Shown in pieces: positions 1-64,000 of a stretch of 64,000 nt of DNA (positions are counted from its first letter, which is position 1; each line of letters starts with the position of its first letter). The stretch spans positions 806,001 through 870,000 of the forward strand of contig NZ_CP074102.1 of NCBI RefSeq assembly GCF_018310535.1. Direction: 5' to 3'. This stretch comes from Streptomyces mirabilis. Its GTDB lineage: Bacteria; Actinomycetota; Actinomycetes; Streptomycetales; Streptomycetaceae. Both the position numbers and the translations under genes were made by a program. The notes beneath the pieces are model-generated. The model did not search any database, was not told the DNA's origin, and was given only the letters and a program-made list of their open reading frames with translations.

Positions 1-974
1 GCGGCCACCCCCGCCGGAGCCTTGCCGTGGAGGGTCTGTTCGTCGAGGGACCCCTCACCGGTGATCACCAGGGTGGCCCTCTCCAGCGCGGGCGCGAAGC
101 CGAGGACGTCGAGCATCACCTCGATACCGGGACGGAACCGGGCGCCCAGGACCAGCGCACCGTAGCCGATGCCGCCCGCGGCCCCCGCCCCCGGCGCCGC
201 GGCGTACTCCGTGGCCCTGGACCCGATCGACTTCTCCAGAACCGCGGCGAAGTGCCCGAGGGCCGCGTCCAGGATCTCCACGTCGTCGGGGCTCGCCCCC
301 TTCTGGGGGCCGTACACGGCGGGCGCGCCCTTCGGCCCGGTGAGCGGGTTGTCCACGTCGCTGGCGAGGACGAAGTCCACGGAGGCCAGACGGGGGTCCA
401 GGCCGGACAGGTCCGCGGTCGCCACGTCGCTCAGCGCCGCACCGCCGGGAGCCACCGGCTCCCCCTCCGCGTCCACGAACCGCGCCCCGAGCGCGGACAG
501 CATCCCCGCTCCGCCGTCCGTCGTCGCGCTCCCGCCCACGCCGAACACGATCGTCCGGGCCCCGGCGTCCAGCGCGGCCCGCAGGAGCTCCCCGGACCCG
601 TACGTCGACGACGTCAGCGGCGCGAACACTCCGGCGGGCAGCCGCTGCAATCCGCTCGCCTCCGCCATCTCGACCACCGCGGTGTCGCCACGCAGCGCGA
701 AGGCGGCGGTGAGCTCGTCGCCCAGCGGGCCGGCGACTCGCACCTCCCGCCGTTCGAACCCGGCCGCGACCGCCGCGTCCACGGTCCCGTCGCCGCCGTC
801 GGCCACCGGCAGCGCCTCGACCTCGACACCCGGCACGACGCGGCGCAGCCCGGCCATGACGCGCTCCGCGACCTGCACGGCGGTCAGCGACCCCTTGAAC
901 TTGTCCGCGGCGATCAGCACACGCGGAACACGCCCGGTGCCCGCACGTGTCGTCTTCACAGCAGAGTCCGCCAC
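1..974 (-). CDS. Glycerate kinase, partial (C-terminus beyond window edge)
   Basis: The minus-strand frame opens with a GTG at 974, preceded by AAGGGG, and reads VLIAADKFKGSLTAVQVAE near its N-terminus, the usual opening of the GlxK/GarK glycerate kinase family. It continues with VFGVGGSATTDGGAGMLSAL and ends at the edge within VITGEGSLDEQT. These enzymes phosphorylate D-glycerate with ATP, feeding glyoxylate or serine breakdown into glycolysis. About 324 residues are visible against a usual length of roughly 370, so the C-terminal tail is missing only because the window ends. The overlapping plus-strand open frames are high-GC shadows. Confidence 0.9.
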   Translation of the reverse strand, partial: MADSAVKTTRAGTGRVPRVLIAADKFKGSLTAVQVAERVMAGLRRVVPGVEVEALPVADGGDGTVDAAVAAGFERREVRVAGPLGDELTAAFALRGDTAVVEMAEASGLQRLPAGVFAPLTSSTYGSGELLRAALDAGARTIVFGVGGSATTDGGAGMLSALGARFVDAEGEPVAPGGAALSDVATADLSGLDPRLASVDFVLASDVDNPLTGPKGAPAVYGPQKGASPDDVEILDAALGHFAAVLEKSIGSRATEYAAAPGAGAAGGIGYGALVLGARFRPGIEVMLDVLGFAPALERATLVITGEGSLDEQTLHGKAPAGVA

Positions 975-1129
975 CTTGCATTCCCCTTGCTTTCCGGCCT
1001 CGCACACGTCAAGGCAGTCGCGCCGCTGCGACCTTAACCGGCGGACGCCCCCGCCGTCATGCCCCGACCGGACCGTGGAACACCGCACGCTCATGCCCGG
1101 AATTGGGTAAACCGGAGCTATGACCGTTC

Positions 1130-2215
1130 CTAGAGACTGAGTGGGAGTGAGTCCTGTTGCCAGATCTCGGGCTCAGCCGCGTGTCCCGAACGGTGTTGGG
1201 CACGCTGGTCTCCCGCATACGCGCCGTGTCCGGGCCCGGCACATCGTGTGCGCGGTCCGGGAACACGGGGACGGGTTCCCTCACGCCCGAGGATGCCCGG
1301 CCCGGCCTGGACGGTCCGATGCCCCACACGATCGCTCCGGTCATGTGGGGGCGGTGCCGTCCGTCGCCGGATCGGGTGCCCGTGGGCGCGTCTGCCGATC
1401 GCGATGCTCGCGGCATCGTGTCGGCTGGTCTTGCGGGTGGCGCTGGTCGTGGCACGCTGCCAGTACCGGGCGCCCCACTTGGCGGTTACCTGCACGCGGC
1501 AGGTCCTGGCCCAGTTCAGCAGACGGGTCGGAGCATGGCGGACCTGGGCGCCACGGTGATCCGCGCGGCCGGTCAGGTCGTAAGAGAAGCGGCGTGGACT
1601 GCCAACGGGATTGCCGTGCCGGTCGAGCCGCCAGGCGGCAAGGTGATCGGCATTGGCCCCCACCAGCGGGGCCGGAAGCTTGATGCTGATCCCGCCGTCC
1701 GGGCTGACGCGGATGGTCTAGTTCCCGTACCGCTTCCCGCACTCCCCGTCAGCGGCCAGGAACCAACGCTCCGCCTCCCACCGCTCCCGCCATCCGGCCT
1801 CGGTGAGCCCGGCCTCGGCCAGGTGGTGCCGGGCGTTCGCCAGTCGCTTGCCACCACGCACCACGCGCACCCGACCAGCCTGCCAGTCCCCCACCACCAC
1901 CGCGTATCTGGCTTCCAACACCGCCAGCCGACGCGGCTTGGCATGCCACTCCCGCACGGAACGGTATCCGCCCGGTACCCCCTTGGAGCCCTTCTCGCCC
2001 ACGGGCCGCGACAGACGGTGCTGAATCGTCCGGATGCCGGCCTCCAGGGTATGGAGGTACGTGGCCTGGCAACGTCGCGACAGCGCCCACTGTTCATGCG
2101 TGGTCTTGGTGCTCGCCCCAGCCCAGCGCGACGAAGACAACGGGGTCGGTCTCCGGAGCGACGAACGGCGTGGTGGGCACCCGCAGACCCAAAACCGACC
2201 GACCCTCCCCAGCAC
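1130..2215 (-). pseudogene. TnpB-like (IS200/IS605 OrfB) gene, broken
   Basis: One minus-strand frame carries family features across 2215-1130. The N-terminal part reads THEQWALSRRCQATYLHTLE and WREAERWFLAADG-type sequence. An in-frame TAG at 1720-1718 follows RYGN. The frame then continues with GANADHLAAWRLDRHGNPVG and ends with RHDAASIAIGRRAHGHPIRR, which resembles the last RuvC-like motif with its Asp. Compared with Streptomyces TnpB-like proteins as I remember them, the stretch between LLNWAR and KWGARYW is far too short, so the central RuvC core with its catalytic Glu is deleted. The nonsense codon plus deletion make it inactive. No TnpA gene is adjacent. The exact 5' end is uncertain. 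Confidence 0.7.
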
Positions 2216-2393
2216 CGCGTCACCCCCTCTCTTGCATCTGATCCGCTCGTCATAAAAGACGACGAGCCGCGCAGAAAAGGGTCACCCGTTCTCACCTCGA
2301 ACACCCCAACACTCCGGCTGTACGACCGAGCGGGGCAAGGCGCACCCACTCGTACGCACTCATGTGCCGTAATGCGCAGAAAGGCGGCAGCAG

Positions 2394-3518
2394 ATGAATG
2401 CTCCTGTGGGCACCGAACTCGCGGACCGCGTTCTCGGGGGCTGGCTGGGCCGGATCGCGGGCAACATGCTCGGCAAGCCGGTCGAGCAGGGCGACCACTG
2501 GACGCGGGACCGTATCGACCGCTATCTGCGACAGGCCGCCGCCCTGCCGCTCACCGACTATCTACCCGAGCCCGTCACCGACGGTGACGCCGGCGAGTTC
2601 GAGCTGCGGCCCGAGTGGCGGCAATGCGTGCGCGGCCGCATCCACGGCAGCTGCCGTGACGACGACGTCGACTACGCGATCCTGGGCCTGCACCTGCTGG
2701 AGACGCACGGCTTCGGTTTCAGCACCGAGCAGGTCGGCGACCTGTGGCTGCTGCGGCTGCCATATCTGCAGACGTTCACGGCGGAGCGGGCCGCGTACCG
2801 CAACCTCGCCAACGGCATCAAACCGCCGCTGACGGCGACGTACGACAATCCCTACCAGGAGTGGATCGGCGCCCTGATCCGCGCCGATGTCTACGGCTGG
2901 ACCAGCCCGGGTGCGCCGCGCCGCGCGGCCTCCCTCGCCCGTCGGGACGCCGTGCTGTCCCACACCGGCAACGGCGTGTACGGAGCGATGTGGGCGGCGG
3001 CGCTCGTCTCGGCCGCGTTCACCGCGCCCACGGTCCGCCACGCACTGGACACGGCGCTGACCGTCATCCCCGCGAGCAGCCGCCTCGCCCGCACCGTACG
3101 CCGGGTGCTCACGCTTCACGAGACCCGGATGACCTGGGAGGACACGCTCACCACGGTGTCCGAGGAGACCGCCGGGCTCGGCTGGATCCACACGATCCCG
3201 AACGCCGCCGTTCTCACGGCCGGGCTGCTCTACGGCGACGGCGACTTCACCCGGACCATCACACTGACCGTCCGCGGCGGCCTGGACACCGACTCGAACG
3301 GCGCGACGGCGGGCTCGGTGGCCGGGGTCCTGTGCGGGGCCGAGGCCATTCCCGCGCAGTGGAAGGACCCGCTGGAGGACACCGTACGCAGCGCGGTGTT
3401 CGGCTTCGACGGCGTACGGATCAGTGAGCTCGCCACGCGGACGCTCGCGCTGACGGAGACGGAGGGCGAGGCCCAGGGCGGGTCCGGTACCGGTCCCGAC
3501 GCCCAGGACCTGTCCTAG
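2394..3518 (+). CDS. ADP-ribosylglycohydrolase family protein
   Basis: A 374-residue DraG-type protein. Its opening GGWLGRIAGNMLGKPVE, the acidic cluster CRDDDVDYAI (about residues 86-95) and the C-terminal GGLDTDSNGATAGSVAG (about 294-310) are the metal-binding and ADP-ribose-binding motifs of the family. Members remove ADP-ribose from proteins or small molecules using two Mg or Mn ions held by the Asp clusters. The ATG at 2394 follows AAAGGCGG at suitable spacing. A Nudix hydrolase gene follows 90 bp downstream and could act on ADP-ribose-type products, but this is inference. The true substrate cannot be read from the sequence. Confidence 0.88.
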   Translation: MNAPVGTELADRVLGGWLGRIAGNMLGKPVEQGDHWTRDRIDRYLRQAAALPLTDYLPEPVTDGDAGEFELRPEWRQCVRGRIHGSCRDDDVDYAILGLHLLETHGFGFSTEQVGDLWLLRLPYLQTFTAERAAYRNLANGIKPPLTATYDNPYQEWIGALIRADVYGWTSPGAPRRAASLARRDAVLSHTGNGVYGAMWAAALVSAAFTAPTVRHALDTALTVIPASSRLARTVRRVLTLHETRMTWEDTLTTVSEETAGLGWIHTIPNAAVLTAGLLYGDGDFTRTITLTVRGGLDTDSNGATAGSVAGVLCGAEAIPAQWKDPLEDTVRSAVFGFDGVRISELATRTLALTETEGEAQGGSGTGPDAQDLS

Positions 3519-3607
3519 GGCCTGTCCGACGAGTGTCGGGGCCGCCGACGTCCAGGACGCCCAGGTCGTCGGCGGCGACCTCGAATTCTCGTACGTAGGC
3601 TTCAGGG

Positions 3608-4099
3608 ATGACCACTCCAGACTTCGCCACGTACATCGCGGGCCTCCCCCGTGTCCTCGCCGGTGCCGCCGCGCTCTTCCGCGACGGTGACGGCCGGGTG
3701 CTGCTCGTCGAGCCGAACTACCGTGAGGGCTGGGCCCTTCCGGGTGGCACCGTCGAGTCGGACGACGGGGAGACCCCGCGCCAGGGCGCGCGCCGCGAGA
3801 CCGCCGAGGAGATCGGGCTCGACATCGAACTCGGCCCGCTGCTCGCGGTCGACTGGGTGCACGGGACGGCGCGGCCCCCGCTGGTCGCCTACCTGTACGA
3901 CGGCGGAGTCCTCGGCGAGCGGGAACTCAAGGCGATCCGGCTGCAGGAGGAGGAACTGCTGTCGTGGCGGCTGGTGCCACGGGAGGAGCTGGCCGAGTAT
4001 CTGCCGGGCGCACTCGGCCGCCGGGTCCTCGCCGCGCTGGACGTGCTGACGGAGGGCGGCGGAACCGCGGAGCTGGAGAACGGCCACCGGGTGGGCTAA
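3608..4099 (+). CDS. Nudix hydrolase
   Basis: 163 residues with a Nudix box at about residues 45-70: GGTVESDDGETPRQGARR followed by ETAEEIGLD, matching GX5EX7REXXEEXG with a one-to-two residue variation at the first acidic position. Nudix enzymes cleave nucleoside diphosphates linked to another moiety, with divalent metal bound by the REXXEE glutamates. The upstream neighbour is an ADP-ribosylglycohydrolase. The downstream neighbour, on the same strand but 70 bp away, begins the conflict-type operon. The C-terminal third (LQEEELLSWRLVPREELAEYL) is the standard Nudix fold tail. Substrate unknown. Confidence 0.9.
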   Translation: MTTPDFATYIAGLPRVLAGAAALFRDGDGRVLLVEPNYREGWALPGGTVESDDGETPRQGARRETAEEIGLDIELGPLLAVDWVHGTARPPLVAYLYDGGVLGERELKAIRLQEEELLSWRLVPREELAEYLPGALGRRVLAALDVLTEGGGTAELENGHRVG

Positions 4100-4169
4100 C
4101 CCCCCATCGGCTACGGCGAATTCGTCAACTTCACTACCTTCTCGGGGCATTGATCGGCACAATGCCCGT

Positions 4170-4556
4170 GTGCCGCACTACGACTACATGGAGTTCGCCC
4201 TCGACGACGGGGCCCACGTCCGGCTAGAACTCGCGGCCGCGGGGGAGGCGTCGGCGGCCCCGGCCGTCGACGCCGATCTGCCGGGCGGCATTTCCGGGGT
4301 GGTCCCGGTCGGGCGTGGCGCGCGGGTCGCGTCGCTGGCGACGGACGGTCTGCGCAGTGTGCTGAGCCCGCTGGGGCCCGTACTGCAGCAGGTGCACGAC
4401 GCGATCCGCGGGATACCCGATCCGCCGCACGAGATCTCCGTCGACTTCGGCATCCAGATCGGACAGGACCTGAAGATCGGCATCGTCGGGGCCAACGGCC
4501 AGGCCAGCATGACCATTTCGGCGACCTGGCAGCTGCCCCGCCGGACGGAGCCGTGA
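4170..4556 (+). CDS. Trypsin-co-occurring domain (Trypco1-like) protein
   Basis: A 128-residue protein without signal peptide or membrane segment, reading MPHYDYMEFALDDGAHVRLE at the start and ending FGIQIGQDLKIGIVGANGQASMTISATWQL. This pattern (a short beta-rich start, a helix LSPLGPVLQQVHDAI, then 'EISVDFGIQIG..') is what NCBI calls CU044_2847 or Trypco1 proteins, which sit next to trypsin-like peptidases in actinobacterial conflict systems. The stop overlaps the GTG of the next gene (GTGA), so the two are translationally coupled. It probably partners or regulates the peptidase. That role is inferred from gene order and family naming; no catalytic residues are visible. Confidence 0.72.
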   Translation: MPHYDYMEFALDDGAHVRLELAAAGEASAAPAVDADLPGGISGVVPVGRGARVASLATDGLRSVLSPLGPVLQQVHDAIRGIPDPPHEISVDFGIQIGQDLKIGIVGANGQASMTISATWQLPRRTEP

Positions 4557-6772
4557 CCTGGTTCGGATCGCCGGACGACCCGTCGTCCGGCGACGCCCGC
4601 GGCGCGCTGGTGCGCGTCCTGTCCAGCGATCGCGGCAGAACCGCGGGGGCGGGTGTCTACCTCTCCGGCCGCAGGCTGCTGACCTGCGCGCATGTCATCA
4701 ACCTGGCGCTCGGGCTGCGCAGCCTCAGCCCGCACAACCCGGGGAAGGTCACCCTCGACGTGTCCTTCCCGGTGCTGTCCGCCGCGGATCTGCACCAGGC
4801 CCGGCTGGTCGCCTGGATACCGCCGCGGTCTGCGCAGTACGGCCCGGTCGCCGACGGCTCCCTGGAGTGGGACGGCGATCTGGCCGTCCTCGAACTCGAG
4901 GAGGCGCCGCCCCCGCCCGTGAGCCCGGTGCGCTGGCTGGAGATGGAGCGCGGTCAGCAGGTGCGGGCCTGGTACGGCGGCGGGCAGCCGTTCTCGTACG
5001 CCGACGCGCGGGTGGGGGCGTACGACGGCCGGATCTGTTACCTCGACGGGCAGTTGTCGGGCGCGGCGGTGGACGAGGGCTACAGCGGCGGCCCCCTCTG
5101 GTCGGTGACCGACCGTGCGGCCGTCGGCCTGGTCGTGGGACGGATCACCGCACCCGACGGGGCATTCTCGGCCCAGCACACGCTGCGGCGCAGCTGGGGA
5201 CTCGGCTGGCAGTCGGTCCTGCGGGAGCTGGCCCGGGTCGGGGTGGCACCCGAGCAGGTGAACGGCAGCCGGGAGCGGTCGGCCGCGACCCTCGCCGAGG
5301 CCGAGTCGGTGCGCGACATGATGGTCGGTCCGCTGCACAGCCTGCTGGGCGACCCGCGGGCGCGCGCCGACCACGCCACCGTGCTCGCCGCCCAGCTCGC
5401 GCTGCGGACCCCGGGCGACGGGAGCGCGCCGACCGTGGAGGAGCTCGCCCATCTGCTCAGCGGCACGGAGCGGGCGCTGCCCACGCTCGCAGAGTCGCTC
5501 GCGCCCAAGGTGGCGGACGATCCGCGCGGCCGGGCCGAGCTCGACCGGCTGCTCGCCCTGGGCCGGCTGACGGAGGCCGCGCGGCTGCTGTCGGTGGCCG
5601 AACACCGGGCGCTGGTGGTCAAGTTGGAGCACCTCACCGAGCACGATCCGGGCCTGCTGCCGCGGGCCGCGACCGCCGCGCTGCCCTACGTGGACCTGCC
5701 GCGTTCGCTGCAGGCGGCCCGCCTGGCACCGTCCGCCGTGCCCGCGGTCGTCCATGAACTGGAGGGCTGGTACGGGGACGGGTCGCCCGTGCCCGACGAG
5801 TCGCCCCGGCTGCCCGCGCTGCTGCGGGTCGTCGAGTACGTGGCGGCGGAGACGTCCGGCGATCTGGCCCGGCAGGCGCTGCGGGAGTGGAGCGCCCGGG
5901 TCGCCGCCCGCCTGGGCATTCACTCCTCGGCGCTGCAGGAGCGGCGCGGGGATGCGGACCGCTGGTCCCGGCGGTCCCCGCCGGCCGGTGTGCGGGTCCT
6001 CGTGGAACTGGACCGGTACGCCAAGGATCCGGCCGGCCACTACCGCTGCTCGGTATGGCGGCTGCGCCCCGACGGCACCCCGGCGCGCGCCGCCTCGGAG
6101 TCCGACCGGCCGCGCACCGGACGGGAGATCGCCCGGCTGATCCGGGAGGTGGCCGGGGGCGCGGAGGGTGCCGGGGACGGGGTCGCGCTGGTCGCCGTGT
6201 CGGTGCCGCCGGACGCGCTGGAGCTCGCGCTCGACGAGTGGGACGGGGCGGGCGCCGAGGAGTACATCTCCGCGCGGCTCGGTGAGGACTTCCACCTCGT
6301 GCTGCGCTGCCCGAAGATCCGGCGGCGCTCGCGCACCGGACCCGCCGATCTCAAGCGGCGCTGGAACGCCCGCCACCAGAGCGACACCCTCCTCGCGGAC
6401 CACAGGATCGGCGGCCGGGCGGGACTCATCGGGCTGCTGAAGACAACCCATCGGGACACCGCGCGCGTCCTTGTCCACGGAAGCACCGAGCACCGCGGCG
6501 AGTTGCTGCCCGTGTGCCTGGTGATGGGGGTGCCGGTCGTGCTCTGGGACCGGGCCGCCCCCGGTCCGGACGACTGCGCCCCGCTCGACGCCCTGGCACC
6601 CCACGGTCCCATGGACGGACTCCCGGAGCGCGTACGGCACTTCAGGGTCCGCGCCTACGCGGACCGGGCGGTGCCCGCGCGTCCCGCCCTGGTGTGGGAG
6701 GACATCGGGCTGCCGCTGCCCGACGAACTCCAGCTCGCCGACCCCTCGGAAGGAACGGAGCGGACAGGATGA
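4553..6772 (+). CDS. Trypsin-like serine peptidase with VMAP-C-like domain
   Basis: 739 residues. The N-terminal trypsin fold has all three catalytic residues: His in LLTCAHVI (about residue 47), Asp in WDGDLAVLEL (about 107) and Ser in DEGYSGGPLW (about 178). No signal peptide is seen, so the peptidase is probably cytosolic. The middle (about 240-470) is helical and Leu/Ala-rich. The C-terminal part (VRVLVELDRYAKDPAGHYRC through GVPVVLWDRAAP) resembles the VMAP-C domain named in MoxR-vWA ternary systems, a recollection rather than a search result. The GTG start at 4553 overlaps the previous stop, and the gene's own stop overlaps the next ATG (ATGA at 6769), so all three are coupled. Confidence 0.8.
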   Translation: MTWFGSPDDPSSGDARGALVRVLSSDRGRTAGAGVYLSGRRLLTCAHVINLALGLRSLSPHNPGKVTLDVSFPVLSAADLHQARLVAWIPPRSAQYGPVADGSLEWDGDLAVLELEEAPPPPVSPVRWLEMERGQQVRAWYGGGQPFSYADARVGAYDGRICYLDGQLSGAAVDEGYSGGPLWSVTDRAAVGLVVGRITAPDGAFSAQHTLRRSWGLGWQSVLRELARVGVAPEQVNGSRERSAATLAEAESVRDMMVGPLHSLLGDPRARADHATVLAAQLALRTPGDGSAPTVEELAHLLSGTERALPTLAESLAPKVADDPRGRAELDRLLALGRLTEAARLLSVAEHRALVVKLEHLTEHDPGLLPRAATAALPYVDLPRSLQAARLAPSAVPAVVHELEGWYGDGSPVPDESPRLPALLRVVEYVAAETSGDLARQALREWSARVAARLGIHSSALQERRGDADRWSRRSPPAGVRVLVELDRYAKDPAGHYRCSVWRLRPDGTPARAASESDRPRTGREIARLIREVAGGAEGAGDGVALVAVSVPPDALELALDEWDGAGAEEYISARLGEDFHLVLRCPKIRRRSRTGPADLKRRWNARHQSDTLLADHRIGGRAGLIGLLKTTHRDTARVLVHGSTEHRGELLPVCLVMGVPVVLWDRAAPGPDDCAPLDALAPHGPMDGLPERVRHFRVRAYADRAVPARPALVWEDIGLPLPDELQLADPSEGTERTG

Positions 6773-7725
6773 CCCAGCAGACGCAGGACGGGTGGCGGCT
6801 GTTCCGCGGGGACCGCGTGGCCCGAGAGGTGGAGTTCCCCGAGGCGCCGCCCTGGCGGCAGTTCGGCGACGGATCGGGCGGCCGCACACGGCACCGTCCG
6901 TATCTGATCGGGCGCACGGAGGCGGACGTGGTCAGCGCCGCCCTCCATCTGCGCCGGCCGCTGCTCGTCACCGGGCACCCGGGCACCGGCAAGTCCTCAC
7001 TGGCGCACGCCATCGCGCACGAGCTGTCCCTCGGACCGGTGCTCCAATGGCCCGTCAACAGCCGTTCCGTCCTCAAGGACGCCCTGTACGGCTACGATGC
7101 GATCGGCAGGCTGCGCGAGACGCATCTGCGTCAGGAGCGCGGGGACCCCGAGCCCGACATCGGCACCTATGTGCGGCTCGGGCCGCTCGGTACCGCGCTG
7201 GTGCCGCGCGACCGGCCGCGGCTGCTGCTCGTGGACGAGCTCGACAAGGGCGACGTCGACCTCCCGAACGATCTCCTGACCGTGTTCGAGGAGGGCGAGT
7301 TCGAGATACCCGAGCTGTCCCGGCTGCCGGAGACCCAGTCCGAGGTGCCGGTGCTGACCCATGGCTCGGGCGGCGAGCGGGTCACCGTGACACGCGGGGT
7401 GGTGCGCTGCCGGGAGTTCCCCGTTGTGGTGATCACCAGCAACGGCGAACGGGACTTCCCGCCGGCCTTCATGCGCCGCTGCGTACGGCTGGACCTGCCG
7501 GACCCGGACGAGGCCCGACTGCGGGACATCGTCGCCGCGCACCTCGGTGAGGACGCGCTGTCCGACGTGGACGACCTGCTGCACGCCTTCCTCAACCGCC
7601 GGGCCCCGGGCGAACTCGCCACCGACCAGCTGCTCAACGCCGTATTCCTGCGCAAGGGCGGAGTCGATCTGGACGCCGAAGGGCTGCTGGACGCCGTACT
7701 CCACCGCCTGGGCGGGATGGTCTAG
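6769..7725 (+). CDS. MoxR-type AAA+ ATPase
   Basis: 318 residues from the ATG at 6769. Walker A is GHPGTGKSS (about residues 69-77), Walker B is LLLVDELDKGD (about 151-161), and a sensor-1-type VVVITSNGERDFPPAFMRR follows (about 218-236) with the arginine-rich end typical of MoxR. The insertion ALYGYDAIGRL before Walker B is also characteristic. MoxR ATPases remodel partner proteins, often together with a vWA-domain protein. The next gene supplies a vWA-like domain starting one base after this stop. The open frame extends upstream of 6769, but that part is the shadow of the peptidase gene; the ATGA overlap decides the start. Confidence 0.88.
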   Translation: MTQQTQDGWRLFRGDRVAREVEFPEAPPWRQFGDGSGGRTRHRPYLIGRTEADVVSAALHLRRPLLVTGHPGTGKSSLAHAIAHELSLGPVLQWPVNSRSVLKDALYGYDAIGRLRETHLRQERGDPEPDIGTYVRLGPLGTALVPRDRPRLLLVDELDKGDVDLPNDLLTVFEEGEFEIPELSRLPETQSEVPVLTHGSGGERVTVTRGVVRCREFPVVVITSNGERDFPPAFMRRCVRLDLPDPDEARLRDIVAAHLGEDALSDVDDLLHAFLNRRAPGELATDQLLNAVFLRKGGVDLDAEGLLDAVLHRLGGMV

Positions 7726-7726
7726 C

Positions 7727-10700
7727 GTGCGCGGGGGCGACGGGAGCGACCCGCGTGACACCGGCGGCGGGCCAGGCGGCCCGGCCGTTCCGGGTGCCTC
7801 GCCGATCCTGCCCCCGTTGAGCAAACTCGGCCGGCTGGCCGGGCACGAGCTGTCGATCCATGAACTGCTCGACACCCTGTGGCTGGCGACGCGGCTTCCC
7901 CCGGGAGCCGCGGCGCCGCTCGCGAGCGCGCTGGCCGCGGACGCCGGACCGCCGCCGGGCGCCGGCGCGGGAGACGCCGAGCGCTCCACGACCGGCCCCG
8001 CCCCGGCCGGGCCCGACTCCCCCGCGCCCGCCACGCCGTCCCAACCACCGCCTCCCGCCCAGCTGTTGGGCGCGCTGCACGCGGCTGCGGCGGCGCGCAG
8101 CGCACCCGAGTTCGCGGACCTCGCCGCGCCGGGGCTGCGCGGTGCGCCGGGTGAGGACGCGCTGCCCGTACGGGTCCCCGAGGAGAAGGCGCTCGGGTCG
8201 GACGAGCTGCGCCTCAGCCGTGCGCTGCGCCTGCTGAAACAGCCCCAGCCCGGACCGTTGAAGCGCGAGTTCGACGAGGAGGCCACCGCGGCCGCCATGG
8301 CCGAGACGGGCCTGCCCGACGTGGTGACCCGCCCCGCCCGGCAGCGCTGGCTCGACCTCACCCTCCTCATCGACGACGGCATCTCGATGCTGTTGTGGCG
8401 GCGGCTGGCGATGGAACTGCGCGCCCTGCTGGAACGCCTGGGCGCCTTCCGCGACATCCGTGTGCATGGCCTGGACACCCGGTCGGCGGGGGCGCCGCTG
8501 CTGCGTTCCCGCCCCTTCGACCCGCACGCCCCGCTGCTCTCCCCCGCGTCGGTCGCCGACCCCTCGGGCGGCACGCTGGTGCTGGTGATCAGCGACGGCG
8601 TCGGCGCCTGCTGGCGGGACGGGCGACTGCACGCGGCCCTGGAACGCTGGGCGCACCAGGGGCCGACGGCGATCATGCACGCACTGCCCTCCCACATGTG
8701 GGACGGGTCGGGCATCCGCTCGGAGCCGTGGCTGGTGACGACCCGGCGGCGCGGCGCGGCGAACGACACCTGGGAGGTGGCCGACCCGCTGCTGCCGCCG
8801 GGGCTCGGTGACGAGTTCCCCGGGGTCCCCGTCCCCGTACTGGAGCCGTATCCTCCGGCGGTCGCCGCGTGGGCGCGGCTGGTGGCCTCGCCGGGCGGCA
8901 GCGCGGAGCTGCCCCTGCTGGCTCCGTTGCAGGCGAAGGCGCCACGGGCCGGGGCCGACACCCGGGGCGGTGGCGCGGCGGACGCCGTGCTCAGGTTCCG
9001 GGACGCCGCGTCGCCGGGGGCCTACCGGCTGGCCGCTCATCTCGCGGCGGTGTCCCCGCTCACGGTGCCCGTGATGCGGCTGGTGCAGGCGGCCGTGCCG
9101 TGGCGGGCCGACACCGCGCATCTGGCCGAGGTGTTCCTCGGCGGTCTGATGCGCCAGGTGGAGCCGGTCGACGAGCGGCTGCCGGCCCAGCACCGCCGGT
9201 TCGGTTTCGCCGGCGAGGCCCAGGAGATCCTGCTCGACACCGCGTCCCCGATCGATCTGCTGCGCACCACCCGGGCGGTCACCGCGCGGCTGCGCACCCT
9301 GGTGGGCCGCTCCCCCGACTTCCCCGCATGGCTCGCCCACCCCTCCGGGACGGGTGAACTCCTGCCCGGGACCCGGCCGTTCGCCTGGCTGGAGGACCGT
9401 CTCCTCACCCACCTGGGTGCCAAACCGATGGCGCCGACGCCGCCGCGCACCACCGAGTACGAGGAGGTGCGGCTGCCGTCGGGCCTGGACGCGGCCCCGT
9501 CGTGGCTGCCGCTGCGGCTTCAGGACCTGCACACCCTGGGCCCGTACACGCTGCTGCAACGCGACGGCACGGGCGGCAAGCCCACCGCGTACATCGGGGA
9601 GGACGAGGACGGGCAGCGGGTACTGCTGCGGGTGTCGTACTCCTTCGACTCGCCCGTGGCGCAGGAGTTGCTCGACGTGGAACGCCGGGCGCTGCGCCGC
9701 ATGGACGGGATGTACGCGCCCGCCGTGGTCCGCAGCGACCTGGAGGGCCCCACGCCGTGGCTGGCGCTGCGTCTGGACACGCTGAGCAGTGGACTGCCCG
9801 CGCCCACGCTGCGTGCCGTGCTCGACGCGGCCGGGGCACTGCCCGGGACCCCGCTGTTCACCTGGCTGGGCTGGAACCTGGCGCGGGCGCTGACCCGCTG
9901 CCACCACAAGGGCATCGTGCACAGCGCGCTGACCCCGGGCACCGTGCTGGTCACGGAGTCGACGCTGCACCTCATCGGCTGGACGTCGGCGCGCATCGAC
10001 GGCGCGTGGAGCGCGTCGACACCGTCCACTCCGGCCAACTCCCCCTACCGGGCACCCGAGGTGACGTACTGGGGCGAGTCCCGGATCACGGCGGGCGACG
10101 TGTACGCCCTCGGTTCCATCCTGTTGCAGGCCGCGACGGGCCGGCCGTGGCGCTGGTACGAGAACGAGGCGCTGCGCAGGAGTCCGGAGCTCGCGCAACT
10201 CGACGAGACGATCGCGGAGTTGCTGCTGCGCTGTGTCGAGCCCGAGCCCGCGGGGCGGCCGACCGCCCGCGAGGTGGCGGACGCCTTCGGGGCGCTGCTG
10301 CCGGGCGGGGTGGAGTGGGAGGACGTGGAGAGCGGCTCCGGCGGGGACGACGACGGCCCCGCCGTCGAGCCGGAGACGGCGGTCGACGAAGAGGACGACC
10401 ACGAGGAGTGGATGCGCACCATCCGGACCCCCTTGACGGAGCCCTTGCGGATCGCGCTCGTGGGCGTCAAGGACGGGGTCGGCTGCACCACGACCACGAT
10501 GGTGCTGGGGGCCGTACTGGCCGACCAGCGGCAGGAGCGGGTGCTCGCCATCGACGCCGACCGCCACACGGGCAGCCAGGTCCGGATCGGCGGGCGGGTC
10601 TTCCGCAACACCCTGGCCAGCCTGTCCGACCTGGCCGAGTCGCTGCGCGAGGTGCGGCACTTCGAGGATCTCCAGCTGTTCCTGTCCCCGCACCGGTCGG

Positions 10701-11188
10701 GGCTCCAGGTTCTCGCCAACGACTCCGTCTCCCGCATCGCGTCGGTCGGCCAGTTCACGGACTACGACTTCCACCGGGTGGCCCGCACCACCCAGGAGTA
10801 CTTCGACCTCACCCTGGTCGACTCCGACAAGTTCATGCCCACGGTGCTCAGGGCGGCCGACCGCGTGGTCATCGTCTCGCGGGCCGACCCCGCCGGTCTG
10901 ACCCAGGCACAGCAGGCCATGGACCGTCTTGTCACCCTCGACCTGCCGGACCTGGTCCGTGAGGCCGTCGTCGTCCTCAACCACAGCCGCCCCGCGGCCG
11001 GCTGGACGCTCGACGCCGCCAGTATCCGCGGCCTGAGCTCCCGCTGCCGAGGCGTCGTCATGGTCCCCCGCGACGGCCACCTCACCATGGGCAGCACGGT
11101 CGAACTCTCCTGGCTGACCCCCGAGGCCTACAAGGCGTACCTGCGCCTCGCCGCCCTCCTGTTGGGCCCCCGCCCGATCTTCCCCTGA
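7727..11188 (+). CDS. SAV_2336-type protein: vWA-like, pseudokinase and ParA/MinD-like domains
   Basis: 1153 residues from a GTG one base after the ATPase stop. Residues about 208-290 look like a degenerate vWA domain (LDLTLLIDDGISM, then GTLVLVISDGVG). Residues about 600-860 form a kinase-like fold whose catalytic positions are lost: the VAIK lysine is Arg (VLLRVSY), HRD is HSA (IVHSALTPGTVLV), DFG is absent, and only APE (YRAPEV) remains. An acidic linker (DVESGSGGDDDG.. to VDEEDDHEEW) leads to a ParA/MinD-like domain (about 904-1153) with GVKDGVGCTTTT, in which the P-loop Lys is Cys, and VLAIDADRHTGSQ. Likely the scaffold or sensor of the operon. The domain combination is visible; the function is inferred. 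Confidence 0.78.
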   Translation: MRGGDGSDPRDTGGGPGGPAVPGASPILPPLSKLGRLAGHELSIHELLDTLWLATRLPPGAAAPLASALAADAGPPPGAGAGDAERSTTGPAPAGPDSPAPATPSQPPPPAQLLGALHAAAAARSAPEFADLAAPGLRGAPGEDALPVRVPEEKALGSDELRLSRALRLLKQPQPGPLKREFDEEATAAAMAETGLPDVVTRPARQRWLDLTLLIDDGISMLLWRRLAMELRALLERLGAFRDIRVHGLDTRSAGAPLLRSRPFDPHAPLLSPASVADPSGGTLVLVISDGVGACWRDGRLHAALERWAHQGPTAIMHALPSHMWDGSGIRSEPWLVTTRRRGAANDTWEVADPLLPPGLGDEFPGVPVPVLEPYPPAVAAWARLVASPGGSAELPLLAPLQAKAPRAGADTRGGGAADAVLRFRDAASPGAYRLAAHLAAVSPLTVPVMRLVQAAVPWRADTAHLAEVFLGGLMRQVEPVDERLPAQHRRFGFAGEAQEILLDTASPIDLLRTTRAVTARLRTLVGRSPDFPAWLAHPSGTGELLPGTRPFAWLEDRLLTHLGAKPMAPTPPRTTEYEEVRLPSGLDAAPSWLPLRLQDLHTLGPYTLLQRDGTGGKPTAYIGEDEDGQRVLLRVSYSFDSPVAQELLDVERRALRRMDGMYAPAVVRSDLEGPTPWLALRLDTLSSGLPAPTLRAVLDAAGALPGTPLFTWLGWNLARALTRCHHKGIVHSALTPGTVLVTESTLHLIGWTSARIDGAWSASTPSTPANSPYRAPEVTYWGESRITAGDVYALGSILLQAATGRPWRWYENEALRRSPELAQLDETIAELLLRCVEPEPAGRPTAREVADAFGALLPGGVEWEDVESGSGGDDDGPAVEPETAVDEEDDHEEWMRTIRTPLTEPLRIALVGVKDGVGCTTTTMVLGAVLADQRQERVLAIDADRHTGSQVRIGGRVFRNTLASLSDLAESLREVRHFEDLQLFLSPHRSGLQVLANDSVSRIASVGQFTDYDFHRVARTTQEYFDLTLVDSDKFMPTVLRAADRVVIVSRADPAGLTQAQQAMDRLVTLDLPDLVREAVVVLNHSRPAAGWTLDAASIRGLSSRCRGVVMVPRDGHLTMGSTVELSWLTPEAYKAYLRLAALLLGPRPIFP

Positions 11189-11264
11189 CCCCGGCCGGCA
11201 CCCCCACGTACACCCGCACGAATTCCGTTCGCCGTCGCGCCCCGCGCGATCTACCCTCGGCACC

Positions 11265-11996
11265 ATGACCAAGCCCCTCGTTGCCCTGCTCAGTGGCGCC
11301 GGTATCTCCACGGATTCCGGGATCCCCGACTACCGGGGTCCGAACGGGCTGTGGCGGCGGGATCCTGAGGCCGAGAAGCTCGTGACGTACGACTTCTACA
11401 TGGGCGATCCGGAGATCCGACGGCGGTCGTGGCAGATGCGGCGCAAGAACCGGACGCTGAAGGCGGAGCCGAACGCGGCGCACCGGGCGGTGGCCGAGCT
11501 GGAGCGGTCCGGGGTGCCGGTGCGGGTGATCACGCAGAACGTGGACGGGTTGCACCAGCTCGCCGGGATGCCGGCCCGCAAGGTGATCGAGCTGCACGGC
11601 ACCGCGCGTACCGTCGTGTGCACCAAGTGTCACGCCAAGGGGCCGATGGAGGACGCGCTCGCGCGGGTCGAGGCGGGCGAGGAGGACCCGCCGTGCCTGG
11701 AGTGCGGCGGGATCCTGAAGTCGGCGACGGTGATGTTCGGGCAGCGGCTCGACCCGGTGGTGCTCGGTGAGGCGATGGCGATCACCCAGGCGTGCCACGT
11801 GTTCATCGCGGTCGGCAGCAGCCTTCAGGTGCAGCCCGCCGCCGGGCTCGCGGGCCTCGCCGCCGACCACGGGGCGCGGCTGATCATCGTCAACGCCGAA
11901 CCGACACCGTACGACGACCGGGCCGACCAGGTCGTACGGGAACCGATCGGCACCGCCCTGCCGAAGCTGCTGCGTACGCTGGGCGAAGAGGGCTAG
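11265..11996 (+). CDS. SIR2-family NAD-dependent protein deacylase
   Basis: 243 residues with the full sirtuin signature: GAGISTDSGIPDYRG (NAD binding, residues about 10-24), TQNVDGLHQ, catalytic His in ELHGTA, a zinc site formed by CTKC and CLEC, and VGSSLQVQPAA. It removes acetyl or other acyl groups from lysines, consuming NAD+. It is not translationally coupled to the preceding operon (76-bp gap), so it may be independent. The tail ending in LPKLLRTLGEEG is complete. A convergent ogt-like gene lies downstream. Confidence 0.93.
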   Translation: MTKPLVALLSGAGISTDSGIPDYRGPNGLWRRDPEAEKLVTYDFYMGDPEIRRRSWQMRRKNRTLKAEPNAAHRAVAELERSGVPVRVITQNVDGLHQLAGMPARKVIELHGTARTVVCTKCHAKGPMEDALARVEAGEEDPPCLECGGILKSATVMFGQRLDPVVLGEAMAITQACHVFIAVGSSLQVQPAAGLAGLAADHGARLIIVNAEPTPYDDRADQVVREPIGTALPKLLRTLGEEG

Positions 11997-12037
11997 AGGC
12001 ACAGAGAGCCGGCGGCGAAGAGAGCTGGAGAAGTGCG

Positions 12038-12520
12038 CTAGAAGAGAGCCGTACCGCTCTCGAAGTCCAGCAGGCGCTGCTTGCGGTCCAGGCCGCCGCC
12101 GTATCCGGTGAGGCTTCCGTTCGCGCCGACCACGCGGTGGCAGGGCACGATGATGCCGATGGGGTTCTTGCCGTTGGCGAGGCCGACCGCGCGGGAGGCG
12201 CCCGCGTTGCCCAGGGCTTCGGCCAGTTCGCCGTACGAGCGGGTCTCGCCGTAGGGGATGCGGCGCAGCTGCTCCCAGACGCTGCGCTGGAACGGGGTGC
12301 CGGACATCCGCAGTTCGAGGGTGAACTCCTTCAACTCACCCTCGAAATAAGCCTTCAGCTGGTCGGCGACCTCACCGAAGGGCATGTCGTCGCGTTCGCC
12401 GAAGGTCTCCTCCGGCGGGCGGTGGCGTTGGCCGACCATGTAGAGGCCGCACAAGACGCCGTCGTCGGCGACGAGGGTGAGGGGGCCGTACGGGCCGTCG
12501 ATGACCGTGTGCTGTTTCAC
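12038..12520 (-). CDS. Methylated-DNA-protein-cysteine methyltransferase (Ogt/MGMT type)
   Basis: 160 residues. The active-site motif IIVPCHRVVG carries the acceptor Cys, and the DNA-binding helix-turn-helix reads TPFQRSVWEQLRRIPYGETRSYGELA. The enzyme transfers a methyl group from O6-methylguanine or O4-methylthymine to its own Cys, a suicide repair reaction. I chose the GTG at 12520 (VKQHTVIDGPYGPLTL), because residues encoded further upstream do not match the family. The Ada-AlkA gene lies just upstream on the same strand, 49 bp away, so the two alkylation-repair genes probably share a transcript. Confidence 0.92.
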   Translation of the reverse strand: MKQHTVIDGPYGPLTLVADDGVLCGLYMVGQRHRPPEETFGERDDMPFGEVADQLKAYFEGELKEFTLELRMSGTPFQRSVWEQLRRIPYGETRSYGELAEALGNAGASRAVGLANGKNPIGIIVPCHRVVGANGSLTGYGGGLDRKQRLLDFESGTALF

Positions 12521-12569
12521 AGTTCGTACCTTCGAGTCGCCTGAAGCATGTGGGTTTGCGTGAAGTCGC

Positions 12570-14051
12570 TTATACGGGGAGGAAGTTGATCGGGTGGCTG
12601 TCCGTCGCCCACAGGTACTGGACCGCGTACGCCCGCCACGGGCGCCACGCCGCCGCGCGCGCCGTGAGGGCGGCTGGGGTCGACGGCAGGCCCAGCTCCT
12701 GGGCCGCGCGCCGGATTCCGAGGTCGGTGGGGAGGAAGGTGTCGGGGTCGCCGAGCGCGCGCATGCCGATGACGTCGACCGTCCAGGGACCGAAGCCGGG
12801 GAGGGCGAGGAGGCGGGCGCGGGCCTCGGCCCAGTCGCTCTCCACTCCCAAGCGAAGGGTCCCGTCAGCGAGTTGGTGTACGAGGGTGGTGAAGGTGGTG
12901 CGGCGGGTGCTCGGCATCGCGAGCGTGGACGGGTCCAGGGCCGCGAGCGCCCGAGGAGAGGGAAAGAGGTGGGTGAGGCCGCCCTCGGGGTCCTCGACGG
13001 GTTCGCCGTGCGCGGTGACCAGGCGGGCCGCGTGGGTACGGGCGGCGGCGGTGGAGACCTGCTGGCCCAGGACGGCCCGTACGGCGAACTCGGCCTCGTC
13101 GACCGTGCGCGGCACCCGGCGGCCCGGGGCCTTCGCCACCAGGGGCGCCAGCACGGGATCCGTCCGCAGCTGGTCGTCGACGGCCACCGGGTCGGCGTCC
13201 AGGTCGAGCATGCGGCGGCAGCGGCTGATCGCGACGGGCAGGTCGCGCAGGTCACTGAGGGTGAGGCGGCAGGCGATGTGGTCGACGTGCGGGGTGAGCC
13301 CGACGATCCCGTGGCCGTAGGGCAGGCGCAGGGTGCGCCGGTAGGCGCCGTCGCGCCACTCCTCGACACCGGGTACGGCGGTCGCCGCGAGGTGACCGAA
13401 GAGGTTGTCGGGGTTGAGCGGGGCGCGGAAGGGGAGCCGCAGGCTCAGGACGCCCGGTGTGGCCGGGGCGCGTTTCTTCGGCACTCGGTCGCGCAGCTCG
13501 CTCGGGGCGAGGGCGAAGACCTCGCGCACGGTGTCGTTGAAGGTGCGGATGGAGGAGAACCCGGCCGCGAAGGCGATCTCCGCCATCGGGAGCGTGGTGG
13601 TCTCGATGAGCAGCCGGGCGGTCTGGGCGCGCTGGGCCCGGGCGAGCGCGAGCGGTCCCGCGCCCAACTCGGCCAGCAGCTGCCGCTCGACCTGGCGGAT
13701 GCTGTAGCCGAGCCGGCCCGCCAGGCCCGGGATCCCCTCGCGGTCCACGACCCCGTCGCCGATCAGGCGCATCGCACGCGCGACGAGGTCGGCTCGCTGG
13801 TTCCACTCGGGCGAGCCGGGGCTGGTGTCCGGACGGCAGCGCTTGCAGGCCCGGAACCCGGCCTGCTGGCAGGCCGCCGCACTCGGGTAGAACGTCATGT
13901 TCTCGGGTTTCGGCGGCACCACCGGGCAGCTCGGCCGGCAGTAGATCCGCGTGGTCAGGACCGCTGTGAAGAACCATCCGTCGAAGCGCGCGTCCTTCGA
14001 CTGGACAGCGCGCACACAGCGCTCCATGTCGGTGTGCATCCCGTTCCGCAT
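12570..14051 (-). CDS. Ada/AraC-AlkA fusion: methyl-sensing regulator with 3-methyladenine DNA glycosylase
   Basis: 493 residues in three parts. Residues 1-80 form the Ada zinc domain with Cys38, Cys42, Cys69 and Cys72 (YCRPSC, CKRC); in Ada one of these accepts methyl groups from phosphotriesters. Residues about 85-195 form an AraC-type helix-turn-helix (GFSSIRTFNDTVREVF). Residues about 200-493 form the AlkA glycosylase with the HhH-GPD motif LPGFGPWTVDVIGMRALGDP and a downstream catalytic Asp in FLPTDLG. The protein thus combines sensing of alkylation, gene activation and base excision. This arrangement is common in actinobacteria. The start ATG at 14051 gives the full Ada domain. Confidence 0.92.
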   Translation of the reverse strand: MRNGMHTDMERCVRAVQSKDARFDGWFFTAVLTTRIYCRPSCPVVPPKPENMTFYPSAAACQQAGFRACKRCRPDTSPGSPEWNQRADLVARAMRLIGDGVVDREGIPGLAGRLGYSIRQVERQLLAELGAGPLALARAQRAQTARLLIETTTLPMAEIAFAAGFSSIRTFNDTVREVFALAPSELRDRVPKKRAPATPGVLSLRLPFRAPLNPDNLFGHLAATAVPGVEEWRDGAYRRTLRLPYGHGIVGLTPHVDHIACRLTLSDLRDLPVAISRCRRMLDLDADPVAVDDQLRTDPVLAPLVAKAPGRRVPRTVDEAEFAVRAVLGQQVSTAAARTHAARLVTAHGEPVEDPEGGLTHLFPSPRALAALDPSTLAMPSTRRTTFTTLVHQLADGTLRLGVESDWAEARARLLALPGFGPWTVDVIGMRALGDPDTFLPTDLGIRRAAQELGLPSTPAALTARAAAWRPWRAYAVQYLWATDSHPINFLPV

Positions 14052-14106
14052 GCCTCAAGCATCGGGCACCCGCGGGTCCGGGGCTGGCGAGAATCCGACA
14101 TCAACC

Positions 14107-16062
<1,956 letters not shown>

Positions 16063-16080
16063 CCTGACACCATACAGGAA

Positions 16081-16113
16081 CACATGAAGACTCATTCATA
16101 TCCTCATGTGTGA
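16081..16113. promoter_or_regulatory. Putative ArsR/NmtR operator between divergent genes
   Basis: The short gap between the metal ATPase and its regulator holds CACATGA and TCATGTG facing each other (from about 16082 and ending at about 16110), with ATGAATGAGTCTTCAT-type symmetry inside. The segment is clearly more AT-rich than its surroundings. ArsR-family sensors bind such imperfect 12-2-12 palindromes over the promoter. The assignment rests on position and symmetry, not on a known site. Confidence 0.5.
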
Positions 16114-16129
16114 TGAGTAAGATACGCCC

Positions 16130-16507
16130 ATGGGTCATGGAGCCGTCACCACCGCGCAGGACGCCGCCGCTCAGAACGTCACCACGCGCGTGCGTCTGGA
16201 CGCGGCGAATGTCGCGAAGGTGGCCACCACGCTCCAGGCCCTGTCCACCCCCTCACGGCTGCTGATCCTCGCGCGGCTGCGCGAAGGGCCGCTTCCGGCG
16301 ACGGAGCTGGCCGCCGAGGTGGGCATGGAACAGTCCGCCTGCTCGCACCAGTTGCGGCTGCTGCGCAACCTGGGCCTGGTCGTCGGCGAGCGGCGCGGCC
16401 GGTCGGTGGTCTACGCGCTGCACGACCACCATGTCGCCGAACTGCTCGACCAGGCGGTCTACCACGTCGAGCATCTGCGACTCGGCCTCAGCGACGCGTC
16501 CGAGTAG
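16130..16507 (+). CDS. nmtR: ArsR/SmtB-family metal sensor, NmtR-like
   Basis: 125 residues with a winged helix (ALSTPSRLLILARLREGPLP, MEQSACSHQLRLLRNLGLV). The last helix holds D-x-H-x10-H-x2-H (HDHHVAELLDQAVYHVEH), the alpha-5 metal site of SmtB, CzrA and NmtR. The N-terminus MGHG matches that of M. tuberculosis NmtR, in which Gly2 and His3 help bind nickel, and the rest of the protein closely follows NmtR as I recall it. The C-terminal extra histidines of NmtR are absent. The sensor should repress the divergent P-type ATPase until Ni or Co binds. Confidence 0.85.
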   Translation: MGHGAVTTAQDAAAQNVTTRVRLDAANVAKVATTLQALSTPSRLLILARLREGPLPATELAAEVGMEQSACSHQLRLLRNLGLVVGERRGRSVVYALHDHHVAELLDQAVYHVEHLRLGLSDASE

Positions 16508-16579
16508 CGCCGGCGGACCGGCCGGCGGCGACGCGGCGGATGCGGCCGCTGTACGCCGCCGGGTTCACGAGGACCGGGG

Positions 16580-17455
16580 TCAGGCTCCTTCGACGTAGGG
16601 GAAGACGCGGGTGAAGTCGGCGCCGGGTTCCTTCGCGGCGAAGCTCTCCCACAGGGCGCCGGTGGCCGCCCCGATCGGTGACGGCCGGTCCTCCTCCTCG
16701 ACGGCGCGCAGGTAGAGCTGCACGTCCTTGGTCATGAGCGTGTTGGTGAATCCGGCGGCGTAGCGGCCCGTGAGGACATGGTTCGGGAACTTGTCGTTCG
16801 TCGCGGCGCTGCGCCCGCTGGCCCCGTCCAGCACCTCCACCATGGTCGCCATGTCGAGACCCACCGACCTGCCGAAGGCGATCGCCTCGCTGGTCGCGGC
16901 GAGCGTGGTGGCCGCCAGGAAGTTGTTCGCCAGCTTCAGGGCCTGGGCGAGGCCCGGGCGGTCGCCCACCCGGTGGCGGCGATCGCTCAGGGCGGCGAGG
17001 ACCGGCTCGACGCGGGCGCAGGCCTCGTCGCTCCCGGCGTACATCACGGCGAGGGTGCGGGCCCTGGCGCCCGCCACACCGCCGGACACCGGGGCGTCGA
17101 CGTAGGAGACCCCGCTCTCGGCGAGCAGCGCGGCGACGGAGCGGGCGGCGTTCACCCCGATCGTCGAGGTGTCGACGACATGGGTGGTACGGCGGCGGCC
17201 GGGGGCGGCGACGATCTCGCGCGCCACCGCTTCGGACGCCGTGCCGTCGGGAAGGCTGAGCACCACCACGTGCGCCCGTCGGACGACGTGGGCCACGTCA
17301 GCGGCGTGGACGGCACCCGGTGGGGTGCGCCGCGGGCCCGCGGCGTCGTGGGCCACCAGGTCGAGGCCGGCCCCGAGCACGTTCGCCGCCAGGGCCCCGC
17401 CCATGTTGCCGAGGCCCACGAAGCCGACCGCCACCGGTGCTTCCCCGGCCGTCAC
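16580..17455 (-). CDS. NAD(P)-dependent beta-hydroxyacid dehydrogenase family protein
   Basis: 291 residues. The N-terminal Rossmann motif VGFVGLGNMGGALAANVLGA, the substrate loop DAPVSGGVAGA and the catalytic Lys region ALKLANNFLAATT define the 3-hydroxyisobutyrate dehydrogenase/6-phosphogluconate dehydrogenase-like family. Such enzymes oxidise short beta-hydroxy acids or reduce their semialdehydes. The GTG start at 17455 overlaps the stop of the carboxymuconolactone-decarboxylase-like gene by four bases, so the two are coupled and probably work in one catabolic pathway. The exact substrate is not evident. Confidence 0.85.
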   Translation of the reverse strand: MTAGEAPVAVGFVGLGNMGGALAANVLGAGLDLVAHDAAGPRRTPPGAVHAADVAHVVRRAHVVVLSLPDGTASEAVAREIVAAPGRRRTTHVVDTSTIGVNAARSVAALLAESGVSYVDAPVSGGVAGARARTLAVMYAGSDEACARVEPVLAALSDRRHRVGDRPGLAQALKLANNFLAATTLAATSEAIAFGRSVGLDMATMVEVLDGASGRSAATNDKFPNHVLTGRYAAGFTNTLMTKDVQLYLRAVEEEDRPSPIGAATGALWESFAAKEPGADFTRVFPYVEGA

Positions 17456-17835
17456 GCTCCCTCACGCTCCGCCCGTACGGCCTTGACGCCGCGCCGGGCG
17501 GCGACTGCGGCGGGAACGCCGCAGTAGGCGGAGATCTGGAACAGCAGCTCGTCGATCTCGTCGTCGGTGACGCCGGTGCGCGGTGAACTGCTCGCGTGCA
17601 CACGGAACTCGTCCATCCGGCCCAGCGCCGCCGTCATCGCCATCACCAGCAGGCTCCGGTCCCGGGGACTGAGGGCGCCGCCCCGGGCCCAGACGCCCCA
17701 CGCGGTCGCCGTGACGTAGTCCTGGAACTCCCGGCCGGCCCGGTCGGGGCCGGCGGTGGCGCCGTCGACGTAGGCGTCGCCGAGCACGGCCCGGCGCACG
17801 GCGCGGGCGGCCCGCAACTCGTCGGTCTCTTCCAT
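17452..17835 (-). CDS. Carboxymuconolactone decarboxylase family protein
   Basis: 127 residues from the ATG at 17835, preceded by GGGAG at good spacing. The protein has the compact all-helical CMD fold: REFQDYVTATAWGVWARGG, LSPRDRSLLVMAMTAALGR, and GVTDDEIDELLFQISAYCGV. It lacks the CxxC of AhpD, so it belongs to the gamma-carboxymuconolactone decarboxylase (PcaC-like) side of the family. It is coupled to the downstream hydroxyacid dehydrogenase. Together they may degrade an aromatic or lactone intermediate, but no other pathway genes are adjacent. Confidence 0.85.
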   Translation of the reverse strand: MEETDELRAARAVRRAVLGDAYVDGATAGPDRAGREFQDYVTATAWGVWARGGALSPRDRSLLVMAMTAALGRMDEFRVHASSSPRTGVTDDEIDELLFQISAYCGVPAAVAARRGVKAVRAEREGA

Positions 17836-17988
17836 GGGTGCTCCCTTGCCGCCGATCCGGTGGTGTGACACGCGGGCAGGACGGGCTCTCCACTCAGGAG
17901 AACATCCCTCTCACTGAGCGTAAATGAAGATTCCGCAGGGAAATAGATGGGCGTCACGGCCTTGACCCGGCAAACCGGCCCGGAAGGG

Positions 17989-18930
17989 TCAGCGGGTCTC
18001 CTCGCCCTGGGCGATCTCCACCTCGTGATGGAAGGTGACGACGCCGGTCGCCGCCGCGGAGGCCGAGACGGTCGCGCAGGCGACGAGGAGGAGGGCGATC
18101 CAGGATGCGGCGCGGGAGCGGTGCCCGGGAGTCGCGAGAAGGGCCGCGACCCGCTGGGGTACGGGTCCGGTGGTCGCGGCGGCGGCGAAGTCGGGGCGGG
18201 TGGAGCGGGCGGCCGTGGTGGCGAGGGCGGCGCGGGCGATGGCGCGCGCGGTCAGCCGCCGGTCCCCCACCGCCGTGGCGGCGGCCTCGTCCGCGGCTCG
18301 CTCGGCGGCGAGCGCGATGCTGTCACGGACCGCGCGCAGCCCGGGATGGCAGTGCGCGGCGATCTCGGCCGCGACGAGGAAGCGGTGGTGGTTGCCCGCG
18401 TTGTGGGCCCGCTCGTGAGCGAAGAGCACCTCGCGCTCCTCGGGGCGGAGGCTGCGGAGCATCGCGGTGGTGACGACGATGCGGTGCGGACGGCCCGGCA
18501 GCGCGTAGGCGTCCGGGTGGGGAGATTCGATCACGCACAGGTCGCCCGCGGCGGGCCGGCGGTCGGCCTGACTGCGGGCGGTGCGAAAGGCACGCAACTG
18601 GCGCAGGGCGGAGCGTACGAGGGTCGCGGCACCGACGGTCAGGAGGCCGGTGGCCGCCGCCGCCAGGGGCAGGACGATCAGGTCCGACGGGGTGCGCAGG
18701 GGGTGGACGAGGTCACCCAGGCCCGCCAGGACCGGCAGCTTGAGCAGGCCGGTGAGGAGCAGCGCGCCGAGCGCGGCCACGGAGGCGCCTGCCAGCACGA
18801 GGACCGTGAGGGTCAGTGCCCACAGCGCGGCGACCGGCGCGAGGCGGTCGAGGCAGCGGCGGGCCAGCCCCGGCAGCGCGAAGGGCAGCAGAAGCGGGAT
18901 GAGCAGCGGAATGATCAGCAAAGTGGTCAT
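17989..18930 (-). CDS. M56-family (BlaR1-like) membrane metallopeptidase
   Basis: 313 residues with four to five membrane segments and the zinc-peptidase motif AHERAH in REVLFAHERAHNAGNHH. It starts at 18930 with the A shared with the TAA of the BlaI gene (TAATG), so the two are coupled. M56 proteins cleave BlaI-type repressors or other substrates in response to a signal. This one lacks the large penicillin-binding sensor domain of true BlaR1 and ends with one C-terminal membrane segment (ASWIALLLVACATVSASAAA). The signal it senses is unknown. Confidence 0.88.
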   Translation of the reverse strand: MTTLLIIPLLIPLLLPFALPGLARRCLDRLAPVAALWALTLTVLVLAGASVAALGALLLTGLLKLPVLAGLGDLVHPLRTPSDLIVLPLAAAATGLLTVGAATLVRSALRQLRAFRTARSQADRRPAAGDLCVIESPHPDAYALPGRPHRIVVTTAMLRSLRPEEREVLFAHERAHNAGNHHRFLVAAEIAAHCHPGLRAVRDSIALAAERAADEAAATAVGDRRLTARAIARAALATTAARSTRPDFAAAATTGPVPQRVAALLATPGHRSRAASWIALLLVACATVSASAAATGVVTFHHEVEIAQGEETR

Positions 18931-19316
18931 TACTCACCCGATTCTAGTGGCTCACCCGATTCCAGAAGATCACGCAGGAGGCGCTCGTCGTCGGGACTGA
19001 GCTGGGCGACGAACCGGGCGAGCGCCGTCTCACGGTCCTCGTCCCGGTCGAGCTCGGTGTGCATGCGTCGGGCGGTGAGGCCGTGCGGGTCCTGCACGGG
19101 GAAGTAGGCGAAGCCACGCCCCTGCCGCTCCCGGCCGACGAATCCCTTCTCGTGCAGCCTCGACAGGATCGTTGTCACCGTCGTACGGGCCAGCCCCGAG
19201 CCGAGCTCCGTCTGGACGCGGCCCGGAGTCAGCGGTGCGCCGGCGGCCCAGAGGGCGGCCATGACGGAGGCCTCGAGCTCACCCGCCGGTCGGCGTTCGT
19301 CCTTCGCGCTGGTCAT
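18930..19316 (-). CDS. BlaI/MecI/CopY-family repressor
   Basis: 128 residues. The winged helix (LEASVMAALWAAGAPLTPGR, ARTTVTTILSRLHEKGFVGR) and a C-terminal dimer helix (LSPDDERLLRDLLESGE) are those of BlaI repressors. I use the ATG at 19316, which follows GAGG by about ten bases; an in-frame start lies five codons upstream. It pairs with the downstream M56 peptidase. Two dyads of BlaI-type sequence lie directly upstream, so it very likely represses its own operon. Confidence 0.9.
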   Translation of the reverse strand: MTSAKDERRPAGELEASVMAALWAAGAPLTPGRVQTELGSGLARTTVTTILSRLHEKGFVGRERQGRGFAYFPVQDPHGLTARRMHTELDRDEDRETALARFVAQLSPDDERLLRDLLESGEPLESGE

Positions 19317-19340
19317 GGGAACGATCCTCACCCCGGTATC

Positions 19341-19375
19341 GTCTACAGTTCAGTAGACCGTCTACAGGATTGTAG
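19341..19375. promoter_or_regulatory. Tandem BlaI-type operators
   Basis: Two dyads lie upstream of the BlaI gene: GTCTAC-AGTTCA-GTAGAC (19341-19358) and CTACA-GGAT-TGTAG (19362-19375). BlaI/MecI repressors recognise TACA/TGTA half-sites of this kind. The position, 25-60 bp upstream of the repressor start and about 60 bp upstream of divergent dedA, suggests control of both directions. Confidence 0.65.
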
Positions 19376-19432
19376 TCACTCGGGTGCCGTCACGACCGCG
19401 CCCGCCCGTCCAGTATGAGAGGGCTCCCGGCG

Positions 19433-20134
19433 ATGGCCGCACCTTTGTTCGCAGCGTCACAGCTCGGATCACACCTCGGGTCGGAGCTGGCGGTGAACAT
19501 CCTCAGCGCCCAGTCCCTGCTCGCCGCCTTCGGTGTGCTGGGCGTCGGCGTGGTGATGTTCGCGGAGACCGGGCTGCTGATCGGCTTCTTCCTGCCCGGT
19601 GACTCGCTGCTGTTCACGGCGGGCCTGCTGTGCACGGGGTCGGGCCACGGCGGCCTGAAGCTCTCCCTGGGGCCGCTCCTGGTCTGCGCCGCCGTGGGCG
19701 CGCTGGCCGGCTCCCAGTGCGGTTACCTCATCGGACGCAAGGCGGGCGGCGCCCTGCTCGCCCGCAGCGGCTCGCCCCGGCTGCACGAGGGGGCCAAGCG
19801 CGCCGAGGAGCTGCTGGAGCGGTACGGCCACGCGAAGGCGATCGTGCTGGCCCGCTTCGTCCCGGTCGTACGCACGGTGCTGAACCCGATGGCGGGCGCC
19901 CTCCAGGTCCCCGCCCGCACGTTCACCGTGTGGCAGGTCGTCGGCGGTCTCGTCTGGAGCATCGGCCTCACCCTCGCGGGCTACGCACTGGGCTCGTCGA
20001 TTCCGAACGTCGACCGCTATCTACTCCCGATCATCGCCGTGATCGTCATCGTGTCCCTGATCCCGCTGGCCGCCGAGTTCCGCCGCTCCCGCAAGGCCGC
20101 GGCCACGACCGCGCAGAAGGGCGCCGAGGGATGA
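19433..20134 (+). CDS. DedA-family membrane protein
   Basis: 233 residues from the ATG at 19433 (another ATG at 19415 lacks a ribosome site). Family features are FAETGLLIGFFLPGDSLLFTAGLL, the re-entrant GSQCGYLIGRKAG and FVPVVRTVLNPMAGALQVPARTF. DedA proteins are VTT-fold transporters that flip undecaprenyl phosphate or phospholipids across the membrane. The stop overlaps the ATG of the PAP2 gene, a pairing that makes sense if both handle polyprenyl phosphate carriers. The region upstream carries BlaI-type operators shared with the divergent BlaI/M56 pair. Confidence 0.9.
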   Translation: MAAPLFAASQLGSHLGSELAVNILSAQSLLAAFGVLGVGVVMFAETGLLIGFFLPGDSLLFTAGLLCTGSGHGGLKLSLGPLLVCAAVGALAGSQCGYLIGRKAGGALLARSGSPRLHEGAKRAEELLERYGHAKAIVLARFVPVVRTVLNPMAGALQVPARTFTVWQVVGGLVWSIGLTLAGYALGSSIPNVDRYLLPIIAVIVIVSLIPLAAEFRRSRKAAATTAQKGAEG

Positions 20135-20736
20135 TGCTCGCGTTCAACGGGTCGTCGATCGACGGCTCCGCCTACACCTACGTGGTGAATCTCGCCCATG
20201 ACGCCCCGTCCTGGCTGGACGGCCTGGTGTCCGCCTGGTCGACGTACGGGCTGGCACTGTTCGCCGTTCTCATGCTCGTGGGCTGGTGGCAGGCCCGTCG
20301 CAGCAGCGCCCAGGCGGCGATAATCGCGCTCGCGGTGCCGGTGATCGTCGTCGTGGCGTTCGGGGTGAACTCCCTGTTCAAAATGGTCGTCCGCGAGGAC
20401 CGCCCCTGTCAGAGCCTGCACGTGAAGACGCTGGAGGCGTGTCCGGCGCCGGGCGACTGGTCCTTCCCCAGCAATCACACGGTCATCGCCGCCGCGGCCG
20501 CCGTGGCCCTGCTCTACGTATCCCGTCGCCTCGGCACCATCGCCCTGCTGGCCGCCTGTCTGATGGCCGTCTCCCGGGTCTGGGTCGGCGCGCACTATCC
20601 GCACGACGTGGTCGCCGGTGTCCTGGTCGGCACGCTGATCGCGATGCTGCTGACGACCCTTCTGCGCAGACTCTCCGACCCGCTGGCGGGCCGGCTGACG
20701 GACTCGCGGCTACGGCCACTGCTGGTCTCGGCGTAG
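20131..20736 (+). CDS. PAP2-superfamily membrane phosphatase
   Basis: 201 residues with about five membrane segments and all three PAP2 motifs: KMVVREDRP, PSNH in DWSFPSNHTVIAAAAA, and SRVWVGAHYPHDVVAG. These enzymes dephosphorylate lipid pyrophosphates or phosphatidic acid, for example undecaprenyl pyrophosphate, on the outer face of the membrane. Translation is coupled to dedA through an ATGA overlap. The upstream open frame, shared with dedA, is a shadow. Confidence 0.92.
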   Translation: MMLAFNGSSIDGSAYTYVVNLAHDAPSWLDGLVSAWSTYGLALFAVLMLVGWWQARRSSAQAAIIALAVPVIVVVAFGVNSLFKMVVREDRPCQSLHVKTLEACPAPGDWSFPSNHTVIAAAAAVALLYVSRRLGTIALLAACLMAVSRVWVGAHYPHDVVAGVLVGTLIAMLLTTLLRRLSDPLAGRLTDSRLRPLLVSA

Positions 20737-20740
20737 GCCC

Positions 20741-20786
20741 ACGGCTACGGCTACGGCTACGGCTACGGCTACGGCTACGGCTACGG
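20741..20786. repeat. Hexanucleotide tandem repeat (ACGGCT)n
   Basis: Seven uninterrupted copies of ACGGCT plus a partial eighth fill the gap between the PAP2 stop and the response regulator. The array sits about 40 bp upstream of the regulator start, where length changes could alter promoter spacing or transcription read-through. Confidence 0.95.
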
Positions 20787-20827
20787 GAAACAGGCAAGCA
20801 CCCTTCCGGAGCTGCTGAAGGAGGACC

Positions 20828-21490
20828 ATGCGGCACACGATCCTGGTCGTCGAGGACGACCACGCCCTGCGTGACGTCCTGCTGCGCGGGCTGCGCGACG
20901 AGGGCTTCGACACCGTGCCCGCCCCGGACGGGGCTACCGCGCTGCGGCTGGCCGGGGACGACGTCGACGCGGCCGTGCTGGACGTCGGGCTGCCCGACGC
21001 GGACGGGCGGGACGTGTGCCAGGCGATCCGAGCCAATGGTTTCCTCTCGCCCGTCATCTTCCTGACGGCCCATCACCACCTCACGGACCGGCTGGCGGGC
21101 TTCTCGGCCGGCGGCGACGACTATCTGCCCAAGCCGTTCCACCTGACGGAGCTGGCCGCCCGGCTGCGGGCGGCGCTCAAGCGCAGTGGACCGCTCCCGG
21201 CCACCACGGCCGGGGACCTGGTCCTGGACCCGGTCGGGCACAGCCTCACCGTCCAGGGCACCCGGGTCGGCCTCACCCCGACGGAGTTCCGGCTGCTGGC
21301 GGCGCTGATGGCGGGGTCCGGGGACATCGTCCGCAGGCGGGAGCTGATCAGGGCCGGCTGGCCGGAAGGCGCTCAGGTCAGCGACAACACGCTGGACCAG
21401 TATCTGACCCGGCTGCGCCGCAAGCTCCGGGACGGCGGCAGCGCGCTGACCATCACCACGGCGCGCGGCATCGGCCACCGGCTGTCATGA
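20828..21490 (+). CDS. OmpR-type response regulator
   Basis: 220 residues. A receiver domain (ILVVEDDHALRD, phosphoacceptor Asp in AAVLDVGLPD at about residue 52, conserved Lys in DYLPKPFHL) is followed by an OmpR/PhoB winged helix (LTPTEFRLLAALM, SDNTLDQYLTRLRRKLR, TARGIGHRLS). A strong GGAGG lies just before the ATG. The cognate kinase gene starts 56 bp downstream. Direct repeats of CTGAA type with 11-bp period, a usual OmpR-family target, lie upstream of both COG4705 genes in this region. Confidence 0.93.
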   Translation: MRHTILVVEDDHALRDVLLRGLRDEGFDTVPAPDGATALRLAGDDVDAAVLDVGLPDADGRDVCQAIRANGFLSPVIFLTAHHHLTDRLAGFSAGGDDYLPKPFHLTELAARLRAALKRSGPLPATTAGDLVLDPVGHSLTVQGTRVGLTPTEFRLLAALMAGSGDIVRRRELIRAGWPEGAQVSDNTLDQYLTRLRRKLRDGGSALTITTARGIGHRLS

Positions 21491-21545
21491 AGACCCTGTC
21501 AGCCGGTGCCACGAGGGCCCTGTCAGCCGGCGCGAAGGCACGGTC

Positions 21546-22910
21546 ATGAGGGCGTTCGCCTCACGATGGTGGCCGCGCACCCTGCGGGGCCGGCTCTCCC
21601 TGGTCGCGCTCACCACGGCGACGATCCTGATGGTGATCCTCACGGTCGCGTTCAACACGGTCGTACGCCGTCACCTTCAGCACCAGGCGGACGACGAGCT
21701 GCGCACCCGGGCCGCCGCCGTCACCGCGACCGTCGTCACCGACGGCTCCCGGGTGCGGGTCCTGGAGACCCCGGGCGAGGAGCTTCTCGACACGAACGTG
21801 TGGATCTACTCGGACGGCCGGCTGCTCGAGAAGCCCTCGTCCGCCACCGCCACCAGCCCGCTGACCCGCGCCGCCGACCGGCTCGTGGCGCGCGACGCCC
21901 GGACCTGCGTCACCGTGCACAGTCACGACGAGGTACGGCTGTGCTCGCGCCCGGTGCCCGGTGGCAAGGGCGCCGCTGCCGTCGTCACGGCGCTGGACCT
22001 CTCCCCGTACCGCAGTTCGGCCGACACGATGCTCTTCGCGTCCCTCGCCCTCGACGCCGCGATGCTCGCCTGCACGTACGCGCTGACGCGGCTGGCGGTG
22101 GGCCGTGCCCTGCGTCCCGTGCGCTCGATGACCGAGCACGCCACCCAGTGGAGCGCGATAGCCTCCCAGGAGCGTTTCGGCTCCGTGACCCGCCCCACCG
22201 AACTCGCCCAGCTGGGCGGTTCGCTGGACGCCCTCCTCGACCGCATCCGCGCGCTGCTGCGGCACGAACAGCAGCTCACCCGGGAGCTGTCGCACGAGCT
22301 GCGCAACCCGCTCGCCCGGATCATCGCCGAGCTCGACTGGTGGGGAACCCGCCCCCGCTCCGACGCCGACACCAAGGCCACGCACGCGGCGATCGCCGAC
22401 GCGGCCCAGTCCATGCGCACGATCTGCGACACCCTGCTCGACGAGGCCCGCGACAGCGCGGCCACCGCGCCCGGCACGGCCGACGTGCTGCCGGTGCTGC
22501 ACCGCCTGGTGGACCGCCTCGGCCCCACGAAGGAGGGCGTGGAAGTCGTCGTCACCGTCCCGGACGCGCGGTTGTCGGCCGGGGTGCCGGACGCCCTTCT
22601 GGAGCGCATCGTCAGCCCGCTCCTCGACAACGCCCTGCGGCACGCGCGCACCCGGGTCGAGATCCTGGCCCGCGCTGATCCCGGCGGCGTGAGCGTCGAG
22701 GTCGGGGACGACGGTCCCGGCGTACCGGCGTCGTTCGCGGCGCAGCTCTTCCAGCCCGGCCGGCGCGCCGATCCCGAGGACGGACACGGCGGAGCGGGCC
22801 TCGGGCTGCCGCTGGCGCGACGCCTGGCCCGCTCCGCCGGCGGGGAGGTGGACCACGACGGGCGGCACACCTCCGGCGCGACGTTCGTGGTCACGCTTCC
22901 CGCGGGTTGA
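21546..22910 (+). CDS. Sensor histidine kinase
   Basis: 454 residues: membrane segment about 15-38, an extracytoplasmic sensor with two Cys (RTCVTV, VRLCSRP) that could form a disulfide, a second membrane segment about 160-182, HAMP-like linker, then the kinase. The H-box is ELSHELRNPLAR (His about 249), the N-box LLDNALRHA, and ATP-binding glycines GDDGPGVP and GGAGLGLPLARRLA. It forms a pair with the response regulator upstream. The 56-bp gap between them contains a short direct repeat (CCCTGTCAGCCGG twice). Confidence 0.92.
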   Translation: MRAFASRWWPRTLRGRLSLVALTTATILMVILTVAFNTVVRRHLQHQADDELRTRAAAVTATVVTDGSRVRVLETPGEELLDTNVWIYSDGRLLEKPSSATATSPLTRAADRLVARDARTCVTVHSHDEVRLCSRPVPGGKGAAAVVTALDLSPYRSSADTMLFASLALDAAMLACTYALTRLAVGRALRPVRSMTEHATQWSAIASQERFGSVTRPTELAQLGGSLDALLDRIRALLRHEQQLTRELSHELRNPLARIIAELDWWGTRPRSDADTKATHAAIADAAQSMRTICDTLLDEARDSAATAPGTADVLPVLHRLVDRLGPTKEGVEVVVTVPDARLSAGVPDALLERIVSPLLDNALRHARTRVEILARADPGGVSVEVGDDGPGVPASFAAQLFQPGRRADPEDGHGGAGLGLPLARRLARSAGGEVDHDGRHTSGATFVVTLPAG

Positions 22911-22934
22911 GCACGTCGTCCCCACTGGGGGCCA

Positions 22935-23762
22935 CTACTGGGGGCTGAGCTGCCGCTCGGACTCGGTGACGTCCTTGCGGGTCATCGCCAGGTACACCAC
23001 CAGAGCGAGGATGACCGCGAGGAACAGCACGCTGGTGACCGTGGTGCCCAGGCCCAGGCCGCCGTCGCCGGTCGGCTGCGAGAGGTAGTCGCCCATCGAT
23101 GCGCCCAGCGGGCGGGTCAGGATGTACGCGATCCAGAAGCTCAGCACGGCGTTCAGGCCGAGGGCAAAGTGCGCGACCGCCACCGCGGCGATGGCGAGGC
23201 CGAACAGGACGGCGGACACCCAGTATCCGAGGGCCATCTTCTCGGCGACCAGGTCACCGGCCGCGGTGCCCAGCGCGAAGGTGAACAGCACGGCCAGCCA
23301 GTAGTAGGCCTCGCGGGACACCGTGTCGATGCTGTGGATGGACAGCGTTCCCTCACGGCGGTACCAGACGGCGAAGACGACGGCGAGGGCGACGGCGAAC
23401 ACGGTGGTGCAGGTCGTCAGCGACACACCCAGGTTGTCGGTGAGGTTGTCGCTGATCAGCGTGCCGACGATGCTGATCAGGGCCACGGCGAACCAGTAGA
23501 CGCCGGGCCGGTAGGCCTTGGTGCGGAACTGGACGACGAGAACCACGGCCAGCACCGCGCTCATCAGCAGCGACACTCCGGTCAGGCCCATGCCCAGGTT
23601 CGAGTTCAGGAAGTCCGCCGCGGTCTCACCGACCGTGGTGCACAGCACCTTGATGATCCAGAAGTACGCGGTGACCTCAGGAACCTTGTTCCAGCGGAGG
23701 TGGTGGCCGGGGGCCGCCCCACTGCGGACATAGGCCCCGGGAGTCTCAGAAGTCTCAGTCAT
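22935..23762 (-). CDS. COG4705-family membrane protein (copy 1)
   Basis: 275 residues with about eight membrane segments built from repeated units, each ending in a Gly/Asp motif: TTVGETAADFLN, GTLISDNLTDNLG, LGTAAGDLVAEK and LGASMGDYLSQ. This is the uncharacterised COG4705 family, often near two-component systems in actinobacteria. The ATG at 23762 is directly preceded by an 11-bp-period direct repeat (23788-23806). It converges on the histidine kinase gene. A paralogue lies at 27805-28656. Function unknown; the repeated acidic residues in the membrane could suit ion transport, which is speculation. Confidence 0.85.
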   Translation of the reverse strand: MTETSETPGAYVRSGAAPGHHLRWNKVPEVTAYFWIIKVLCTTVGETAADFLNSNLGMGLTGVSLLMSAVLAVVLVVQFRTKAYRPGVYWFAVALISIVGTLISDNLTDNLGVSLTTCTTVFAVALAVVFAVWYRREGTLSIHSIDTVSREAYYWLAVLFTFALGTAAGDLVAEKMALGYWVSAVLFGLAIAAVAVAHFALGLNAVLSFWIAYILTRPLGASMGDYLSQPTGDGGLGLGTTVTSVLFLAVILALVVYLAMTRKDVTESERQLSPQ

Positions 23763-23787
23763 GAGGCCCGACCCTGCCAGCGGGACT

Positions 23788-23806
23788 CTGAACACATCCT
23801 GACTGC
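23788..23806. promoter_or_regulatory. Putative OmpR-type direct-repeat site upstream of COG4705 copy 1
   Basis: CTGAACACATCCTGACTGC holds two CTGA half-sites 11 bp apart, 26 bp upstream of the gene start. Nearly the same sequence occurs upstream of the second COG4705 gene (28779-28797). Confidence 0.5.
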
Positions 23807-23848
23807 CTGGTGACAGGTGCCGACGGGAACGAGCCGCGTGAACGTCGT

Positions 23849-24796
23849 TCAGAGGACCTTGCGGCGGGCCAGTACGGCCAGGGCCAGCAGCCCCGGGATC
23901 AGGGGCAGCCACACCGTCAGCAGCCGGTAGCCGAGAACTGCCGACGCCGCCGCGCTGCCCGGCGCTCCGGCCAGCGTGAGGGCCACGGCGAGCGCCGCGT
24001 CCAGGGAACCGATCCCACCGGGCGTGGGCAGGAGCACGGCGGCGCTGCTCGCGGCGAGGTAGGCCAGCGCCACCTGGGCCGGGGGCAGCGGCAGTTCGAG
24101 GGCCTGGGCCACCGCGACGACCACGGTGGCGTGCAGCGCGGCGAAGGCCAGCGAGCCGCCCCACAGCGCGGCCGCGCGCGCCGGGACCTCGTGCACGGCG
24201 CGGACGTCGGCCAGCACGGCCCGCAGCGCGCGCCGCAACGGTCCCCGCAGCAGTACGGCGGCCGTGGCCAGCACGGCGAGCGCGATCGCGACCGCCGTCG
24301 CCGAGATGTGCGGCAGGCGGAGCAGGCCGGGGCAGGCCAGCGCGAGCACGGCGATCAGGAAGCCGCGCGAGACGCCCCCGGCGGTGGCCTTCACGCCGAG
24401 CGCGGTCGCCGACCGGACGACCGGCAGACCGCACCGGGTCAGGAAGCGGAGGTTGACCGCGCCCGCGCCGAGTCCCGCGGGCAGCACATGGTTGGCGGCG
24501 GAGGCGGCGAACTGCACGGCCACCAGCTGCCGGACGGGCAACGGCCGGGTCACCGCCCCTTGTTGGGCGAAGGCCGAACACACCCAGGTCGCCACGGTGG
24601 CGACGGCCGCCACGAGCAGCCAGCCGCGGTCTGCGACGGCCAGCCGGCCGGCGCCGGTCGCGATCACCGGCCAGTGGCGCCGGCCGAGACAGACCGCGCC
24701 CACCACCACGGCGAGGGTCGCCGCGGCATGCAGGGAGACCCGCCTGCTCGCGGCTGTCACGGTTGTCGTCGGGGCGCCGGGCGGAAGGATGGTCAT
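23849..24796 (-). CDS. Flippase-like (LPG synthase transmembrane/UPF0104) membrane protein
   Basis: 315 residues, mostly hydrophobic, with the family patterns AVQFAASAANHVLPAGLGAGAVNLRFL and LLPTPGGIGSLDAALAVALTLAG. This is the membrane part of lysylphosphatidylglycerol synthase without the catalytic domain; related proteins are thought to flip lipids or lipid-linked sugars. The ATG at 24796 overlaps the stop of the upstream GT-C glycosyltransferase (ATGA), so it probably moves that enzyme's lipid donor or product. Confidence 0.85.
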   Translation of the reverse strand: MTILPPGAPTTTVTAASRRVSLHAAATLAVVVGAVCLGRRHWPVIATGAGRLAVADRGWLLVAAVATVATWVCSAFAQQGAVTRPLPVRQLVAVQFAASAANHVLPAGLGAGAVNLRFLTRCGLPVVRSATALGVKATAGGVSRGFLIAVLALACPGLLRLPHISATAVAIALAVLATAAVLLRGPLRRALRAVLADVRAVHEVPARAAALWGGSLAFAALHATVVVAVAQALELPLPPAQVALAYLAASSAAVLLPTPGGIGSLDAALAVALTLAGAPGSAAASAVLGYRLLTVWLPLIPGLLALAVLARRKVL

Positions 24797-26301
24797 GTCG
24801 CCCCGCCTGCCTGGACGGCGGGGGCGACGTACACCATCAGATGGCCGACGCGGTGCGCTTCCCACGTGCTGGCGTACGCGGGTGGCTTCGCGTCCGGAAT
24901 GGTGAGCACGCCGACCGGGATCCGCTGTCCGGCCCGCACTATGGCGTCGGCGGTGGTGTTGGCGTTGTTTCCGCCGGTGTCCACGGAGGAACAGCCGGCG
25001 TAGAAGGCGATCGGGACGTCCTCGTAGCCGGTCAGCATGCAGGGCGGATTCACCCCCAGCCGGTGCAGCTCCGTCGCGGTGTCGGCCCAGTCCCGGTGGG
25101 AGACGGTGGTGCCGTGCACGGTGTGCTCCAGCACCGCGAACTGCACCGCGAGATGCCCGGCCAGGCCGAGCGTCACCAGGGTGACTGCCACCGGTCGCCG
25201 ACCGCGGTCGGGCGCGGTCACCAGGTGGATCAAGGCGTCGGCGACCGGGATGGCCAGCAGGATGTACACGGGCAGCATGAAGCGCGGCGCCGCGTATCCG
25301 ATCAGGAAGAGGTACGGGAAGCCAACCGTCGCGGCGCAGGCCAGGAGCAGCAGGCTGTTCACTCCGCGCCGGGCCTTGACGGCGATCACCGCTCCGAGGA
25401 CGGCCACGACGGGCAGCGCGAACCACCACAGCATCACCGGCGGGGCGGGCATCGCTCCGGTGCAGGGGCGGCACAGGACGCGCCCGCCGAGGCTGCGCAG
25501 CTGGTCGTCGACGGCGATGTTCCAGCCCAGGCCGCCCTGGACCTTCGAGCCGTCGGAGAGCCGCTGGGCCAGGCCGCCGTAGCTGACGAACGCCTCGACG
25601 ACCCACTCGCCCGCGCCGGCGACCAGACCCGCGACGAGCGCCACCAGCAGCCTCGGGCGCCGCCAGCGGCGTACGCACACGACGAGGAAGAGCAGCGGCA
25701 GGGTCGCATAGACCGCGTCGGTGGGCCGCATCCACGCCATCATCGCGGTGCTCAGGCCCACGCCCCACAGCGCCGCCCGGTCGAACCGGTCGGCCTGGGC
25801 GCGCAGGAAGCATCCGACGCAGGCCAGGGCGCCGAGCGCGACCCAGTAGTTGGGCATGGCCTGCGGGCCGTAGAAGAGGGTCACCCAGAGCGTGGCGAAC
25901 AGGGCGCCCGCCGCCGCCAGCACCCGCATCGGGAACAGTCCGCGCCAGACGCGCAGCGCCACGAACAGGCCGAGCCCGGAGAGCACCGCGAGATAGACGC
26001 GCAGCAGGGCGGTGGACGAGGACCAGGACACGATCGGTGCCACCAGCAGTGGCACTCCGCGGGCACGCGGGGCACTGAAGAAGGCGGCGGGTGCGTGTGA
26101 GCCGACCTGGCTGACGTAGACGGTCTCGTCCCAGCCGAGCCCCATGCCCGGCCGTACGAGGAGCAGTTGGGCCAGGGTGAAGGCGCCCGCGACCAGGGCC
26201 AGCCACTGCTGACCGTGCGGCCGTCTGGAGATGCGCCCCGTCAAGGTCGGACTGTGGTGATCGGCGCCGACGAACGGACGGTTCACAGTCTTGGCCATCA
26301 T
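24793..26301 (-). CDS. GT-C-type integral membrane glycosyltransferase (GT39/ArnT-like)
   Basis: 502 residues with roughly eleven to twelve membrane segments. The first outer loop carries GWDETVYVSQVGS, the acidic pair expected of GT-C enzymes that use polyprenyl-phosphate sugars. The C-terminal domain is soluble and ends VGHLMVYVAPAVQAGG, with Cys residues (PPCMLTGYED, AGCSSVDTGG) suited to the outer face. It is coupled to the flippase-like gene and is preceded by two perfect BlaI-type dyads at 26311-26357. Substrate unknown; the presence of nearby PAP2 and DedA genes suits envelope glycan work. Confidence 0.82.
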   Translation of the reverse strand: MMAKTVNRPFVGADHHSPTLTGRISRRPHGQQWLALVAGAFTLAQLLLVRPGMGLGWDETVYVSQVGSHAPAAFFSAPRARGVPLLVAPIVSWSSSTALLRVYLAVLSGLGLFVALRVWRGLFPMRVLAAAGALFATLWVTLFYGPQAMPNYWVALGALACVGCFLRAQADRFDRAALWGVGLSTAMMAWMRPTDAVYATLPLLFLVVCVRRWRRPRLLVALVAGLVAGAGEWVVEAFVSYGGLAQRLSDGSKVQGGLGWNIAVDDQLRSLGGRVLCRPCTGAMPAPPVMLWWFALPVVAVLGAVIAVKARRGVNSLLLLACAATVGFPYLFLIGYAAPRFMLPVYILLAIPVADALIHLVTAPDRGRRPVAVTLVTLGLAGHLAVQFAVLEHTVHGTTVSHRDWADTATELHRLGVNPPCMLTGYEDVPIAFYAGCSSVDTGGNNANTTADAIVRAGQRIPVGVLTIPDAKPPAYASTWEAHRVGHLMVYVAPAVQAGGAT

Positions 26302-26310
26302 CCACCCTTC

Positions 26311-26357
26311 ACCCTACAATCTGTAGGGTCCTTCACCCTACAAGACGTAGGGTGAAG
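26311..26357. promoter_or_regulatory. Two BlaI-type operators upstream of the GT-C operon
   Basis: The first dyad is ACCCTACA-ATC-TGTAGGGT (26311-26329) and the second is CTTCACCCTAC-AAGAC-GTAGGGTGAAG (26331-26357), with perfect arms of 8 and 11 bp. They lie 10-56 bp upstream of the glycosyltransferase start. The core CTACA/TGTAG agrees with the site near the other BlaI gene. Confidence 0.7.
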
Positions 26358-26491
26358 GAGGAAGTTGCGCAAAACACGGTCAAATTACCGTGGATCGAGC
26401 GGGCGCGCAGGGGATGTCGGGGATGCGGTCCGAGGGGACACACCCTCGTACCGCCCCTGGGCGCACTGGTACGCCCCCACCACTCCCGCAC

Positions 26492-26508
26492 CCCTACGCG
26501 CTGTAAGG
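26492..26508. promoter_or_regulatory. Imperfect BlaI-type operator before the second blaI
   Basis: CCCTACGCGCTGTAAGG, an imperfect copy of the dyads at 26311-26357, ends 9 bp before the BlaI start. This position suits autorepression. Confidence 0.5.
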
Positions 26509-26516
26509 TGACGGAC

Positions 26517-26900
26517 ATGGCTCGCACAGGCCCCCACGGCAGAGCGGAACGACGCAGCGCCGGCGAGCTGGAGAGCGAGGTCCTCGCCGCCCTCTGGGCC
26601 ACCGACGCGGCCCTCACCCCCGCCGACATCCAGGGTGAGATCGGCGGCAACCTCGCCTACAACACCGTTCACACCATCCTCAAACGCCTGTACGACAAGG
26701 GTCTGGTCCTGCGTGACGTCGACGGCCGACGCGGCGCGTACCGGCCCGCCAAGAACGCCGCCGAACTGACCGCCGAGGCCATGCACGAGGCGCTGAACCG
26801 GGGACCCGACCCGATCGCGGCCCTCCAGCAGTTCGTCACCGGCCTGAGCCCCCACGAGGAAGAGGCCCTGCGGGATCTCCTCGGGGGGAGCGGGACGTGA
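26517..26900 (+). CDS. BlaI/MecI-family repressor (second copy)
   Basis: 127 residues with the BlaI winged helix (LESEVLAALWATDAALTPAD, AYNTVHTILKRLYDKGLV) and C-terminal helix (GLSPHEEEALRDLLGGSG). The ATG at 26517 follows AAGGTG. The extended open frame upstream has no matching sequence and overlaps the operator region. The stop overlaps the GTG start of the M56 gene. It probably controls itself and the divergent GT-C/flippase operon through the dyads in the shared intergenic region. Confidence 0.9.
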   Translation: MARTGPHGRAERRSAGELESEVLAALWATDAALTPADIQGEIGGNLAYNTVHTILKRLYDKGLVLRDVDGRRGAYRPAKNAAELTAEAMHEALNRGPDPIAALQQFVTGLSPHEEEALRDLLGGSGT

Positions 26901-27793
26901 GGATCGACGTCTACATCCCCCTCATCCTGCCGCTGCTGCTGACGGCCGTCGCGCCGCAGGTGGGCCTCAAGGTCTCCCCCGCGCTGGCCGCCCGGGTCCT
27001 CACCGTCGCCGCCGTACTGGCCGCCACCGCCTCCACCTGGGCGCTGCTCCTGCTCGCCGCCACCCTGGTCAACGAGGCGCCGCACGTGGCCACGGAGGCC
27101 GGCGAGGACGGACGGCGGCTGCCCGAACCGGTCCCGGTGGCGATCGCCGTCGTCGCGATCATGCTCCTGTGGCTGATCGGCTTCCGGCTCGTACGCGCCC
27201 TGCGCGCCCACTACACGACCCGCCGCGTCCTCGAGCGGCTGTGCGAGGGACATCCGCCCGACAGCGAACTCATCGTCGCCGCCTCCTCGACGCCCCGGGC
27301 CTTCGCGATCCCCGGCACGCCGGGCCGGATCCTGGTCACGGCCGCCATGCTCGGCGCGCTGGAACCGGCGGAGCGGCGCGTGCTGCTGGCCCACGAGCGC
27401 GCCCATCTCGCCCACCGCCACTCGGTACTGTCGACCGCGGTGACCCTGGCCGCCGCCGCCAACCCGGTGCTCGCACCCGTGCGCACCACCGTCGCCTTCC
27501 TGGTGGAGCGCTGGGCCGACGAGGAGGCCGCGCGGCGCGTCGGGGACCGCCGTACCACCGCCCGCGCCCTCGCCCGGGCCGCCCTCGTCTCCCAACGCGC
27601 CCGGCCGGGCTGCGCCCTGAGCTTCTCCGAACACGCGGTCACCCGCCGGATCGCCGCCCTGCAGACGGCCCCGCCGCCGAACCTGTGGCCCATCGGCGTG
27701 GCCGTCCTCGCCCTCGGCGCCCTGCCCGCGCTCGGCGCGCTGGACGCCACCGGCGATCTGCTCCGCCTGCTCGGCGAGAGCCTGCCGGGGTAG
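26897..27793 (+). CDS. M56-family membrane metallopeptidase (second copy)
   Basis: 298 residues with membrane segments near residues 5-25, 30-55 and 80-100 and the zinc motif LLAHERAHLAHRH. It has the same layout as the copy at 17989-18930 but is clearly diverged in sequence. The GTG start at 26897 overlaps the BlaI stop, so the pair is coupled. It probably inactivates the partner repressor by proteolysis upon an envelope signal. It converges on the second COG4705 gene. Confidence 0.88.
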   Translation: MRIDVYIPLILPLLLTAVAPQVGLKVSPALAARVLTVAAVLAATASTWALLLLAATLVNEAPHVATEAGEDGRRLPEPVPVAIAVVAIMLLWLIGFRLVRALRAHYTTRRVLERLCEGHPPDSELIVAASSTPRAFAIPGTPGRILVTAAMLGALEPAERRVLLAHERAHLAHRHSVLSTAVTLAAAANPVLAPVRTTVAFLVERWADEEAARRVGDRRTTARALARAALVSQRARPGCALSFSEHAVTRRIAALQTAPPPNLWPIGVAVLALGALPALGALDATGDLLRLLGESLPG

Positions 27794-27804
27794 CGCAGGG
27801 GTCC

Positions 27805-28656
27805 TCAGGTGGCGAGCGTCCTGCGCTCGCGCAGGTGGGCGTAGCCCATGAGACCGACGAGCAGCGCGAACAGCACGGCCGACGAACCCGCCGTACCGAG
27901 GTCGAGCCCACCCTTGGCGGTCGGCTTGGTGAGGAAATCGCCCGCGGTCGCGCCGAGCGGGCGGGTGAGGACGAAGGCGATCCAGAACAGCACCACGTTC
28001 GGCACCGCGGGGACGCGCATCAGCGCGACGAGGACAGCGAGCAGCCCGGCGACGAGCAGCGCGCCGCCCGCGTAACCGAGCCCGGAGCTGTCCGACAGGA
28101 AGTCGCCCATCGAGGTGCCGAGGGTGTTCGACACGAGGATCGCCGACCAGAAGAGGGCCTCGGCCCGCAAGGTCACGATGTCGCGGATGACGAACGTCAT
28201 CCCGGTGAACTTCCAGACGGTGAAGATCACGACCAGCAGCGAGATCAGGATCGCGGCGCCCGCGGGGTACCCGAGTCCCAGGCCCTGCGGACCCCAGCCC
28301 AGCGAGGTGGCCCCGTCGGAGAGGTACTTGGCGCTGGCGTCACGGTTCATGAAGTCGGACATCGTGGTGCCCGCCATGCTGGTGGAAAGGATCACCGTCC
28401 AGTAGAAGAAGGGGTTGTACCGGCGCGACCTGAGCTGTACGACCAACGTGACCACGAAGACCAGGAACAGCAGGATCGTGGTGAGGAAGTAGCCCAGTTT
28501 GAGGGTCTGCGCGAACAGGTCGCCCGCGGTCTCGCCGAGTGTCGTCGCAGCGATCTTCATGATCCAGAAGGCCAGGGTCACCTCTGGCAGCTTCTTCATC
28601 ACGGAGGTGCCGGGGTCGGCGACTTGGGGGTCGACGACGATTTCCGTCTTGTCCAA
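27805..28656 (-). CDS. COG4705-family membrane protein (copy 2)
   Basis: 283 residues with four repeated units: TTLGETAGDLFAQ, GTTMSDFMNRD, LGTSMGDFLSDS and LGATAGDFLTKP. I choose the TTG start at 28656 because AGGAG lies seven bases before it; an ATG inside (MKKLPEVT) is an alternative. Compared with copy 1 it has a Gly-rich insertion (SDGATSLGWGPQGLGLGY). Its upstream region carries a direct repeat nearly identical to that of copy 1, suggesting shared control by the OmpR-type regulator at 20828. Confidence 0.85.
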   Translation of the reverse strand: MDKTEIVVDPQVADPGTSVMKKLPEVTLAFWIMKIAATTLGETAGDLFAQTLKLGYFLTTILLFLVFVVTLVVQLRSRRYNPFFYWTVILSTSMAGTTMSDFMNRDASAKYLSDGATSLGWGPQGLGLGYPAGAAILISLLVVIFTVWKFTGMTFVIRDIVTLRAEALFWSAILVSNTLGTSMGDFLSDSSGLGYAGGALLVAGLLAVLVALMRVPAVPNVVLFWIAFVLTRPLGATAGDFLTKPTAKGGLDLGTAGSSAVLFALLVGLMGYAHLRERRTLAT

Positions 28657-28778
28657 CGTTTGCTCCTGGGGGGGTGCAACGACGTCCCCCCAAGGCCACG
28701 GCCGAAGGAGGGCGCGTGTCCATTGGCTCAGTGTTGCGCATGCCTGCGCGCCACGCCGATCAACGTGGCAGCCGCAGT

Positions 28779-28797
28779 CTGAACGCATCCTGAACGC
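28779..28797. promoter_or_regulatory. Putative OmpR-type direct-repeat site upstream of COG4705 copy 2
   Basis: CTGAACGCATCCTGAACGC, two CTGAACGC half-sites 11 bp apart. It differs from the copy at 23788-23806 by only three bases and lies about 120 bp upstream of the TTG start. Confidence 0.5.
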
Positions 28798-28863
28798 GCG
28801 ATCATGCCTCCAGGTCGTTCCGCGCAGGCGTCCCTCTCAGGCTCCTGGGTGATCCGGTACGCC

Positions 28864-30327
28864 TCAGTGCGCCGGTCGGGTGAGGAGCGCCAGGGCGCGG
28901 ACGTGGGCCACGTGGGCGGTGGCGGGCAGCCGGGTGAGGAGTTCGCGGGCCCTGCGGGCGTAGTCGTCGGCCATCGCGTGCGCGGTGTCCAGGGCTCCGG
29001 TCCGCTCCAGCACGGCGCGGATCCGGCACAGGGCGAGCGCCGGTTCGGTCTCGTCGAGCAGGGCGTGGCGCAGCGCAGCGCGGCTCTCGGGGTCCGCGCG
29101 CCGGTGGGCGATCAGCACGGGCAGCGTGGGACAGCGGTTGCGTACGTCGCTGTCGGAGGGCTTGCCCATGGCGCGCGCGGCGATCGGGTCGTACGGCAGC
29201 ACGTCGTCGCGGATCTGGAAGCAGATCCCGAGGTGGTCACCGAAGTCGCCGAGCAGTTCCGTCGTCGGGGCGTCGCCACCGCCGAGGATGGCGCCCACGC
29301 GGCAGGCGGCCGCGAGCAGCACGGCGGTTTTCGCCCGGGCCATCGCGACATACGCGTCGACGCCCAGCTCCAGGTCACCGCGCATCGCCAGTTCGTCGAA
29401 GGCGCCCCGGCAGATCGCCACCCCGGCCTCGGCCTGCACGGCCACGGCGCGTGCGACACGGTCGGCGGGCACTCCCAGGCGACGGCACTCGGTAAGCGCC
29501 GCGAACCAGGAGAAGAACAGGGCGTTGCCCGCGACGACGGCCTGGGCGGGTCCGAACTCGGTGTGGACGGCCGCGCGACCGCGCCGCTCGGTGTCTCGGT
29601 CGATGATGTCGTCGTGCAGGAGGCTGCCGACGTGCGCCCCCTCGATACCGACCGCGGCGGGCAGCACCGCGCCCAGCTCCCCACCCACCGTGAGCGCCGC
29701 GTGCAGCACGAGGGAGGGCCGCAGGAGCTTGCCCGGCGGGACCATCGCGTACCGGTGCACGGCGTCCAGCCCCGCCGAGCGCCCCGGCCACCGACGAACG
29801 AACTCCGCCTCCAGAAGCTCCGCGAACTCGACGCGGGGCGACGGGGGGTAGGGCGGGGATCCGGGCTGGGGTTGAGGCACGGGCTCGGGCACGGACTCGG
29901 GCACGGGCACGGGCCTGGGCATGGGCCTGGGGCCGGGGTGGGGGTTGGGCGCGGGGCCGAGGCCGGGATGCGGGCCGGCCGCAGGCCTGAGGTGAGGCTC
30001 GGCCCCGGCCCCAGGCCCGGGCCCGGGCTGGAGCCTGGGGCCTGGTTGAGGCTTCGTCTGTGCCCCGGGACCGGGGTGGAGACTCGGCTGAGCCCCGGAG
30101 CCAGGTTGAGGCTTGGGATGGAGCTGGGGTCCGCGTCGGGTACTGGGCCGGTCCTCGGGCCGGGCCTCGGGCTGGACCTGGGGTGGGGATTCGGGCCGCG
30201 CCTCGGGACGGACCTGGGGCGGGGCTTCGGGCCGCACCGGGGGCCGTGCCTCGGGACGCGTCTGGGGCCGTGCCTCGGGGTGGGCCCCGGCGTCGGCCGG
30301 TGCGTCCTCGCTGGGCAGTTCGGTCAT
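28864..30327 (-). CDS. Polyprenyl (geranylgeranyl-type) diphosphate synthase with long Pro-rich N-terminal extension
   Basis: 487 residues. The enzyme part starts near residue 165 (VEFAELLEAEFVRRWPG) and contains KLLRPSL, the first Asp-rich motif HDDIIDRDTERRGR and the second FQIRDDVLPYDP, with Lys in MGKPSDSD. It condenses isopentenyl diphosphate with an allylic diphosphate to make a C15-C20 or longer chain. The first 165 residues are a low-complexity run of PEARP, PGPG and PVPE repeats, likely disordered; this extension is not part of the catalytic fold. The ATG at 30327 follows GGAG. Product length cannot be decided here. Confidence 0.88.
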   Translation of the reverse strand: MTELPSEDAPADAGAHPEARPQTRPEARPPVRPEAPPQVRPEARPESPPQVQPEARPEDRPSTRRGPQLHPKPQPGSGAQPSLHPGPGAQTKPQPGPRLQPGPGPGAGAEPHLRPAAGPHPGLGPAPNPHPGPRPMPRPVPVPESVPEPVPQPQPGSPPYPPSPRVEFAELLEAEFVRRWPGRSAGLDAVHRYAMVPPGKLLRPSLVLHAALTVGGELGAVLPAAVGIEGAHVGSLLHDDIIDRDTERRGRAAVHTEFGPAQAVVAGNALFFSWFAALTECRRLGVPADRVARAVAVQAEAGVAICRGAFDELAMRGDLELGVDAYVAMARAKTAVLLAAACRVGAILGGGDAPTTELLGDFGDHLGICFQIRDDVLPYDPIAARAMGKPSDSDVRNRCPTLPVLIAHRRADPESRAALRHALLDETEPALALCRIRAVLERTGALDTAHAMADDYARRARELLTRLPATAHVAHVRALALLTRPAH

Positions 30328-30510
30328 GGAGGCTCCCCCGTCACCGGCTTGCGCGAGCGTGGCGATGTACCCACCCCAACAGACCCGCCACCCCTCCGGA
30401 ACGGCTCACGCGCATCCCATGGCGGCATGCCCTCGCCCCGCTACCGGAGCTCGTGCTTCCACACCACCCGATCAGACGGTTTCGCGGCACGGACGCGACC
30501 ACAGTCAGAG

Positions 30511-30528
30511 GTAGTCGACCGGTCGTAC
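30511..30528. promoter_or_regulatory. Palindromic TetR-type operator
   Basis: GTAGTCGACCGGTCGTAC has a perfect CGACCGGTCG core and ends 9 bp before the TetR start. The same 14-base core TAGTCGACCGGTCG reappears at 35822-35835 before the SDR gene. Confidence 0.65.
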
Positions 30529-30537
30529 AATTGCGTC

Positions 30538-31158
30538 ATGGGACGAACCAGCGACGCCAGGGAAAAGATCCTCAGCGCCGCGCAGTCGCTCATCGAGCTG
30601 CGCGGCTACTCGGCCCTGGGGGTGGCCGAGATCTGCAAGGCGGCCGGCGTGCCCAAAGGCAGCTTCTACTACTTCTTCGCGTCCAAGGAAGCCCTCGCCC
30701 TGGCCGTGCTCGACGAACACTGGGAGGCCCAGAAGAGCGCCTGGACACGCGTCCTGAACAGCGACGAGGAACCCCTGCGGCGGCTGTACCGACTGTTCGA
30801 GGAGACGGAGGCCGCCCAGCGCGCCGGCCAGCAGAGCTGCGGCACCGTGTCCGGCTGCCTGTTCGGGAACCTCACCCTGGAGATGAGCAACCACACCGAG
30901 CCCATCCGCACCCGCCTGCAGGAGATCTTCGACGCGCAGGTCGAGATGGTCGAGTCGGTCATCACCGAGGCTCGTGGGCGCGAGGAGGTCACCACCCTCG
31001 ACAGCCGGGAAGCGGCACGGGCGGTGGTCGCCCAGCTGGAGGGGCAGGTGCTGTTCGCCAAGCTCTACAACAACACCCGGCGGCTCAGCCCCCTGTGGGC
31101 GAACTGCCTGGCCCTGCTCGGTGCCCGCGCCCCGCAGGAGGCCGTGGCAGGCGCCTGA
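30538..31158 (+). CDS. TetR/AcrR-family regulator
   Basis: 206 residues with an N-terminal helix-turn-helix (REKILSAAQSLIELRGYSAL, ICKAAGVPKGSFYYFFASKE). The C-terminal part (CGTVSGCLFGNLTLEMSNHT) resembles the TetR_C domain of the AcuR/YxaF-like group. The ATG at 30538 closely follows the palindromic site at 30511-30528, so it very probably represses itself. The open frame extends far upstream over the antisense of the polyprenyl synthase and is not coding there. The same palindrome before the SDR at 35907 suggests that gene is a second target. Confidence 0.9.
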   Translation: MGRTSDAREKILSAAQSLIELRGYSALGVAEICKAAGVPKGSFYYFFASKEALALAVLDEHWEAQKSAWTRVLNSDEEPLRRLYRLFEETEAAQRAGQQSCGTVSGCLFGNLTLEMSNHTEPIRTRLQEIFDAQVEMVESVITEARGREEVTTLDSREAARAVVAQLEGQVLFAKLYNNTRRLSPLWANCLALLGARAPQEAVAGA

Positions 31159-31186
31159 CGCCCGCCACGACACCGTTCAGAGGGTC

Positions 31187-32251
31187 TCAGAGGGCGTTGA
31201 CGTCGACCACCGCCTCGGCGAATGCCTCAGGGGCTTCCTGTGGCAGGTTGTGACCGATGCCCTTCAGCGTCCGGTGGTCGTACGCGCCCGTGAAACGACC
31301 GCGATAAGACGCGCCGTTTCCCGGCGGCGTGAAGGGATCCAGTTCGCCGTCAAGGGTGATCGTAGGCAGCGAGATGGCGGGACTCTCTGCAAGTCGCTTC
31401 TCCAGACGGTCGAATCGCGGGTCACCCTTGGCCAGACTCAGTCGCCACCGGTAGTTGTGGATCACAATGGGAACCCAGTCCGGATTGTCGAAGGCGGTCG
31501 CGGTCCGATCGAATGTGGCGTCATCGAAGTGCCACGTCGGAGAGACGTTCTTCCAGATGAGTTTCGCGAAATCGTGCTTGTACTGTGCGAGGCCGAGCCG
31601 ACCCCTTTCGGTGGCGAAGTAGTACTGATACCACCACGCCCATTCGGCCTGCGGCGGCAGCGGCGCCTTGTTTCTTTCGCGGTTGGTGATGAGATAACCG
31701 CTCACGGAGACCAGGGCCTTGCAGCGCTCCGGCCAGAGCACCGCGATGATGTCGGCCGTCCGCGCTCCCCAGTCGAAACCGGCGAGGATCGCCTTCTCGA
31801 TCTTCAGCGCGTCCATGAGCGCGATGATGTCGAGCGCGATCACCGACTGCTGGGCGTTGCGGAACGTCTTGTCCGAACGGAACCGTGTGGTGCCGTGACC
31901 GCGCAGGTACGGCACGATCACCCGGTAGCCCGCCGCGGCGAGCCTGGGAGCCACATCGACATAGCTGTGAATGTCGTAGGGCCAGCCGTGCAGCAGGACG
32001 ACCGCGGGGCCGTGAGCGGGACCGGCCTCGGCATATCCCATGTTCAGCTCTCCGGCACGGATCTGCTTCAGCGGGCCGAGAGAGGTGTGCGTTCCGGGCT
32101 CGGTCACCGGGGCCGACGGAGAAGCCGAGGCGGAGGCCGACATCACCGGGAGCACCGGGAGCACCGGGAGCACCGGGAGCGAGGCTCCGGCTGTTCCAAC
32201 GGTGAGAATCCGGGAAAACGTGCGCCTGTCTATGACATTCACCTTTCTCAA
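31187..32251 (-). CDS. Secreted alpha/beta hydrolase, epoxide-hydrolase-like
   Basis: 354 residues starting at TTG 32251, overlapping the upstream stop (TTGA); a GTG three codons later is possible. The N-terminus (DRRTFSRILTVGTAGASLPV) looks like a Tat signal. The oxyanion motif is HGWP. The nucleophile elbow is GFDWGA, with Asp rather than Ser, as in epoxide hydrolases and haloalkane dehalogenases. The acid is probably Asp in DGELDPFTPP and the base His in GIGHNLP. A fourfold LPV repeat from a 9-bp DNA repeat follows the signal core. Confidence 0.85.
   Translation of the reverse strand: MRKVNVIDRRTFSRILTVGTAGASLPVLPVLPVLPVMSASASASPSAPVTEPGTHTSLGPLKQIRAGELNMGYAEAGPAHGPAVVLLHGWPYDIHSYVDVAPRLAAAGYRVIVPYLRGHGTTRFRSDKTFRNAQQSVIALDIIALMDALKIEKAILAGFDWGARTADIIAVLWPERCKALVSVSGYLITNRERNKAPLPPQAEWAWWYQYYFATERGRLGLAQYKHDFAKLIWKNVSPTWHFDDATFDRTATAFDNPDWVPIVIHNYRWRLSLAKGDPRFDRLEKRLAESPAISLPTITLDGELDPFTPPGNGASYRGRFTGAYDHRTLKGIGHNLPQEAPEAFAEAVVDVNAL
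32144..32179. repeat. 9-bp tandem repeat inside the hydrolase signal region
   Basis: Four exact copies of CACCGGGAG, read on the minus strand as Leu-Pro-Val repeats within or just after the signal peptide. Slippage here would change the export region length in frame. Confidence 0.9.
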
Positions 32252-32862
32252 GTGCCGTCACCGCCTCGCCAGATGTTGTCGAATGCCGCGTCTTCGATGC
32301 TTCGCCGTTGCCGTACCGCTTCCAGTTCCGTCACCGCGCCGTTGACGGCGGCCAGGACGGTCAGGACCGAGTCGTCGACGAGCCCCGCGGCCTCCTCGGT
32401 CGACTCGTCGTGGATGCCCACGGCGGCCGCGAGGACGGTCAGGATGGGCTCGCCCGAGGTCCAGCGTTCGTCCGCGTGGCTGCGGTCCGGTGAGTCGGCC
32501 GCTTCCGTACGGCCGCCGCCGAAGGGAATCCAGCGGTGGCGCGGTCGGGCGAGCCGTCCCTCAGCCTCCAGGTCCGCGTGATAGGCCGCGGACAGCCCAC
32601 GGCCGCGGCGCCACAGCCAGTCGTCCACGGACTCGTACGGCGTCTGCCGCACCAGCGACGCCACGGCCCCGTCCAACAGACGGTCGCCCATGGTCCACTG
32701 CGCGCCGGGCACGATGCGGTCGTCCTCCAGCGTGATGGCCTGGGCCTCGATGAGGTCGACCAGTTCGGCTCCCGCGAGGGCCAGCGACAGGTCGCCCTGC
32801 TCGACGGGTCGGCTGGACGGGACGTCCATGGCGATCATCAACAGGTCCCGCGGTGTGGTCAT
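32248..32862 (-). CDS. GPP34 (GOLPH3)-family protein
   Basis: 204 residues from the ATG at 32862, which follows GTGGAG at good spacing. It opens MTTPRDLLMIAMDVPSSRPV EQGDLS.., typical of the GPP34 family in Streptomyces, and contains WLWRRGRGLSAAYHADLEAEG and the usual Leu/Ala helices. Eukaryotic GOLPH3 binds phosphatidylinositol 4-phosphate at the Golgi; the bacterial role is unknown. It overlaps the hydrolase downstream by four bases, so they are co-expressed. Confidence 0.85.
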   Translation of the reverse strand: MTTPRDLLMIAMDVPSSRPVEQGDLSLALAGAELVDLIEAQAITLEDDRIVPGAQWTMGDRLLDGAVASLVRQTPYESVDDWLWRRGRGLSAAYHADLEAEGRLARPRHRWIPFGGGRTEAADSPDRSHADERWTSGEPILTVLAAAVGIHDESTEEAAGLVDDSVLTVLAAVNGAVTELEAVRQRRSIEDAAFDNIWRGGDGT

Positions 32863-32881
32863 GACGGACTCCACGTCTGAG

Positions 32882-34219
32882 TCATCGGTGGCTGCCCGCG
32901 TCCGCGGCGGATTCCGTCGGCGCGGGCTGTCGTACCGGGGCGGTGGCTCGCACTACCACCATGTGGTGCGGGAAGCCGATGCGCAGCACGGCGGCGGCCG
33001 CGGCGGCCACGAGAACCACGGAAGCGGCCAGGATCAGGGCCTGCTGGTAGCCGTGGTGGAGCAGGGGCGCGGCCACCAACGGGCCGAGGATCTGGCCGAC
33101 GGAGTATCCGGCGGTCAGGAGCGCGACGGAGCGGGGGAACTCCAGGTGGGCCCCGGTGGCGAGGGCGAGGGTGCTGACCCCGATGAACGTCGCGCCGAAC
33201 AGCACCGCGGAGACCAGGGCGGCCGGCGCTCCGCCGATCAGGGCGGGCAGGGCGATGCCCACCGCCTGGACGACGAGCGCGGCGAGCAGCAGGTCGGGGC
33301 GGGACCAGCGGCGCCCGAGCCTGGCCCACAGCGCGGACGAGGGCACGGCCGCCAGACCGACCAGCACCCAGGCGCCGCCGCCGAGCGGTCCCGGGGAGCT
33401 CTGTTCGATCGCGGCGACCAGGAAGGTGCCCGCGATGATGTAGCCGATGCCTTCCAGCGTGTAGGAGGCGAACAGGGCGGAGAACCAACGATGCGTGCGC
33501 GGCCCGCGGCTGGAATCCGCAGTTGCCGCGGTGGCCGCAGTTGCCGCAGTTGCCGCAGTGACTGTGCTGGCCTTGGCGGCCTTGGTGGCCTGTGTTGTCG
33601 TGGGAGGCGCTTCGGGACGGAGGTTCCACGAGGCGACGGCGAGGACCGCGGCGAGCGCGGCCGAGGCCCACCAGGCGGCCCGCCAGTCGGCGACGGGGCG
33701 CAGTACCAGGACGAGAAGACCCGACAGGGCGATGCCGGCGCCGACCCCGCCGAACGCCCATCCGGGCAGGTGAGCCGGGTACTCCCGCAGGTGGCCGAGG
33801 AGCGAGCTGACCGCGATGACGAAGATCAGAGCGCTGGCAACCCCGGCCAGCAGCCGCAGCGCGAACCACACGGCGGTGTCGTGGGTGGCGGGCATCGCGG
33901 CCAGGGTGCCGGTCAGCACGACGAGCGAGGTGCGCAGCAGGGCCCGCGAGCGGACCGCCGCGGGGGCCAGGATGCCGACGAACGCGCCCACGAGATAGCC
34001 GATGTAGTTGGCGGTGGCCAGGTTCGCGCCGGCGCCGGCGGACAGCCCCGCCCCGGCGTGCATCAGCGGGAGGATCGGGGTGTAGACGAACCGGCCGACT
34101 CCCATGCCCGCGGCGAGTGCCGCGGCGGCCCGGACCACGTGCCCCCAGGGTGAGTGCGGCGTGCCGGGACCTCGGGCCGGGGAGGCGCGCAGGGGTCGTA
34201 CGCTCATGACGAAGTACAT
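32882..34219 (-). CDS. MFS transporter, YbfB/YjiJ-like
   Basis: 445 residues with twelve predicted membrane segments. The first reads AAALAAGMGVGRFVYTPILP, typical of the YbfB/YjiJ group. The central cytosolic loop contains an Ala/Thr run (TAATAATAATA) encoded by 9-bp repeats at 33519-33560. The ATG at 34219 follows GAAGGAT. It is followed by a GPP34 gene after 19 bp and lies downstream of the muconolactone-isomerase-like gene, so these may form one unit. Substrate unknown. Confidence 0.85.
   Translation of the reverse strand: MYFVMSVRPLRASPARGPGTPHSPWGHVVRAAAALAAGMGVGRFVYTPILPLMHAGAGLSAGAGANLATANYIGYLVGAFVGILAPAAVRSRALLRTSLVVLTGTLAAMPATHDTAVWFALRLLAGVASALIFVIAVSSLLGHLREYPAHLPGWAFGGVGAGIALSGLLVLVLRPVADWRAAWWASAALAAVLAVASWNLRPEAPPTTTQATKAAKASTVTAATAATAATAATADSSRGPRTHRWFSALFASYTLEGIGYIIAGTFLVAAIEQSSPGPLGGGAWVLVGLAAVPSSALWARLGRRWSRPDLLLAALVVQAVGIALPALIGGAPAALVSAVLFGATFIGVSTLALATGAHLEFPRSVALLTAGYSVGQILGPLVAAPLLHHGYQQALILAASVVLVAAAAAAVLRIGFPHHMVVVRATAPVRQPAPTESAADAGSHR
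33519..33560. repeat. 9-bp tandem repeat in MFS loop
   Basis: Close to five copies of a GCAGTTGCC-type 9-mer, encoding an Ala-Ala-Thr run in the loop between the two halves of the transporter. One copy differs (GCGGTGGCC). Confidence 0.8.
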
Positions 34220-34291
34220 GTCGGGTGCTGATCCTTCTCAGGTCCTGGTCCATGTCAGGTCCTGGTGCGTGTCAGGCACTGGTCCCCGCCG

Positions 34292-34594
34292 TCACTGCGC
34301 GGTGTCGGTCCGGCCTGGGTCGTTGGGGTGGGACTCGAGCGCGGTGACGGTGAGGCTCATCCAGGGGCGCAGCGGCAGTGTGCCGAGCACCTTCTCGTGG
34401 AGCTCGTCCTCGTCACCGGCACACCAGATGCCGATGCTGCGCAGCTCGCCGACCGGGCGCCACAGCCGCGCCAGGTTGCCGGTGGCGGCCAGTTCCCGGG
34501 CACGGGCCGCCTCGGCGGCGCGCCGCCGGTCGACCTCGTCCTGAGTGGTGCCCTCGGGGATCGTGGTGGTGATCTCGACCAGGAACTCTCGCAT
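34292..34594 (-). CDS. Muconolactone isomerase-like protein
   Basis: 100 residues from the ATG at 34594, preceded by GGAG. It opens MREFLVEITTTIPEGTTQDE and continues with ELAATGNLARLWRPVGELRS and LPLRPWMSLTVTALESHPND. This matches the muconolactone delta-isomerase family (a ferredoxin-like fold of about 90-100 residues) used in catechol degradation. Many relatives have other or unknown roles. The divergent LysR regulator suits a catabolic gene under LysR control. Confidence 0.82.
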   Translation of the reverse strand: MREFLVEITTTIPEGTTQDEVDRRRAAEAARARELAATGNLARLWRPVGELRSIGIWCAGDEDELHEKVLGTLPLRPWMSLTVTALESHPNDPGRTDTAQ

Positions 34595-34782
34595 CGTCCC
34601 GCTCCGCTCGATGGGGCGTCCGGCGGGCACCGGAACGCCGCGTGGGTGATGGTGGCCGGCCGGAGGACCGCTGAGGTCGTCCGGCGTCGGGCTTCCATGA
34701 GCTCCATCGTCCGCCTGCCACCGGGGCGATGCCACGACAGGCTTCCTCCCTGCTGGGAGGCGCGGCCTCGCACCGACGTAGC

Positions 34783-35703
34783 ATGACCAGCGTGGAGTTG
34801 CGCCAACTGCGGTATTTCGTCGCCGTCGCCGAGGAGCTGAACTTCGGCCGGGCCGCCGAGCGCCTGCTGATCGCGGGCCCCTCTCTGTCCCAGCAGATCA
34901 AGGCGCTCGAACGCGACCTGGGCGTGCGGTTGTTCGATCGCGATCGTCGCTCGGTGTCCCTCACCGCGGCCGGCTCGGCCCTGCTCCCCCACACCCGTGC
35001 CCTGCTCGAGCGGGCCGACGACCTCCAGCGGCGGGCCGGTCGACTGTCCGGATCGGAACCGGTACGGCTCGGCTACGTCAACTGGCTCCCGTCGGACCTC
35101 ACCGCCCGTACCGCCACCGTGGCCCAACTCCACCTCGACGCATGGGTCGCGCCCTCACACACCCAGGCCGCCCGGGTCGCCGCGGGCGGTCTGGACCTCG
35201 CGGTGTGCTGGGTGCGGACCGAGGACCTGGAAGAACGCGGCCTGCGTGCCCGGCTCATCGGCGCCGACCGGCTCTACGCCGTCGCAGGCGGCGACGACAC
35301 GAGCGACGTGGCCGCCCGGGACACCGCCGTCCTCCTCGACGACGACACCACCTCCTGGTCGTCCTGGAATGTCTACGCCGAAGAGCTGGCCCAGGACACC
35401 GGGGCCCGCGCGGTACGCATCTCCAACGGCGGCATCACCGGACCGGCGTTCTTCGATCACGTCCGTCGCTGCAGCCACCCGGTGATCAACTCTCCCAAGG
35501 GCCAGACCACCCCGCTGCCGCCCGATCTGGTCCAGCGCCCGGTCACCGCGCCGGAGATCTACTGGACCTGGTCGCTGGTCTGGCGCGAGAGCGAGGACCG
35601 CCCGGCCGTCCTCGCCGTCGTCGACGCCCTCTGCGACGGCGTGGGCGACCTCGGCATCCGCACCCCGGGCGCCTGGCTGCCGGACGGGGATCCGCACCGG
35701 TAG
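34783..35703 (+). CDS. LysR-family regulator
   Basis: 306 residues with the N-terminal helix-turn-helix (VELRQLRYFVAVAEELNFGRAAERL, LSQQIKALERDLGVRLFDR) and a periplasmic-binding-like effector domain. It is transcribed away from the muconolactone-isomerase-like gene, with 188 bp between the starts, the usual arrangement for a LysR regulator and its target. A GTG at 34792 is an alternative start. Confidence 0.92.
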   Translation: MTSVELRQLRYFVAVAEELNFGRAAERLLIAGPSLSQQIKALERDLGVRLFDRDRRSVSLTAAGSALLPHTRALLERADDLQRRAGRLSGSEPVRLGYVNWLPSDLTARTATVAQLHLDAWVAPSHTQAARVAAGGLDLAVCWVRTEDLEERGLRARLIGADRLYAVAGGDDTSDVAARDTAVLLDDDTTSWSSWNVYAEELAQDTGARAVRISNGGITGPAFFDHVRRCSHPVINSPKGQTTPLPPDLVQRPVTAPEIYWTWSLVWRESEDRPAVLAVVDALCDGVGDLGIRTPGAWLPDGDPHR

Positions 35704-35821
35704 GGGCACCGGCCCACTGACCTGGACTGGGAGGCCGTGCCTACCAGCAGGGAGGATTTCGGTCCTGGCCAGACCCCTGTCGACCTTTGACTTCTCCTCT
35801 CCACCCCGCCTAACTTTCAAA

Positions 35822-35835
35822 TAGTCGACCGGTCG
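35822..35835. promoter_or_regulatory. Second copy of the TetR-type palindrome
   Basis: TAGTCGACCGGTCG, extended as TAGTCGACCGGTCGGCTA, about 75 bp upstream of the SDR gene. The core is identical to the site before the TetR gene at 30538. Confidence 0.65.
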
Positions 35836-35906
35836 GCTAGTACACATGGCGATCGGTCAGGAAGCCCCGCTTCATCGCGGAATCACGGAACTCGGAGAAG
35901 ATCACC

Positions 35907-36620
35907 ATGAGCTCTCAGAACCAGAAGGTCGCCGTCGTCACCGGAGCCTCGCAGGGCCTCGGCGCGGGCATCGCCGAGGCCTACCGCAAGCTCGGGTACG
36001 CCGTCGTCGCCACCTCGCGCACGATCGCTCCCGCCGACGACGCGGGCATCGTGACCGTTCAGGGTGACATCGCCGACCCCGCCACCGCCGAACGCGTCAT
36101 CGCCACCGCGGTCGAGCGGTTCGGCCGTGTCGACACCCTGGTCAACAACGCGGGCATCTTCCTCGCCAAGCCCTTCCACGAGTACACCCAGGACGACTAC
36201 GCCGCGGCGACCGGCGTGAACCTCGACGGCTTCTTCCGCATCACCCAGCTGGCCGTCGAGCACATGCTCGCCCAGGGCGGCGGCCACATCGTCAACATCA
36301 CCACCAGCCTGGTCGACAACGCCGACTCCAACGTGCCCTCCGTACTCGCCTCGTTGACCAAGGGCGGCCTCCAGTCGGCCACCAAGTCCCTCGCCATCGA
36401 GTACGCCACGCGCGGCATCCGCGCCAACGCCGTTTCGCCGGGCACCATAAAGACCCCGATGCACGCCGAGGAAACCCACGAGGCCCTCGCCGGGCTGCAC
36501 CCGGTCGGCCGGATGGGCGAGACGAGCGACATCGTCGATGCTGTGATCTACCTGGAGAACGCCCCGTTCGTCACCGGCGAGATCCTGCACGTCGACGGCG
36601 GCATGAGCGCCGGTCACTGA
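35907..36620 (+). CDS. Short-chain dehydrogenase/reductase lacking the usual catalytic Tyr
   Basis: 237 residues. The coenzyme motif TGASQGLGAG and the structural NNAG are present, as is the C-terminal VTGEILHVDGGMSAGH. At the active site, where most enzymes have YxxxK, the sequence is SVLASLTKGG: the Lys is there but the Tyr position is Ala. It may use another residue, or not be a standard oxidoreductase. The TetR-type palindrome lies upstream, and a SnoaL-like gene follows after 26 bp, probably in the same operon. Confidence 0.85.
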   Translation: MSSQNQKVAVVTGASQGLGAGIAEAYRKLGYAVVATSRTIAPADDAGIVTVQGDIADPATAERVIATAVERFGRVDTLVNNAGIFLAKPFHEYTQDDYAAATGVNLDGFFRITQLAVEHMLAQGGGHIVNITTSLVDNADSNVPSVLASLTKGGLQSATKSLAIEYATRGIRANAVSPGTIKTPMHAEETHEALAGLHPVGRMGETSDIVDAVIYLENAPFVTGEILHVDGGMSAGH

Positions 36621-36646
36621 CGGAACACGACAAGGGAAGAATCCTG

Positions 36647-37024
36647 ATGAACAGCACGACGGACAGCGACTCGGAAGCGATCCTGCGCGGCGTCCTCGAC
36701 CAGTGGAAGGCCGCCGTCGACGGGCACGAGCCGGACCAGGTCGCCGCCCGGTTCACCGAGGACGCGATCTTCCAGGGGCTGCACCCTTACAGCGTCGGAA
36801 GGCCGGGCGTAGCGGCGTACTACGCCTCCCAGCCCATCGGCATGGCCGCCGCGTACCGGATTCTCGAGACCAGACGCCTCACCGACGACCTCGTACTCGG
36901 TTATCTGAGCGTCGACTTCTCCTTCACCGACCGCCCCACCCTCAACGTCAAACTCGGCGTGCTGGTGCGACGCGTGGGGGAGTCCTGGTACATCAACCAC
37001 TACCAGGTGTCACGGCTCGAGTAG
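36647..37024 (+). CDS. SnoaL/NTF2-like (SgcJ/EcaC-type) protein
   Basis: 125 residues with the cone-shaped fold pattern of SgcJ/EcaC proteins: ILRGVLDQWKAAVDGHEPDQ, ARFTEDAIFQGLHPYSVGR and GVLVRRVGESWYINHYQVSR. Members include small enzymes of polyketide tailoring and many unknowns. It follows the SDR at 26 bp with AAGGGAAG upstream of its ATG. Likely acts on the same small molecule as the SDR; this is inference. Confidence 0.85.
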   Translation: MNSTTDSDSEAILRGVLDQWKAAVDGHEPDQVAARFTEDAIFQGLHPYSVGRPGVAAYYASQPIGMAAAYRILETRRLTDDLVLGYLSVDFSFTDRPTLNVKLGVLVRRVGESWYINHYQVSRLE

Positions 37025-37034
37025 CCCGGCTCCC

Positions 37035-37553
37035 TTACAGGGACTTCACCCAAGCCGCGGTGTCACCGGGGCGACCGAAGCGAAGCGTGTCGAGGGGCGC
37101 GAAGCGGGGGTCGCCGGTGCGGCGGGTGATCTCGCGGCGCCGGTTCGCGTGCTGGGACCAGGCCCACCAGACGGGGTGTTCCCGGCTCAGCCAGCCGGCC
37201 CAGGTCTCCCTGTTGCCACCGAACAGCGGCTCGCGTGTGACGGTGCGGCGGACGGAACGGCGCAGGACGCGGGGCAGGACGACCCGTTTGGGATAGTCCA
37301 GCCATATCACCGTGTCGGCCCGGTCCCACATCAGGTCACGGACCTCCGGATAGCCGATGGAGTCGATGACCCAGCGGGGTTCGGCGGTGATCCGCAGCAC
37401 GTCCTCGCTGAGCTTCTCGTTCACGGCCCACCCGGCGCCGGTGAAGTACAGCGCGTCCATCTCGTGGTACGGCAGTCCGAGGCGGCCGCTCAGGCTCCGG
37501 GCGAGCGTGGACTTACCCGCACCGGTACTGCCCACCACCAAGATCCGCCGCAT
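37035..37553 (-). CDS. P-loop nucleotide kinase-like protein (adenylate kinase/FlaR-like)
   Basis: 172 residues with Walker A GSTGAGKSTLAR at residues 8-19, followed by LGLPYHEMDALYF and WVIDSIGYPEVRDLMWDRAD, the pattern of 'topology modulation' or adenylate-kinase-like proteins. These are usually annotated as AAA or kinase proteins of unknown substrate. It ends only 11 bp from the convergent SnoaL-like gene. It is the first clearly host gene to the left of the truncated macrodomain repeat. Confidence 0.85.
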   Translation of the reverse strand: MRRILVVGSTGAGKSTLARSLSGRLGLPYHEMDALYFTGAGWAVNEKLSEDVLRITAEPRWVIDSIGYPEVRDLMWDRADTVIWLDYPKRVVLPRVLRRSVRRTVTREPLFGGNRETWAGWLSREHPVWWAWSQHANRRREITRRTGDPRFAPLDTLRFGRPGDTAAWVKSL

Positions 37554-37598
37554 CCCCGCACCCTAATCGAGCCGGACCCCGCCGCGAGAAAGGGGTGG

Positions 37599-37862
37599 TC
37601 AGCGGACCTGCGCGGCGAACGCCTCGTACGCCGGCTCGTCGAAGAGGACGAACGTGACCTCCTCGACGGCCGTCTGCGTGGCCCGTACCGTCTCCACCGC
37701 GATCCGGGCCGCGTCGCCCATCGGCCACCCGTAGATACCGGCGGAGACGGCCGGGAAGGCGACCGTGCGGGCGCCGAGTTCGTCGGCCACCTTCAGCGAC
37801 TCCCGGTGGCAGGAGGCGAGGAGTTCCGAACGGTCCTCCTCACAGCTGAAGACCGGGCCCAC
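37599..37862 (-). pseudogene. Truncated macrodomain gene (3' end only)
   Basis: 87 codons equal to the C-terminal half of the intact macrodomain protein at 51083-51592 (SLKVADELGARTVAFPAVSAGI to EAFAAQVR). The first 205 bases or so from the stop codon are identical in the two copies. Mismatches then accumulate and similarity ends at about 37866. The ADP-ribose-binding N-terminal half is missing, so it cannot be functional. It acts as the left direct repeat of the apparent island. Confidence 0.88.
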
Positions 37863-37914
37863 GGTGTGAAGGATTTACCCACGCTGCCGCAGCGCCGCAC
37901 CCGGCAGCACATGG

Positions 37915-37968
37915 GGCAGGAGTCTTCCAAGCGCGTGGCCGCAGGTTCCAGTCCTGCACGGGGCGCCA
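37915..37968 (+). other. 3' remnant of a tRNA gene (putative attachment-site scar)
   Basis: The segment ends with a perfect 5-bp T-stem (GCAGG/CCTGC, 37941-37957) around TTCCAGT, then ACGGGGC, G and an encoded CCA (37966-37968), as in the last part of a tRNA. The T-loop has C where tRNAs have a purine (TTCCAGT instead of TTCRANY), and no matching 5' acceptor strand or anticodon stem can be folded upstream. A canonical terminator follows. Partial tRNA ends of this kind are left by integrating elements. Confidence 0.6.
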
Positions 37969-37973
37969 GTCTC

Positions 37974-37999
37974 AGCCCTCCCCTCCGGGAGGGCTTTTT
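37974..37999 (+). terminator. Rho-independent terminator
   Basis: AGCCCTCCC (37974-37982), loop CTCC, GGGAGGGCT (37987-37995) and a T-run to 37999. A perfect 9-bp stem with T-tail immediately after the tRNA remnant, as expected for a tRNA terminator. Confidence 0.88.
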
Positions 38000-38173
38000 G
38001 CCGGCCGCCACCCACGCACGCACGCGGCAGCGTGAGCGGACCGAACGCCCCGGAGACGGGGCGAAGGGGAGCCGGCTGCTGCCGCGCGGTGGCTGAGCCC
38101 GTCATGGGCGCGCCCCGAGTCATGGGAAACCGTACAGTTCCCTGCCGGCGGCACAGCGGAACCGTACAACCGC

Positions 38174-38362
38174 CTACACGGGCTCGGTCCTGACGAAGTG
38201 GTCCCGCAGCCACCGCAGAGCCGAGGCCCGGTCGAGGTGAAGGCGCCTGTCGTCGAAGTTCAGCGTGTACGTGCCCAGTTGGCATGGTACAGCCGCGTCT
38301 CCGTTGATTCGGCCTTCCGTTGCCAGGCGACAACGTCCCGCGCGGACCTCGTCGGCCAGCAA
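38174..38362 (-). CDS. Small hypothetical protein
   Basis: 62 codons from a TTG start, reading ..CQLGTYTLNFDDRRLHLDRA SALRWLRDHF.. near the end. The alternation of charged and hydrophobic residues at the C-terminus looks protein-like, but there is no good ribosome site and an in-frame stop lies directly upstream of the start. It may be the 3' remnant of a larger gene at the island's left margin. The rest of 38000-38428 shows nothing I can support. Confidence 0.3.
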   Translation of the reverse strand: MLADEVRAGRCRLATEGRINGDAAVPCQLGTYTLNFDDRRLHLDRASALRWLRDHFVRTEPV

Positions 38363-38428
38363 TCGGCGTCACGCCCGGCTCGCCACAGCGCTGGCGCCGG
38401 CAGCCGCGAGGGGGCCTCACGGGAGGAG

Positions 38429-39910
38429 TCACACGCGATGCTGGAGACGCACTGCCAGGGCCGGGCACTGGTTGACGGCGCGGCGGGCGCCGTGCTCCTG
38501 CCAGGGGGCGACCGGGATGGTGGTGGAGGTGGGGTAGCCGTGCGGGCCGAGGCGAATGAGGTCGGGGGCCAGCACGGCGCACAGACCGTGGCCGGTGCAG
38601 CGGGACCAGTCCACCTCCAGCCGGGCGCCCTTCGCAGGCGGGAGGGGCAGTGCGCCGCGCACGGGACGGCCGCAGCCGGGGCCGGACAGGTGGGCGTCGA
38701 CGTCCTCGGAGAAGACCTCCAGTGCGGTGAGCAGGAAGCGGGCCGTGCCGTCCGGGTGCGAGCAGGCGCCACCGCCCTGGGCCGTGACAAGGGCACGCCG
38801 GGCGTCCTCCAGCACCGCGGGCTCGGCAGCACCGGCGGCCAGCACGGCCAGGGCCTCGGCGGCCTCGGGCAGGCCGCGCTTGCACGGTCCGCACTGGCCG
38901 GCGGACTCGGCCGCCAGCCAGGCCGCGACCTGGGCGGTCTCGCCGAGCGGGCAGGTGTCGTTGGGGAGCGTGACGATCGCGCCCGCGCCAAGGGTTCCGC
39001 CGAGTCCGGCGAGCCCGGCGCGGGAGAGCGGCGCGTCGATGGCGTCCGACGGGTGCAGCCAGGCGCCGTGGTAGCCGCCCACCACCACGCCGGCGCCTGG
39101 CTGGAGGCCGCAGGCGTCCAGTACCGGGCCCAGCCGGGTGCCGGTCGGAACCTCGACCACCAGCGGGTCGGCGCCTGGCCGGTTGACGGTGAGCAGGACC
39201 GTGCCGGGTTCGGCGGCGGTGCCGACGGCGGCGTAGGCGTCGGGTCCGAGCCGGGCCGCGATGGAGAGTTGGGCCCAGGTCTCGGCGTTGGAGAGCAGCG
39301 TCGGACGGCGACGCACCCCGCCCGTTCCCCCTTCGGCCGCGCGGGCCTTCAGCGGCGCCGGTGCCACCGGCAGACCGTTGATGCCACGGATCAGGGCGCC
39401 GGATTCGCCGGAGACGAAGCGTTCGGGCAGGCATATGGTGCGGACCGGGCAGGGAAGTTCGCGCTCGGCAAGGGCGGCCGGGACCGATATCTCGCCGGGG
39501 CTGCCCGCGGCGACGCCGATCACGATCTCCTGGGCGCCGAACGCGGCCGCGGCCAGGCAGGCGCCGTCCAGTACCAGATGCGGCGCGCGGCCAAGCAGCA
39601 TCTTGTCCTTGGCGCTGGCCGGTTCGCCCTCCGCGCCGTTCACCACGATGACCGGCGGCGCGCCGGTGCGGTCGGCGCCGGCGAGCGTGGCCCGGGCCTT
39701 GCGGGCGAACGGGAAGCCTGCGCCGCCGCGGCCGGACAGGGCGACGGCTTCGGCCAGGGCGAGCAGACCGTCCCGGTCCGCTTGGAGGAGCGGCGGGTGG
39801 ACACGAGTGTGGGCGGCGAGATCCAGGCGCTGGTGGCGGTCCAGGCCAGCGGTCAGCCGGGCCGAATCCAGCCAGCGCACCTCGGGCAGCTTCAGCGGGG
39901 CGTGCTTCAC
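38429..39910 (-). CDS. NuoF-like NADH/flavin oxidoreductase fused to a ferredoxin domain
   Basis: 493 residues. The N-terminal region has the FMN/NADH-binding patterns of the 51-kDa subunit of complex I (SGRGGAGFPFARKARATLAG, VVNGAEGEPASAKDKMLL, LLSNAETWAQLS). The Fe-S part has QCGPCKRGLP and GACSHPDGTA, so one Cys of the usual CxxCxxC is absent. The last 75 residues are a short ferredoxin (CTGHGLCA ... NQCPALAV) with three Cys. The GTG start overlaps the stop of the upstream ferric-reductase-like gene. It probably passes electrons from NADH to the membrane cytochrome. Confidence 0.85.
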   Translation of the reverse strand: MKHAPLKLPEVRWLDSARLTAGLDRHQRLDLAAHTRVHPPLLQADRDGLLALAEAVALSGRGGAGFPFARKARATLAGADRTGAPPVIVVNGAEGEPASAKDKMLLGRAPHLVLDGACLAAAAFGAQEIVIGVAAGSPGEISVPAALAERELPCPVRTICLPERFVSGESGALIRGINGLPVAPAPLKARAAEGGTGGVRRRPTLLSNAETWAQLSIAARLGPDAYAAVGTAAEPGTVLLTVNRPGADPLVVEVPTGTRLGPVLDACGLQPGAGVVVGGYHGAWLHPSDAIDAPLSRAGLAGLGGTLGAGAIVTLPNDTCPLGETAQVAAWLAAESAGQCGPCKRGLPEAAEALAVLAAGAAEPAVLEDARRALVTAQGGGACSHPDGTARFLLTALEVFSEDVDAHLSGPGCGRPVRGALPLPPAKGARLEVDWSRCTGHGLCAVLAPDLIRLGPHGYPTSTTIPVAPWQEHGARRAVNQCPALAVRLQHRV

Positions 39911-40749
39911 TCGCTGCCTCCCGGCTGGGCCAGGTAGAGCGGCCGGGGCCCTGGTCTCGCGGCGTGCTTGGGCTGTCCGGGCAGGCCGGCGCCCGGTGCG
40001 GACCGGCGAGCCGCCGTCGTCGGTGGCACGGGCCGGGCGGCCCAGGCGAGCGGGCGGACGCCGGTGCTGGGCCGGGCGGACCGCTTGGACAGGGCGGCCA
40101 GCGCGGCCGGACGGACAGCAGCGGGCCGATACGCCTTGGCGCTGCGACGACGCCGGCTCAGGGTCCGGTGGCGGCCCAGGCAGGAAAGGACACGGACCAA
40201 CAGCACGAGCGCCACCAGGGCCGCGCACAGGCCGTAGCCCCAGAGAACCCACGCGTGCGCCTTGCGCCCCGCCGTCAGCCCGTGCGCCAGGGAGATCGGC
40301 CAGCAGACGTACGCCATCGAGTGCAGCACCCGCCACAACCAGGGGCGGCTGCCGGCGAACCGACCGCGGAGCACGCCGGTAGCCATGATCAGGGCGAGCA
40401 GGTCGGCGGCGATGGTGCCCAGGCTCGCCGCGAGAGCGGCGCCGCCGGTGAAGGGGACCACCGCGGTCTGCGGAGCGGCGTGCCGCTCGACGACCTTGAC
40501 CGCGATGTGGGTGACCAGGAAGCCGAGCGCCGCGACGGCGCTCGCCCGGTGCACCGACTGCACGGCCACCCGCAGTCGGGGAGTCAGCACCAGCCGGTCG
40601 GTGGCGGCGAGTCCGCAGGTCACCACGGCAGTCAGTGAGAGCAGGGTGAAGACGCCGGCGAAGTGGTCCAGGAAGGCCATCATCCGGCCGGCTGCTCCGG
40701 CCGACGCGGCGCCGACCGCAGGATCGGCGAGCAGAGCAACGCTGGACAT
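39907..40749 (-). CDS. Ferric-reductase-like/cytochrome b membrane protein (module 1)
   Basis: 280 residues from the ATG at 40749, which follows GGAGGTG. About six membrane segments hold two pairs of His suited to haem: SVHRASAVAALGFLVTHIAV and VLHSMAYVCWPISLAHG. The C-terminal 80 residues are a basic, Pro/Ala-rich cytosolic tail (ALSKRSARPSTG.. to RPLYLAQPGGSE). The pattern is the same as in 44822-45592. It is coupled to the NuoF-like gene and probably carries electrons across the membrane. The longer open frame upstream lacks support. Confidence 0.82.
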   Translation of the reverse strand: MSSVALLADPAVGAASAGAAGRMMAFLDHFAGVFTLLSLTAVVTCGLAATDRLVLTPRLRVAVQSVHRASAVAALGFLVTHIAVKVVERHAAPQTAVVPFTGGAALAASLGTIAADLLALIMATGVLRGRFAGSRPWLWRVLHSMAYVCWPISLAHGLTAGRKAHAWVLWGYGLCAALVALVLLVRVLSCLGRHRTLSRRRRSAKAYRPAAVRPAALAALSKRSARPSTGVRPLAWAARPVPPTTAARRSAPGAGLPGQPKHAARPGPRPLYLAQPGGSE

Positions 40750-41132
40750 GGGGCACCTCCTTCCTTGTGCTCGGGTCACGCAGCCAGGCCGTGGCGGGGC
40801 CGGATCGGGATTCCGAATGCCCGCGTCGGGAAGGGCACCGCCGGGAGTGTGGCACCGGGGGCACTGCACGACAGAGCCCATCGTTAGCCCGTACCCCAGC
40901 CCAGCGACAATCGCACTGCTACGGCCCACGACCGTAGCGAGGCTCCGCGTCCGTGCCGGTTTCTCGGGCGCCGGTGGGAGTTGTGGTCCACGACCGTGCT
41001 TAGTAGTTGCCGAGAGCGCCGTGACCAGGCTCACCCGCGTGCGAGCCACGGCGGCGTCAAGATCCTGGGCCAGGCGATTGCCTGGCCCAGGAGTCTGGCA
41101 ATCACGGAGAGTGCGCTACCCACGGAGATCGG
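40750..41132. other. Non-coding stretch with a perfect inverted repeat
   Basis: No supportable gene. It holds the upstream region of the module-1 redox operon and, at 41063-41092, a perfect 13-bp inverted repeat TCCTGGGCCAGGC-GATT-GCCTGGCCCAGGA without a T-tail. The repeat ends 40 bp before the truncated GntR gene. Confidence 0.7.
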
Positions 41133-41571
41133 AATGGCGGACGCCGAGACACCGGCGGGCCGGGAGAGCCGGTGCTGGCCGGCTGCGGCGGTGAAGAGCT
41201 CGGCGGACATCGCGGCGCGGCGCGGCATCGCCGAGGGCTACCCGTGCGCCCGGACGACGTACGAGTTCCTGGCCGACGGCAGACTGGTGCACCTGTCAAC
41301 GAGCTGGGATGCGTACGACATCACCGCCGACACTCCCATCGTCCTCCCGGAGGGAGGGCCGCATGCCGGGGCAGGCGTCGTGAACCGCATGGCCGCGATC
41401 GGGGTCACCGACAGCCACGCCGTGGAGCAGCCGGAGCCGCGGCAGGCGACCGCTGAAGACGCTTCGCTTCTCGGCATCCAGAAGGCCGCGCTCGTCACGC
41501 ACACCCGGCGGACGTGCTGCGTGGATGGGATCAGGCTGTGGTTCTCAGTAGTCGTCCGCCCCACCGGATGA
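41133..41571 (+). pseudogene. GntR-family regulator fragment (UTRA effector domain only)
   Basis: The frame reads ARTTYEFLADGRLVHLSTSW, TPIVLPEGGPHAGAGVVNRM and EPRQATAEDASLLGIQKAAL, the UTRA ligand-binding domain of GntR/HutC regulators as found in Streptomyces. The DNA-binding N-terminus is missing and the end (RTCCVDGIRLWFSVVVRPTG) does not follow the family. The visible ATG at 41133 has no good ribosome site. Probably a remnant left by recombination in the island. Confidence 0.7.
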
Positions 41572-41637
41572 GTCGGACGACCGCCATCACCCGTCCAACC
41601 GCCAACCCGACGAACGCTCTGACGCTCAGGGTTTCTG

Positions 41638-41860
41638 GGGAGGGCCGATGAGGGGTGTCCTGACGGATGCCGCCATTCCGATGAGAACGGTGGCGTAGGT
41701 GCCGCCCATGGGTTCCTTCGCCGGTCGGGGGCGTCGGCGTTGAGGTTGTAGTTGTTGGCGACCCAGACGTTGCCGGACGGGTCGATGACCACGCCGGTGA
41801 GGGAATGAAACGCCTTGTTCGTCCAGCCCGCGACCGCCAGAACTCGCGGCGTACATGACA
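41638..41860 (-). pseudogene. NHL/beta-propeller protein fragment
   Basis: Minus-strand reading gives FHSLTGVVIDPSGNVWVANN in one frame, then the natural end GGTYATVLIGMAASVRTPLI in another, so a frameshift separates them and everything before is missing. The 'GVVIDPSGNVWVANN' unit is a typical NHL repeat. It is a 3' remnant of a secreted propeller protein. Confidence 0.6.
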
Positions 41861-41971
41861 GATTTTGGCCTTGCCGCAACAACCCCCGCTCGGGACGATG
41901 AGCCCGCACGCGGCACCGCCTGGACCACAGCGTTCTGTACCCAATCCCCCCACGAAGGAAGGACGTCGGCC

Positions 41972-42409
41972 ATGGCAATTCGCACCGAAGTCGGCGCGTC
42001 CCGGGCCATCGAGCCCAGCCGCCGGGACGAGCCCGCGAGACGCGCGGTAACGGCACTCGGCCTCCTGGGCATCGCCCTGATCCACTTGCTCGACCTGCCC
42101 GGCAAACTCAAGGAGACTCCCTACCTCGGAGCCGCGTACATCGTGCTCATCGTCGCTAGCGTGGCGGTCGCCGAGTATCTGATGCGGCGTCATGACCGCC
42201 GGGCCTGGCTGGCCGCGACCGCGCTCGCCGCCTCCGTACTCCTCGGTTACGTGGTCAACCGGAGCGTCGGTCTCCCGGGAGCCATGGACGACATCGGCAA
42301 CTGGCTGGAACCGCTGGGGCTGGCTTCTATGTTCGTCGAAGCGGTCGTGGTGGTGCTGGGGCTGTCGGGCCTCGTGGACTCGATGGCGCGCGGGTCCGCC
42401 GACGTCTGA
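41972..42409 (+). CDS. Four-helix membrane protein of unknown function
   Basis: 145 residues from the ATG at 41972, preceded by GGAAGG. Four membrane segments are visible (ALGLLGIALIHLLDLPG, YIVLIVASVAVAEYLM, AWLAATALAASVLLGYVV, LASMFVEAVVVVLGLSGLV) with conserved-looking LxHLLDLPGKLKE and NWLEPLGL loops. I do not recognise a named family. It stands between the two redox modules on the opposite strand, converging on the b561-like gene, and a His in the first helix could bind haem. No function can be assigned. Confidence 0.7.
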   Translation: MAIRTEVGASRAIEPSRRDEPARRAVTALGLLGIALIHLLDLPGKLKETPYLGAAYIVLIVASVAVAEYLMRRHDRRAWLAATALAASVLLGYVVNRSVGLPGAMDDIGNWLEPLGLASMFVEAVVVVLGLSGLVDSMARGSADV

Positions 42410-42452
42410 GCACTTACCGGGCGCGCTGTCAGTTCGTCGGCACGGCGGCGCG

Positions 42453-43091
42453 CTATCGGCTCCAGCCGGAGACCAGGTGAACACCGGCGAGCGCGACAAC
42501 CAGTCCCGCGCCGAGTGCCACCGCCAGAAGTGACCAGCGTCCGGCGCGCCACGGGGCGACGATCCCGTGGCGCGCCGGACGGCGGCGCAGGTCGGCACCT
42601 ATGAGGCGCGGCAGACGCCACACGTAGGCGAGGACATGCACGACCGTCACGGCGATCCAGCAGATGAAGCTGGCTTTGTGCAGCAGGAGCACCGAAACCG
42701 GGCCGGTGTCGGGTCCGAGCAGGGCCAGCGTCACCCCCGTACCGAGGACGGCGACGCTCGTGGCGACGACCAGGGGGCCCAGCACGCGCAGCAGAGGTGC
42801 GGGCGGCCCCTTGCGGCGGTAGGCGGGCGCGCCCGTGTAGTAGCGGAAGAACCGGTAGCCGGTCGAGCCGATCTTCAGGCAGACCGGGCCGGTCAGCAGC
42901 AGCCCGATGAAGAAGTGCAGGGTGAGGAGCTGCCCGAGGAAAAGGATGGTCACGCCCTCGACGGCGAACAGGACCAGCAGCACCGCACCGGTCGCCGCGG
43001 TCAGCCGCTCGTTGCCCTCCGGGCCGCCGGCCGTCGCGCCGTCCGCCTCGTTCGTGCTGTGGACCGGTGTCCTGCCGCCGATCACGGTCAC
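42453..43091 (-). CDS. Cytochrome b561-like membrane protein
   Basis: 212 residues from the GTG at 43091, which follows GGAGGAC. About five membrane segments: AATGAVLLVLFAVEGVTILF, LLTLHFFIGLLLTGPVCLKI, VATSVAVLGTGVTLAL, LLLHKASFICWIAVTVVHVL and the last near the C-terminus. His residues in segments two and four (TLHFF, LLHKAS, VVHVLAYV) fit a di-haem b-type cytochrome. It lies 118 bp downstream of the ferredoxin gene on the same strand and is probably part of module 2. Confidence 0.75.
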   Translation of the reverse strand: MTVIGGRTPVHSTNEADGATAGGPEGNERLTAATGAVLLVLFAVEGVTILFLGQLLTLHFFIGLLLTGPVCLKIGSTGYRFFRYYTGAPAYRRKGPPAPLLRVLGPLVVATSVAVLGTGVTLALLGPDTGPVSVLLLHKASFICWIAVTVVHVLAYVWRLPRLIGADLRRRPARHGIVAPWRAGRWSLLAVALGAGLVVALAGVHLVSGWSR

Positions 43092-43209
43092 TTGTCCGTC
43101 CTCCTGATGATCGGGCCCCGCCCGGCCCGGATGGCAGTGCTGTCCCGCCCGCTCCCGCACTCCGCGTCGGAGCGGCAGGAGTATGTCTGACGTGGGGTTA
43201 AGAAATCGT

Positions 43210-43455
43210 TCACGACCGCGGGCCCGGCCGCCGGTCCGGGGCACGCCCGGGTGCCCGGTCCAGGCGCAGCGCCAGTGCCGGACACGCGGCCACGGCGCGG
43301 CGCGCGTGCCCGAGGGCTTCACCCGCGAGAGGGGCCGATCCCATGATCGGGTAGCCCCACTCGTCCAACTCGACGAGTTCCGGGAGCAGTTCGGCGCACA
43401 GGCCGTAACCGTCGCAGGCGATGCGGTCGATTCCGAGGGAGTGCGGGACGGCCAT
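43210..43455 (-). CDS. Short ferredoxin (three-Cys, 3Fe-4S type)
   Basis: 81 residues from the ATG at 43455, which follows a perfect GGAGGTGA. The Cys pattern CDGYGLCAE ... AACPALAL (C-x5-C-xn-C-P) is that of actinobacterial 3Fe-4S ferredoxins used with P450s and reductases. It corresponds to the C-terminal domain fused to the NuoF-like protein of module 1. The gene follows the NuoF-like stop by only 5 bp, so it is the soluble electron carrier of module 2. Confidence 0.87.
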   Translation of the reverse strand: MAVPHSLGIDRIACDGYGLCAELLPELVELDEWGYPIMGSAPLAGEALGHARRAVAACPALALRLDRAPGRAPDRRPGPRS

Positions 43456-43460
43456 GCCGA

Positions 43461-44825
43461 TCACCTCCATTCCCGGTCGTCCGGTGCCGGTGTGTCCGGA
43501 ACCGGCAGTACGGGCTCGTCGCCCGCGGCGGCGCACGGGCCGAGGCTCAGGTGGTGGCGTACGTCGTCGGCGAAGACCCGCAGGGCGGTCGCCGCGAAGC
43601 GGGACGCGCCGTCGGGGTGCCGGCAGGCGCCGCGCCCGGCGAGCAGCCCCGCCCGGTCCTCCAGGCGCCGTACCGTCTCCGGGGCGGGACGGCCCCAGGC
43701 GAGGTCCGCGAAGTCCGCGGCGACGGCCGGCAGCCCGAGCCGGCACGGTCCGCACTGGCGTGCGCTCTGCGCCGCGAGGTGGCCGAGCACCCTCGCCGCC
43801 TCGGCCAGACCGCAGGCGCGGGCGGGCAGCGCCACGATCACTCCGGCGCCGGGTCCCGCGCCGAGCGCGGCCAGGTCCTGCTTGGCGAACGGGACGCGCA
43901 GCGCCTGCTCCGCCGGCAGCCAGCTGCCGAAGAAGCCGCCCAGCAGCACGGATCCGAGCGGCTCCGCAGGTCCCCCGGCGGTGTCCAGTACCTGGCCGAG
44001 CGGCAGGCCCATCGCCACTTCGTAGACGCCCGGCGTACGCAGCGCACCGGAGAGGGTCACAAGGGCGGTGCCCGCTGCGTCGGGGCGCCCGGCGCCGCGG
44101 AACCAGCCGGGACCGTAGCGCGCGATCAGTGCGAGGTGGGCGAGGGTCTCGACGTTGTCGATCAGGGTGGGGCGCCGGCCGACCCCCTTCTCGAAGGGGC
44201 GCGGCGGGGTCGCCAGCGGGCGGGCGTCACCCCCGTTCAGCCAGCGCACCAGTGAGGTCTCCTCGCTGGAGACGTAGTGGTGGGGCAGTTCGTGCACCAG
44301 CACCGGCACCGGGGCGAGGCCCAGCCGCCGGCGTTCTTCAACGGCTTCGCGCAGCGCCTGTGCCTGGTCCTGCCGGGTGCGGGGGAGACAGAGGTGCGCC
44401 ACGTCGGCGCCGACCGCGGCGGCGGCCAGTGCGATGCCGTCGAGCACCAGGTGCGGGGCGAGGTCGAGCAGGGTCTCGTCCTTGCGGCTGGCCGGTTCGC
44501 TCTCCATGCCGTTGGCGACCACCACGGCAGTACCCCGGCCGGCGGCGACGGTGCGCAGCTTGCGGCCGGTGGGGAAGGCGGCGCCGCCCCTGCCGGTCAG
44601 TCCTGCGTCCTCCACAGCGCGCACCAGTCGGCCGGCCGTGTCTGCGGTACGAGGAAGGGGCGGCGGGCCGTACCGGCGGAGGTGCTCGTCCAGGCCGGCC
44701 GCGCGGCCGGTTTCGTACCAGCCGTGCAGCAGCCGGGAGCCGTACGGGCCCAGCATGCCGTCCCTGCCGCCGCCGGCCTGAAGGGCTGTCAGGGTTGCTG
44801 GCCCATCGGTCATCGCGTCGGTCAT
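43461..44825 (-). CDS. NuoF-like flavin/Fe-S oxidoreductase (module 2)
   Basis: 454 residues. FMN/NADH motifs are LTGRGGAAFPTGRKLRTVA, VVVANGMESEPASRKDE and LIDNVETLAHLALIARYG. The cluster region reads ARQCGPCRLGLP and GACRHPDGAS; aligned with NuoF (SCGxCxPC) the first Cys is missing, as in the module-1 protein. The start ATG overlaps the stop of the membrane cytochrome gene. It should take electrons from NADH or ferredoxin and pass them to the membrane protein. The direction of flow is not readable. Confidence 0.85.
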   Translation of the reverse strand: MTDAMTDGPATLTALQAGGGRDGMLGPYGSRLLHGWYETGRAAGLDEHLRRYGPPPLPRTADTAGRLVRAVEDAGLTGRGGAAFPTGRKLRTVAAGRGTAVVVANGMESEPASRKDETLLDLAPHLVLDGIALAAAAVGADVAHLCLPRTRQDQAQALREAVEERRRLGLAPVPVLVHELPHHYVSSEETSLVRWLNGGDARPLATPPRPFEKGVGRRPTLIDNVETLAHLALIARYGPGWFRGAGRPDAAGTALVTLSGALRTPGVYEVAMGLPLGQVLDTAGGPAEPLGSVLLGGFFGSWLPAEQALRVPFAKQDLAALGAGPGAGVIVALPARACGLAEAARVLGHLAAQSARQCGPCRLGLPAVAADFADLAWGRPAPETVRRLEDRAGLLAGRGACRHPDGASRFAATALRVFADDVRHHLSLGPCAAAGDEPVLPVPDTPAPDDREWR

Positions 44826-45592
44826 TCGTCGCCTCCCTCGTCATCGGTCGTCGTCGCGGGCGCCGGGTGGACGGTGCTCGTGCCCGTGGTTGTGCCGGTG
44901 CCGGTGCTCGTACTCGTGGCGGTGGCGCCTCCCGCCCGGTGCGCCCAACCCGGTTGCAGCGGACCGGAGTTCACGAACGTGGCCAGCACCACGGGCATCG
45001 CCGCCGCGGCGACCCCCGCCCAGAGCCTTGCCGTGACCCGGCCCGGCCCCGCCCGGTACAGCCGCCACCAGACGGCGGCGACCACGAGGGCGACGCACCC
45101 GGTGTACAGAGCGAGTTGCAACGTGAGCCGGGTGTCGGTGCCGGTCCCGGCGGCATGGAAGAGCGCCACCGGCCAGGCCGCGTAGGCCAGCCAGTGCACG
45201 GCCTTCCACCGCCGCTGCCCCATGCGCAGCCGTACCGCGCTGGTCGCCGCGACCGCGAGCAGCAGGTCGAACGCGACCGTGCCGAGCCCCAGCCAGAGCG
45301 GCCGGTACGAGGCGGTGAACGGCACCACCGTCACCAGCCAGCCCAGGTGGACGAAGGTGTCGAGGATCGCGGTGACGATGTGCAGGGCCAGGAAGACCAG
45401 GGTCAGCACCGACAGGTTGCGGTGCAGCGCGCTCACCTCGAAGCGGGCGAGCCGCCGCGGTGTGTACCGGCCGCCCACGGCGACGCCGAGCGCGACGGTC
45501 GCGGTGAGCAGCACCAGGGCGACGGTGCCGCCGGCCCGGGTCGCGAACCACAGCGGGCTGGGGCCGGCGGCGAGGGGCACGAGTCCGGTCAC
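44822..45592 (-). CDS. Ferric-reductase-like/cytochrome b membrane protein (module 2)
   Basis: 256 residues with six membrane segments and the same haem-type His pairs as 39907-40749: ALHRNLSVLTLVFLALHIVT and AVHWLAYAAWPVALFHAAG. The C-terminal tail is Thr/Gly/Ser-rich (TSTSTGTGTTTGTSTVHPAP). GTG start overlaps the ApbE stop and the stop overlaps the NuoF-like ATG, placing it firmly in one coupled operon. Probably the transmembrane electron conduit. Confidence 0.83.
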   Translation of the reverse strand: MTGLVPLAAGPSPLWFATRAGGTVALVLLTATVALGVAVGGRYTPRRLARFEVSALHRNLSVLTLVFLALHIVTAILDTFVHLGWLVTVVPFTASYRPLWLGLGTVAFDLLLAVAATSAVRLRMGQRRWKAVHWLAYAAWPVALFHAAGTGTDTRLTLQLALYTGCVALVVAAVWWRLYRAGPGRVTARLWAGVAAAAMPVVLATFVNSGPLQPGWAHRAGGATATSTSTGTGTTTGTSTVHPAPATTTDDEGGDE

Positions 45593-46536
45593 CGGGTGCC
45601 TCCCACGCTGTCCTCGGGCCAGCCGCAGACCCGCTCGACGGTTCCGTCCACGCGTACCAGCCGCGCGGGCAGTCCCGCCCGGCGCAGACGGCCGAGGGCG
45701 CGTTCGCCGAGCACGACGGCCTCGGTGCTGGCGGTGTTGGCGGCCACGCAGCTGACGGCGGCGACACTGACGGTCTGCCAGACCGGGGCGGGAATGTCGC
45801 CGGTGGCGGGATCGACGATGTGGTGCAGTCGCCGTCCCCCGCGGCGCCAGGTCCGCACCGTGGTGCCGGAGGTGGCGAGTCCACCCTCGGTGATGCCGAC
45901 CGTGGGCCGGGCCACGGTGTCGGGTGCCGCATGGTCGTCAGCGATGGCGATCCGCCAGCCTCCCGGCGGTGCCTGGCCTGCGACGGAGAGGTCTCCACCG
46001 AGGTTGACCAGGACGCCGCAGCCCGCCGCCTGAGCGGCGCGGTGGGCGGCCCTGTCGGCGGCAAGGGCCTTGGCGGTCGCGCCGAGGTCGAGTGCGATGC
46101 CCGGGGGCAGCCGCAGTCGCCGGATGGGCCGGTCCCATGCCACCGCCCGCCATCCCGCGGACGGTCCGGCGAGGCGTGCGGGGCCCAGGTCCTGCGGTCG
46201 CAGTGCGGCGAATGTGACGTCGTAGCCGAGCGCGGTCACAGCGGCTGCGACGGTGGGGTCCACGACGCCCGCGGTCACCTCTGCCGCGTGCAGCGCCACG
46301 TCCAGTGCCTCGGCGAACAACGTACTCACATGGCATGGGGCACCCGCCGCAGCATTGGCACGCGACAGTTCCGAGTCGGGCCGGAACCGGCTGCACGCCG
46401 CGTCGATGGCGGCGAGTTCGGCGTCGAGGACCCGCCGTGCCGCGTCCATCGCGCCGGGGTCGGCGACGAGCAGCGAGGCGGTGGTACCCAGCGCGGGGAA
46501 GGATACCGACGCCGGACCTGTGGCGGCAGCGGTCAT
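45589..46536 (-). CDS. ApbE-type FAD:protein FMN transferase
   Basis: 315 residues with ApbE signatures: SRFRPDSELSRANA, LDLGATAKALAADRAA, LVNLGGDLSVAG and HHIVDPATGDIP. ApbE attaches FMN from FAD to Ser or Thr in (S/T)GA(S/T)-type motifs of extracytoplasmic proteins, using Mg. No N-terminal signal is clear here, unlike secreted homologues. It is coupled on both sides, downstream of a small membrane-anchored protein ending in SGAS, which is the obvious candidate substrate since no FMN-binding-domain protein is in the operon. Confidence 0.9.
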   Translation of the reverse strand: MTAAATGPASVSFPALGTTASLLVADPGAMDAARRVLDAELAAIDAACSRFRPDSELSRANAAAGAPCHVSTLFAEALDVALHAAEVTAGVVDPTVAAAVTALGYDVTFAALRPQDLGPARLAGPSAGWRAVAWDRPIRRLRLPPGIALDLGATAKALAADRAAHRAAQAAGCGVLVNLGGDLSVAGQAPPGGWRIAIADDHAAPDTVARPTVGITEGGLATSGTTVRTWRRGGRRLHHIVDPATGDIPAPVWQTVSVAAVSCVAANTASTEAVVLGERALGRLRRAGLPARLVRVDGTVERVCGWPEDSVGGTR

Positions 46537-46952
46537 GACGCACCGGACGTGGTGTGCGACGGCTGCGGGGTCGGGGTCGCCGGCTTCGTCGCGGTGGGTG
46601 CGGGGGCTGCCGGATGTGTGGCGGGAGTCGTCCGGTGCTTCGCGACGGTCGTGTGCGTTGCCGTGCGGGAGGAAGGGGCGGCGGTCCTGGACGGGGCCAC
46701 CGAGTGCGACGCGGTCCGCGGGACCGCGGGCGTGCTCGACGTGGCCGCGGGCGCGGGGGTGGACGGTTGCCAGGTGTTCCCAGGGGCGGGTGAGGACTTC
46801 CCGGGCAGGGCGTGGGCGTATCCGGTGGCGAGCGCCACGGAGCCGACCGCTGCCGCGGCGGCCACCCAGCGGGTGGTGCTTCCGACCCGGCGAAGGCCGC
46901 GGTCACGGCGCCGGGCGGCGCCGGCCGACGTGGGCTGGTCGGGGTGGGACAT
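46533..46952 (-). CDS. Membrane-anchored small protein with C-terminal Gly-Ala-Ser
   Basis: 139 residues from the ATG at 46952, preceded by GAGGAGG. Basic start (RRRDRGLRRVGSTTR), one membrane segment (WVAAAAAVGSVALATGYAHA), LPG, then about 100 residues rich in Thr, Pro, Ala and His, probably disordered outside the cell. It ends exactly in TTSGAS. A paralogue at 49556 shares the N-terminus and the GAS end but little between. Its stop overlaps the ApbE start. I propose, as inference, that the end is an ApbE flavinylation site. The Asp usually found before such motifs is absent. Confidence 0.75.
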   Translation of the reverse strand: MSHPDQPTSAGAARRRDRGLRRVGSTTRWVAAAAAVGSVALATGYAHALPGKSSPAPGNTWQPSTPAPAATSSTPAVPRTASHSVAPSRTAAPSSRTATHTTVAKHRTTPATHPAAPAPTATKPATPTPQPSHTTSGAS

Positions 46953-47058
46953 GGTTCCTCCTCGGCCGTCGGTGTGCCGTCGTGAAGCGTTCGTCACCCC
47001 GCGGCCACACCTGCGGACATCCGTCCAACCAGCCTGCGCAGACATCTGTCGGGATCCG

Positions 47059-47075
47059 GTTCAGGAATCCTTCAG
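47059..47075. promoter_or_regulatory. Direct-repeat motif upstream of the ApbE operon
   Basis: On the minus strand this reads CTGAAGGATTCCTGAAC: two CTGAA half-sites 11 bp apart, about 107 bp upstream of the operon's first start. It matches 14 of 17 bases with the site at 49443-49459, which is in the same orientation relative to the paralogous small gene. Confidence 0.55.
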
Positions 47076-47179
47076 AACCCGCAAAGATCAGCGAAGACAC
47101 TGTTCAGGAGGGTGAGATGCGATCTGTCGGGCGGGGCGGCGGCTGCCTGCGGGGCGACCGGCATGTCCCCGGGAGAAAC

Positions 47180-48577
47180 TCAGGCGCCACTCGTCCGCGT
47201 ATCGCCCGAGCCGGGCTTGCCGGTGCGGTCGCGTCCGCGGCGGGAGGCAGGCAGCGACAGGGCCACCGTCAGCCCGCCACCGGGCGAATCCAGCAGCTCG
47301 GCGGTTCCGCCGTTGGCGGTGACCAGCCGGTGGACGATGGCCAGGCCCAGCCCCGTTCCGCTCGCCTCGGGGTTGCCGAACCTGCGGAACGCGCTCTCCC
47401 GCGCGGCCTGGACCATCCCGGGGCCGTTGTCGACGACCCGCAGCTGAACCGCTCCACCCTGCCGCTTGCCGGTGATCCGCACCTGGCCGCCCTCCTGGAC
47501 GGCGTCGAGGGCGTTGGCGATCAGGTTGTCGAGCACCTGCTCCAGATCGCCCTCACCGAGGAAGGCCGTGAGCCCGGGGCAGCAGTCGGCGGTGAGCCGG
47601 ACCGGGCCCGCGTGGGCGACGGGCTCCCAGGCGGCGACCCGTTCGGCCACGAGGCGGTCCACCCCGACCGGCACCGGGCGCGGCACCGCATGCTCGGCGC
47701 GGGCCACTGCCAGCAGTCCGTCCACCAGCCGGGACAGGCGGGCGATCTCGCCCTGCGCATCGGCCAGTTCGGCCGCAGTGTCCCCTTCGGCGTCGGCGGC
47801 GAGCAGGTCGAGTCGAAGCCGGAGCGCCGCGAGCGGGGTGCGCAGCTGGTGGGACACATCGGCGACCACAGCACGGTGACCGTGCACCAGGGCCTCGGTG
47901 CGCCCGGCCATCGTGTTGAACGTCGCCGCGAGCCGGCGCACCTCCTGCGGCCCTGCCTCGACCGGCGCCCGCGCGTCCAGTGCCCCCTCGCCCAGCCGCT
48001 GTGCCGCCTGGTCCAGCACGCGGAGCGGACGGCCGACCCAGCGGGCCAGGAGAACCGACATGAGCACGGCGGCGCCGAGGCCGCTGACGCCGATCAGCGC
48101 GAGCCAGCCCCACATCGCCAGGATCCGGTCGTGCAGCGGGTCGGCGGACCGGCTCAGGACGGCGACCCCGACGGGGCCCGAGGCGTCGCCGATCGGTACG
48201 GCGGTGGTCAGCCACTGATCGTCCTGGCGCACCAGGGTGTCGGGACGGGCGAGCACAGAGGAGGCCAGCCCCGCGGAATCGCCCCCGGCCACGTCGGAAC
48301 ACGCGGTCGACATCAGCACATGTCCCGCGCTGTCGTAGACGGTCGCACAGTCACCTCTCGCCTGGGCCTCCTCGACAAGGCTCCGCGCCGCTGCGTCCGG
48401 CTTGTGGTCGGACAGGTACTCCTCGGCGGCGGAGGCGATCGACCTCGTCCTGGCCGCCGCTTCGTCCCGGAACGAGGTTTGCTCACGCTGGGTCATGATC
48501 AGCCCGAGCGGCACCACTGCCAGCACCAGAACCGCGGTGATCAGGGCGAGGACGCTGAGTGCGATACGGCGGGTCAC
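47180..48577 (-). CDS. Sensor histidine kinase of the redox island
   Basis: 465 residues: membrane segment about 7-29, extracytoplasmic sensor of about 125 residues with two Cys (ARGDCATVY, MSTACSDV), second membrane segment about 153-178, HAMP linker, then H-box VADVSHQLRTPLAALRLR (His about 239), N-box DNLIANALDAV and VVDNGPGM, GTGLGLAIVHRL. The GTG start is 6 bp after the response regulator stop. Its two extracytoplasmic Cys could sense redox state, which is inference. It lies between the two GAS-protein genes. Confidence 0.92.
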   Translation of the reverse strand: MTRRIALSVLALITAVLVLAVVPLGLIMTQREQTSFRDEAAARTRSIASAAEEYLSDHKPDAAARSLVEEAQARGDCATVYDSAGHVLMSTACSDVAGGDSAGLASSVLARPDTLVRQDDQWLTTAVPIGDASGPVGVAVLSRSADPLHDRILAMWGWLALIGVSGLGAAVLMSVLLARWVGRPLRVLDQAAQRLGEGALDARAPVEAGPQEVRRLAATFNTMAGRTEALVHGHRAVVADVSHQLRTPLAALRLRLDLLAADAEGDTAAELADAQGEIARLSRLVDGLLAVARAEHAVPRPVPVGVDRLVAERVAAWEPVAHAGPVRLTADCCPGLTAFLGEGDLEQVLDNLIANALDAVQEGGQVRITGKRQGGAVQLRVVDNGPGMVQAARESAFRRFGNPEASGTGLGLAIVHRLVTANGGTAELLDSPGGGLTVALSLPASRRGRDRTGKPGSGDTRTSGA

Positions 48578-48583
48578 GGCGCG

Positions 48584-49279
48584 TCAGCCGACTTCACCGA
48601 GGCGGAAACCGCGCCCGTAGACCGTCTCGACCAGTCCGGGCACGCCCAGCTTGCGGCGCAGCGCGGCCATGTGTACGTCCAGCACCTTCGTGGGCCCGTA
48701 CCAGTGGGCGTCCCAGGCACGTTCCAGGATCTCCTGCCGCGTCACGACCCGGCCGGGATCGGCGGCGAGGCATTGGAGGATGTCGAATTCCTTGGGGGTG
48801 AGCGCGATTTCCGCCCCGCCTACCGTCACCTTGCGGGTGCGCGGATCGACGACGAGCGGGCCGTGGGTCAACAGCTCGGGCTCGGACGGGCGGATGCGGC
48901 GCAGTACGGCCCTGATCCGTGCCAGCAACTCCGCCAGGCCGAAGGGTTTGACCAGGTAGTCGTCGGCGCCTTCGTCGAGGGCGGCAACCCGGTCGCCCTC
49001 CTCGCCGCGGGCGGTCACCACGATGATCGCCACATCCGACTGGCGGCGCAGCACGCGGCAGACCTCGATGCCGTCCACGTCCGGCAGGCCGAGGTCCAGC
49101 AGGACCACGTCGGGTGCGGGAACGTGGGTGAGCGCACCGCGTCCGGTGCCAACGCTGGTCGCCCGGTACCCGGCTCGGTCCAGGCCACGCACCAGCGACC
49201 GGGCGAGCCCCGGGTCGTCCTCGACGACCAGCACGGTGTGCGCGCCGGGATCCGCCCGATGGCCGTTTTCCTCTTCCAC
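48584..49279 (-). CDS. OmpR-type response regulator of the redox island
   Basis: 231 residues from the GTG at 49279. Receiver domain: TVLVVEDDPGLARSLVRGLD, phosphoacceptor Asp in VVLLDLGLPD (about 62), Lys in DYLVKPFGLAE. Winged helix: LTPKEFDILQCLAAD, HWYGPTKVLDVHMAALRRKLG, VYGRGFRLGEVG. It precedes its kinase in one operon. Predicted targets are the 11-bp-period repeats upstream of the two GAS-protein genes (47059-47075 and 49443-49459). The long open frame upstream of the GTG is not family sequence. Confidence 0.92.
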   Translation of the reverse strand: MEEENGHRADPGAHTVLVVEDDPGLARSLVRGLDRAGYRATSVGTGRGALTHVPAPDVVLLDLGLPDVDGIEVCRVLRRQSDVAIIVVTARGEEGDRVAALDEGADDYLVKPFGLAELLARIRAVLRRIRPSEPELLTHGPLVVDPRTRKVTVGGAEIALTPKEFDILQCLAADPGRVVTRQEILERAWDAHWYGPTKVLDVHMAALRRKLGVPGLVETVYGRGFRLGEVG

Positions 49280-49442
49280 GGCACCCAGCGTAGGACGACG
49301 GGGACCACTCTCCGGACCGAGGGAGGGCCGGCTACGTGGGACGGACGGAGCGAGGGGCACGCGGGACGAAGGGCGAGGACGCGGGGCGGGCGGGGGACGG
49401 TACGCGCAGGGCCGCCGCCGTATCCGCCCGGCTTTGCCACAT

Positions 49443-49459
49443 CTGAAGCTTCCCTGAAC
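49443..49459. promoter_or_regulatory. Direct-repeat motif upstream of the second GAS-protein gene
   Basis: CTGAAGCTTCCCTGAAC, two CTGAA half-sites 11 bp apart, about 97 bp before the start at 49556. It lies in the shared upstream region of the response regulator gene, so it could also mediate autoregulation. Confidence 0.55.
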
Positions 49460-49555
49460 GGCTTTCCGACGCGACGCGACGCACGCTGATGACATGGCGT
49501 CCGCGAGCCGGACGTTCGCCTCGCGGCACAGACTTCGTCCGAAGGAGGTCAGCCC

Positions 49556-49831
49556 ATGCCCATGACTGTGCCCGGACCCGCGGCGGCCCCAGACCCGGTG
49601 CGGCGACGCGAACGCGGACTCCGGCGAGTAGGCACCACGACCCGGCGGACCGCCACCGCCGCGACGGCCGCAACCCTTCTGCTCGGAGCCGGCTACGCCC
49701 ATGCGCTGCCGGGCACCTCCCACCCGGCGTCCGGCGCGGCCCAGCACTCCACCCGCGACCACCCTCGGCCCCCGGCCAACGCCCCGGCCTCCACCACACA
49801 GCCGGCACAGACGACGACCGGAGCGTCCTGA
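49556..49831 (+). CDS. Paralogous membrane-anchored small protein ending in Gly-Ala-Ser
   Basis: 91 residues from an ATG preceded by GAAGGAGGT. The N-terminal part (DPVRRRERGLRRVGTTTRR) and membrane segment (TATAATAATLLLGAGYAHAL), then LPGTSHPA, match the protein at 46533-46952. The exposed part is only about 40 residues, rich in Pro, Ala, Thr and His, and ends TTTGAS. The paralogues differ in linker length but keep both ends, which suggests the membrane anchor and the terminal GAS matter. Probably the same role as the other copy. Confidence 0.75.
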   Translation: MPMTVPGPAAAPDPVRRRERGLRRVGTTTRRTATAATAATLLLGAGYAHALPGTSHPASGAAQHSTRDHPRPPANAPASTTQPAQTTTGAS

Positions 49832-50190
49832 TGCCTGATCCCACCACCAGTGGCGGGCATCGTGGTGCGCACGAACTGCGTGCCACGGCCACCGAGCAGG
49901 GCAGCACCTATGCCGGGATCGTGCGGCTGGCGCGGCAGGCCGGCGTCGAGTCCGCGCCCGTCGTGCGACTGGCGGACCGATACGCCGCACGGTTCCTGCC
50001 CCTGCCGCTCGCGGGGCGGGTCTGGCCTGGTTGATCAGCAGCTCCGCAGTGCGCGCGGTCGCGGTCCTGGTGGTCGTCACCCCTTGTCCGCTGTTGTTGG
50101 CCGCTCCTGCCGCGATCGTCTCCGGCCTCTCCCGCGCCTCCCGTCTCGGCGTCGTCTTCCTCGGCAACCGGGCGCAGGGCCTCGAGTCCG
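49831..50190 (+). pseudogene. Heavy-metal P-type ATPase fragment
   Basis: Two overlapping frames read ATEQGSTYAGIVRLARQAGV then, after a frameshift near 50031, AVRAVAVLVVVTPCPLLLAA and AAIVSGLSRASRLGVV. TPCPL is the metal motif of CPC-type P1B ATPases. The N-terminal actuator region and all of the phosphorylation and ATP-binding domains are missing, so it is a remnant. It ends where the antisense DUF302 gene begins to match its own family. Confidence 0.75.
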
Positions 50191-50501
50191 GTCAGGGCCA
50201 CCATCGTCTGCGGGTCGAGGGCCTGTACTGCGGTGCGGTCGCCGTCGGCGCGGACGACCACGTTGCAGGGCAGCAGCAGGCCGATGGTGCGGTCCGCCTG
50301 CAGGGCCCGGTGGGCCAGTGGCGGGTTGCAGGCGCCAAGGATGACGTAGTCCTCCATGCCCTGGTCGAGTTTCGCCTTGAGGGTGGCGGTGACGTCGATC
50401 TCGGTGAGGACTCCGAAGCCCTGCTCGGCGAGGGCCTCGCGAACCCGGGTGACGGCGGTGGCGAAGTCCGTGTCGAGGTGCACCGTGCGGTCGTAGCGCA
50501 T
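49908..50501 (-). CDS. DUF302-family protein with aberrant C-terminal tail
   Basis: The ATG at 50501, preceded by AAAGGA, opens MRYDRTVHLDTDFATAVTRV and continues EIDVTATLKAKLDQGMEDYV and LLLPCNVVVRADGDRTAV, the DUF302 fold of about 130 residues. After ALRPVAEEDD the family sequence stops. The remaining 75 or so residues are the antisense of the P-type ATPase fragment, rich in Arg, so the natural end was replaced by a recombination junction near 50160. The DUF302 core may still fold. These genes commonly accompany CsoR-controlled sulfur or copper genes; such an operator is present upstream. Confidence 0.75.
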   Translation of the reverse strand: MRYDRTVHLDTDFATAVTRVREALAEQGFGVLTEIDVTATLKAKLDQGMEDYVILGACNPPLAHRALQADRTIGLLLPCNVVVRADGDRTAVQALDPQTMVALTGLEALRPVAEEDDAETGGAGEAGDDRGRSGQQQRTRGDDHQDRDRAHCGAADQPGQTRPASGRGRNRAAYRSASRTTGADSTPACRASRTIPA

Positions 50502-50598
50502 GGTGTCGTCCTTTCCTGTCCGCTTGCGCGGCGCTCGGGTGTCCAGCCGCGGGCCAGACATCCGTGTGCTGTTTCACAGGGCTTTCCATGTCCCATGA

Positions 50599-50648
50599 AA
50601 TACCCCCCTGGGTATTGGCTACTGTCAACTAATACCCCTGGGGGTAAT
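50599..50648. promoter_or_regulatory. CsoR/CstR-like operators between divergent genes
   Basis: Two G/C-tract palindromes: AATACCC-CCCT-GGGTATT (50599-50616) and TACCCC-TG-GGGGTA (50633-50646). Sites with TACCCC/GGGGTA arms are typical of the CsoR family, including the persulfide sensor CstR. They lie between the divergent DUF302 and MBL-fold genes. No CsoR-type gene is in the window. Confidence 0.65.
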
Positions 50649-50671
50649 TCTTCACTGGAAGGGAGTGTCGC

Positions 50672-50862
50672 GTGTTCTTCGTCGACACCCTTGAGATCGC
50701 CGGCCTCGGCAACCGCAGCTATCTGGCCGGCGGTGAGCGGACAGCGGTAGCGGACGATCCGCCACGTGACATCGATCAGGTGATCGCGGCGGCGGCGCGG
50801 GGTGCGGATATCCCACGTGGTCGAGACGCACGTCCACAACGACTACGTTACCGGCGGCCCGA
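50672..50862 (+). pseudogene. MBL-fold (persulfide dioxygenase-like) gene, frameshifted and truncated
   Basis: The GTG at 50672 follows GAAGGGAG and reads VFFVDTLEIAGLGNRSYLAG and DPPRDIDQVIAAAAR, the normal start of Streptomyces MBL-fold/rhodanese proteins. Near 50797 the frame breaks. The next frame continues GVRISHVVETHVHNDYVTGG, including the metal motif HxHxD. After position 50862 or so the family sequence ends, leaving less than a fifth of the gene. The sequence from there to about 50980 matches nothing I recognise. Confidence 0.75.
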
Positions 50863-50983
50863 TGAGCAGGCCCCAAAATCGCCACGCACTCCACGTGCGA
50901 GGTCATCGGAAACACATCGACGAAGCTGGACCTTCACAGACAAAGCACCTGGCGACCGGCACGGCGGCCTGCGGCTGATGCTC

Positions 50984-51033
50984 AATGCCCGGTGTGCGAG
51001 CGCCTCCAAGGAGACGCCCGCACACCGGGCATT
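50984..51033. repeat. Long near-perfect hairpin
   Basis: Perfect 15-bp arms AATGCCCGGTGTGCG (50984-50998) and CGCACACCGGGCATT (51019-51033), with further pairing of CTCC/GGAG inside the loop. No T-run follows. It stands 50 bp from the right end of the island and could be a transcription barrier or an element end. Confidence 0.85.
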
Positions 51034-51082
51034 ACTGCTTTGGGGACTCAGGCAACAACGGGAAACCCGAACCGTGGTTCCG

Positions 51083-51592
51083 TCAGCGGACCTGCGCGGC
51101 GAACGCCTCGTACGCCGGCTCGTCGAAGAGGACGAACGTGACCTCCTCGACGGCCGTCTGCGTGGCCCGTACCGTCTCCACCGCGATCCGGGCCGCGTCG
51201 CCCATCGGCCACCCGTAGATACCGGCGGAGACGGCCGGGAAGGCGACCGTGCGGGCGCCGAGTTCGTCGGCCACCTTCAGCGACTCCCGGTAGCAGGAAG
51301 CGAGAAGTTCCGAACGGTCCTCCTCACGACTGAAGACCGGGCCGGCCGTGTGGATCACCCACCGTGCGTCCAGCTCGCCCGCGGTGGTGGCGACCGCCCG
51401 GCCCGTGGGCAGGCCCTTGCCGTAGTGCGAGGCGCGGAGCTTGCGACAGTCGGCGAGAATGGCGGGGCCGCCACGTCGGTGGATGGCCCCGTCCACGCCT
51501 CCCCCGCCGAGCAGCGACGAGTTCGCCGCGTTGACGATCGCGTCGGCGCTCCGATGGGTGATGTCTCCCTGGACCAGGGTGATGGCGGTCAT
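51083..51592 (-). CDS. Macrodomain protein (O-acetyl-ADP-ribose deacetylase-like)
   Basis: 169 residues from the ATG at 51592, which follows GAGG. Motifs are VQGDITHRSADAIVNAANSSLLGGGGVDGAIHR (given here in part: ITHRSADAIVNAANSS, then GGGGVDGAIHR) and PAVSAGIYGWP, the ADP-ribose pocket of the MacroD/YmdB group. It should hydrolyse O-acetyl-ADP-ribose or remove ADP-ribose from proteins. The 3' half is duplicated at 37599-37862, and the gene lies at the right boundary of the apparent island. Its 3' half may be the copy brought by the element. Confidence 0.92.
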   Translation of the reverse strand: MTAITLVQGDITHRSADAIVNAANSSLLGGGGVDGAIHRRGGPAILADCRKLRASHYGKGLPTGRAVATTAGELDARWVIHTAGPVFSREEDRSELLASCYRESLKVADELGARTVAFPAVSAGIYGWPMGDAARIAVETVRATQTAVEEVTFVLFDEPAYEAFAAQVR

Positions 51593-51668
51593 GACGGCCT
51601 CGGCTTCCTCGTATGCGGTCTTCGATCCTCGCCGCATCGCGCTCCGGCCGCCACGCGACAACCGATTG

Positions 51669-53141
51669 TCAGACGACCACTCCATCGATCTCGAAGGTCT
51701 GCACGGACGCGGCGGAGAAGGCCGCCGTCAGCGTCTTGCCGCTCAGATAGGTGTCCGAGTGGGCGGTGTAGAGGTCGCCGCCGCCGGAGGTGACGGTGTT
51801 CCAGCGTCGTACGAGTCCGCCGCTGCCCCCGGTGACCTGGCTGAACTTGGACAGGTCGAAGGTGAGGTTCTGCGCGGCGCCGGAGTTGACGGCCACGATG
51901 ACCAGGCGCTTCGCGCTCGCGTCGTAGGCCGCTGCCGCGTATCCGACACCGGTGTCGATGATGGTCATGCCGGGGCGGATGTGCCGGCTGAACTGGGCCA
52001 TCACGTAGTACTTGGTCTGGACGGTCGTCGGCTGGAGGGTGCTCTGGTCGTAGGCGATCATGGCCCAGCCGGTGCTGGGGTCCATCACCTGCCAGTAGAC
52101 CCAGGCGGTCGGGTGCAGCCAGCGGAAGTCCAGGCAGAGGTTGCTCGCCAGGGTGAGGCCGGTGGCGTCGGAGTCGCCCGTCTCGGAGTTCCACAGCCGC
52201 TTGCCCGCCGTGGTGACGACGTCGGTGTAGAGGAGGTCACGGCGACCGCCCGAGCCCTGGTACCCGTGCACATTGACCCGGTTGACCTGGGCTTTCGTGG
52301 TCGAGCTGAAGGAGTTCCACGTCGTGCGGGCCAGGTCGTAGTTCGTCTCGTCGGACGCGGAGACCAGGGTGCCGGTCAGACCACGCTTGTCGAGCTCGCT
52401 GCGCAGATACGGGAGGACGGCCGCCTGCACGGTGGCGTCCATGTGGCAGCCCTCCTGGGTGCCCGTCGCCGTCCACCAGCTGGAGGAGGGCTCGTTGAAC
52501 GCGTCGACGGAGCTGAAGCTCACGCCCCAGTTGTTCTTCGCGTAGAGCGCCACCGCGGCCAGGTGGGAGGCGTGTTGACGGTAGTTCCAGGACTGGAGGT
52601 TGTTGCCGCCGTCGGACGCGCCGGACGGATTGTGGTTGAGGCACATCCACCACATCGGCGAGTTGGCGAACAGCTCGCTGACGGCGCCGCGTTGGGTCGC
52701 CTTGACCAGGGCCGCCCGCTGGTTGGCGTCGGCCGTCCAGTCCCAGGCGGAGGAGGTGGGGTCCTCGTTGTTCCAGTCCTGCCAGTACCCCTCGATCTGC
52801 TTGAACGCGGGGATGTTGGCGGAGGCGACCATGCTCGCGCCGCTCACGGTGTTCCAGCTGGACGCGCCCAGGTTGTAGCGGGCGATGTTGAGGCCGAGGC
52901 CCGGCAGCGTCTTGCCGCCGTACGCGACGGACTTGGTGGTGAAGAAGATGTCGGCGAAGTCGTCCCGGGCGCCGAACACATTGGCCCACCAGGCGAGGGA
53001 GGTGCCCCAGCCCTCCCAACTGCCGTACGTCGTACCGGGGTTGACCCCGACGGTCGCGTCGGCCCGAGCGGTGCCCGTGGCCAGCGCACTGCCGAGCAGC
53101 GCACCACCCGCCGCGGCCAGCACCGATCTGCGCTTGATCAT
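51669..53141 (-). CDS. Secreted GH30-family endo-beta-1,6-galactanase-like glycosidase
   Basis: 490 residues from the ATG at 53141, preceded by AGGAG. A Tat-type signal (KRRSVLAAAGGALLGSALAT, cleavage near ARA) is followed by TYGSWEGWGTSLAWWANVFG, the start of the GH30 subfamily 5 barrel. The acid/base is the Glu in VDAFNEPSSSWW (about 215) and the nucleophile the Glu in LWNSETGDSD (about 318). The C-terminal beta-sandwich (KRLVIVAVNSGAAQNLTFDL) completes the fold. It probably cleaves beta-1,6-galactan side chains of plant arabinogalactan proteins outside the cell. Confidence 0.87.
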   Translation of the reverse strand: MIKRRSVLAAAGGALLGSALATGTARADATVGVNPGTTYGSWEGWGTSLAWWANVFGARDDFADIFFTTKSVAYGGKTLPGLGLNIARYNLGASSWNTVSGASMVASANIPAFKQIEGYWQDWNNEDPTSSAWDWTADANQRAALVKATQRGAVSELFANSPMWWMCLNHNPSGASDGGNNLQSWNYRQHASHLAAVALYAKNNWGVSFSSVDAFNEPSSSWWTATGTQEGCHMDATVQAAVLPYLRSELDKRGLTGTLVSASDETNYDLARTTWNSFSSTTKAQVNRVNVHGYQGSGGRRDLLYTDVVTTAGKRLWNSETGDSDATGLTLASNLCLDFRWLHPTAWVYWQVMDPSTGWAMIAYDQSTLQPTTVQTKYYVMAQFSRHIRPGMTIIDTGVGYAAAAYDASAKRLVIVAVNSGAAQNLTFDLSKFSQVTGGSGGLVRRWNTVTSGGGDLYTAHSDTYLSGKTLTAAFSAASVQTFEIDGVVV

Positions 53142-53216
53142 GTGGAAGTCTCCTGTCACGGTCATGCCACGGCCCCATCGCATGATCGGGCCGGGGCAGG
53201 ACGTTGTCGAGACGCC

Positions 53217-53228
53217 TGACAGCGCTTT
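53217..53228. promoter_or_regulatory. Putative LacI-family operator
   Basis: GACAGCGCTTTC, close to the AAAGCGCTTT palindrome used by many LacI-type sugar repressors, 76 bp upstream of the glycosidase start. One arm has a mismatch. Confidence 0.4.
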
Positions 53229-53298
53229 CTTCCTGTGAAACGAGGTACGGATGTGACGGCTTGCGCCGCCCCTGGTCAGGACGGGCGGCCGCCTCCGG

Positions 53299-54717
53299 TC
53301 AGGACTGGCGCAGGCGCCGCCACACGGCCTTCGCCGCGTTGTGCCCCGACATGCCGTGCACACCGGGGCCCGGCGGGGTGGCCGAGGAGCAGATGAAGAC
53401 GGCCGGGTGCGGCGTGCTGTACGGGAACAGGGAAAGCTTGGGGCGCAGCAGGAGCTGGAGTCCGGAGGCGGCACCGCAGCCGATGTCGCCGCCCACGTAG
53501 TTGGCGTTGCGCGCGGCGAGTTCGCGCGGGCCGGCGGTGGCGCGGGCCAGTACGCGGTCGCGGAAGCCGGGCGCGAACCGCTCCAGCTGCCGCTCGATCG
53601 CGTCCGTGAGGTCACCCGTCCAGCCGTTCGGAACGTGTCCGTACGCCCAGAAGACCTGCTTGCCCTCGGGGGCCCGGGAGGGGTCGACGACGCTGGGCTG
53701 CACCGTGATCAGGAAGGGGGCGTCCGGCGCCCGGCCCTCGCGCGAGGCCGCGCGCAGGGCGGTGGCGATCTCGGCGCGGCTCGCGCCCACCTGCACCGTC
53801 CCGGCGGTGCGTGCCTCCTCGGCCGTCCAGGGAACGGGGCCGTCCAGGGCGTAGTCGACCTTGAAGACGGCCGCCCCGTAGCGATAGTCCTCGTAGTACC
53901 GCCCGAAGCCCGCGATGCGGGACAGCGCGGCGGGTGAGGTGTCGAAGACGTAGGCGCGGGCGGGCGGCAGGTCGTCGAGACGCTTCACCTCGTAGTCGGT
54001 GTGGACGGTGCCGCCGAGGTCCTTGAGGTACGCGGTGAGCGCGTCGGAGAGGGACTGGGAGCCGCCGCGCGCGACGGGCCAGCCGCGGGCGTGCGCGGCC
54101 AGCGCGAAGACCAGGCCGACGGCGCCGGTTGCGACGCCGTCGAGCGGGGCCATGACGTGTGCGACGAGACCGGCGAACAGCGCCTGGGCCCGCTCGTCGC
54201 GGAAGCGCCGCATGAGCCAGGTCGAGGGCGGCAGCCCGGCCAGACCGAAGCGGGCGAGCGTCACCGGGTCGCGGGGCAGGGCGGTCAGTGGCAGGGACAT
54301 GAAGTCGTGGGCCAGCGTGTCCCACTTGGGGAGGAAGGGGGCGACCAGTCTGCGGTACGCACCGGCGTCTCGCGGGCCGAACGAGGCCGCCGTCTCGGCC
54401 ACGGAGCGGGCGAGCACCGCCGCGGTGCCGTCGGGGAACGGGTGCGCCATCGGGAGCTTCGCGTGCAGCCACTCCAAGCCGTACCGCTCCAGGGGCATCG
54501 CTCGGAAGGCGGGTGAGTTGATGCCGAGGGGGTGGGCCGCGGAACAGGGGTCGTGCCGGAAGCCCGGGAGTGTCAGCTCTTCGGTGCGGGCGCCGCCGCC
54601 CACGGTGTCCCGTGCCTCGAACACGGCCACGGAGAAGCCGCGGCGGGCCAGCTCCACGGCAGCCGTCAGTCCGTTCGGCCCCGCACCCACCACGACCGCA
54701 TCGAGCATCGACGGCAC
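53299..54717 (-). CDS. FAD-dependent oxidoreductase, phytoene desaturase-like
   Basis: 472 residues from the GTG at 54717, which follows AAAGGAG. The dinucleotide motif [20 protein letters not shown] with the Glu of [16 protein letters not shown], and the C-terminal [19 protein letters not shown], define the phytoene dehydrogenase/NAD(P)-FAD oxidoreductase family (CrtI/PDS-like, COG1233). Members desaturate or isomerise carotenoids or act on unknown lipids. No carotenoid genes are adjacent, though a polyprenyl synthase lies elsewhere in the window. Substrate unassigned. Confidence 0.86.
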
Positions 54718-54769
54718 CTTCGGACTCCTTTGTCAGCCGACGGCCACTGGACATCAGGATATGCCGGGG

Positions 54770-55399
54770 GATTGACAGCCTTGATGGCGCGGGGGGTTGG
54801 GAGACGGGGAGTCGTCCGGCGAACGGGGGCTTTCACCAAGGCCCCGTTGCCCGACAGCACCGGCCATCCCCGATGCCGACCGGCCCCGGGTTCCCGGAGC
54901 CGCCCGGGGGGCGGGGCCTTCAGTAGACGGGGGGCCGGGGTCATCGGCGAGGTCCGGGACCGCCGGGGTCCGGGGACCCGTCGGGCCTTGGGCCGCCGGG
55001 GTCCGGGACCCGCCGAGGTCGGAAGGCCGCCGGGGTCCATGATCTGCCGGGGTCCAAGGGCCGCCCGGCTCCAGAACCCGCCGGGGTCGGAGGGCCGCCG
55101 GGGTCCGGAGTGCTTGGGTCTGGGATTCTTGGGCCCGGGGTCGTCCGGTCCGGCACCGTCGATTCCGGAGGCCGCCGCGTCGAGGGCGGTCGCGTCGGAG
55201 GCGGTCGCGTCGGAGGCGGTCGCGTTCGGGGCCGTGGGTCGCCCACCGGCCCCGGCCGTCGTCGGCCTCGGGCCGCTCGTGCGGCCCTCGGCGCCGTCAG
55301 GCCTCCGCCTCCGCCAGAACCGTCGGGCTCTCGTTGCCGTCGGCGGCGGCAAGCTCGTACTGCTGGGCCCCGGCCAAGCTCACGCGGGCGTCGGTGGGG
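54770..55399. other. G-rich low-complexity stretch without a supported gene
   Basis: Open frames exist on both strands but none resembles a protein family. Most of 54900-55140 is degenerate repetition of GCCGGGGTCCGG-type units with many GGGG runs on the plus strand. At about 55180-55225 a 15-bp unit (CGGTCGCGTCGGAGG) repeats three times. The stretch separates the FAD oxidoreductase and the inositol monophosphatase-like gene, both on the minus strand. Confidence 0.75.
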
Positions 55400-56245
55400 T
55401 CAGAGGCCGGCGGTCAGCAACCCCCGTACCCGTCGGGCCGTGGCCTCGTCGCGGGCCGCCGTGAAGGGGAGGGTGTTGCCTCCCGTGATGCGGAAGGGTT
55501 CGCCGGTGAGGGTCAGGTGGGCGCCGCCCGCCTCCTCGACGAGGAGCAGGCCCGCCGCGTGGTCCCAGGCCGCCTCCCAGGAGAAGGCCGTCGCGTCCAA
55601 CTCGCCACGGGCGACGGCCAGATATTCCAGTCCCGCCGAACCGCAGGGACGCGGCCGCACGCCCTCGGTGCGCAGTCCGAGGAGAGCGCGCTTCTGCTCG
55701 TCGGTGGTGTAGTCGGGGTGGGAGGTGGCTATCTCGAGGTCACGGCCGGGCGTGGGCGCCCCCGGGCGCAGGAGTTCGCCGTCGAGGCGGGCACCCCGGC
55801 CGCGCACGGCGACGGCGAGCTGGTCGCGGGCCGGGGCAAAGGTCCAGGACGCTTGGACGACCCCGCCCACGGCGAGCGCGACGAGCGTGCAGAAACCGGT
55901 GTCGCCGTGGACGAACTGGCGGGTGCCGTCGACCGGGTCCACGATCCAGACCGGGGCCCGTCCCTGGATCGCCTCGTACGTCGCCGGATTGGCGTGGACC
56001 GCCTCCTCGCCGACCACGACCGAGCCGGGCAGCAGCTTGGCGAGCGCCTCGGTGAGGTACTCCTCGGCCTTGCGGTCGGCGTCCGTGACCAGGTCGTGCG
56101 GGCCGCTCTTCTCGTCGATCTCGTCCGCGGTCAGCTGCCTGAAACGCGGCATGATCTCGGCGGCGGCCGCCTGCCGGACCGCTTCTTCGACGTCGGACGT
56201 GCGGTGCGCGAGAAACTCGTCGATGGTTTCGATGTCTTCGATCAT
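55400..56245 (-). CDS. Inositol monophosphatase-family phosphatase
   Basis: 281 residues from the ATG at 56245, preceded by GGAG. Metal-binding motifs are VVGEEAVHA (Glu), WIVDPVDGTRQFVHG (about 97-111) and AAWDHAAGLLLVEEAGG. The family hydrolyses inositol-1-phosphate, histidinol phosphate, 3'-phosphoadenosine phosphate or fructose-1,6-bisphosphate with Mg. The first 30 residues (MIEDIETIDEFLAHRTSDVE) are the normal N-terminal helix. Not in an obvious pathway context, so the substrate stays open. Confidence 0.9.
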   Translation of the reverse strand: MIEDIETIDEFLAHRTSDVEEAVRQAAAAEIMPRFRQLTADEIDEKSGPHDLVTDADRKAEEYLTEALAKLLPGSVVVGEEAVHANPATYEAIQGRAPVWIVDPVDGTRQFVHGDTGFCTLVALAVGGVVQASWTFAPARDQLAVAVRGRGARLDGELLRPGAPTPGRDLEIATSHPDYTTDEQKRALLGLRTEGVRPRPCGSAGLEYLAVARGELDATAFSWEAAWDHAAGLLLVEEAGGAHLTLTGEPFRITGGNTLPFTAARDEATARRVRGLLTAGL

Positions 56246-56332
56246 GGCTCCATGACAACACGCGCCACTGACAATCCCCACCCCTCCGGTGTACTCCGGG
56301 TGGAATCGCCGTGAATTCCCGGAGCGTGCTGA

Positions 56333-58153
56333 TCAGCGCCCCACCGCGTACCCCTGCATCCCCCGCGGATTCGCCGCCGCGGACAGCACACCCGTCTCCG
56401 GATCCCGGGCGACCGCGCACAGCCGGCCCTCGGACCAGGCCTCGGCGACCTGGACGTCATGGCCACGACGGCGCAGCTCCTCGACGACCGCCTCGTCCGT
56501 GCGGGACTCGACGGTGAGGCTGCCGGGGCGCATGCCGCGCGGGTAGAACGAGCCCGGGAAGCTGTCGTTGTGCCAGTTCGGGGCGTCGATCGCGCCCTGG
56601 AGGTCGAGCCCGCCGCGTACCTCGGCGCGCAGCGCCACGGCCAGGAAGAAGTGGGTCTGCCACTGATCCTGCTGGTCGCCGCCCGGGGTTCCGAACGCCA
56701 TGACCGGGACTCCGTCGCGCAGCGCCAGCGAGGGTGTCAGCGTCGTACGGGGACGGCGGCCGGGTGTGAGGGAGTTGGGCAGCCCCTCGTCCAGCCAGGC
56801 CATCTGGAGCCGGGTGCCGAGCGGGAAGCCCAGCTCGGGGACGACCGGGTTGGACTGGAGCCAGCCGCCGCTGGGGGTGGCGGCGACCATGTTGCCCCAG
56901 CGGTCCACGACGTCGAGGTGGCAGGTGTCGCCCCGGGTGCCGCCGTCCCGGGCCACCTCGGGCTCCCCCGCGGCCCTGGCGACGGTGGGTTCGCCCGCGC
57001 CCGGCACCGCCGGCGCGTCGAAGCCCGGCTCCCCGGTGGCGACCTCGCGCGCGTGGCCGCTGATCGCCGGGATGCGCCCTCCGGGGCTACCGGGACGCAG
57101 CTCGCTGGAGGCCTTGTGGCCGATGAGGGCGCGCCGCTCGGCGTTGTACTCCTGCGACAACAACTCGTCGAGGGGCACCTCAGTAGCGTCCCCGTACCAG
57201 GCCTCCCGGTCGGCCATGGCGAGCTTGCAGCCCTCGACGAGCAGGTGGACGTACTCCGCGGAGCCGTACCGCGGCAGCCGGGGCGGGAGCAGGGCGAGCT
57301 GCTGGAGGAGGACAGGGCCCTGACTCCAGGGGCCCGCCTTGCACAGGGTCCAGCCGCGCCAGTCGTACGTCGCGGGCGCCTCGTAGCTCGCGGACCAGGA
57401 GGCCAGGTCGGTGGCTGCCAGGGTGCCGGTGTGGCGCTTTCCGCTGGTGTCCATGGTGGGCCGCCGGGCCTGCCGTACCAGGGCCTCGGCGATGAAGCCC
57501 GAGCGCCAGACGCGGCGCGCTGCCTCGATCTGCGCCACGCGGCCGGTCTCCCCGGAGACCTCGGCGAGCAGCCGGCGCCAGGTCGCGGCGAGGGCGGGAT
57601 TGCGGAACAGTTCGCCGGGACGCGGCGCCTTCCCGCCGGGCAGATACACCTCGGCCGACGAGGTCCACTCCGTCTCGAAGAGTGCGCGCACCGACTCCAC
57701 GGTCTCGCCGACCCGCTCCACGGGCGGGTGTCCGTCCTCCGCGTATCCGATGGCGTACTTCATGACGTCGGCGAGGGACCTCGTGCCGTGGTCGCGCAGG
57801 AGCAGCATCCACGCGTCGAAGGCGCCGGGCACGGCGGCCGCGAGCGGCCCGGTGCCGGGTACGAGATCCAAACCGAGTCCCCTGTAGTGGGCGATCGTCG
57901 CCCCGGCGGGCGCGACGCCCTGCCCGCACAGCACACGCACCTCGCCGCCCGCCGGGGCGAGGATGATCGGGACCTCGCCGGCGGGTCCGTTGAGGTGCGG
58001 CTCGACCACGTGCAGCACGAAGCCCGCGGCGACGGCGGCGTCGTACGCGTTGCCACCGTCCTCCAGGACGGCCATCGCCGACTGCGAGGCGAGCCAGTGC
58101 GTGGAGGACACCATGCCGAAGGTGCCCTGGAGGGTGGGGCGGGTCGTGAACAT
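56333..58153 (-). CDS. Gamma-glutamyltransferase-family N-terminal nucleophile hydrolase
   Basis: 606 residues from the ATG at 58153, preceded by GAGGTGA; an ATG ten codons upstream lacks a site. The nucleophile is the Thr in GDTCHLDVVDRWGNMVAATP (about residue 408), at which the precursor cleaves itself. GGNAYDAAVAAGFVLHVVEP and TLTPSLALRDGVPVMAFGTP are further family motifs. There is no signal peptide, so it is likely cytosolic, closer to YwrD-type or cephalosporin-acylase-like members than to exported Ggt. Confidence 0.9.
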   Translation of the reverse strand: MFTTRPTLQGTFGMVSSTHWLASQSAMAVLEDGGNAYDAAVAAGFVLHVVEPHLNGPAGEVPIILAPAGGEVRVLCGQGVAPAGATIAHYRGLGLDLVPGTGPLAAAVPGAFDAWMLLLRDHGTRSLADVMKYAIGYAEDGHPPVERVGETVESVRALFETEWTSSAEVYLPGGKAPRPGELFRNPALAATWRRLLAEVSGETGRVAQIEAARRVWRSGFIAEALVRQARRPTMDTSGKRHTGTLAATDLASWSASYEAPATYDWRGWTLCKAGPWSQGPVLLQQLALLPPRLPRYGSAEYVHLLVEGCKLAMADREAWYGDATEVPLDELLSQEYNAERRALIGHKASSELRPGSPGGRIPAISGHAREVATGEPGFDAPAVPGAGEPTVARAAGEPEVARDGGTRGDTCHLDVVDRWGNMVAATPSGGWLQSNPVVPELGFPLGTRLQMAWLDEGLPNSLTPGRRPRTTLTPSLALRDGVPVMAFGTPGGDQQDQWQTHFFLAVALRAEVRGGLDLQGAIDAPNWHNDSFPGSFYPRGMRPGSLTVESRTDEAVVEELRRRGHDVQVAEAWSEGRLCAVARDPETGVLSAAANPRGMQGYAVGR

Positions 58154-58195
58154 ACGGCCTCTCACCTCGCTGTTTTCGCTCATCGGCCAGATCGA

Positions 58196-58395
58196 CCGGC
58201 GCTCGGGATCGATCCTGGGGAGTTCGGGTCAGACCTCTCCTCGCGCCGCTCCCCCAGCAGGCTATCGATCGCCCCGCGGCCCTCCTTCCCCGCCTCCAGT
58301 ACAAGGGATGCGTACGTGTGCCTCAGCACATGGAACCCGTCCTTCGGTGCCGCCTGACACTGCCAAGGTTTCGCCCCCTTGACGCGCGGGGGAAT
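58196..58395 (-). pseudogene. Tyrosine recombinase (phage integrase) C-terminal relic
   Basis: Minus-strand reading gives GFHVLRHTYASLVLEAG, the HxxR motif of tyrosine recombinases, followed directly by KEGRGAIDSLLGERREE, which normally forms the last residues after the catalytic Tyr. The roughly 30-residue stretch with the second His and the Tyr is deleted, and nothing recognisable precedes PPRVKGAKPW. It is an inactive scar of an integrated element. Confidence 0.65.
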
Positions 58396-58417
58396 GAGGC
58401 CGGCCCTGGCGAGCACC

Positions 58418-58617
58418 GGTGGCACCGCTTGACACCATCTGGCGCCACCCGGTGCCATTCCGCGCCCCCAAAAGCACATGAGCACGCATGGCACCACAAC
58501 GGCCCGGGATACCTTCTTCACGTTTCCGCAGGCAGGGCGGCATTCCTCAAGGCCTCCTCACGCAGGATGCCACTCGGACTTGCGCATGGCGCCACAGTGG
58601 TGCCACCATGGCGTCAT
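58418..58617. promoter_or_regulatory. Cluster of TGGYGCCA-type half-sites
   Basis: At least six related 8-mers occur in this stretch: GGTGGCACC at 58419, TGGCGCCA at 58440, GGTGCCA at 58451, TGGCACCA at 58490, TGGCGCCA at 58587, TGGTGCCA at 58599 and TGGCGTCA just before the start at 58616. They are densest immediately upstream of the HicB-like gene, suggesting an operator array, perhaps for autoregulation. Confidence 0.5.
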
Positions 58618-59134
58618 GGACCTCACTCCGTATGTCGACAACCTCCGCCGCGAACTCGCGGTGGCCGCCGAGGCCGGCGGCGACGAAGCCCGCGAGCTGG
58701 CCGCGAGGCTCACCGCTCCCCTGGAGTCGGCGACCCGGCTGACCATGCTCAACGTGCTCTCCGCCGCGATGGACGAGATCACCCGTGAACTCGCCCCGGG
58801 CTCGGTCGACGTACGGCTGCGCGGACTGGACCCCGACTTCGTGGTGACGCTGCCGCCCGCCGACCGCGGCGCCCCCGCGGAGCCGACCGCGCCCCTCGAG
58901 CCGCTCAAGACCCCGGCCCCGGCCGACGGCGACGAGAGCGGCACCGCCCGCGTCAACCTGCGCCTGCCGGCCCCCCTCAAGGCCCGCGCCGAGGAGGCAG
59001 CGAGCCGCGAGGGCCTGTCGGTCAACGCGTGGCTGGTGCGCGCCGTGTCGGCCGCGGTCGACGGCGGCACGCGGCCGCGTACGACGGAGACGACCCGCAC
59101 CAACGGACAGAGCTTCACGGGCTGGGTGCGCTAG
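58616..59134 (+). CDS. HicB-like antitoxin-type/ribbon-helix-helix protein
   Basis: 172 residues from the ATG at 58616. An N-terminal helical part (VDNLRRELAVAAEAGGDEAR), a linker rich in Pro and Ala, then a C-terminal ribbon-helix-helix segment VNLRLPAPLKARAEEAASRE GLSVNAW.. (about residues 120-155). NCBI names close relatives 'HicB family antitoxin', but no HicA-type toxin is next to it; instead it heads a DUF4097/ABC operon. I think it is an operon regulator acting on the repeated sites just upstream. Confidence 0.78.
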   Translation: MDLTPYVDNLRRELAVAAEAGGDEARELAARLTAPLESATRLTMLNVLSAAMDEITRELAPGSVDVRLRGLDPDFVVTLPPADRGAPAEPTAPLEPLKTPAPADGDESGTARVNLRLPAPLKARAEEAASREGLSVNAWLVRAVSAAVDGGTRPRTTETTRTNGQSFTGWVR

Positions 59135-59216
59135 CCGCGCCCACGGCCGCACCACTTCACTCACACCACGTCCCACCAGCGGGGACGTCCCAAGGACTCA
59201 TGAGGACGGGACAGCC

Positions 59217-60059
59217 ATGCCTTCTTTCGACACTCCCGAACCGATTTCGGTCACCGCCTACGTGTACGCCGGTTCCATCGGGTTCACCGCGGGCGACCGC
59301 CTCGACACCGTCGTCGAGGTGCGGCCACGCGACCCGAAGAAGGACCTGGACGTACGTACGGCCGACCAGACCGAGGTCACCTACGCGAGCGGCGTCCTGA
59401 CGGTCACTACTCCCAAGGCCAACCTGCTCGGGCGCGGCGGCACCGTAGACGTGACGGTCGAACTGCCCGCGGGCTCGAACATCGACGTGACCGGCGCCGG
59501 GTCCCGTGTGCTCGGCGAGGGCCGGCTCGGCGAGGTCCGGGTGAAGACCTCGGCCGGCGACGTCCGCCTCGACACCACCGGCCCACTGCAACTGAAGGCG
59601 TCGCACGGCTCGGTCAGCGTGGAACGGGTCGAAGGCATGGCCGAGATCACCAGCAGCACCGGCAACGTGCGCGTCGGCCTGGTCGATGGCCCCGCCGTCC
59701 TGAAGAACTCGCACGGCACCACGGCTGTAGGCATCGTCACCGGCGAGCTGCGGGTGAGCGGCGCCAACGGCGCCATCGACATCGCGCGCGCCGAGGCCTC
59801 GGTCACCGCCACCACCACCAACGGCGGCCTTCGCGTCGCCGAAGTCGCCCGCGGCACCGTCCAGCTGGAGACCGCCAACGGTCCCATCGAGGTCGGCATT
59901 CGCGAGGGCACGGCCGCCTGGCTCGACGTCAGCTCCAACCGCGGGCAGGTACACAACGCGCTCCCCGCGTCCGAGGCCCCGGCGGAGACCGAGGACACCG
60001 TCAAGATCCGCGCCCGGACCAATTGGGGCAACATCGACATCCTCCGCGCCAAAGCCTGA
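59217..60059 (+). CDS. DUF4097-family beta-repeat protein
   Basis: 280 residues made largely of short beta-strand repeats of the type 'VKTSAGDVRLDTTGPLQLKASHG', 'ASVTATTTNGGLRVAEVARG', forming a predicted beta-solenoid as in DUF4097 adhesin-like proteins. No signal peptide or membrane segment is visible, so it may be cytosolic. GAGGACGGGACAGCC precedes the ATG. It follows the HicB-like gene and precedes an ABC exporter. Its role in the operon is not known. Confidence 0.83.
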   Translation: MPSFDTPEPISVTAYVYAGSIGFTAGDRLDTVVEVRPRDPKKDLDVRTADQTEVTYASGVLTVTTPKANLLGRGGTVDVTVELPAGSNIDVTGAGSRVLGEGRLGEVRVKTSAGDVRLDTTGPLQLKASHGSVSVERVEGMAEITSSTGNVRVGLVDGPAVLKNSHGTTAVGIVTGELRVSGANGAIDIARAEASVTATTTNGGLRVAEVARGTVQLETANGPIEVGIREGTAAWLDVSSNRGQVHNALPASEAPAETEDTVKIRARTNWGNIDILRAKA

Positions 60060-60119
60060 GCACCGCCCCGCGAACTTGCCCGCTCCCCAGTCACTTCAGC
60101 CTCCGAACGGGAGGACTCC

Positions 60120-61130
60120 ATGCCTTCATCTGTCATGCCCACATCCAGGCGGAGTGACGGTCAGCCGTCGCCGGCCGCCGTCTCCACCGTCGGCCTGCGC
60201 AAGTCGTACGGCGACAAGACCGTCCTCGACGGCATCGATCTGCGCGTCCCGGCCGGGTCCGTGTTCGCGCTGCTCGGGCCCAACGGCGCCGGCAAGACCA
60301 CCGCCGTGAAGATCCTGTCCACGCTCATCACCGCCGACGGCGGCCAGGCCCAGGTAGCGGGCCACGACGTCGCCACGTCACCGGACGGGGTCCGTGCCGC
60401 GATCGGCGTCACCGGGCAGTTCTCCGCCGTCGACGGCCTGATCACCGGCGAGGAGAACATGCTCCTCATGGCGGACCTGCACCACCTGTCCAAGCCCGAG
60501 GGGCGCCGGGTCACCGCCGAGCTCCTGGAGCGGTTCGACCTCGTCGACGCCGCCAAGAAGCCCGCCCAGAGCTACTCCGGCGGCATGAAGCGCCGCCTCG
60601 ACCTCGCCATGACCCTCGTCGGCGACCCGCGGATCATCTTCCTCGACGAGCCGACCACCGGCCTCGACCCGCGCAGCCGCCACAACATGTGGGGAATCGT
60701 CCGCGAGCTGGTCTCCGGAGGCGTCACCGTCTTCCTCACCACCCAGTACCTGGACGAGGCCGACGAGCTCGCCGACCGCATCGCCGTGCTCAACGACGGC
60801 AGGATCGCCGCCGAGGGCAGCGCCGAGGAGCTGAAGCGGCTCGTCCCGGGCGGACACGTCCGGCTCCGCTTCACCGATCCTGCGGCATACCAGTCCGCCG
60901 CCTCCGCCCTGCGCGAGGTCACCCGCGACGACGAGGCACTGGCGCTGCGGATCCCCAGCGACGGCAGCCAGCGCGAACTGCGCTCCCTCCTCGACTGGCT
61001 GGACTCGGCCGGCATCGAGGCGGACGAGCTGACCGTGCACACCCCCGACCTCGACGACGTGTTCTTCGCCCTGACCGGCGCCACCAACGTGCCCAGCCGG
61101 CCCAACCAGTCCAAGGAGACTGTCCGATGA
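60120..61130 (+). CDS. ABC transporter ATP-binding protein, DrrA-like
   Basis: 336 residues from the ATG at 60120, preceded by GGGAGGA. Walker A GPNGAGKTT (about 52-60), signature SYSGGMKRRLDLA (about 151), Walker B IIFLDEPTTGLDP (about 172) and switch His-region replaced by Gln (FLTTQYLDEADEL), as usual in the DrrA drug-resistance group. The C-terminal DUF4162-type tail ends HTPDLDDVFFALTG. It powers the permease that begins in its own stop codon. Substrate unknown; antibiotics or lipids are typical of the group. Confidence 0.92.
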   Translation: MPSSVMPTSRRSDGQPSPAAVSTVGLRKSYGDKTVLDGIDLRVPAGSVFALLGPNGAGKTTAVKILSTLITADGGQAQVAGHDVATSPDGVRAAIGVTGQFSAVDGLITGEENMLLMADLHHLSKPEGRRVTAELLERFDLVDAAKKPAQSYSGGMKRRLDLAMTLVGDPRIIFLDEPTTGLDPRSRHNMWGIVRELVSGGVTVFLTTQYLDEADELADRIAVLNDGRIAAEGSAEELKRLVPGGHVRLRFTDPAAYQSAASALREVTRDDEALALRIPSDGSQRELRSLLDWLDSAGIEADELTVHTPDLDDVFFALTGATNVPSRPNQSKETVR

Positions 61131-61918
61131 GCGCCCTCTCCCTCGCCGTCCGCGACTCGTCCACGATGCTGCGCCGCAATCTGCTGCACGCGAGGCGCTA
61201 CCCGTCCCTGACGCTGAATTTGCTGCTCACACCGGTCGTGCTGCTGCTTCTCTTCGTCTACATCTTCGGCGACGTGATGAGTGCGGGCATCGGGGACGGC
61301 GGGGCGGACCGCTCCGCGTACATCGCGTATCTCGTCCCGGGCATCCTGATGATGACCATCGGCGGCACCACGATCGGCAGCGCGGTGTCCGTCTCCATGG
61401 ACATGAACGAGGGCATCATCGCCCGCTTCCGCACGATGGCGATCCACCGCGGGTCCGTGCTCATCGGGCACGTCGTCGGCAGCGTGCTGCAGTGCATCGC
61501 CGGCGTGGTCCTCGTCGGCGCCGTCGCCGTGGCCATCGGCTTCCGGTCCACGGACGCAACCGCCCTGGAGTGGCTGGCGGCGTTCGGGCTGCTCACGCTG
61601 TTCTCCCTGGCGCTCACCTGGATCGCGGTCGGCATGGGCTTGATCAGCCCGAACGCCGAGGCGGCCAGCAACAACGCGCTGCCGCTGATCTTCCTGCCGC
61701 TCATCTCCAGCACCTTCGTCCCGGTCGACGCGATGCCGGGCTGGTTCCAGCCGATCGCCGAGTACCAGCCGTTCACCCCGGCCATCGAGACCCTGCGCGG
61801 ACTGCTGCTCGGCACCGAGATCGGCAACAACGGGTGGATCGCGATCGCCTGGTGCGTCGGCCTGACCGTGCTCGGCTACCGCTGGTCGACGGCGTCGTTC
61901 AACCGCGACCCGAAGTAG
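61127..61918 (+). CDS. ABC-2-type permease, DrrB-like
   Basis: 263 residues starting at the ATGA overlap with the ATPase gene. Six membrane segments and the ABC-2 pattern: SLTLNLLLTPVVLLLLFVYI, AYLVPGILMMTIGGTTIGSA, LPLIFLPLISSTFVPVDAMP and a final FTPAIETLRGLLLGT. It forms the channel of the exporter with the DrrA-like subunit. Two copies of each subunit are expected in the working complex. Confidence 0.9.
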   Translation: MSALSLAVRDSSTMLRRNLLHARRYPSLTLNLLLTPVVLLLLFVYIFGDVMSAGIGDGGADRSAYIAYLVPGILMMTIGGTTIGSAVSVSMDMNEGIIARFRTMAIHRGSVLIGHVVGSVLQCIAGVVLVGAVAVAIGFRSTDATALEWLAAFGLLTLFSLALTWIAVGMGLISPNAEAASNNALPLIFLPLISSTFVPVDAMPGWFQPIAEYQPFTPAIETLRGLLLGTEIGNNGWIAIAWCVGLTVLGYRWSTASFNRDPK

Positions 61919-62223
61919 GCGAGATGAGCGCGCGGGCTGCTTCCCACCGCGGAGCCTCGTCGCGCATCGGCTTGTTGCACGCGTACTCACGCAGGGCCCG
62001 GCGCACGGGGCGTGTCCGCTGGTAGCGGCGACCGCCGCCTCGTCGGTCAGGTGCTCAGCGACGTAGTCACGGAAGTCGTCCAGCAGTTCTTACGGGGCAG
62101 GTCGACGAGCAACCCGAGCACCAACCGCCCAGCCGGGCACCGTGGTTCGACCCGATCGGGTGGCCGTCGCCGAAGTGGTGAGGCGGGGTGGCCGACAGCC
62201 GGCAGCGCCGATAGCGTAACCGC
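61919..62223. other. Gap with possible degraded minus-strand gene
   Basis: No intact gene. The minus strand shows LLDDFRDYVAEHLTDEAAVA in one frame and RRALREYACNKPMRDEAPRW in another, which read like consecutive pieces of one small protein broken by a frameshift. I do not recognise the family. Confidence 0.4.
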
Positions 62224-63003
62224 GTGGACCAGGATGAACGGCTACTGCACGCCTCGTCGTTCGGCGCAGCGGCGGTCGCATACGCCGAGCACCGTCCGGA
62301 CTACGCGCAGGCCGCGGTGCGCTGGGCGCTCGAGCCCGCTCCCGGCTCGCGCGTGCTCGACCTCGGCGCCGGAACCGGCAAGCTGACCGCCACGCTGGTC
62401 GCGCTGGGTGCCGAAGTCCTTGCAGTCGAGCCCGACCCGGCGATGCTGACCGAACTGCGCCGCTCGCTGCCGGCTGTCCGTGCCCTGTCGGGTAGTGCCG
62501 AGGCGATACCGCTGCCGGACGCGTCCGTCGATGCCGTGCTGGCCGGCAACGCCATGCATTGGTTCGACATGGCCGTCGCTGGAACCGAGATCGCCAGGGT
62601 CCTGGCACCAAGCGGCATCCTGGCCGGTCTGTGGAACGTCATGGACGACCGGGTCGAGTGGGTTGCCGGGCTCGCGCGGGTCAGCGGGAGCGCGGCCATC
62701 GGCCCGCGTGACACGCCCACCGGCTGGCGCGCCGAGACGGCAGACATGCACCTTCCAAAGACCGACGTGGCCGCCCGGTTCGGCTCGCCGGAGCAGGCCG
62801 AGTTCCCGCACGGGCAGCGCCGCACCGCCGACTCCCTCGTCGCGACCATCGCGACACGCGCGGGGGTGCTGGTGATGCCGGAACAGGAACAAGAGGCCAC
62901 GCTGGGCCGGATCCGCGCATTCCTCGCGAGTGGACCGGAGACCGCCCGCGGCGAGTTCACCCTCCCGATGCTGACCGGCGTGCTGCGCGTCCGGCGGCTG
63001 TGA
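62224..63003 (+). CDS. Class I SAM-dependent methyltransferase
   Basis: 259 residues from the GTG at 62224. Motif I is VLDLGAGTGKLT (about 44-55), followed by the acidic VLAVEPDPAML, then IPLPDASVDAVLAGNAMHWF (motif IV/V region) and VLAPSGILAGLWNVMDD. This resembles the UbiE/BioC-like Methyltransf_11 group acting on small molecules. No neighbouring biosynthetic genes point to a substrate. Confidence 0.9.
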   Translation: MDQDERLLHASSFGAAAVAYAEHRPDYAQAAVRWALEPAPGSRVLDLGAGTGKLTATLVALGAEVLAVEPDPAMLTELRRSLPAVRALSGSAEAIPLPDASVDAVLAGNAMHWFDMAVAGTEIARVLAPSGILAGLWNVMDDRVEWVAGLARVSGSAAIGPRDTPTGWRAETADMHLPKTDVAARFGSPEQAEFPHGQRRTADSLVATIATRAGVLVMPEQEQEATLGRIRAFLASGPETARGEFTLPMLTGVLRVRRL

Positions 63004-63505
63004 AGCATCACACGGAAACCTTCGGTGACGCCCCTTGGACCGCCGCCCGTGTGGATACTTTGCGGAGGCCGGGGCAACCGCGACTGCCCGGTCGGCGGCA
63101 ACTGCGTCCCACGACGTAACCGACTCGATCCCGTACGCGCCCGTACGCGCTGTGAACCACTGCGTCGGGTGCCTTGTCGTGCCGTGGCACCTCGGTGGCC
63201 TGCCTGACGATCCCGCGCCGACACGCCTTCGGCCGCTCCCGTCCTGCCCGTCAGCGGCCGAGGGCGGCCCCGGTGCTGCCCCAGTGCTGCCCCAGTGCTG
63301 CCCCGGTGCGGTTCTGCCCGCAGTCTCGGACGCACCGCTGACCAGGCATCCTCCTGCCCATCAGCGTCGCGTTATGGGTCGGGGGCTTCCCGTCAAGCAT
63401 CCGTCAGTGAGGGGCCCCGCACCCGCTCGGGCGGGCATAGCTTCATCGAAGCGCCCGGCCGATCCGACCGCGCGGCGCACGTCGCCTTCTTCGAGGAGCC
63501 GCACC
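63004..63505. other. Non-coding stretch with 11-bp tandem repeat
   Basis: No supported gene. It contains four copies of CCCC(A/G)GTGCTG at 63268-63311, the last ending CGG. The upstream region of the SAV_915-type gene lies at its right end, with GAGGAGCC before the start. Confidence 0.7.
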
Positions 63506-63922
63506 ATGTCTCCAGTCGAGCATTCCGAGGACCCCGAGCCTTCTGAACGCTTCCCGGCCGGACTTCTCTTCGTCCCCGTCCGGTCGGGGCCCGCGGGCTG
63601 TACGGCCCGGTTCTTCCGCACCCCCCTCGGCGGCCGTACGGCCGTCGGCTTCACCTCAGCGGCGAAACTCACCGCCACACTGGGCCCGGACCAGGCCTCC
63701 ATCAGGCTCTCCGAACCCGCGCTGCGCGCTCTCGCCGCGCCTCTGGGAGTCACCGCCCTCACCGTCGACCCGCAGTTCTCCGCCCCCTCGGCCGACCGCA
63801 CCGCGGCCACGGCCCGTGAGCGCGAGAACTCCTGGCGCCGCTGGCATCCCCAGCACGTCGGCGCCCTGCGGGTGACCGGCGCCGCCGCCGTCGTCGCGTG
63901 CCTGAACCTGCTGATCGGCTGA
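63506..63922 (+). CDS. SAV_915-type protein with C-terminal membrane anchor
   Basis: 138 residues from the ATG at 63506, preceded by GAGGAG. The central part (LLFVPVRSGPAGCTARFFRT, TAVGFTSAAKLTATLGPDQA, IRLSEPALRALAAPLGV) is the small SseB-like domain that NCBI calls SAV_915 in Streptomyces. The end, VGALRVTGAAAVVACLNLLIG, looks like a single membrane segment. Function unknown. The next gene starts 10 bp downstream. Confidence 0.75.
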   Translation: MSPVEHSEDPEPSERFPAGLLFVPVRSGPAGCTARFFRTPLGGRTAVGFTSAAKLTATLGPDQASIRLSEPALRALAAPLGVTALTVDPQFSAPSADRTAATARERENSWRRWHPQHVGALRVTGAAAVVACLNLLIG

Positions 63923-63931
63923 GGAGGCGTC

Positions 63932-64000
63932 ATGTCCATTCAGGAACTGTCCGCTCAGGAACTCCACCCGGCACCCGGGACCGACAGCCCCGGCGAAGCA
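63932..64000 (+). CDS. Start of an unidentified gene, cut by the window edge
   Basis: GAGGAGG followed by ATG at 63932 gives MSIQELSAQELHPAPGTDSP before the window ends. Only 23 residues are visible, too few for identification. It may be co-transcribed with the SAV_915-type gene. Confidence 0.6.
   Translation, partial: MSIQELSAQELHPAPGTDSPGEA

Follow-up and report, generated by a model that had tools for sequence, protein, structure and literature searches.

Two short paralogous proteins encoded in a stretch of Streptomyces mirabilis DNA (C1:806001-870000, 64,000 nt; hereafter the window) are probably pared-down ApbE substrates made of anchor, tether and tip, carrying FMN on the terminal serine and passing electrons outward. 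Comparative data support the reading that the tip is flavinylated, namely the tip motif, the coupling to apbE, the genomes free of FMN_bind proteins and the MsrQ-like neighbour. The anatomy of the two proteins, the conservation of their tips, the gene coupling, the many genomes that lack the customary substrates and the predicted topology are all read from sequence.

Anchor 1 (46533-46952, minus strand, 139 aa) has an Arg-rich N-terminus including GLRRVGSTT, followed by one transmembrane helix and a Pro/Thr/Ala/Ser tail ending QPSHTTSGAS. Its tip TTSGAS (46536-46553, minus strand; ACC ACG TCC GGT GCG TCA) holds the predicted FMN site at the last Ser. Anchor 2 (49556-49831, plus strand, 91 aa) is a shorter, divergently encoded tail protein ending PAQTTTGAS, with the tip TTTGAS at 49811-49828 (plus strand; ACG ACG ACC GGA GCG TCC). 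The two align with 24 of 39 residues identical in the anchor part, and again at the tail end. Anchor 1 matched no Pfam or NCBIfam family and anchor 2 no Pfam family, and the FMN_bind domain was found in neither by Pfam. The ORF translations and the alignment thus bear out the preliminary description of two paralogous one-helix, low-complexity proteins ending TTSGAS and TTTGAS, and its claim of a coupled anchor gene also holds, since the last codon of anchor 1 (TCA) overlaps the ATG of apbE in an ATGA stop-start overlap. The ApbE (FAD:protein FMN transferase; 45589-46536, minus strand, 315 aa) belongs to its family by PF02424 (E=1.5e-49; 169.4 bits against a cut-off of 25.6). Further along the same strand lie a 256-aa MsrQ-like, ferric-reductase-like membrane haem protein (44822-45592; PF01794, E=1.1e-7), with four His in or near hydrophobic segments as judged by eye, and a 454-aa NuoF-like NADH-binding flavoprotein with a 4Fe-4S region (43461-44825; PF01512, PF10589 and PF10531, with a TIGR01959 match under its cut-off). 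A small ferredoxin of uncertain start codon follows (43210-43455; PF13459, E=1.2e-10 over the translated stretch 43210-43755). The PF01794 protein together with ApbE places the cluster in the MsrQ-like flavinylation type. Anchor 2 lies about 3 kb from apbE, and between the anchors the minus strand encodes a sensor histidine kinase (47180-48577; HATPase_c, HAMP, HisKA) and an OmpR-type response regulator of uncertain start codon (48584-49300; Response_reg and Trans_reg_C in the translated stretch). A profile search detected no FMN_bind domain (PF04205) in the window, in agreement with the earlier statement that no FMN-binding-domain protein sits beside this ApbE.

Within the genus, the end aligned as T-[ST]-G-A-S in all 24 anchors, both window anchors included, while the tails diverged; together with the paralogue alignment this upholds the earlier observation that only the anchor and the end are conserved. 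Anchor 1 ended in PSHTTSGAS in all five named Streptomyces, and in QTNSGAS and QTTSGGS in two Actinacidiphila. An anchor 2 ending in TT[TS]GAS was present in all four named Streptomyces with sufficient flank and, by the rule of an [ST]GA[ST] end, in neither Actinacidiphila. The motif [ST]GA[ST] closed 23/23 scored genus ORFs and both window anchors, in a tally that leaves out 7 of the 30 loci read. Among those seven, L026, L027, L028, L030 and L032 also have a Ser-ended neighbour ORF, and L031 and L033 are without a tail.

Of 112 related apbE loci, three at contig edges and L078 yielded no callable ORF. Ser was the last residue of the adjoining ORF at 85 of the other 108, and of 18 of the 255 control genes that a simple GC3 rule picked out of 20 segments of 20 kb each. 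The tip motif at these loci was [ST]-x-[GA]-S-COOH, found at 79/108 ends versus 144/6048 internal 4-mers from the same ORF ends. At class level only (89 of 122 match rows outside the own genome, mainly the best-scoring), it stood at 56/85 adjacent ORF ends versus 125/4760 internal 4-mers. Scanned in any frame, the same 400 kb of control sequence contained seven tail-like ORFs. Chance in low-complexity sequence was rejected as the source of the tip, as the internal 4-mers and the 255 control genes lie far below. The expected short proteins ending in GA(S/T) beside apbE were mainly a genus-level form: the strict [ST]GA[ST] appeared in only 3/85 class-level ORFs, where the relaxed motif prevailed. 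Tips varied among GAS, GGS, SGS and RGS, mostly the latter three outside the genus, and 23/85 class-level ORFs were not Ser-ended, nine of them having a Ser 1-4 residues earlier. Relatives with other C-terminal residues, which the preliminary description would have counted against its proposal, thus exist; yet position -3 was S or T in 62/62 Ser-ended class-level ORFs, a set that contains two other secreted proteins (L131, L135) and a DUF2271 protein (L137). No tail was present in the stretch read at 11 of 86 class-level loci off contig edges (L051, L053, L063, L078, L079, L081, L086, L088, L109, L136, L138), although L053, L079 and L088 have low-complexity ORFs with other ends. In a held-out test, plasmid loci found by ApbE alone fitted in four of four opened (nine found). 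These observations confirm that the pattern is real and wider than first noted, with tails beside apbE in many actinobacteria.

The Gly-Ala-Ser end might instead be a by-product of translation, imposed by the Shine-Dalgarno sequence of apbE and the TCATGA start-stop overlap on a peptide end of no function. The genus tip is typically ACG GGG GCG TCA TGA, where this stop coincides with the start of apbE, GGGGG or GGAG falls within the Gly-Ala codons, the Gly codon is GGG in 20/23 genus tips, and GGAG persists in the anchor 2 tip of two of four relatives. However, anchor 2 keeps TT[TS]GAS in the four relatives with no start codon overlapping its stop and no gene evident within 400 bases behind it, and its codons in two of them are GGC GCG TCC and GGC GCC TCC. 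Class-wide, the distance of the stop from the start of apbE (extrapolated) ranges from -119 to +31, and the Thr/Ser conserved at positions -3 to -5 fall outside the Shine-Dalgarno sequence with changing third bases. The last Ser is encoded by TCN in 42 cases and AGY in 20, which implies selection at the amino-acid level. Given the two classes of Ser codon and the GAS retained by a stand-alone tail, a ribosome-binding-site artefact is extremely improbable; as a full account it was rejected on the codons, on loci where the genes do not overlap and on anchor 2, which stands alone. A Shine-Dalgarno sequence may limit codon choice locally.

The own genome also holds three FMN_bind matches (C1:1353598, 7243355 and 7245300), forming two clusters each with its own ApbE, and a second operon of tail, ApbE, MsrQ-like protein, NuoF-like protein and ferredoxin. 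The tail of this operon ends in DSTSGAS, the full published ApbE motif Dxx[ST]GA[ST] (PMC12052999). An own-genome search with anchor 2 as query returned anchors 1 and 2 only and missed this tail, so the search was too insensitive. The absence of the motif's Asp, earlier regarded as a weakness, stands for the window, where anchor 1 has His and anchor 2 Gln at that position, but not for the second operon; judged from these sequences, it is a trait of the window subfamily only. According to a review (PMC12052999), changing this Asp to Ala has only minor effects, and the seven-residue ApbE motif can serve as a tag that performs best when placed terminally, both of which make a flavinylated tip feasible.

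The partner ApbEs keep the active-site Ser, His and Lys, and the Mg2+-binding Asp is replaced by Asn or Glu. The window enzyme retains Ser and His of the Ser-His-Asp triad with Asn in place of Asp. Over 131 aligned rows, this position is Asn in 88 (including L160-L162, repeats of L078, L063 and L086) and Glu in 37 (including L167, a repeat of L138), and the flavin-site Lys is kept in 129. Both canonical own-genome ApbEs have an Asn in the LVNLGGD stretch, at a position that is Asn in only 27/131 rows. Exchange of metal-site residues for Ala in FmnB greatly reduced or abolished activity (PMC8906456), and changing G or A of the motif in a known substrate halved flavinylation (PMC12052999). One tentative and rather doubtful proposal is that this ApbE clade is specialised in the last residue and gave up the Asp for Asn because the C-terminal carboxylate of the tail, beside the Ser, would supply the metal ligand. 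On this view, disordered tethers with flavin tips would form an electron-carrier class of their own, with a substrate-assisted transferase. An exact Ser end was found in 72/72 Asn-type and 18/27 Glu-type tails (Fisher p 2.7e-6, the rows being related). For this count the ends of L105 and L108 were hand-corrected, the rule having taken the wrong ORF, and 13 loci were set aside as lacking a tail; counting the low-complexity ORFs at L053, L079 and L088 as well turns the Asn-type figure into 72/75, and tails in L163, L169 and L170 stand outside all Asn/Glu counts. In a tree of 120 rows, from which 13 named rows had been dropped beforehand, all 83 Asn-type rows fell on one side of a single branch. 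They therefore represent one event, the Fisher value is not independent evidence, and the statistical case for co-evolution of Asn with the exact Ser end was dropped.

We further searched 80 of the 101 class-level genomes holding this ApbE type (of the 21 left out, 11 were less complete and 10 had weaker matches). FMN_bind was absent from 42 of the 80, and 34 of these 42 had a single ApbE match. A low-complexity tail lay beside ApbE in 26 of the 34; one had a DUF2271 protein ending TYTRGS as the ApbE neighbour instead, one lay outside the tail reading, and six showed no tail near ApbE (G152, G194, G300, G372, G388, G515), so that in some genomes even this ApbE is without a recognised neighbour substrate. 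The families searched were FMN_bind, DUF2271 and NqrB/RnfD; in the 34 genomes DUF2271 reached E <= 0.001 in four and exceeded its cut-off in one, and NqrB/RnfD occurred in none. At 116 loci an MsrQ-like neighbour was present in 104 (tblastn) and a NuoF-like one in 85, and FMN_bind at none, the last being a weak test with two own-genome seeds. The tail might be unflavinylated, serving as a structural partner or as the target of another modification, with ApbE acting on something unlinked. Such a role would suit the replaced active-site Asp, the relaxed motif outside the genus and the six tail-less genomes, but it is unlikely given the tail in most of the 34, the missing NqrB/RnfD, the fact that the lone above-cut-off DUF2271 protein is itself the TYTRGS-ended ApbE neighbour, and the Ser/Thr spacing of the ApbE motif in the common end. 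Meheust et al. counted 670 genomes with ApbE and no recognised substrate, and noted that rarer substrates are still to be identified (PMC8238504).

Lys and Arg were more numerous before the transmembrane helix than after it in 93/94 tails, and in relatives with this type of ApbE the helix is followed by a disordered arm of 40-159 residues. RR precedes the helix in 60/70 Asn-type and 8/22 Glu-type tails, and the residues that come after RR depart from the Tat twin-arginine pattern RRxFLK. Most, though not all, known ApbEs carry a signal peptide or a lipobox. The window ApbE has no evident signal peptide, and a crude hydropathy rule found a hydrophobic N-terminus in 0/133 aligned ApbE rows. Cytosolic ApbEs are known (PMC12052999), and by its sequence the partner ApbE seems to be cytosolic too; without a hydrophobic N-terminus, flavin attachment would have to precede export. 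These N-termini, and the expectation that the NuoF-like protein and ferredoxin reside inside the cell, would equally fit a flavinylated tail that stays in the cytosol and tethers the NuoF-like to the MsrQ-like protein. By the positive-inside rule, the Lys/Arg excess before the helix argues against that arrangement, which we consider decidedly unlikely.

From the gene content and the predicted topology, we infer flavinylation of the tip, export after modification, the direction of electron flow, an acceptor and a mode of regulation. The cytosolic ApbE would move FMN from FAD onto the hydroxyl group of the terminal Ser. Once modified, the tail protein would be inserted so that its N-terminus stays in the cytosol and the tail points out of the cell, leaving the flavin at the end of the disordered arm. 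NADH would be the electron source, the NuoF-like protein and ferredoxin would relay the electrons to the MsrQ-like haems, and these would pass them on to the flavin tip. The tip could then swing towards an acceptor, possibly a metal ion, within the wall or outside it. A single ApbE would serve two tethers of unequal length, and the two-component system encoded between the anchors probably controls them. Should the tails prove to be flavinylated, a flavin redox carrier could do without a flavin-binding fold and consist of no more than a helix, a flexible chain and four residues, acting as a swinging arm through the thick wall. The system would also provide a naturally occurring flavin tag for C-termini, attached by a soluble transferase. 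Domain-based searches would overlook such carriers.

The MsrQ-like/NuoF-like cluster type is already published, and the tail substrate is new within the literature searched, where no natural C-terminal-tip ApbE substrate was found (bioRxiv beyond PMC and subscription papers lay outside). As in the described MsrQ-like flavinylation clusters, apbE here adjoins a PF01794 haem membrane protein, and a NuoF-like partner occurs in 31 of those clusters (Meheust et al. 2021, PMC8238504); they typically hold an FMN-binding-domain gene, whereas the window has a domain-free tail protein in its place. The own-genome FMN_bind proteins resemble the tails in their one-helix N-terminal anchor, Ser-rich or mixed linker and adjacent ApbE, and their clusters have an MsrQ-like/NAD-binding protein nearby (by eye) and an ApbE without a hydrophobic N-terminus. 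Their motifs (DSVSGAT, DSVSGAS, DAVSGAT), however, lie inside the domain about 20 residues from the end, while in the window tails the motif is the end. DUF2271 substrates were found for orphan apbE genes (PMC8238504), and the DUF2271-type proteins beside this ApbE group at L040 and L137 also end in TRGS, but the window tails lack the DUF2271 domain, which spans about 135 residues. Flavinylated FMN_red proteins likewise have predicted sites on an unstructured C-terminal extension (PMC11334425); in those proteins it is joined to a folded flavoprotein domain and sits close to that domain's flavin site, whereas the window tails have no folded domain. The tails also resemble the Flavin-tag (Tong et al., via PMC12052999), which is short, works best at a terminus and needs no flavin-binding fold. 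The Flavin-tag is engineered and seven residues long, whereas the window tails are proposed as a natural version, often without the Asp, Ser-ended and paired with an Asn/Glu-type ApbE.

Five head-to-tail genes run along the minus strand of the window from 46952 down to about 43210, namely anchor 1 (46533-46952), apbE (45589-46536), encoding an FAD:protein FMN transferase, and genes for a membrane protein that is MsrQ-like/ferric-reductase-like (44822-45592), for a NuoF-like protein (43461-44825) and, last, for a small ferredoxin (about 43210-43455). The stop codon of anchor 1 overlaps the start codon of apbE in ATGA. Upstream of anchor 1 lie a sensor kinase (47180-48577, minus strand) and a response regulator (48584-49300, minus strand), beyond which anchor 2 (49556-49831, plus strand) is divergently encoded. 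Neither anchor matched Pfam or NCBIfam. Both contain GLRRVG[ST]TTR, one hydrophobic segment, GYAHALPG and a terminal TT[ST]GAS, and the Pro/Thr/Ala/Ser stretches between GYAHALPG and the tip are unrelated, confirming the preliminary description that only the anchor part and the end are conserved. The window ApbE is 83-88% identical to that of four Streptomyces species, its closest named relatives. Downstream, beyond the ferredoxin gene, 42453-43190 (minus strand) encodes an apparent membrane protein with no Pfam match, which may be part of the operon. P-type ATPase pieces in two frames lie 3' of anchor 2 (49831-50261, plus strand; E1-E2_ATPase piece at 50031-50261, E = 1.2e-4); they are not evident behind anchor 2 in four relatives and look like a remnant. 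One DUF302 gene is near the window cluster (50260-50561, minus strand) and another near the Arthrobacter plasmid cluster (locus L181, 7422-7838).

Other proteins ending in GA(S/T) beside apbE, which the preliminary description had proposed to look for, were found throughout the scored genus loci. ApbE matches at E <= 0.001 occurred in 65 of 150 genus genomes, many being weak matches to other ApbEs; 30 loci were read and 23 scored, and all 23 neighbouring ORFs end in [ST]GA[ST], forming two subfamilies, P[HQ]TT[TS]GAS and D[SA]TSGAS. The seven unscored loci comprise three with ends TRSRGS or TRSSGS (L026, L027, L032), one ending TNSRAS (L028), one DUF2271 protein ending FTRGS (L030) and two with no tail (L031, L033). 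Across the class, ApbE matched at E <= 1e-12 in 102/394 genomes and 61/137 genera. Excluding the own genome there were 122 match rows; 89 of them were used, which with the 23 genus loci made 112, or 108 callable after removal of three at contig edges and one without an ORF. The adjacent ORF was Ser-terminal in 85/108 (genus 23/23, class 62/85), against 18/255 control genes. The expectation that relatives would not carry other C-terminal residues failed for 23 of the 85 class ORFs, yet position -3 was S or T in all 62 Ser-ended ones, which include three that are not bare tails (L131, L135, L137); at position -1, G occurred 51 times and A five times. Nine further ORFs carry Ser 1-4 residues short of the end (L114, L115, L122, L123, L124, L127, L128, L132, L134), the ORF-calling rule chose the wrong ORF in L105 and L108, L090 and L126 have Ser-ended ORFs elsewhere in the locus, and no tail was found within the stretch read in 11 class-level loci. 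The pattern [ST]x[GA]S occupied 56/85 ends versus 125/4760 internal positions within these same ORF ends.

Several other proteins were seen in these loci. In L170 (16-902), a locus with Glu at the ApbE Asp position, two tail proteins in succession precede one apbE, both carrying HT[KT]TGAS four or more residues short of the end. An apparently secreted protein of about 150-220 aa with FEVCSG lies near the ApbE group in L126 (3014-3927, minus strand), L131 (1449-1982) and L135, with Ser ends TTSGGS, NTSGS, GQSKQS and GQSKSS. Proteins of the DUF2271 type, a published ApbE substrate family (PMC8238504), adjoin ApbEs of this group in L040 (2966-3685) and L137 and have a C-terminal TRGS.

Once the pattern was fixed, a held-out plasmid search with ApbE as the only query gave nine records, of which four were examined, one per genus. 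Judged by eye, all four ORFs that end at apbE combine a single helix with a low-complexity tail, and their ends are RSAGS (Rhodococcus qingshengii), TTRAS (Arthrobacter), HTAAS (Gordonia) and RSGGS (Streptomyces NBC_00637). None of the four tail genes appears in the records' gene tables, which are described as incomplete.

The typical genus tip DNA, ACG GGG GCG TCA TGA, is a plausible Shine-Dalgarno sequence, raising the alternative that the conserved tip is a by-product of the apbE ribosome-binding site and that the peptide end has no function. However, anchor 2 keeps TT[TS]GAS in four named relatives, where its stop lacks a start codon and no gene is evident in the next 400 bases, and the tip codons in two of the four are GGC GCG TCC or GGC GCC TCC. 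Class-wide, the terminal Ser codons are mixed (TCN 42, AGY 20), and tail stops lie anywhere between 119 bases ahead of the extrapolated start of apbE and 31 bases past it. For these reasons we regard the alternative as very improbable and, on sequence grounds, the peptide is the target of selection at the tip.

Known ApbEs have Ser-His-Asp in common (S241, H257 and D285 in V. cholerae; PMC12052999), and Asp301 of FmnB coordinates both Mg2+ ions (PMC8906456). The window ApbE keeps Ser and His at the usual spacing and has Asn 28 residues past His, a position occupied by Asp in Salmonella ApbE (3pnd). Among 131 aligned rows this position is Asn in 88 and Glu in 37; both canonical ApbEs encoded in the own genome have Asp there. 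Ser, His and the Thr four residues further are invariant in the 88 Asn rows, the flavin-site Lys and two Asp are each kept in 129/131, and the LVNLGGD Asn in 27/131. Because these catalytic and flavin-site residues are kept and the Asp and Asn positions changed, the partner ApbE looks like a working, altered enzyme. Tails of Asn-type partners end exactly in Ser in 72/72 cases (72/75 counting three doubtful ORFs) and those of Glu-type partners in 18/27, a pattern suggesting that the carboxylate at the substrate's C-terminus could stand in for the lost Asp, although Asn arose in a single event on the tree, limiting the weight of this comparison.

We surveyed ApbE substrates in 80 of 101 class genomes. 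FMN_bind (PF04205) was absent from 42; all 38 genomes with it had at least three pieces matching ApbE. Among the 42 lacking it, 34 had exactly one ApbE match, at the position of the ApbE type studied here. DUF2271 matched in four of these 34, above cut-off in one, and NqrB/RnfD in none. Loci were read in 33 of the 34 (all but G449): a low-complexity tail adjoins the single ApbE in 26, a DUF2271 protein in one (G263) and no tail in six (G152, G194, G300, G372, G388, G515). The own genome has four ApbE genes, two of them matched as two pieces. Two cluster with FMN_bind proteins and MsrQ-like proteins (assigned by eye) with an NAD-binding part, which is the published flavinylation-cluster arrangement. 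The other two adjoin tails, in the window cluster and at C1:2074000-2086000 (L034), where tail, ApbE, MsrQ-like, NuoF-like and ferredoxin genes occur. The 120-aa L034 tail ends GGSADSTSGAS and so contains the whole published substrate motif, D-x-x-[ST]-G-A-[ST] (PMC12052999). The own-genome FMN_bind proteins (anchor, linker, domain) resemble tails plus an added domain.

Lys/Arg is commoner before than after the helix in 93/94 tails, 88/94 pass the hydropathy threshold set for a helix, and the post-helix part spans 40-220 residues (median 75 in Asn-type). By a crude hydropathy rule, 0/133 ApbE rows have a hydrophobic N-terminus; therefore FMN would be attached before export, a puzzle shared with the canonical FMN_bind clusters of the own genome. 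Tat export is possible, since a twin Arg often precedes the helix (60/70 Asn-type and 8/22 Glu-type tails), but the residues next to it do not match RRxFLK. A G[LI]RRxxxxT-like stretch lies N-terminal to the helix in many tails, such as that of anchor 1 (46533-46952); GxRR occurs in 42 tails, of which 30 have a Thr at the sixth position past the first Arg, and the stretch could be an export signal or docking site.

Electrons would most likely pass from NADH through the NuoF-like protein, ferredoxin and MsrQ-like haems to the flavin tip and an outside acceptor. By tblastn, MsrQ-like genes were found in 104/116 loci, NuoF-like in 85/116 and ferredoxin in 40/116, many loci stopping 1.5 kb downstream; two FMN_bind seeds, a weak probe, matched in 0/116. 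In L063 and L078, from two related genomes, ferredoxin comes after apbE, the 1.5 kb covered gave no match to MsrQ-like or NuoF-like genes and no tail was found nearby; this is a reduced cluster. A Glu-type subgroup (L037, L038 and L183) sits among copper genes, in which HMA proteins and an ATPase resembling CopA were recognised by eye, alongside a DsbD_2-cupredoxin protein (L038, Pfam) and a Met-rich protein at the copper-linked plasmid locus L183, making a metal-reductase role a reasonable lead. Tails of this subgroup carry an internal VTRSSGSG- or VTRSTDSG-like motif plus a terminal TRS[RSG]GS.

A 2021 study that applied a signal-peptide filter reported 31 MsrQ-like clusters with NuoF-like partners, their usual substrates being FMN-binding genes (PMC8238504), a 2024 follow-up assigned predicted flavinylation sites to the C-terminal extension carried by a folded FMN reductase (PMC11334425), and a 2025 review covers an artificial flavin tag (PMC12052999). 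The literature searched, mostly titles and abstract openings, gave no description of natural, domain-free ApbE substrates modified at a C-terminal tip. The MsrQ-like/NuoF-like cluster type is already known, and the predicted domain-free C-terminal-tip substrate would be the new element within that literature.
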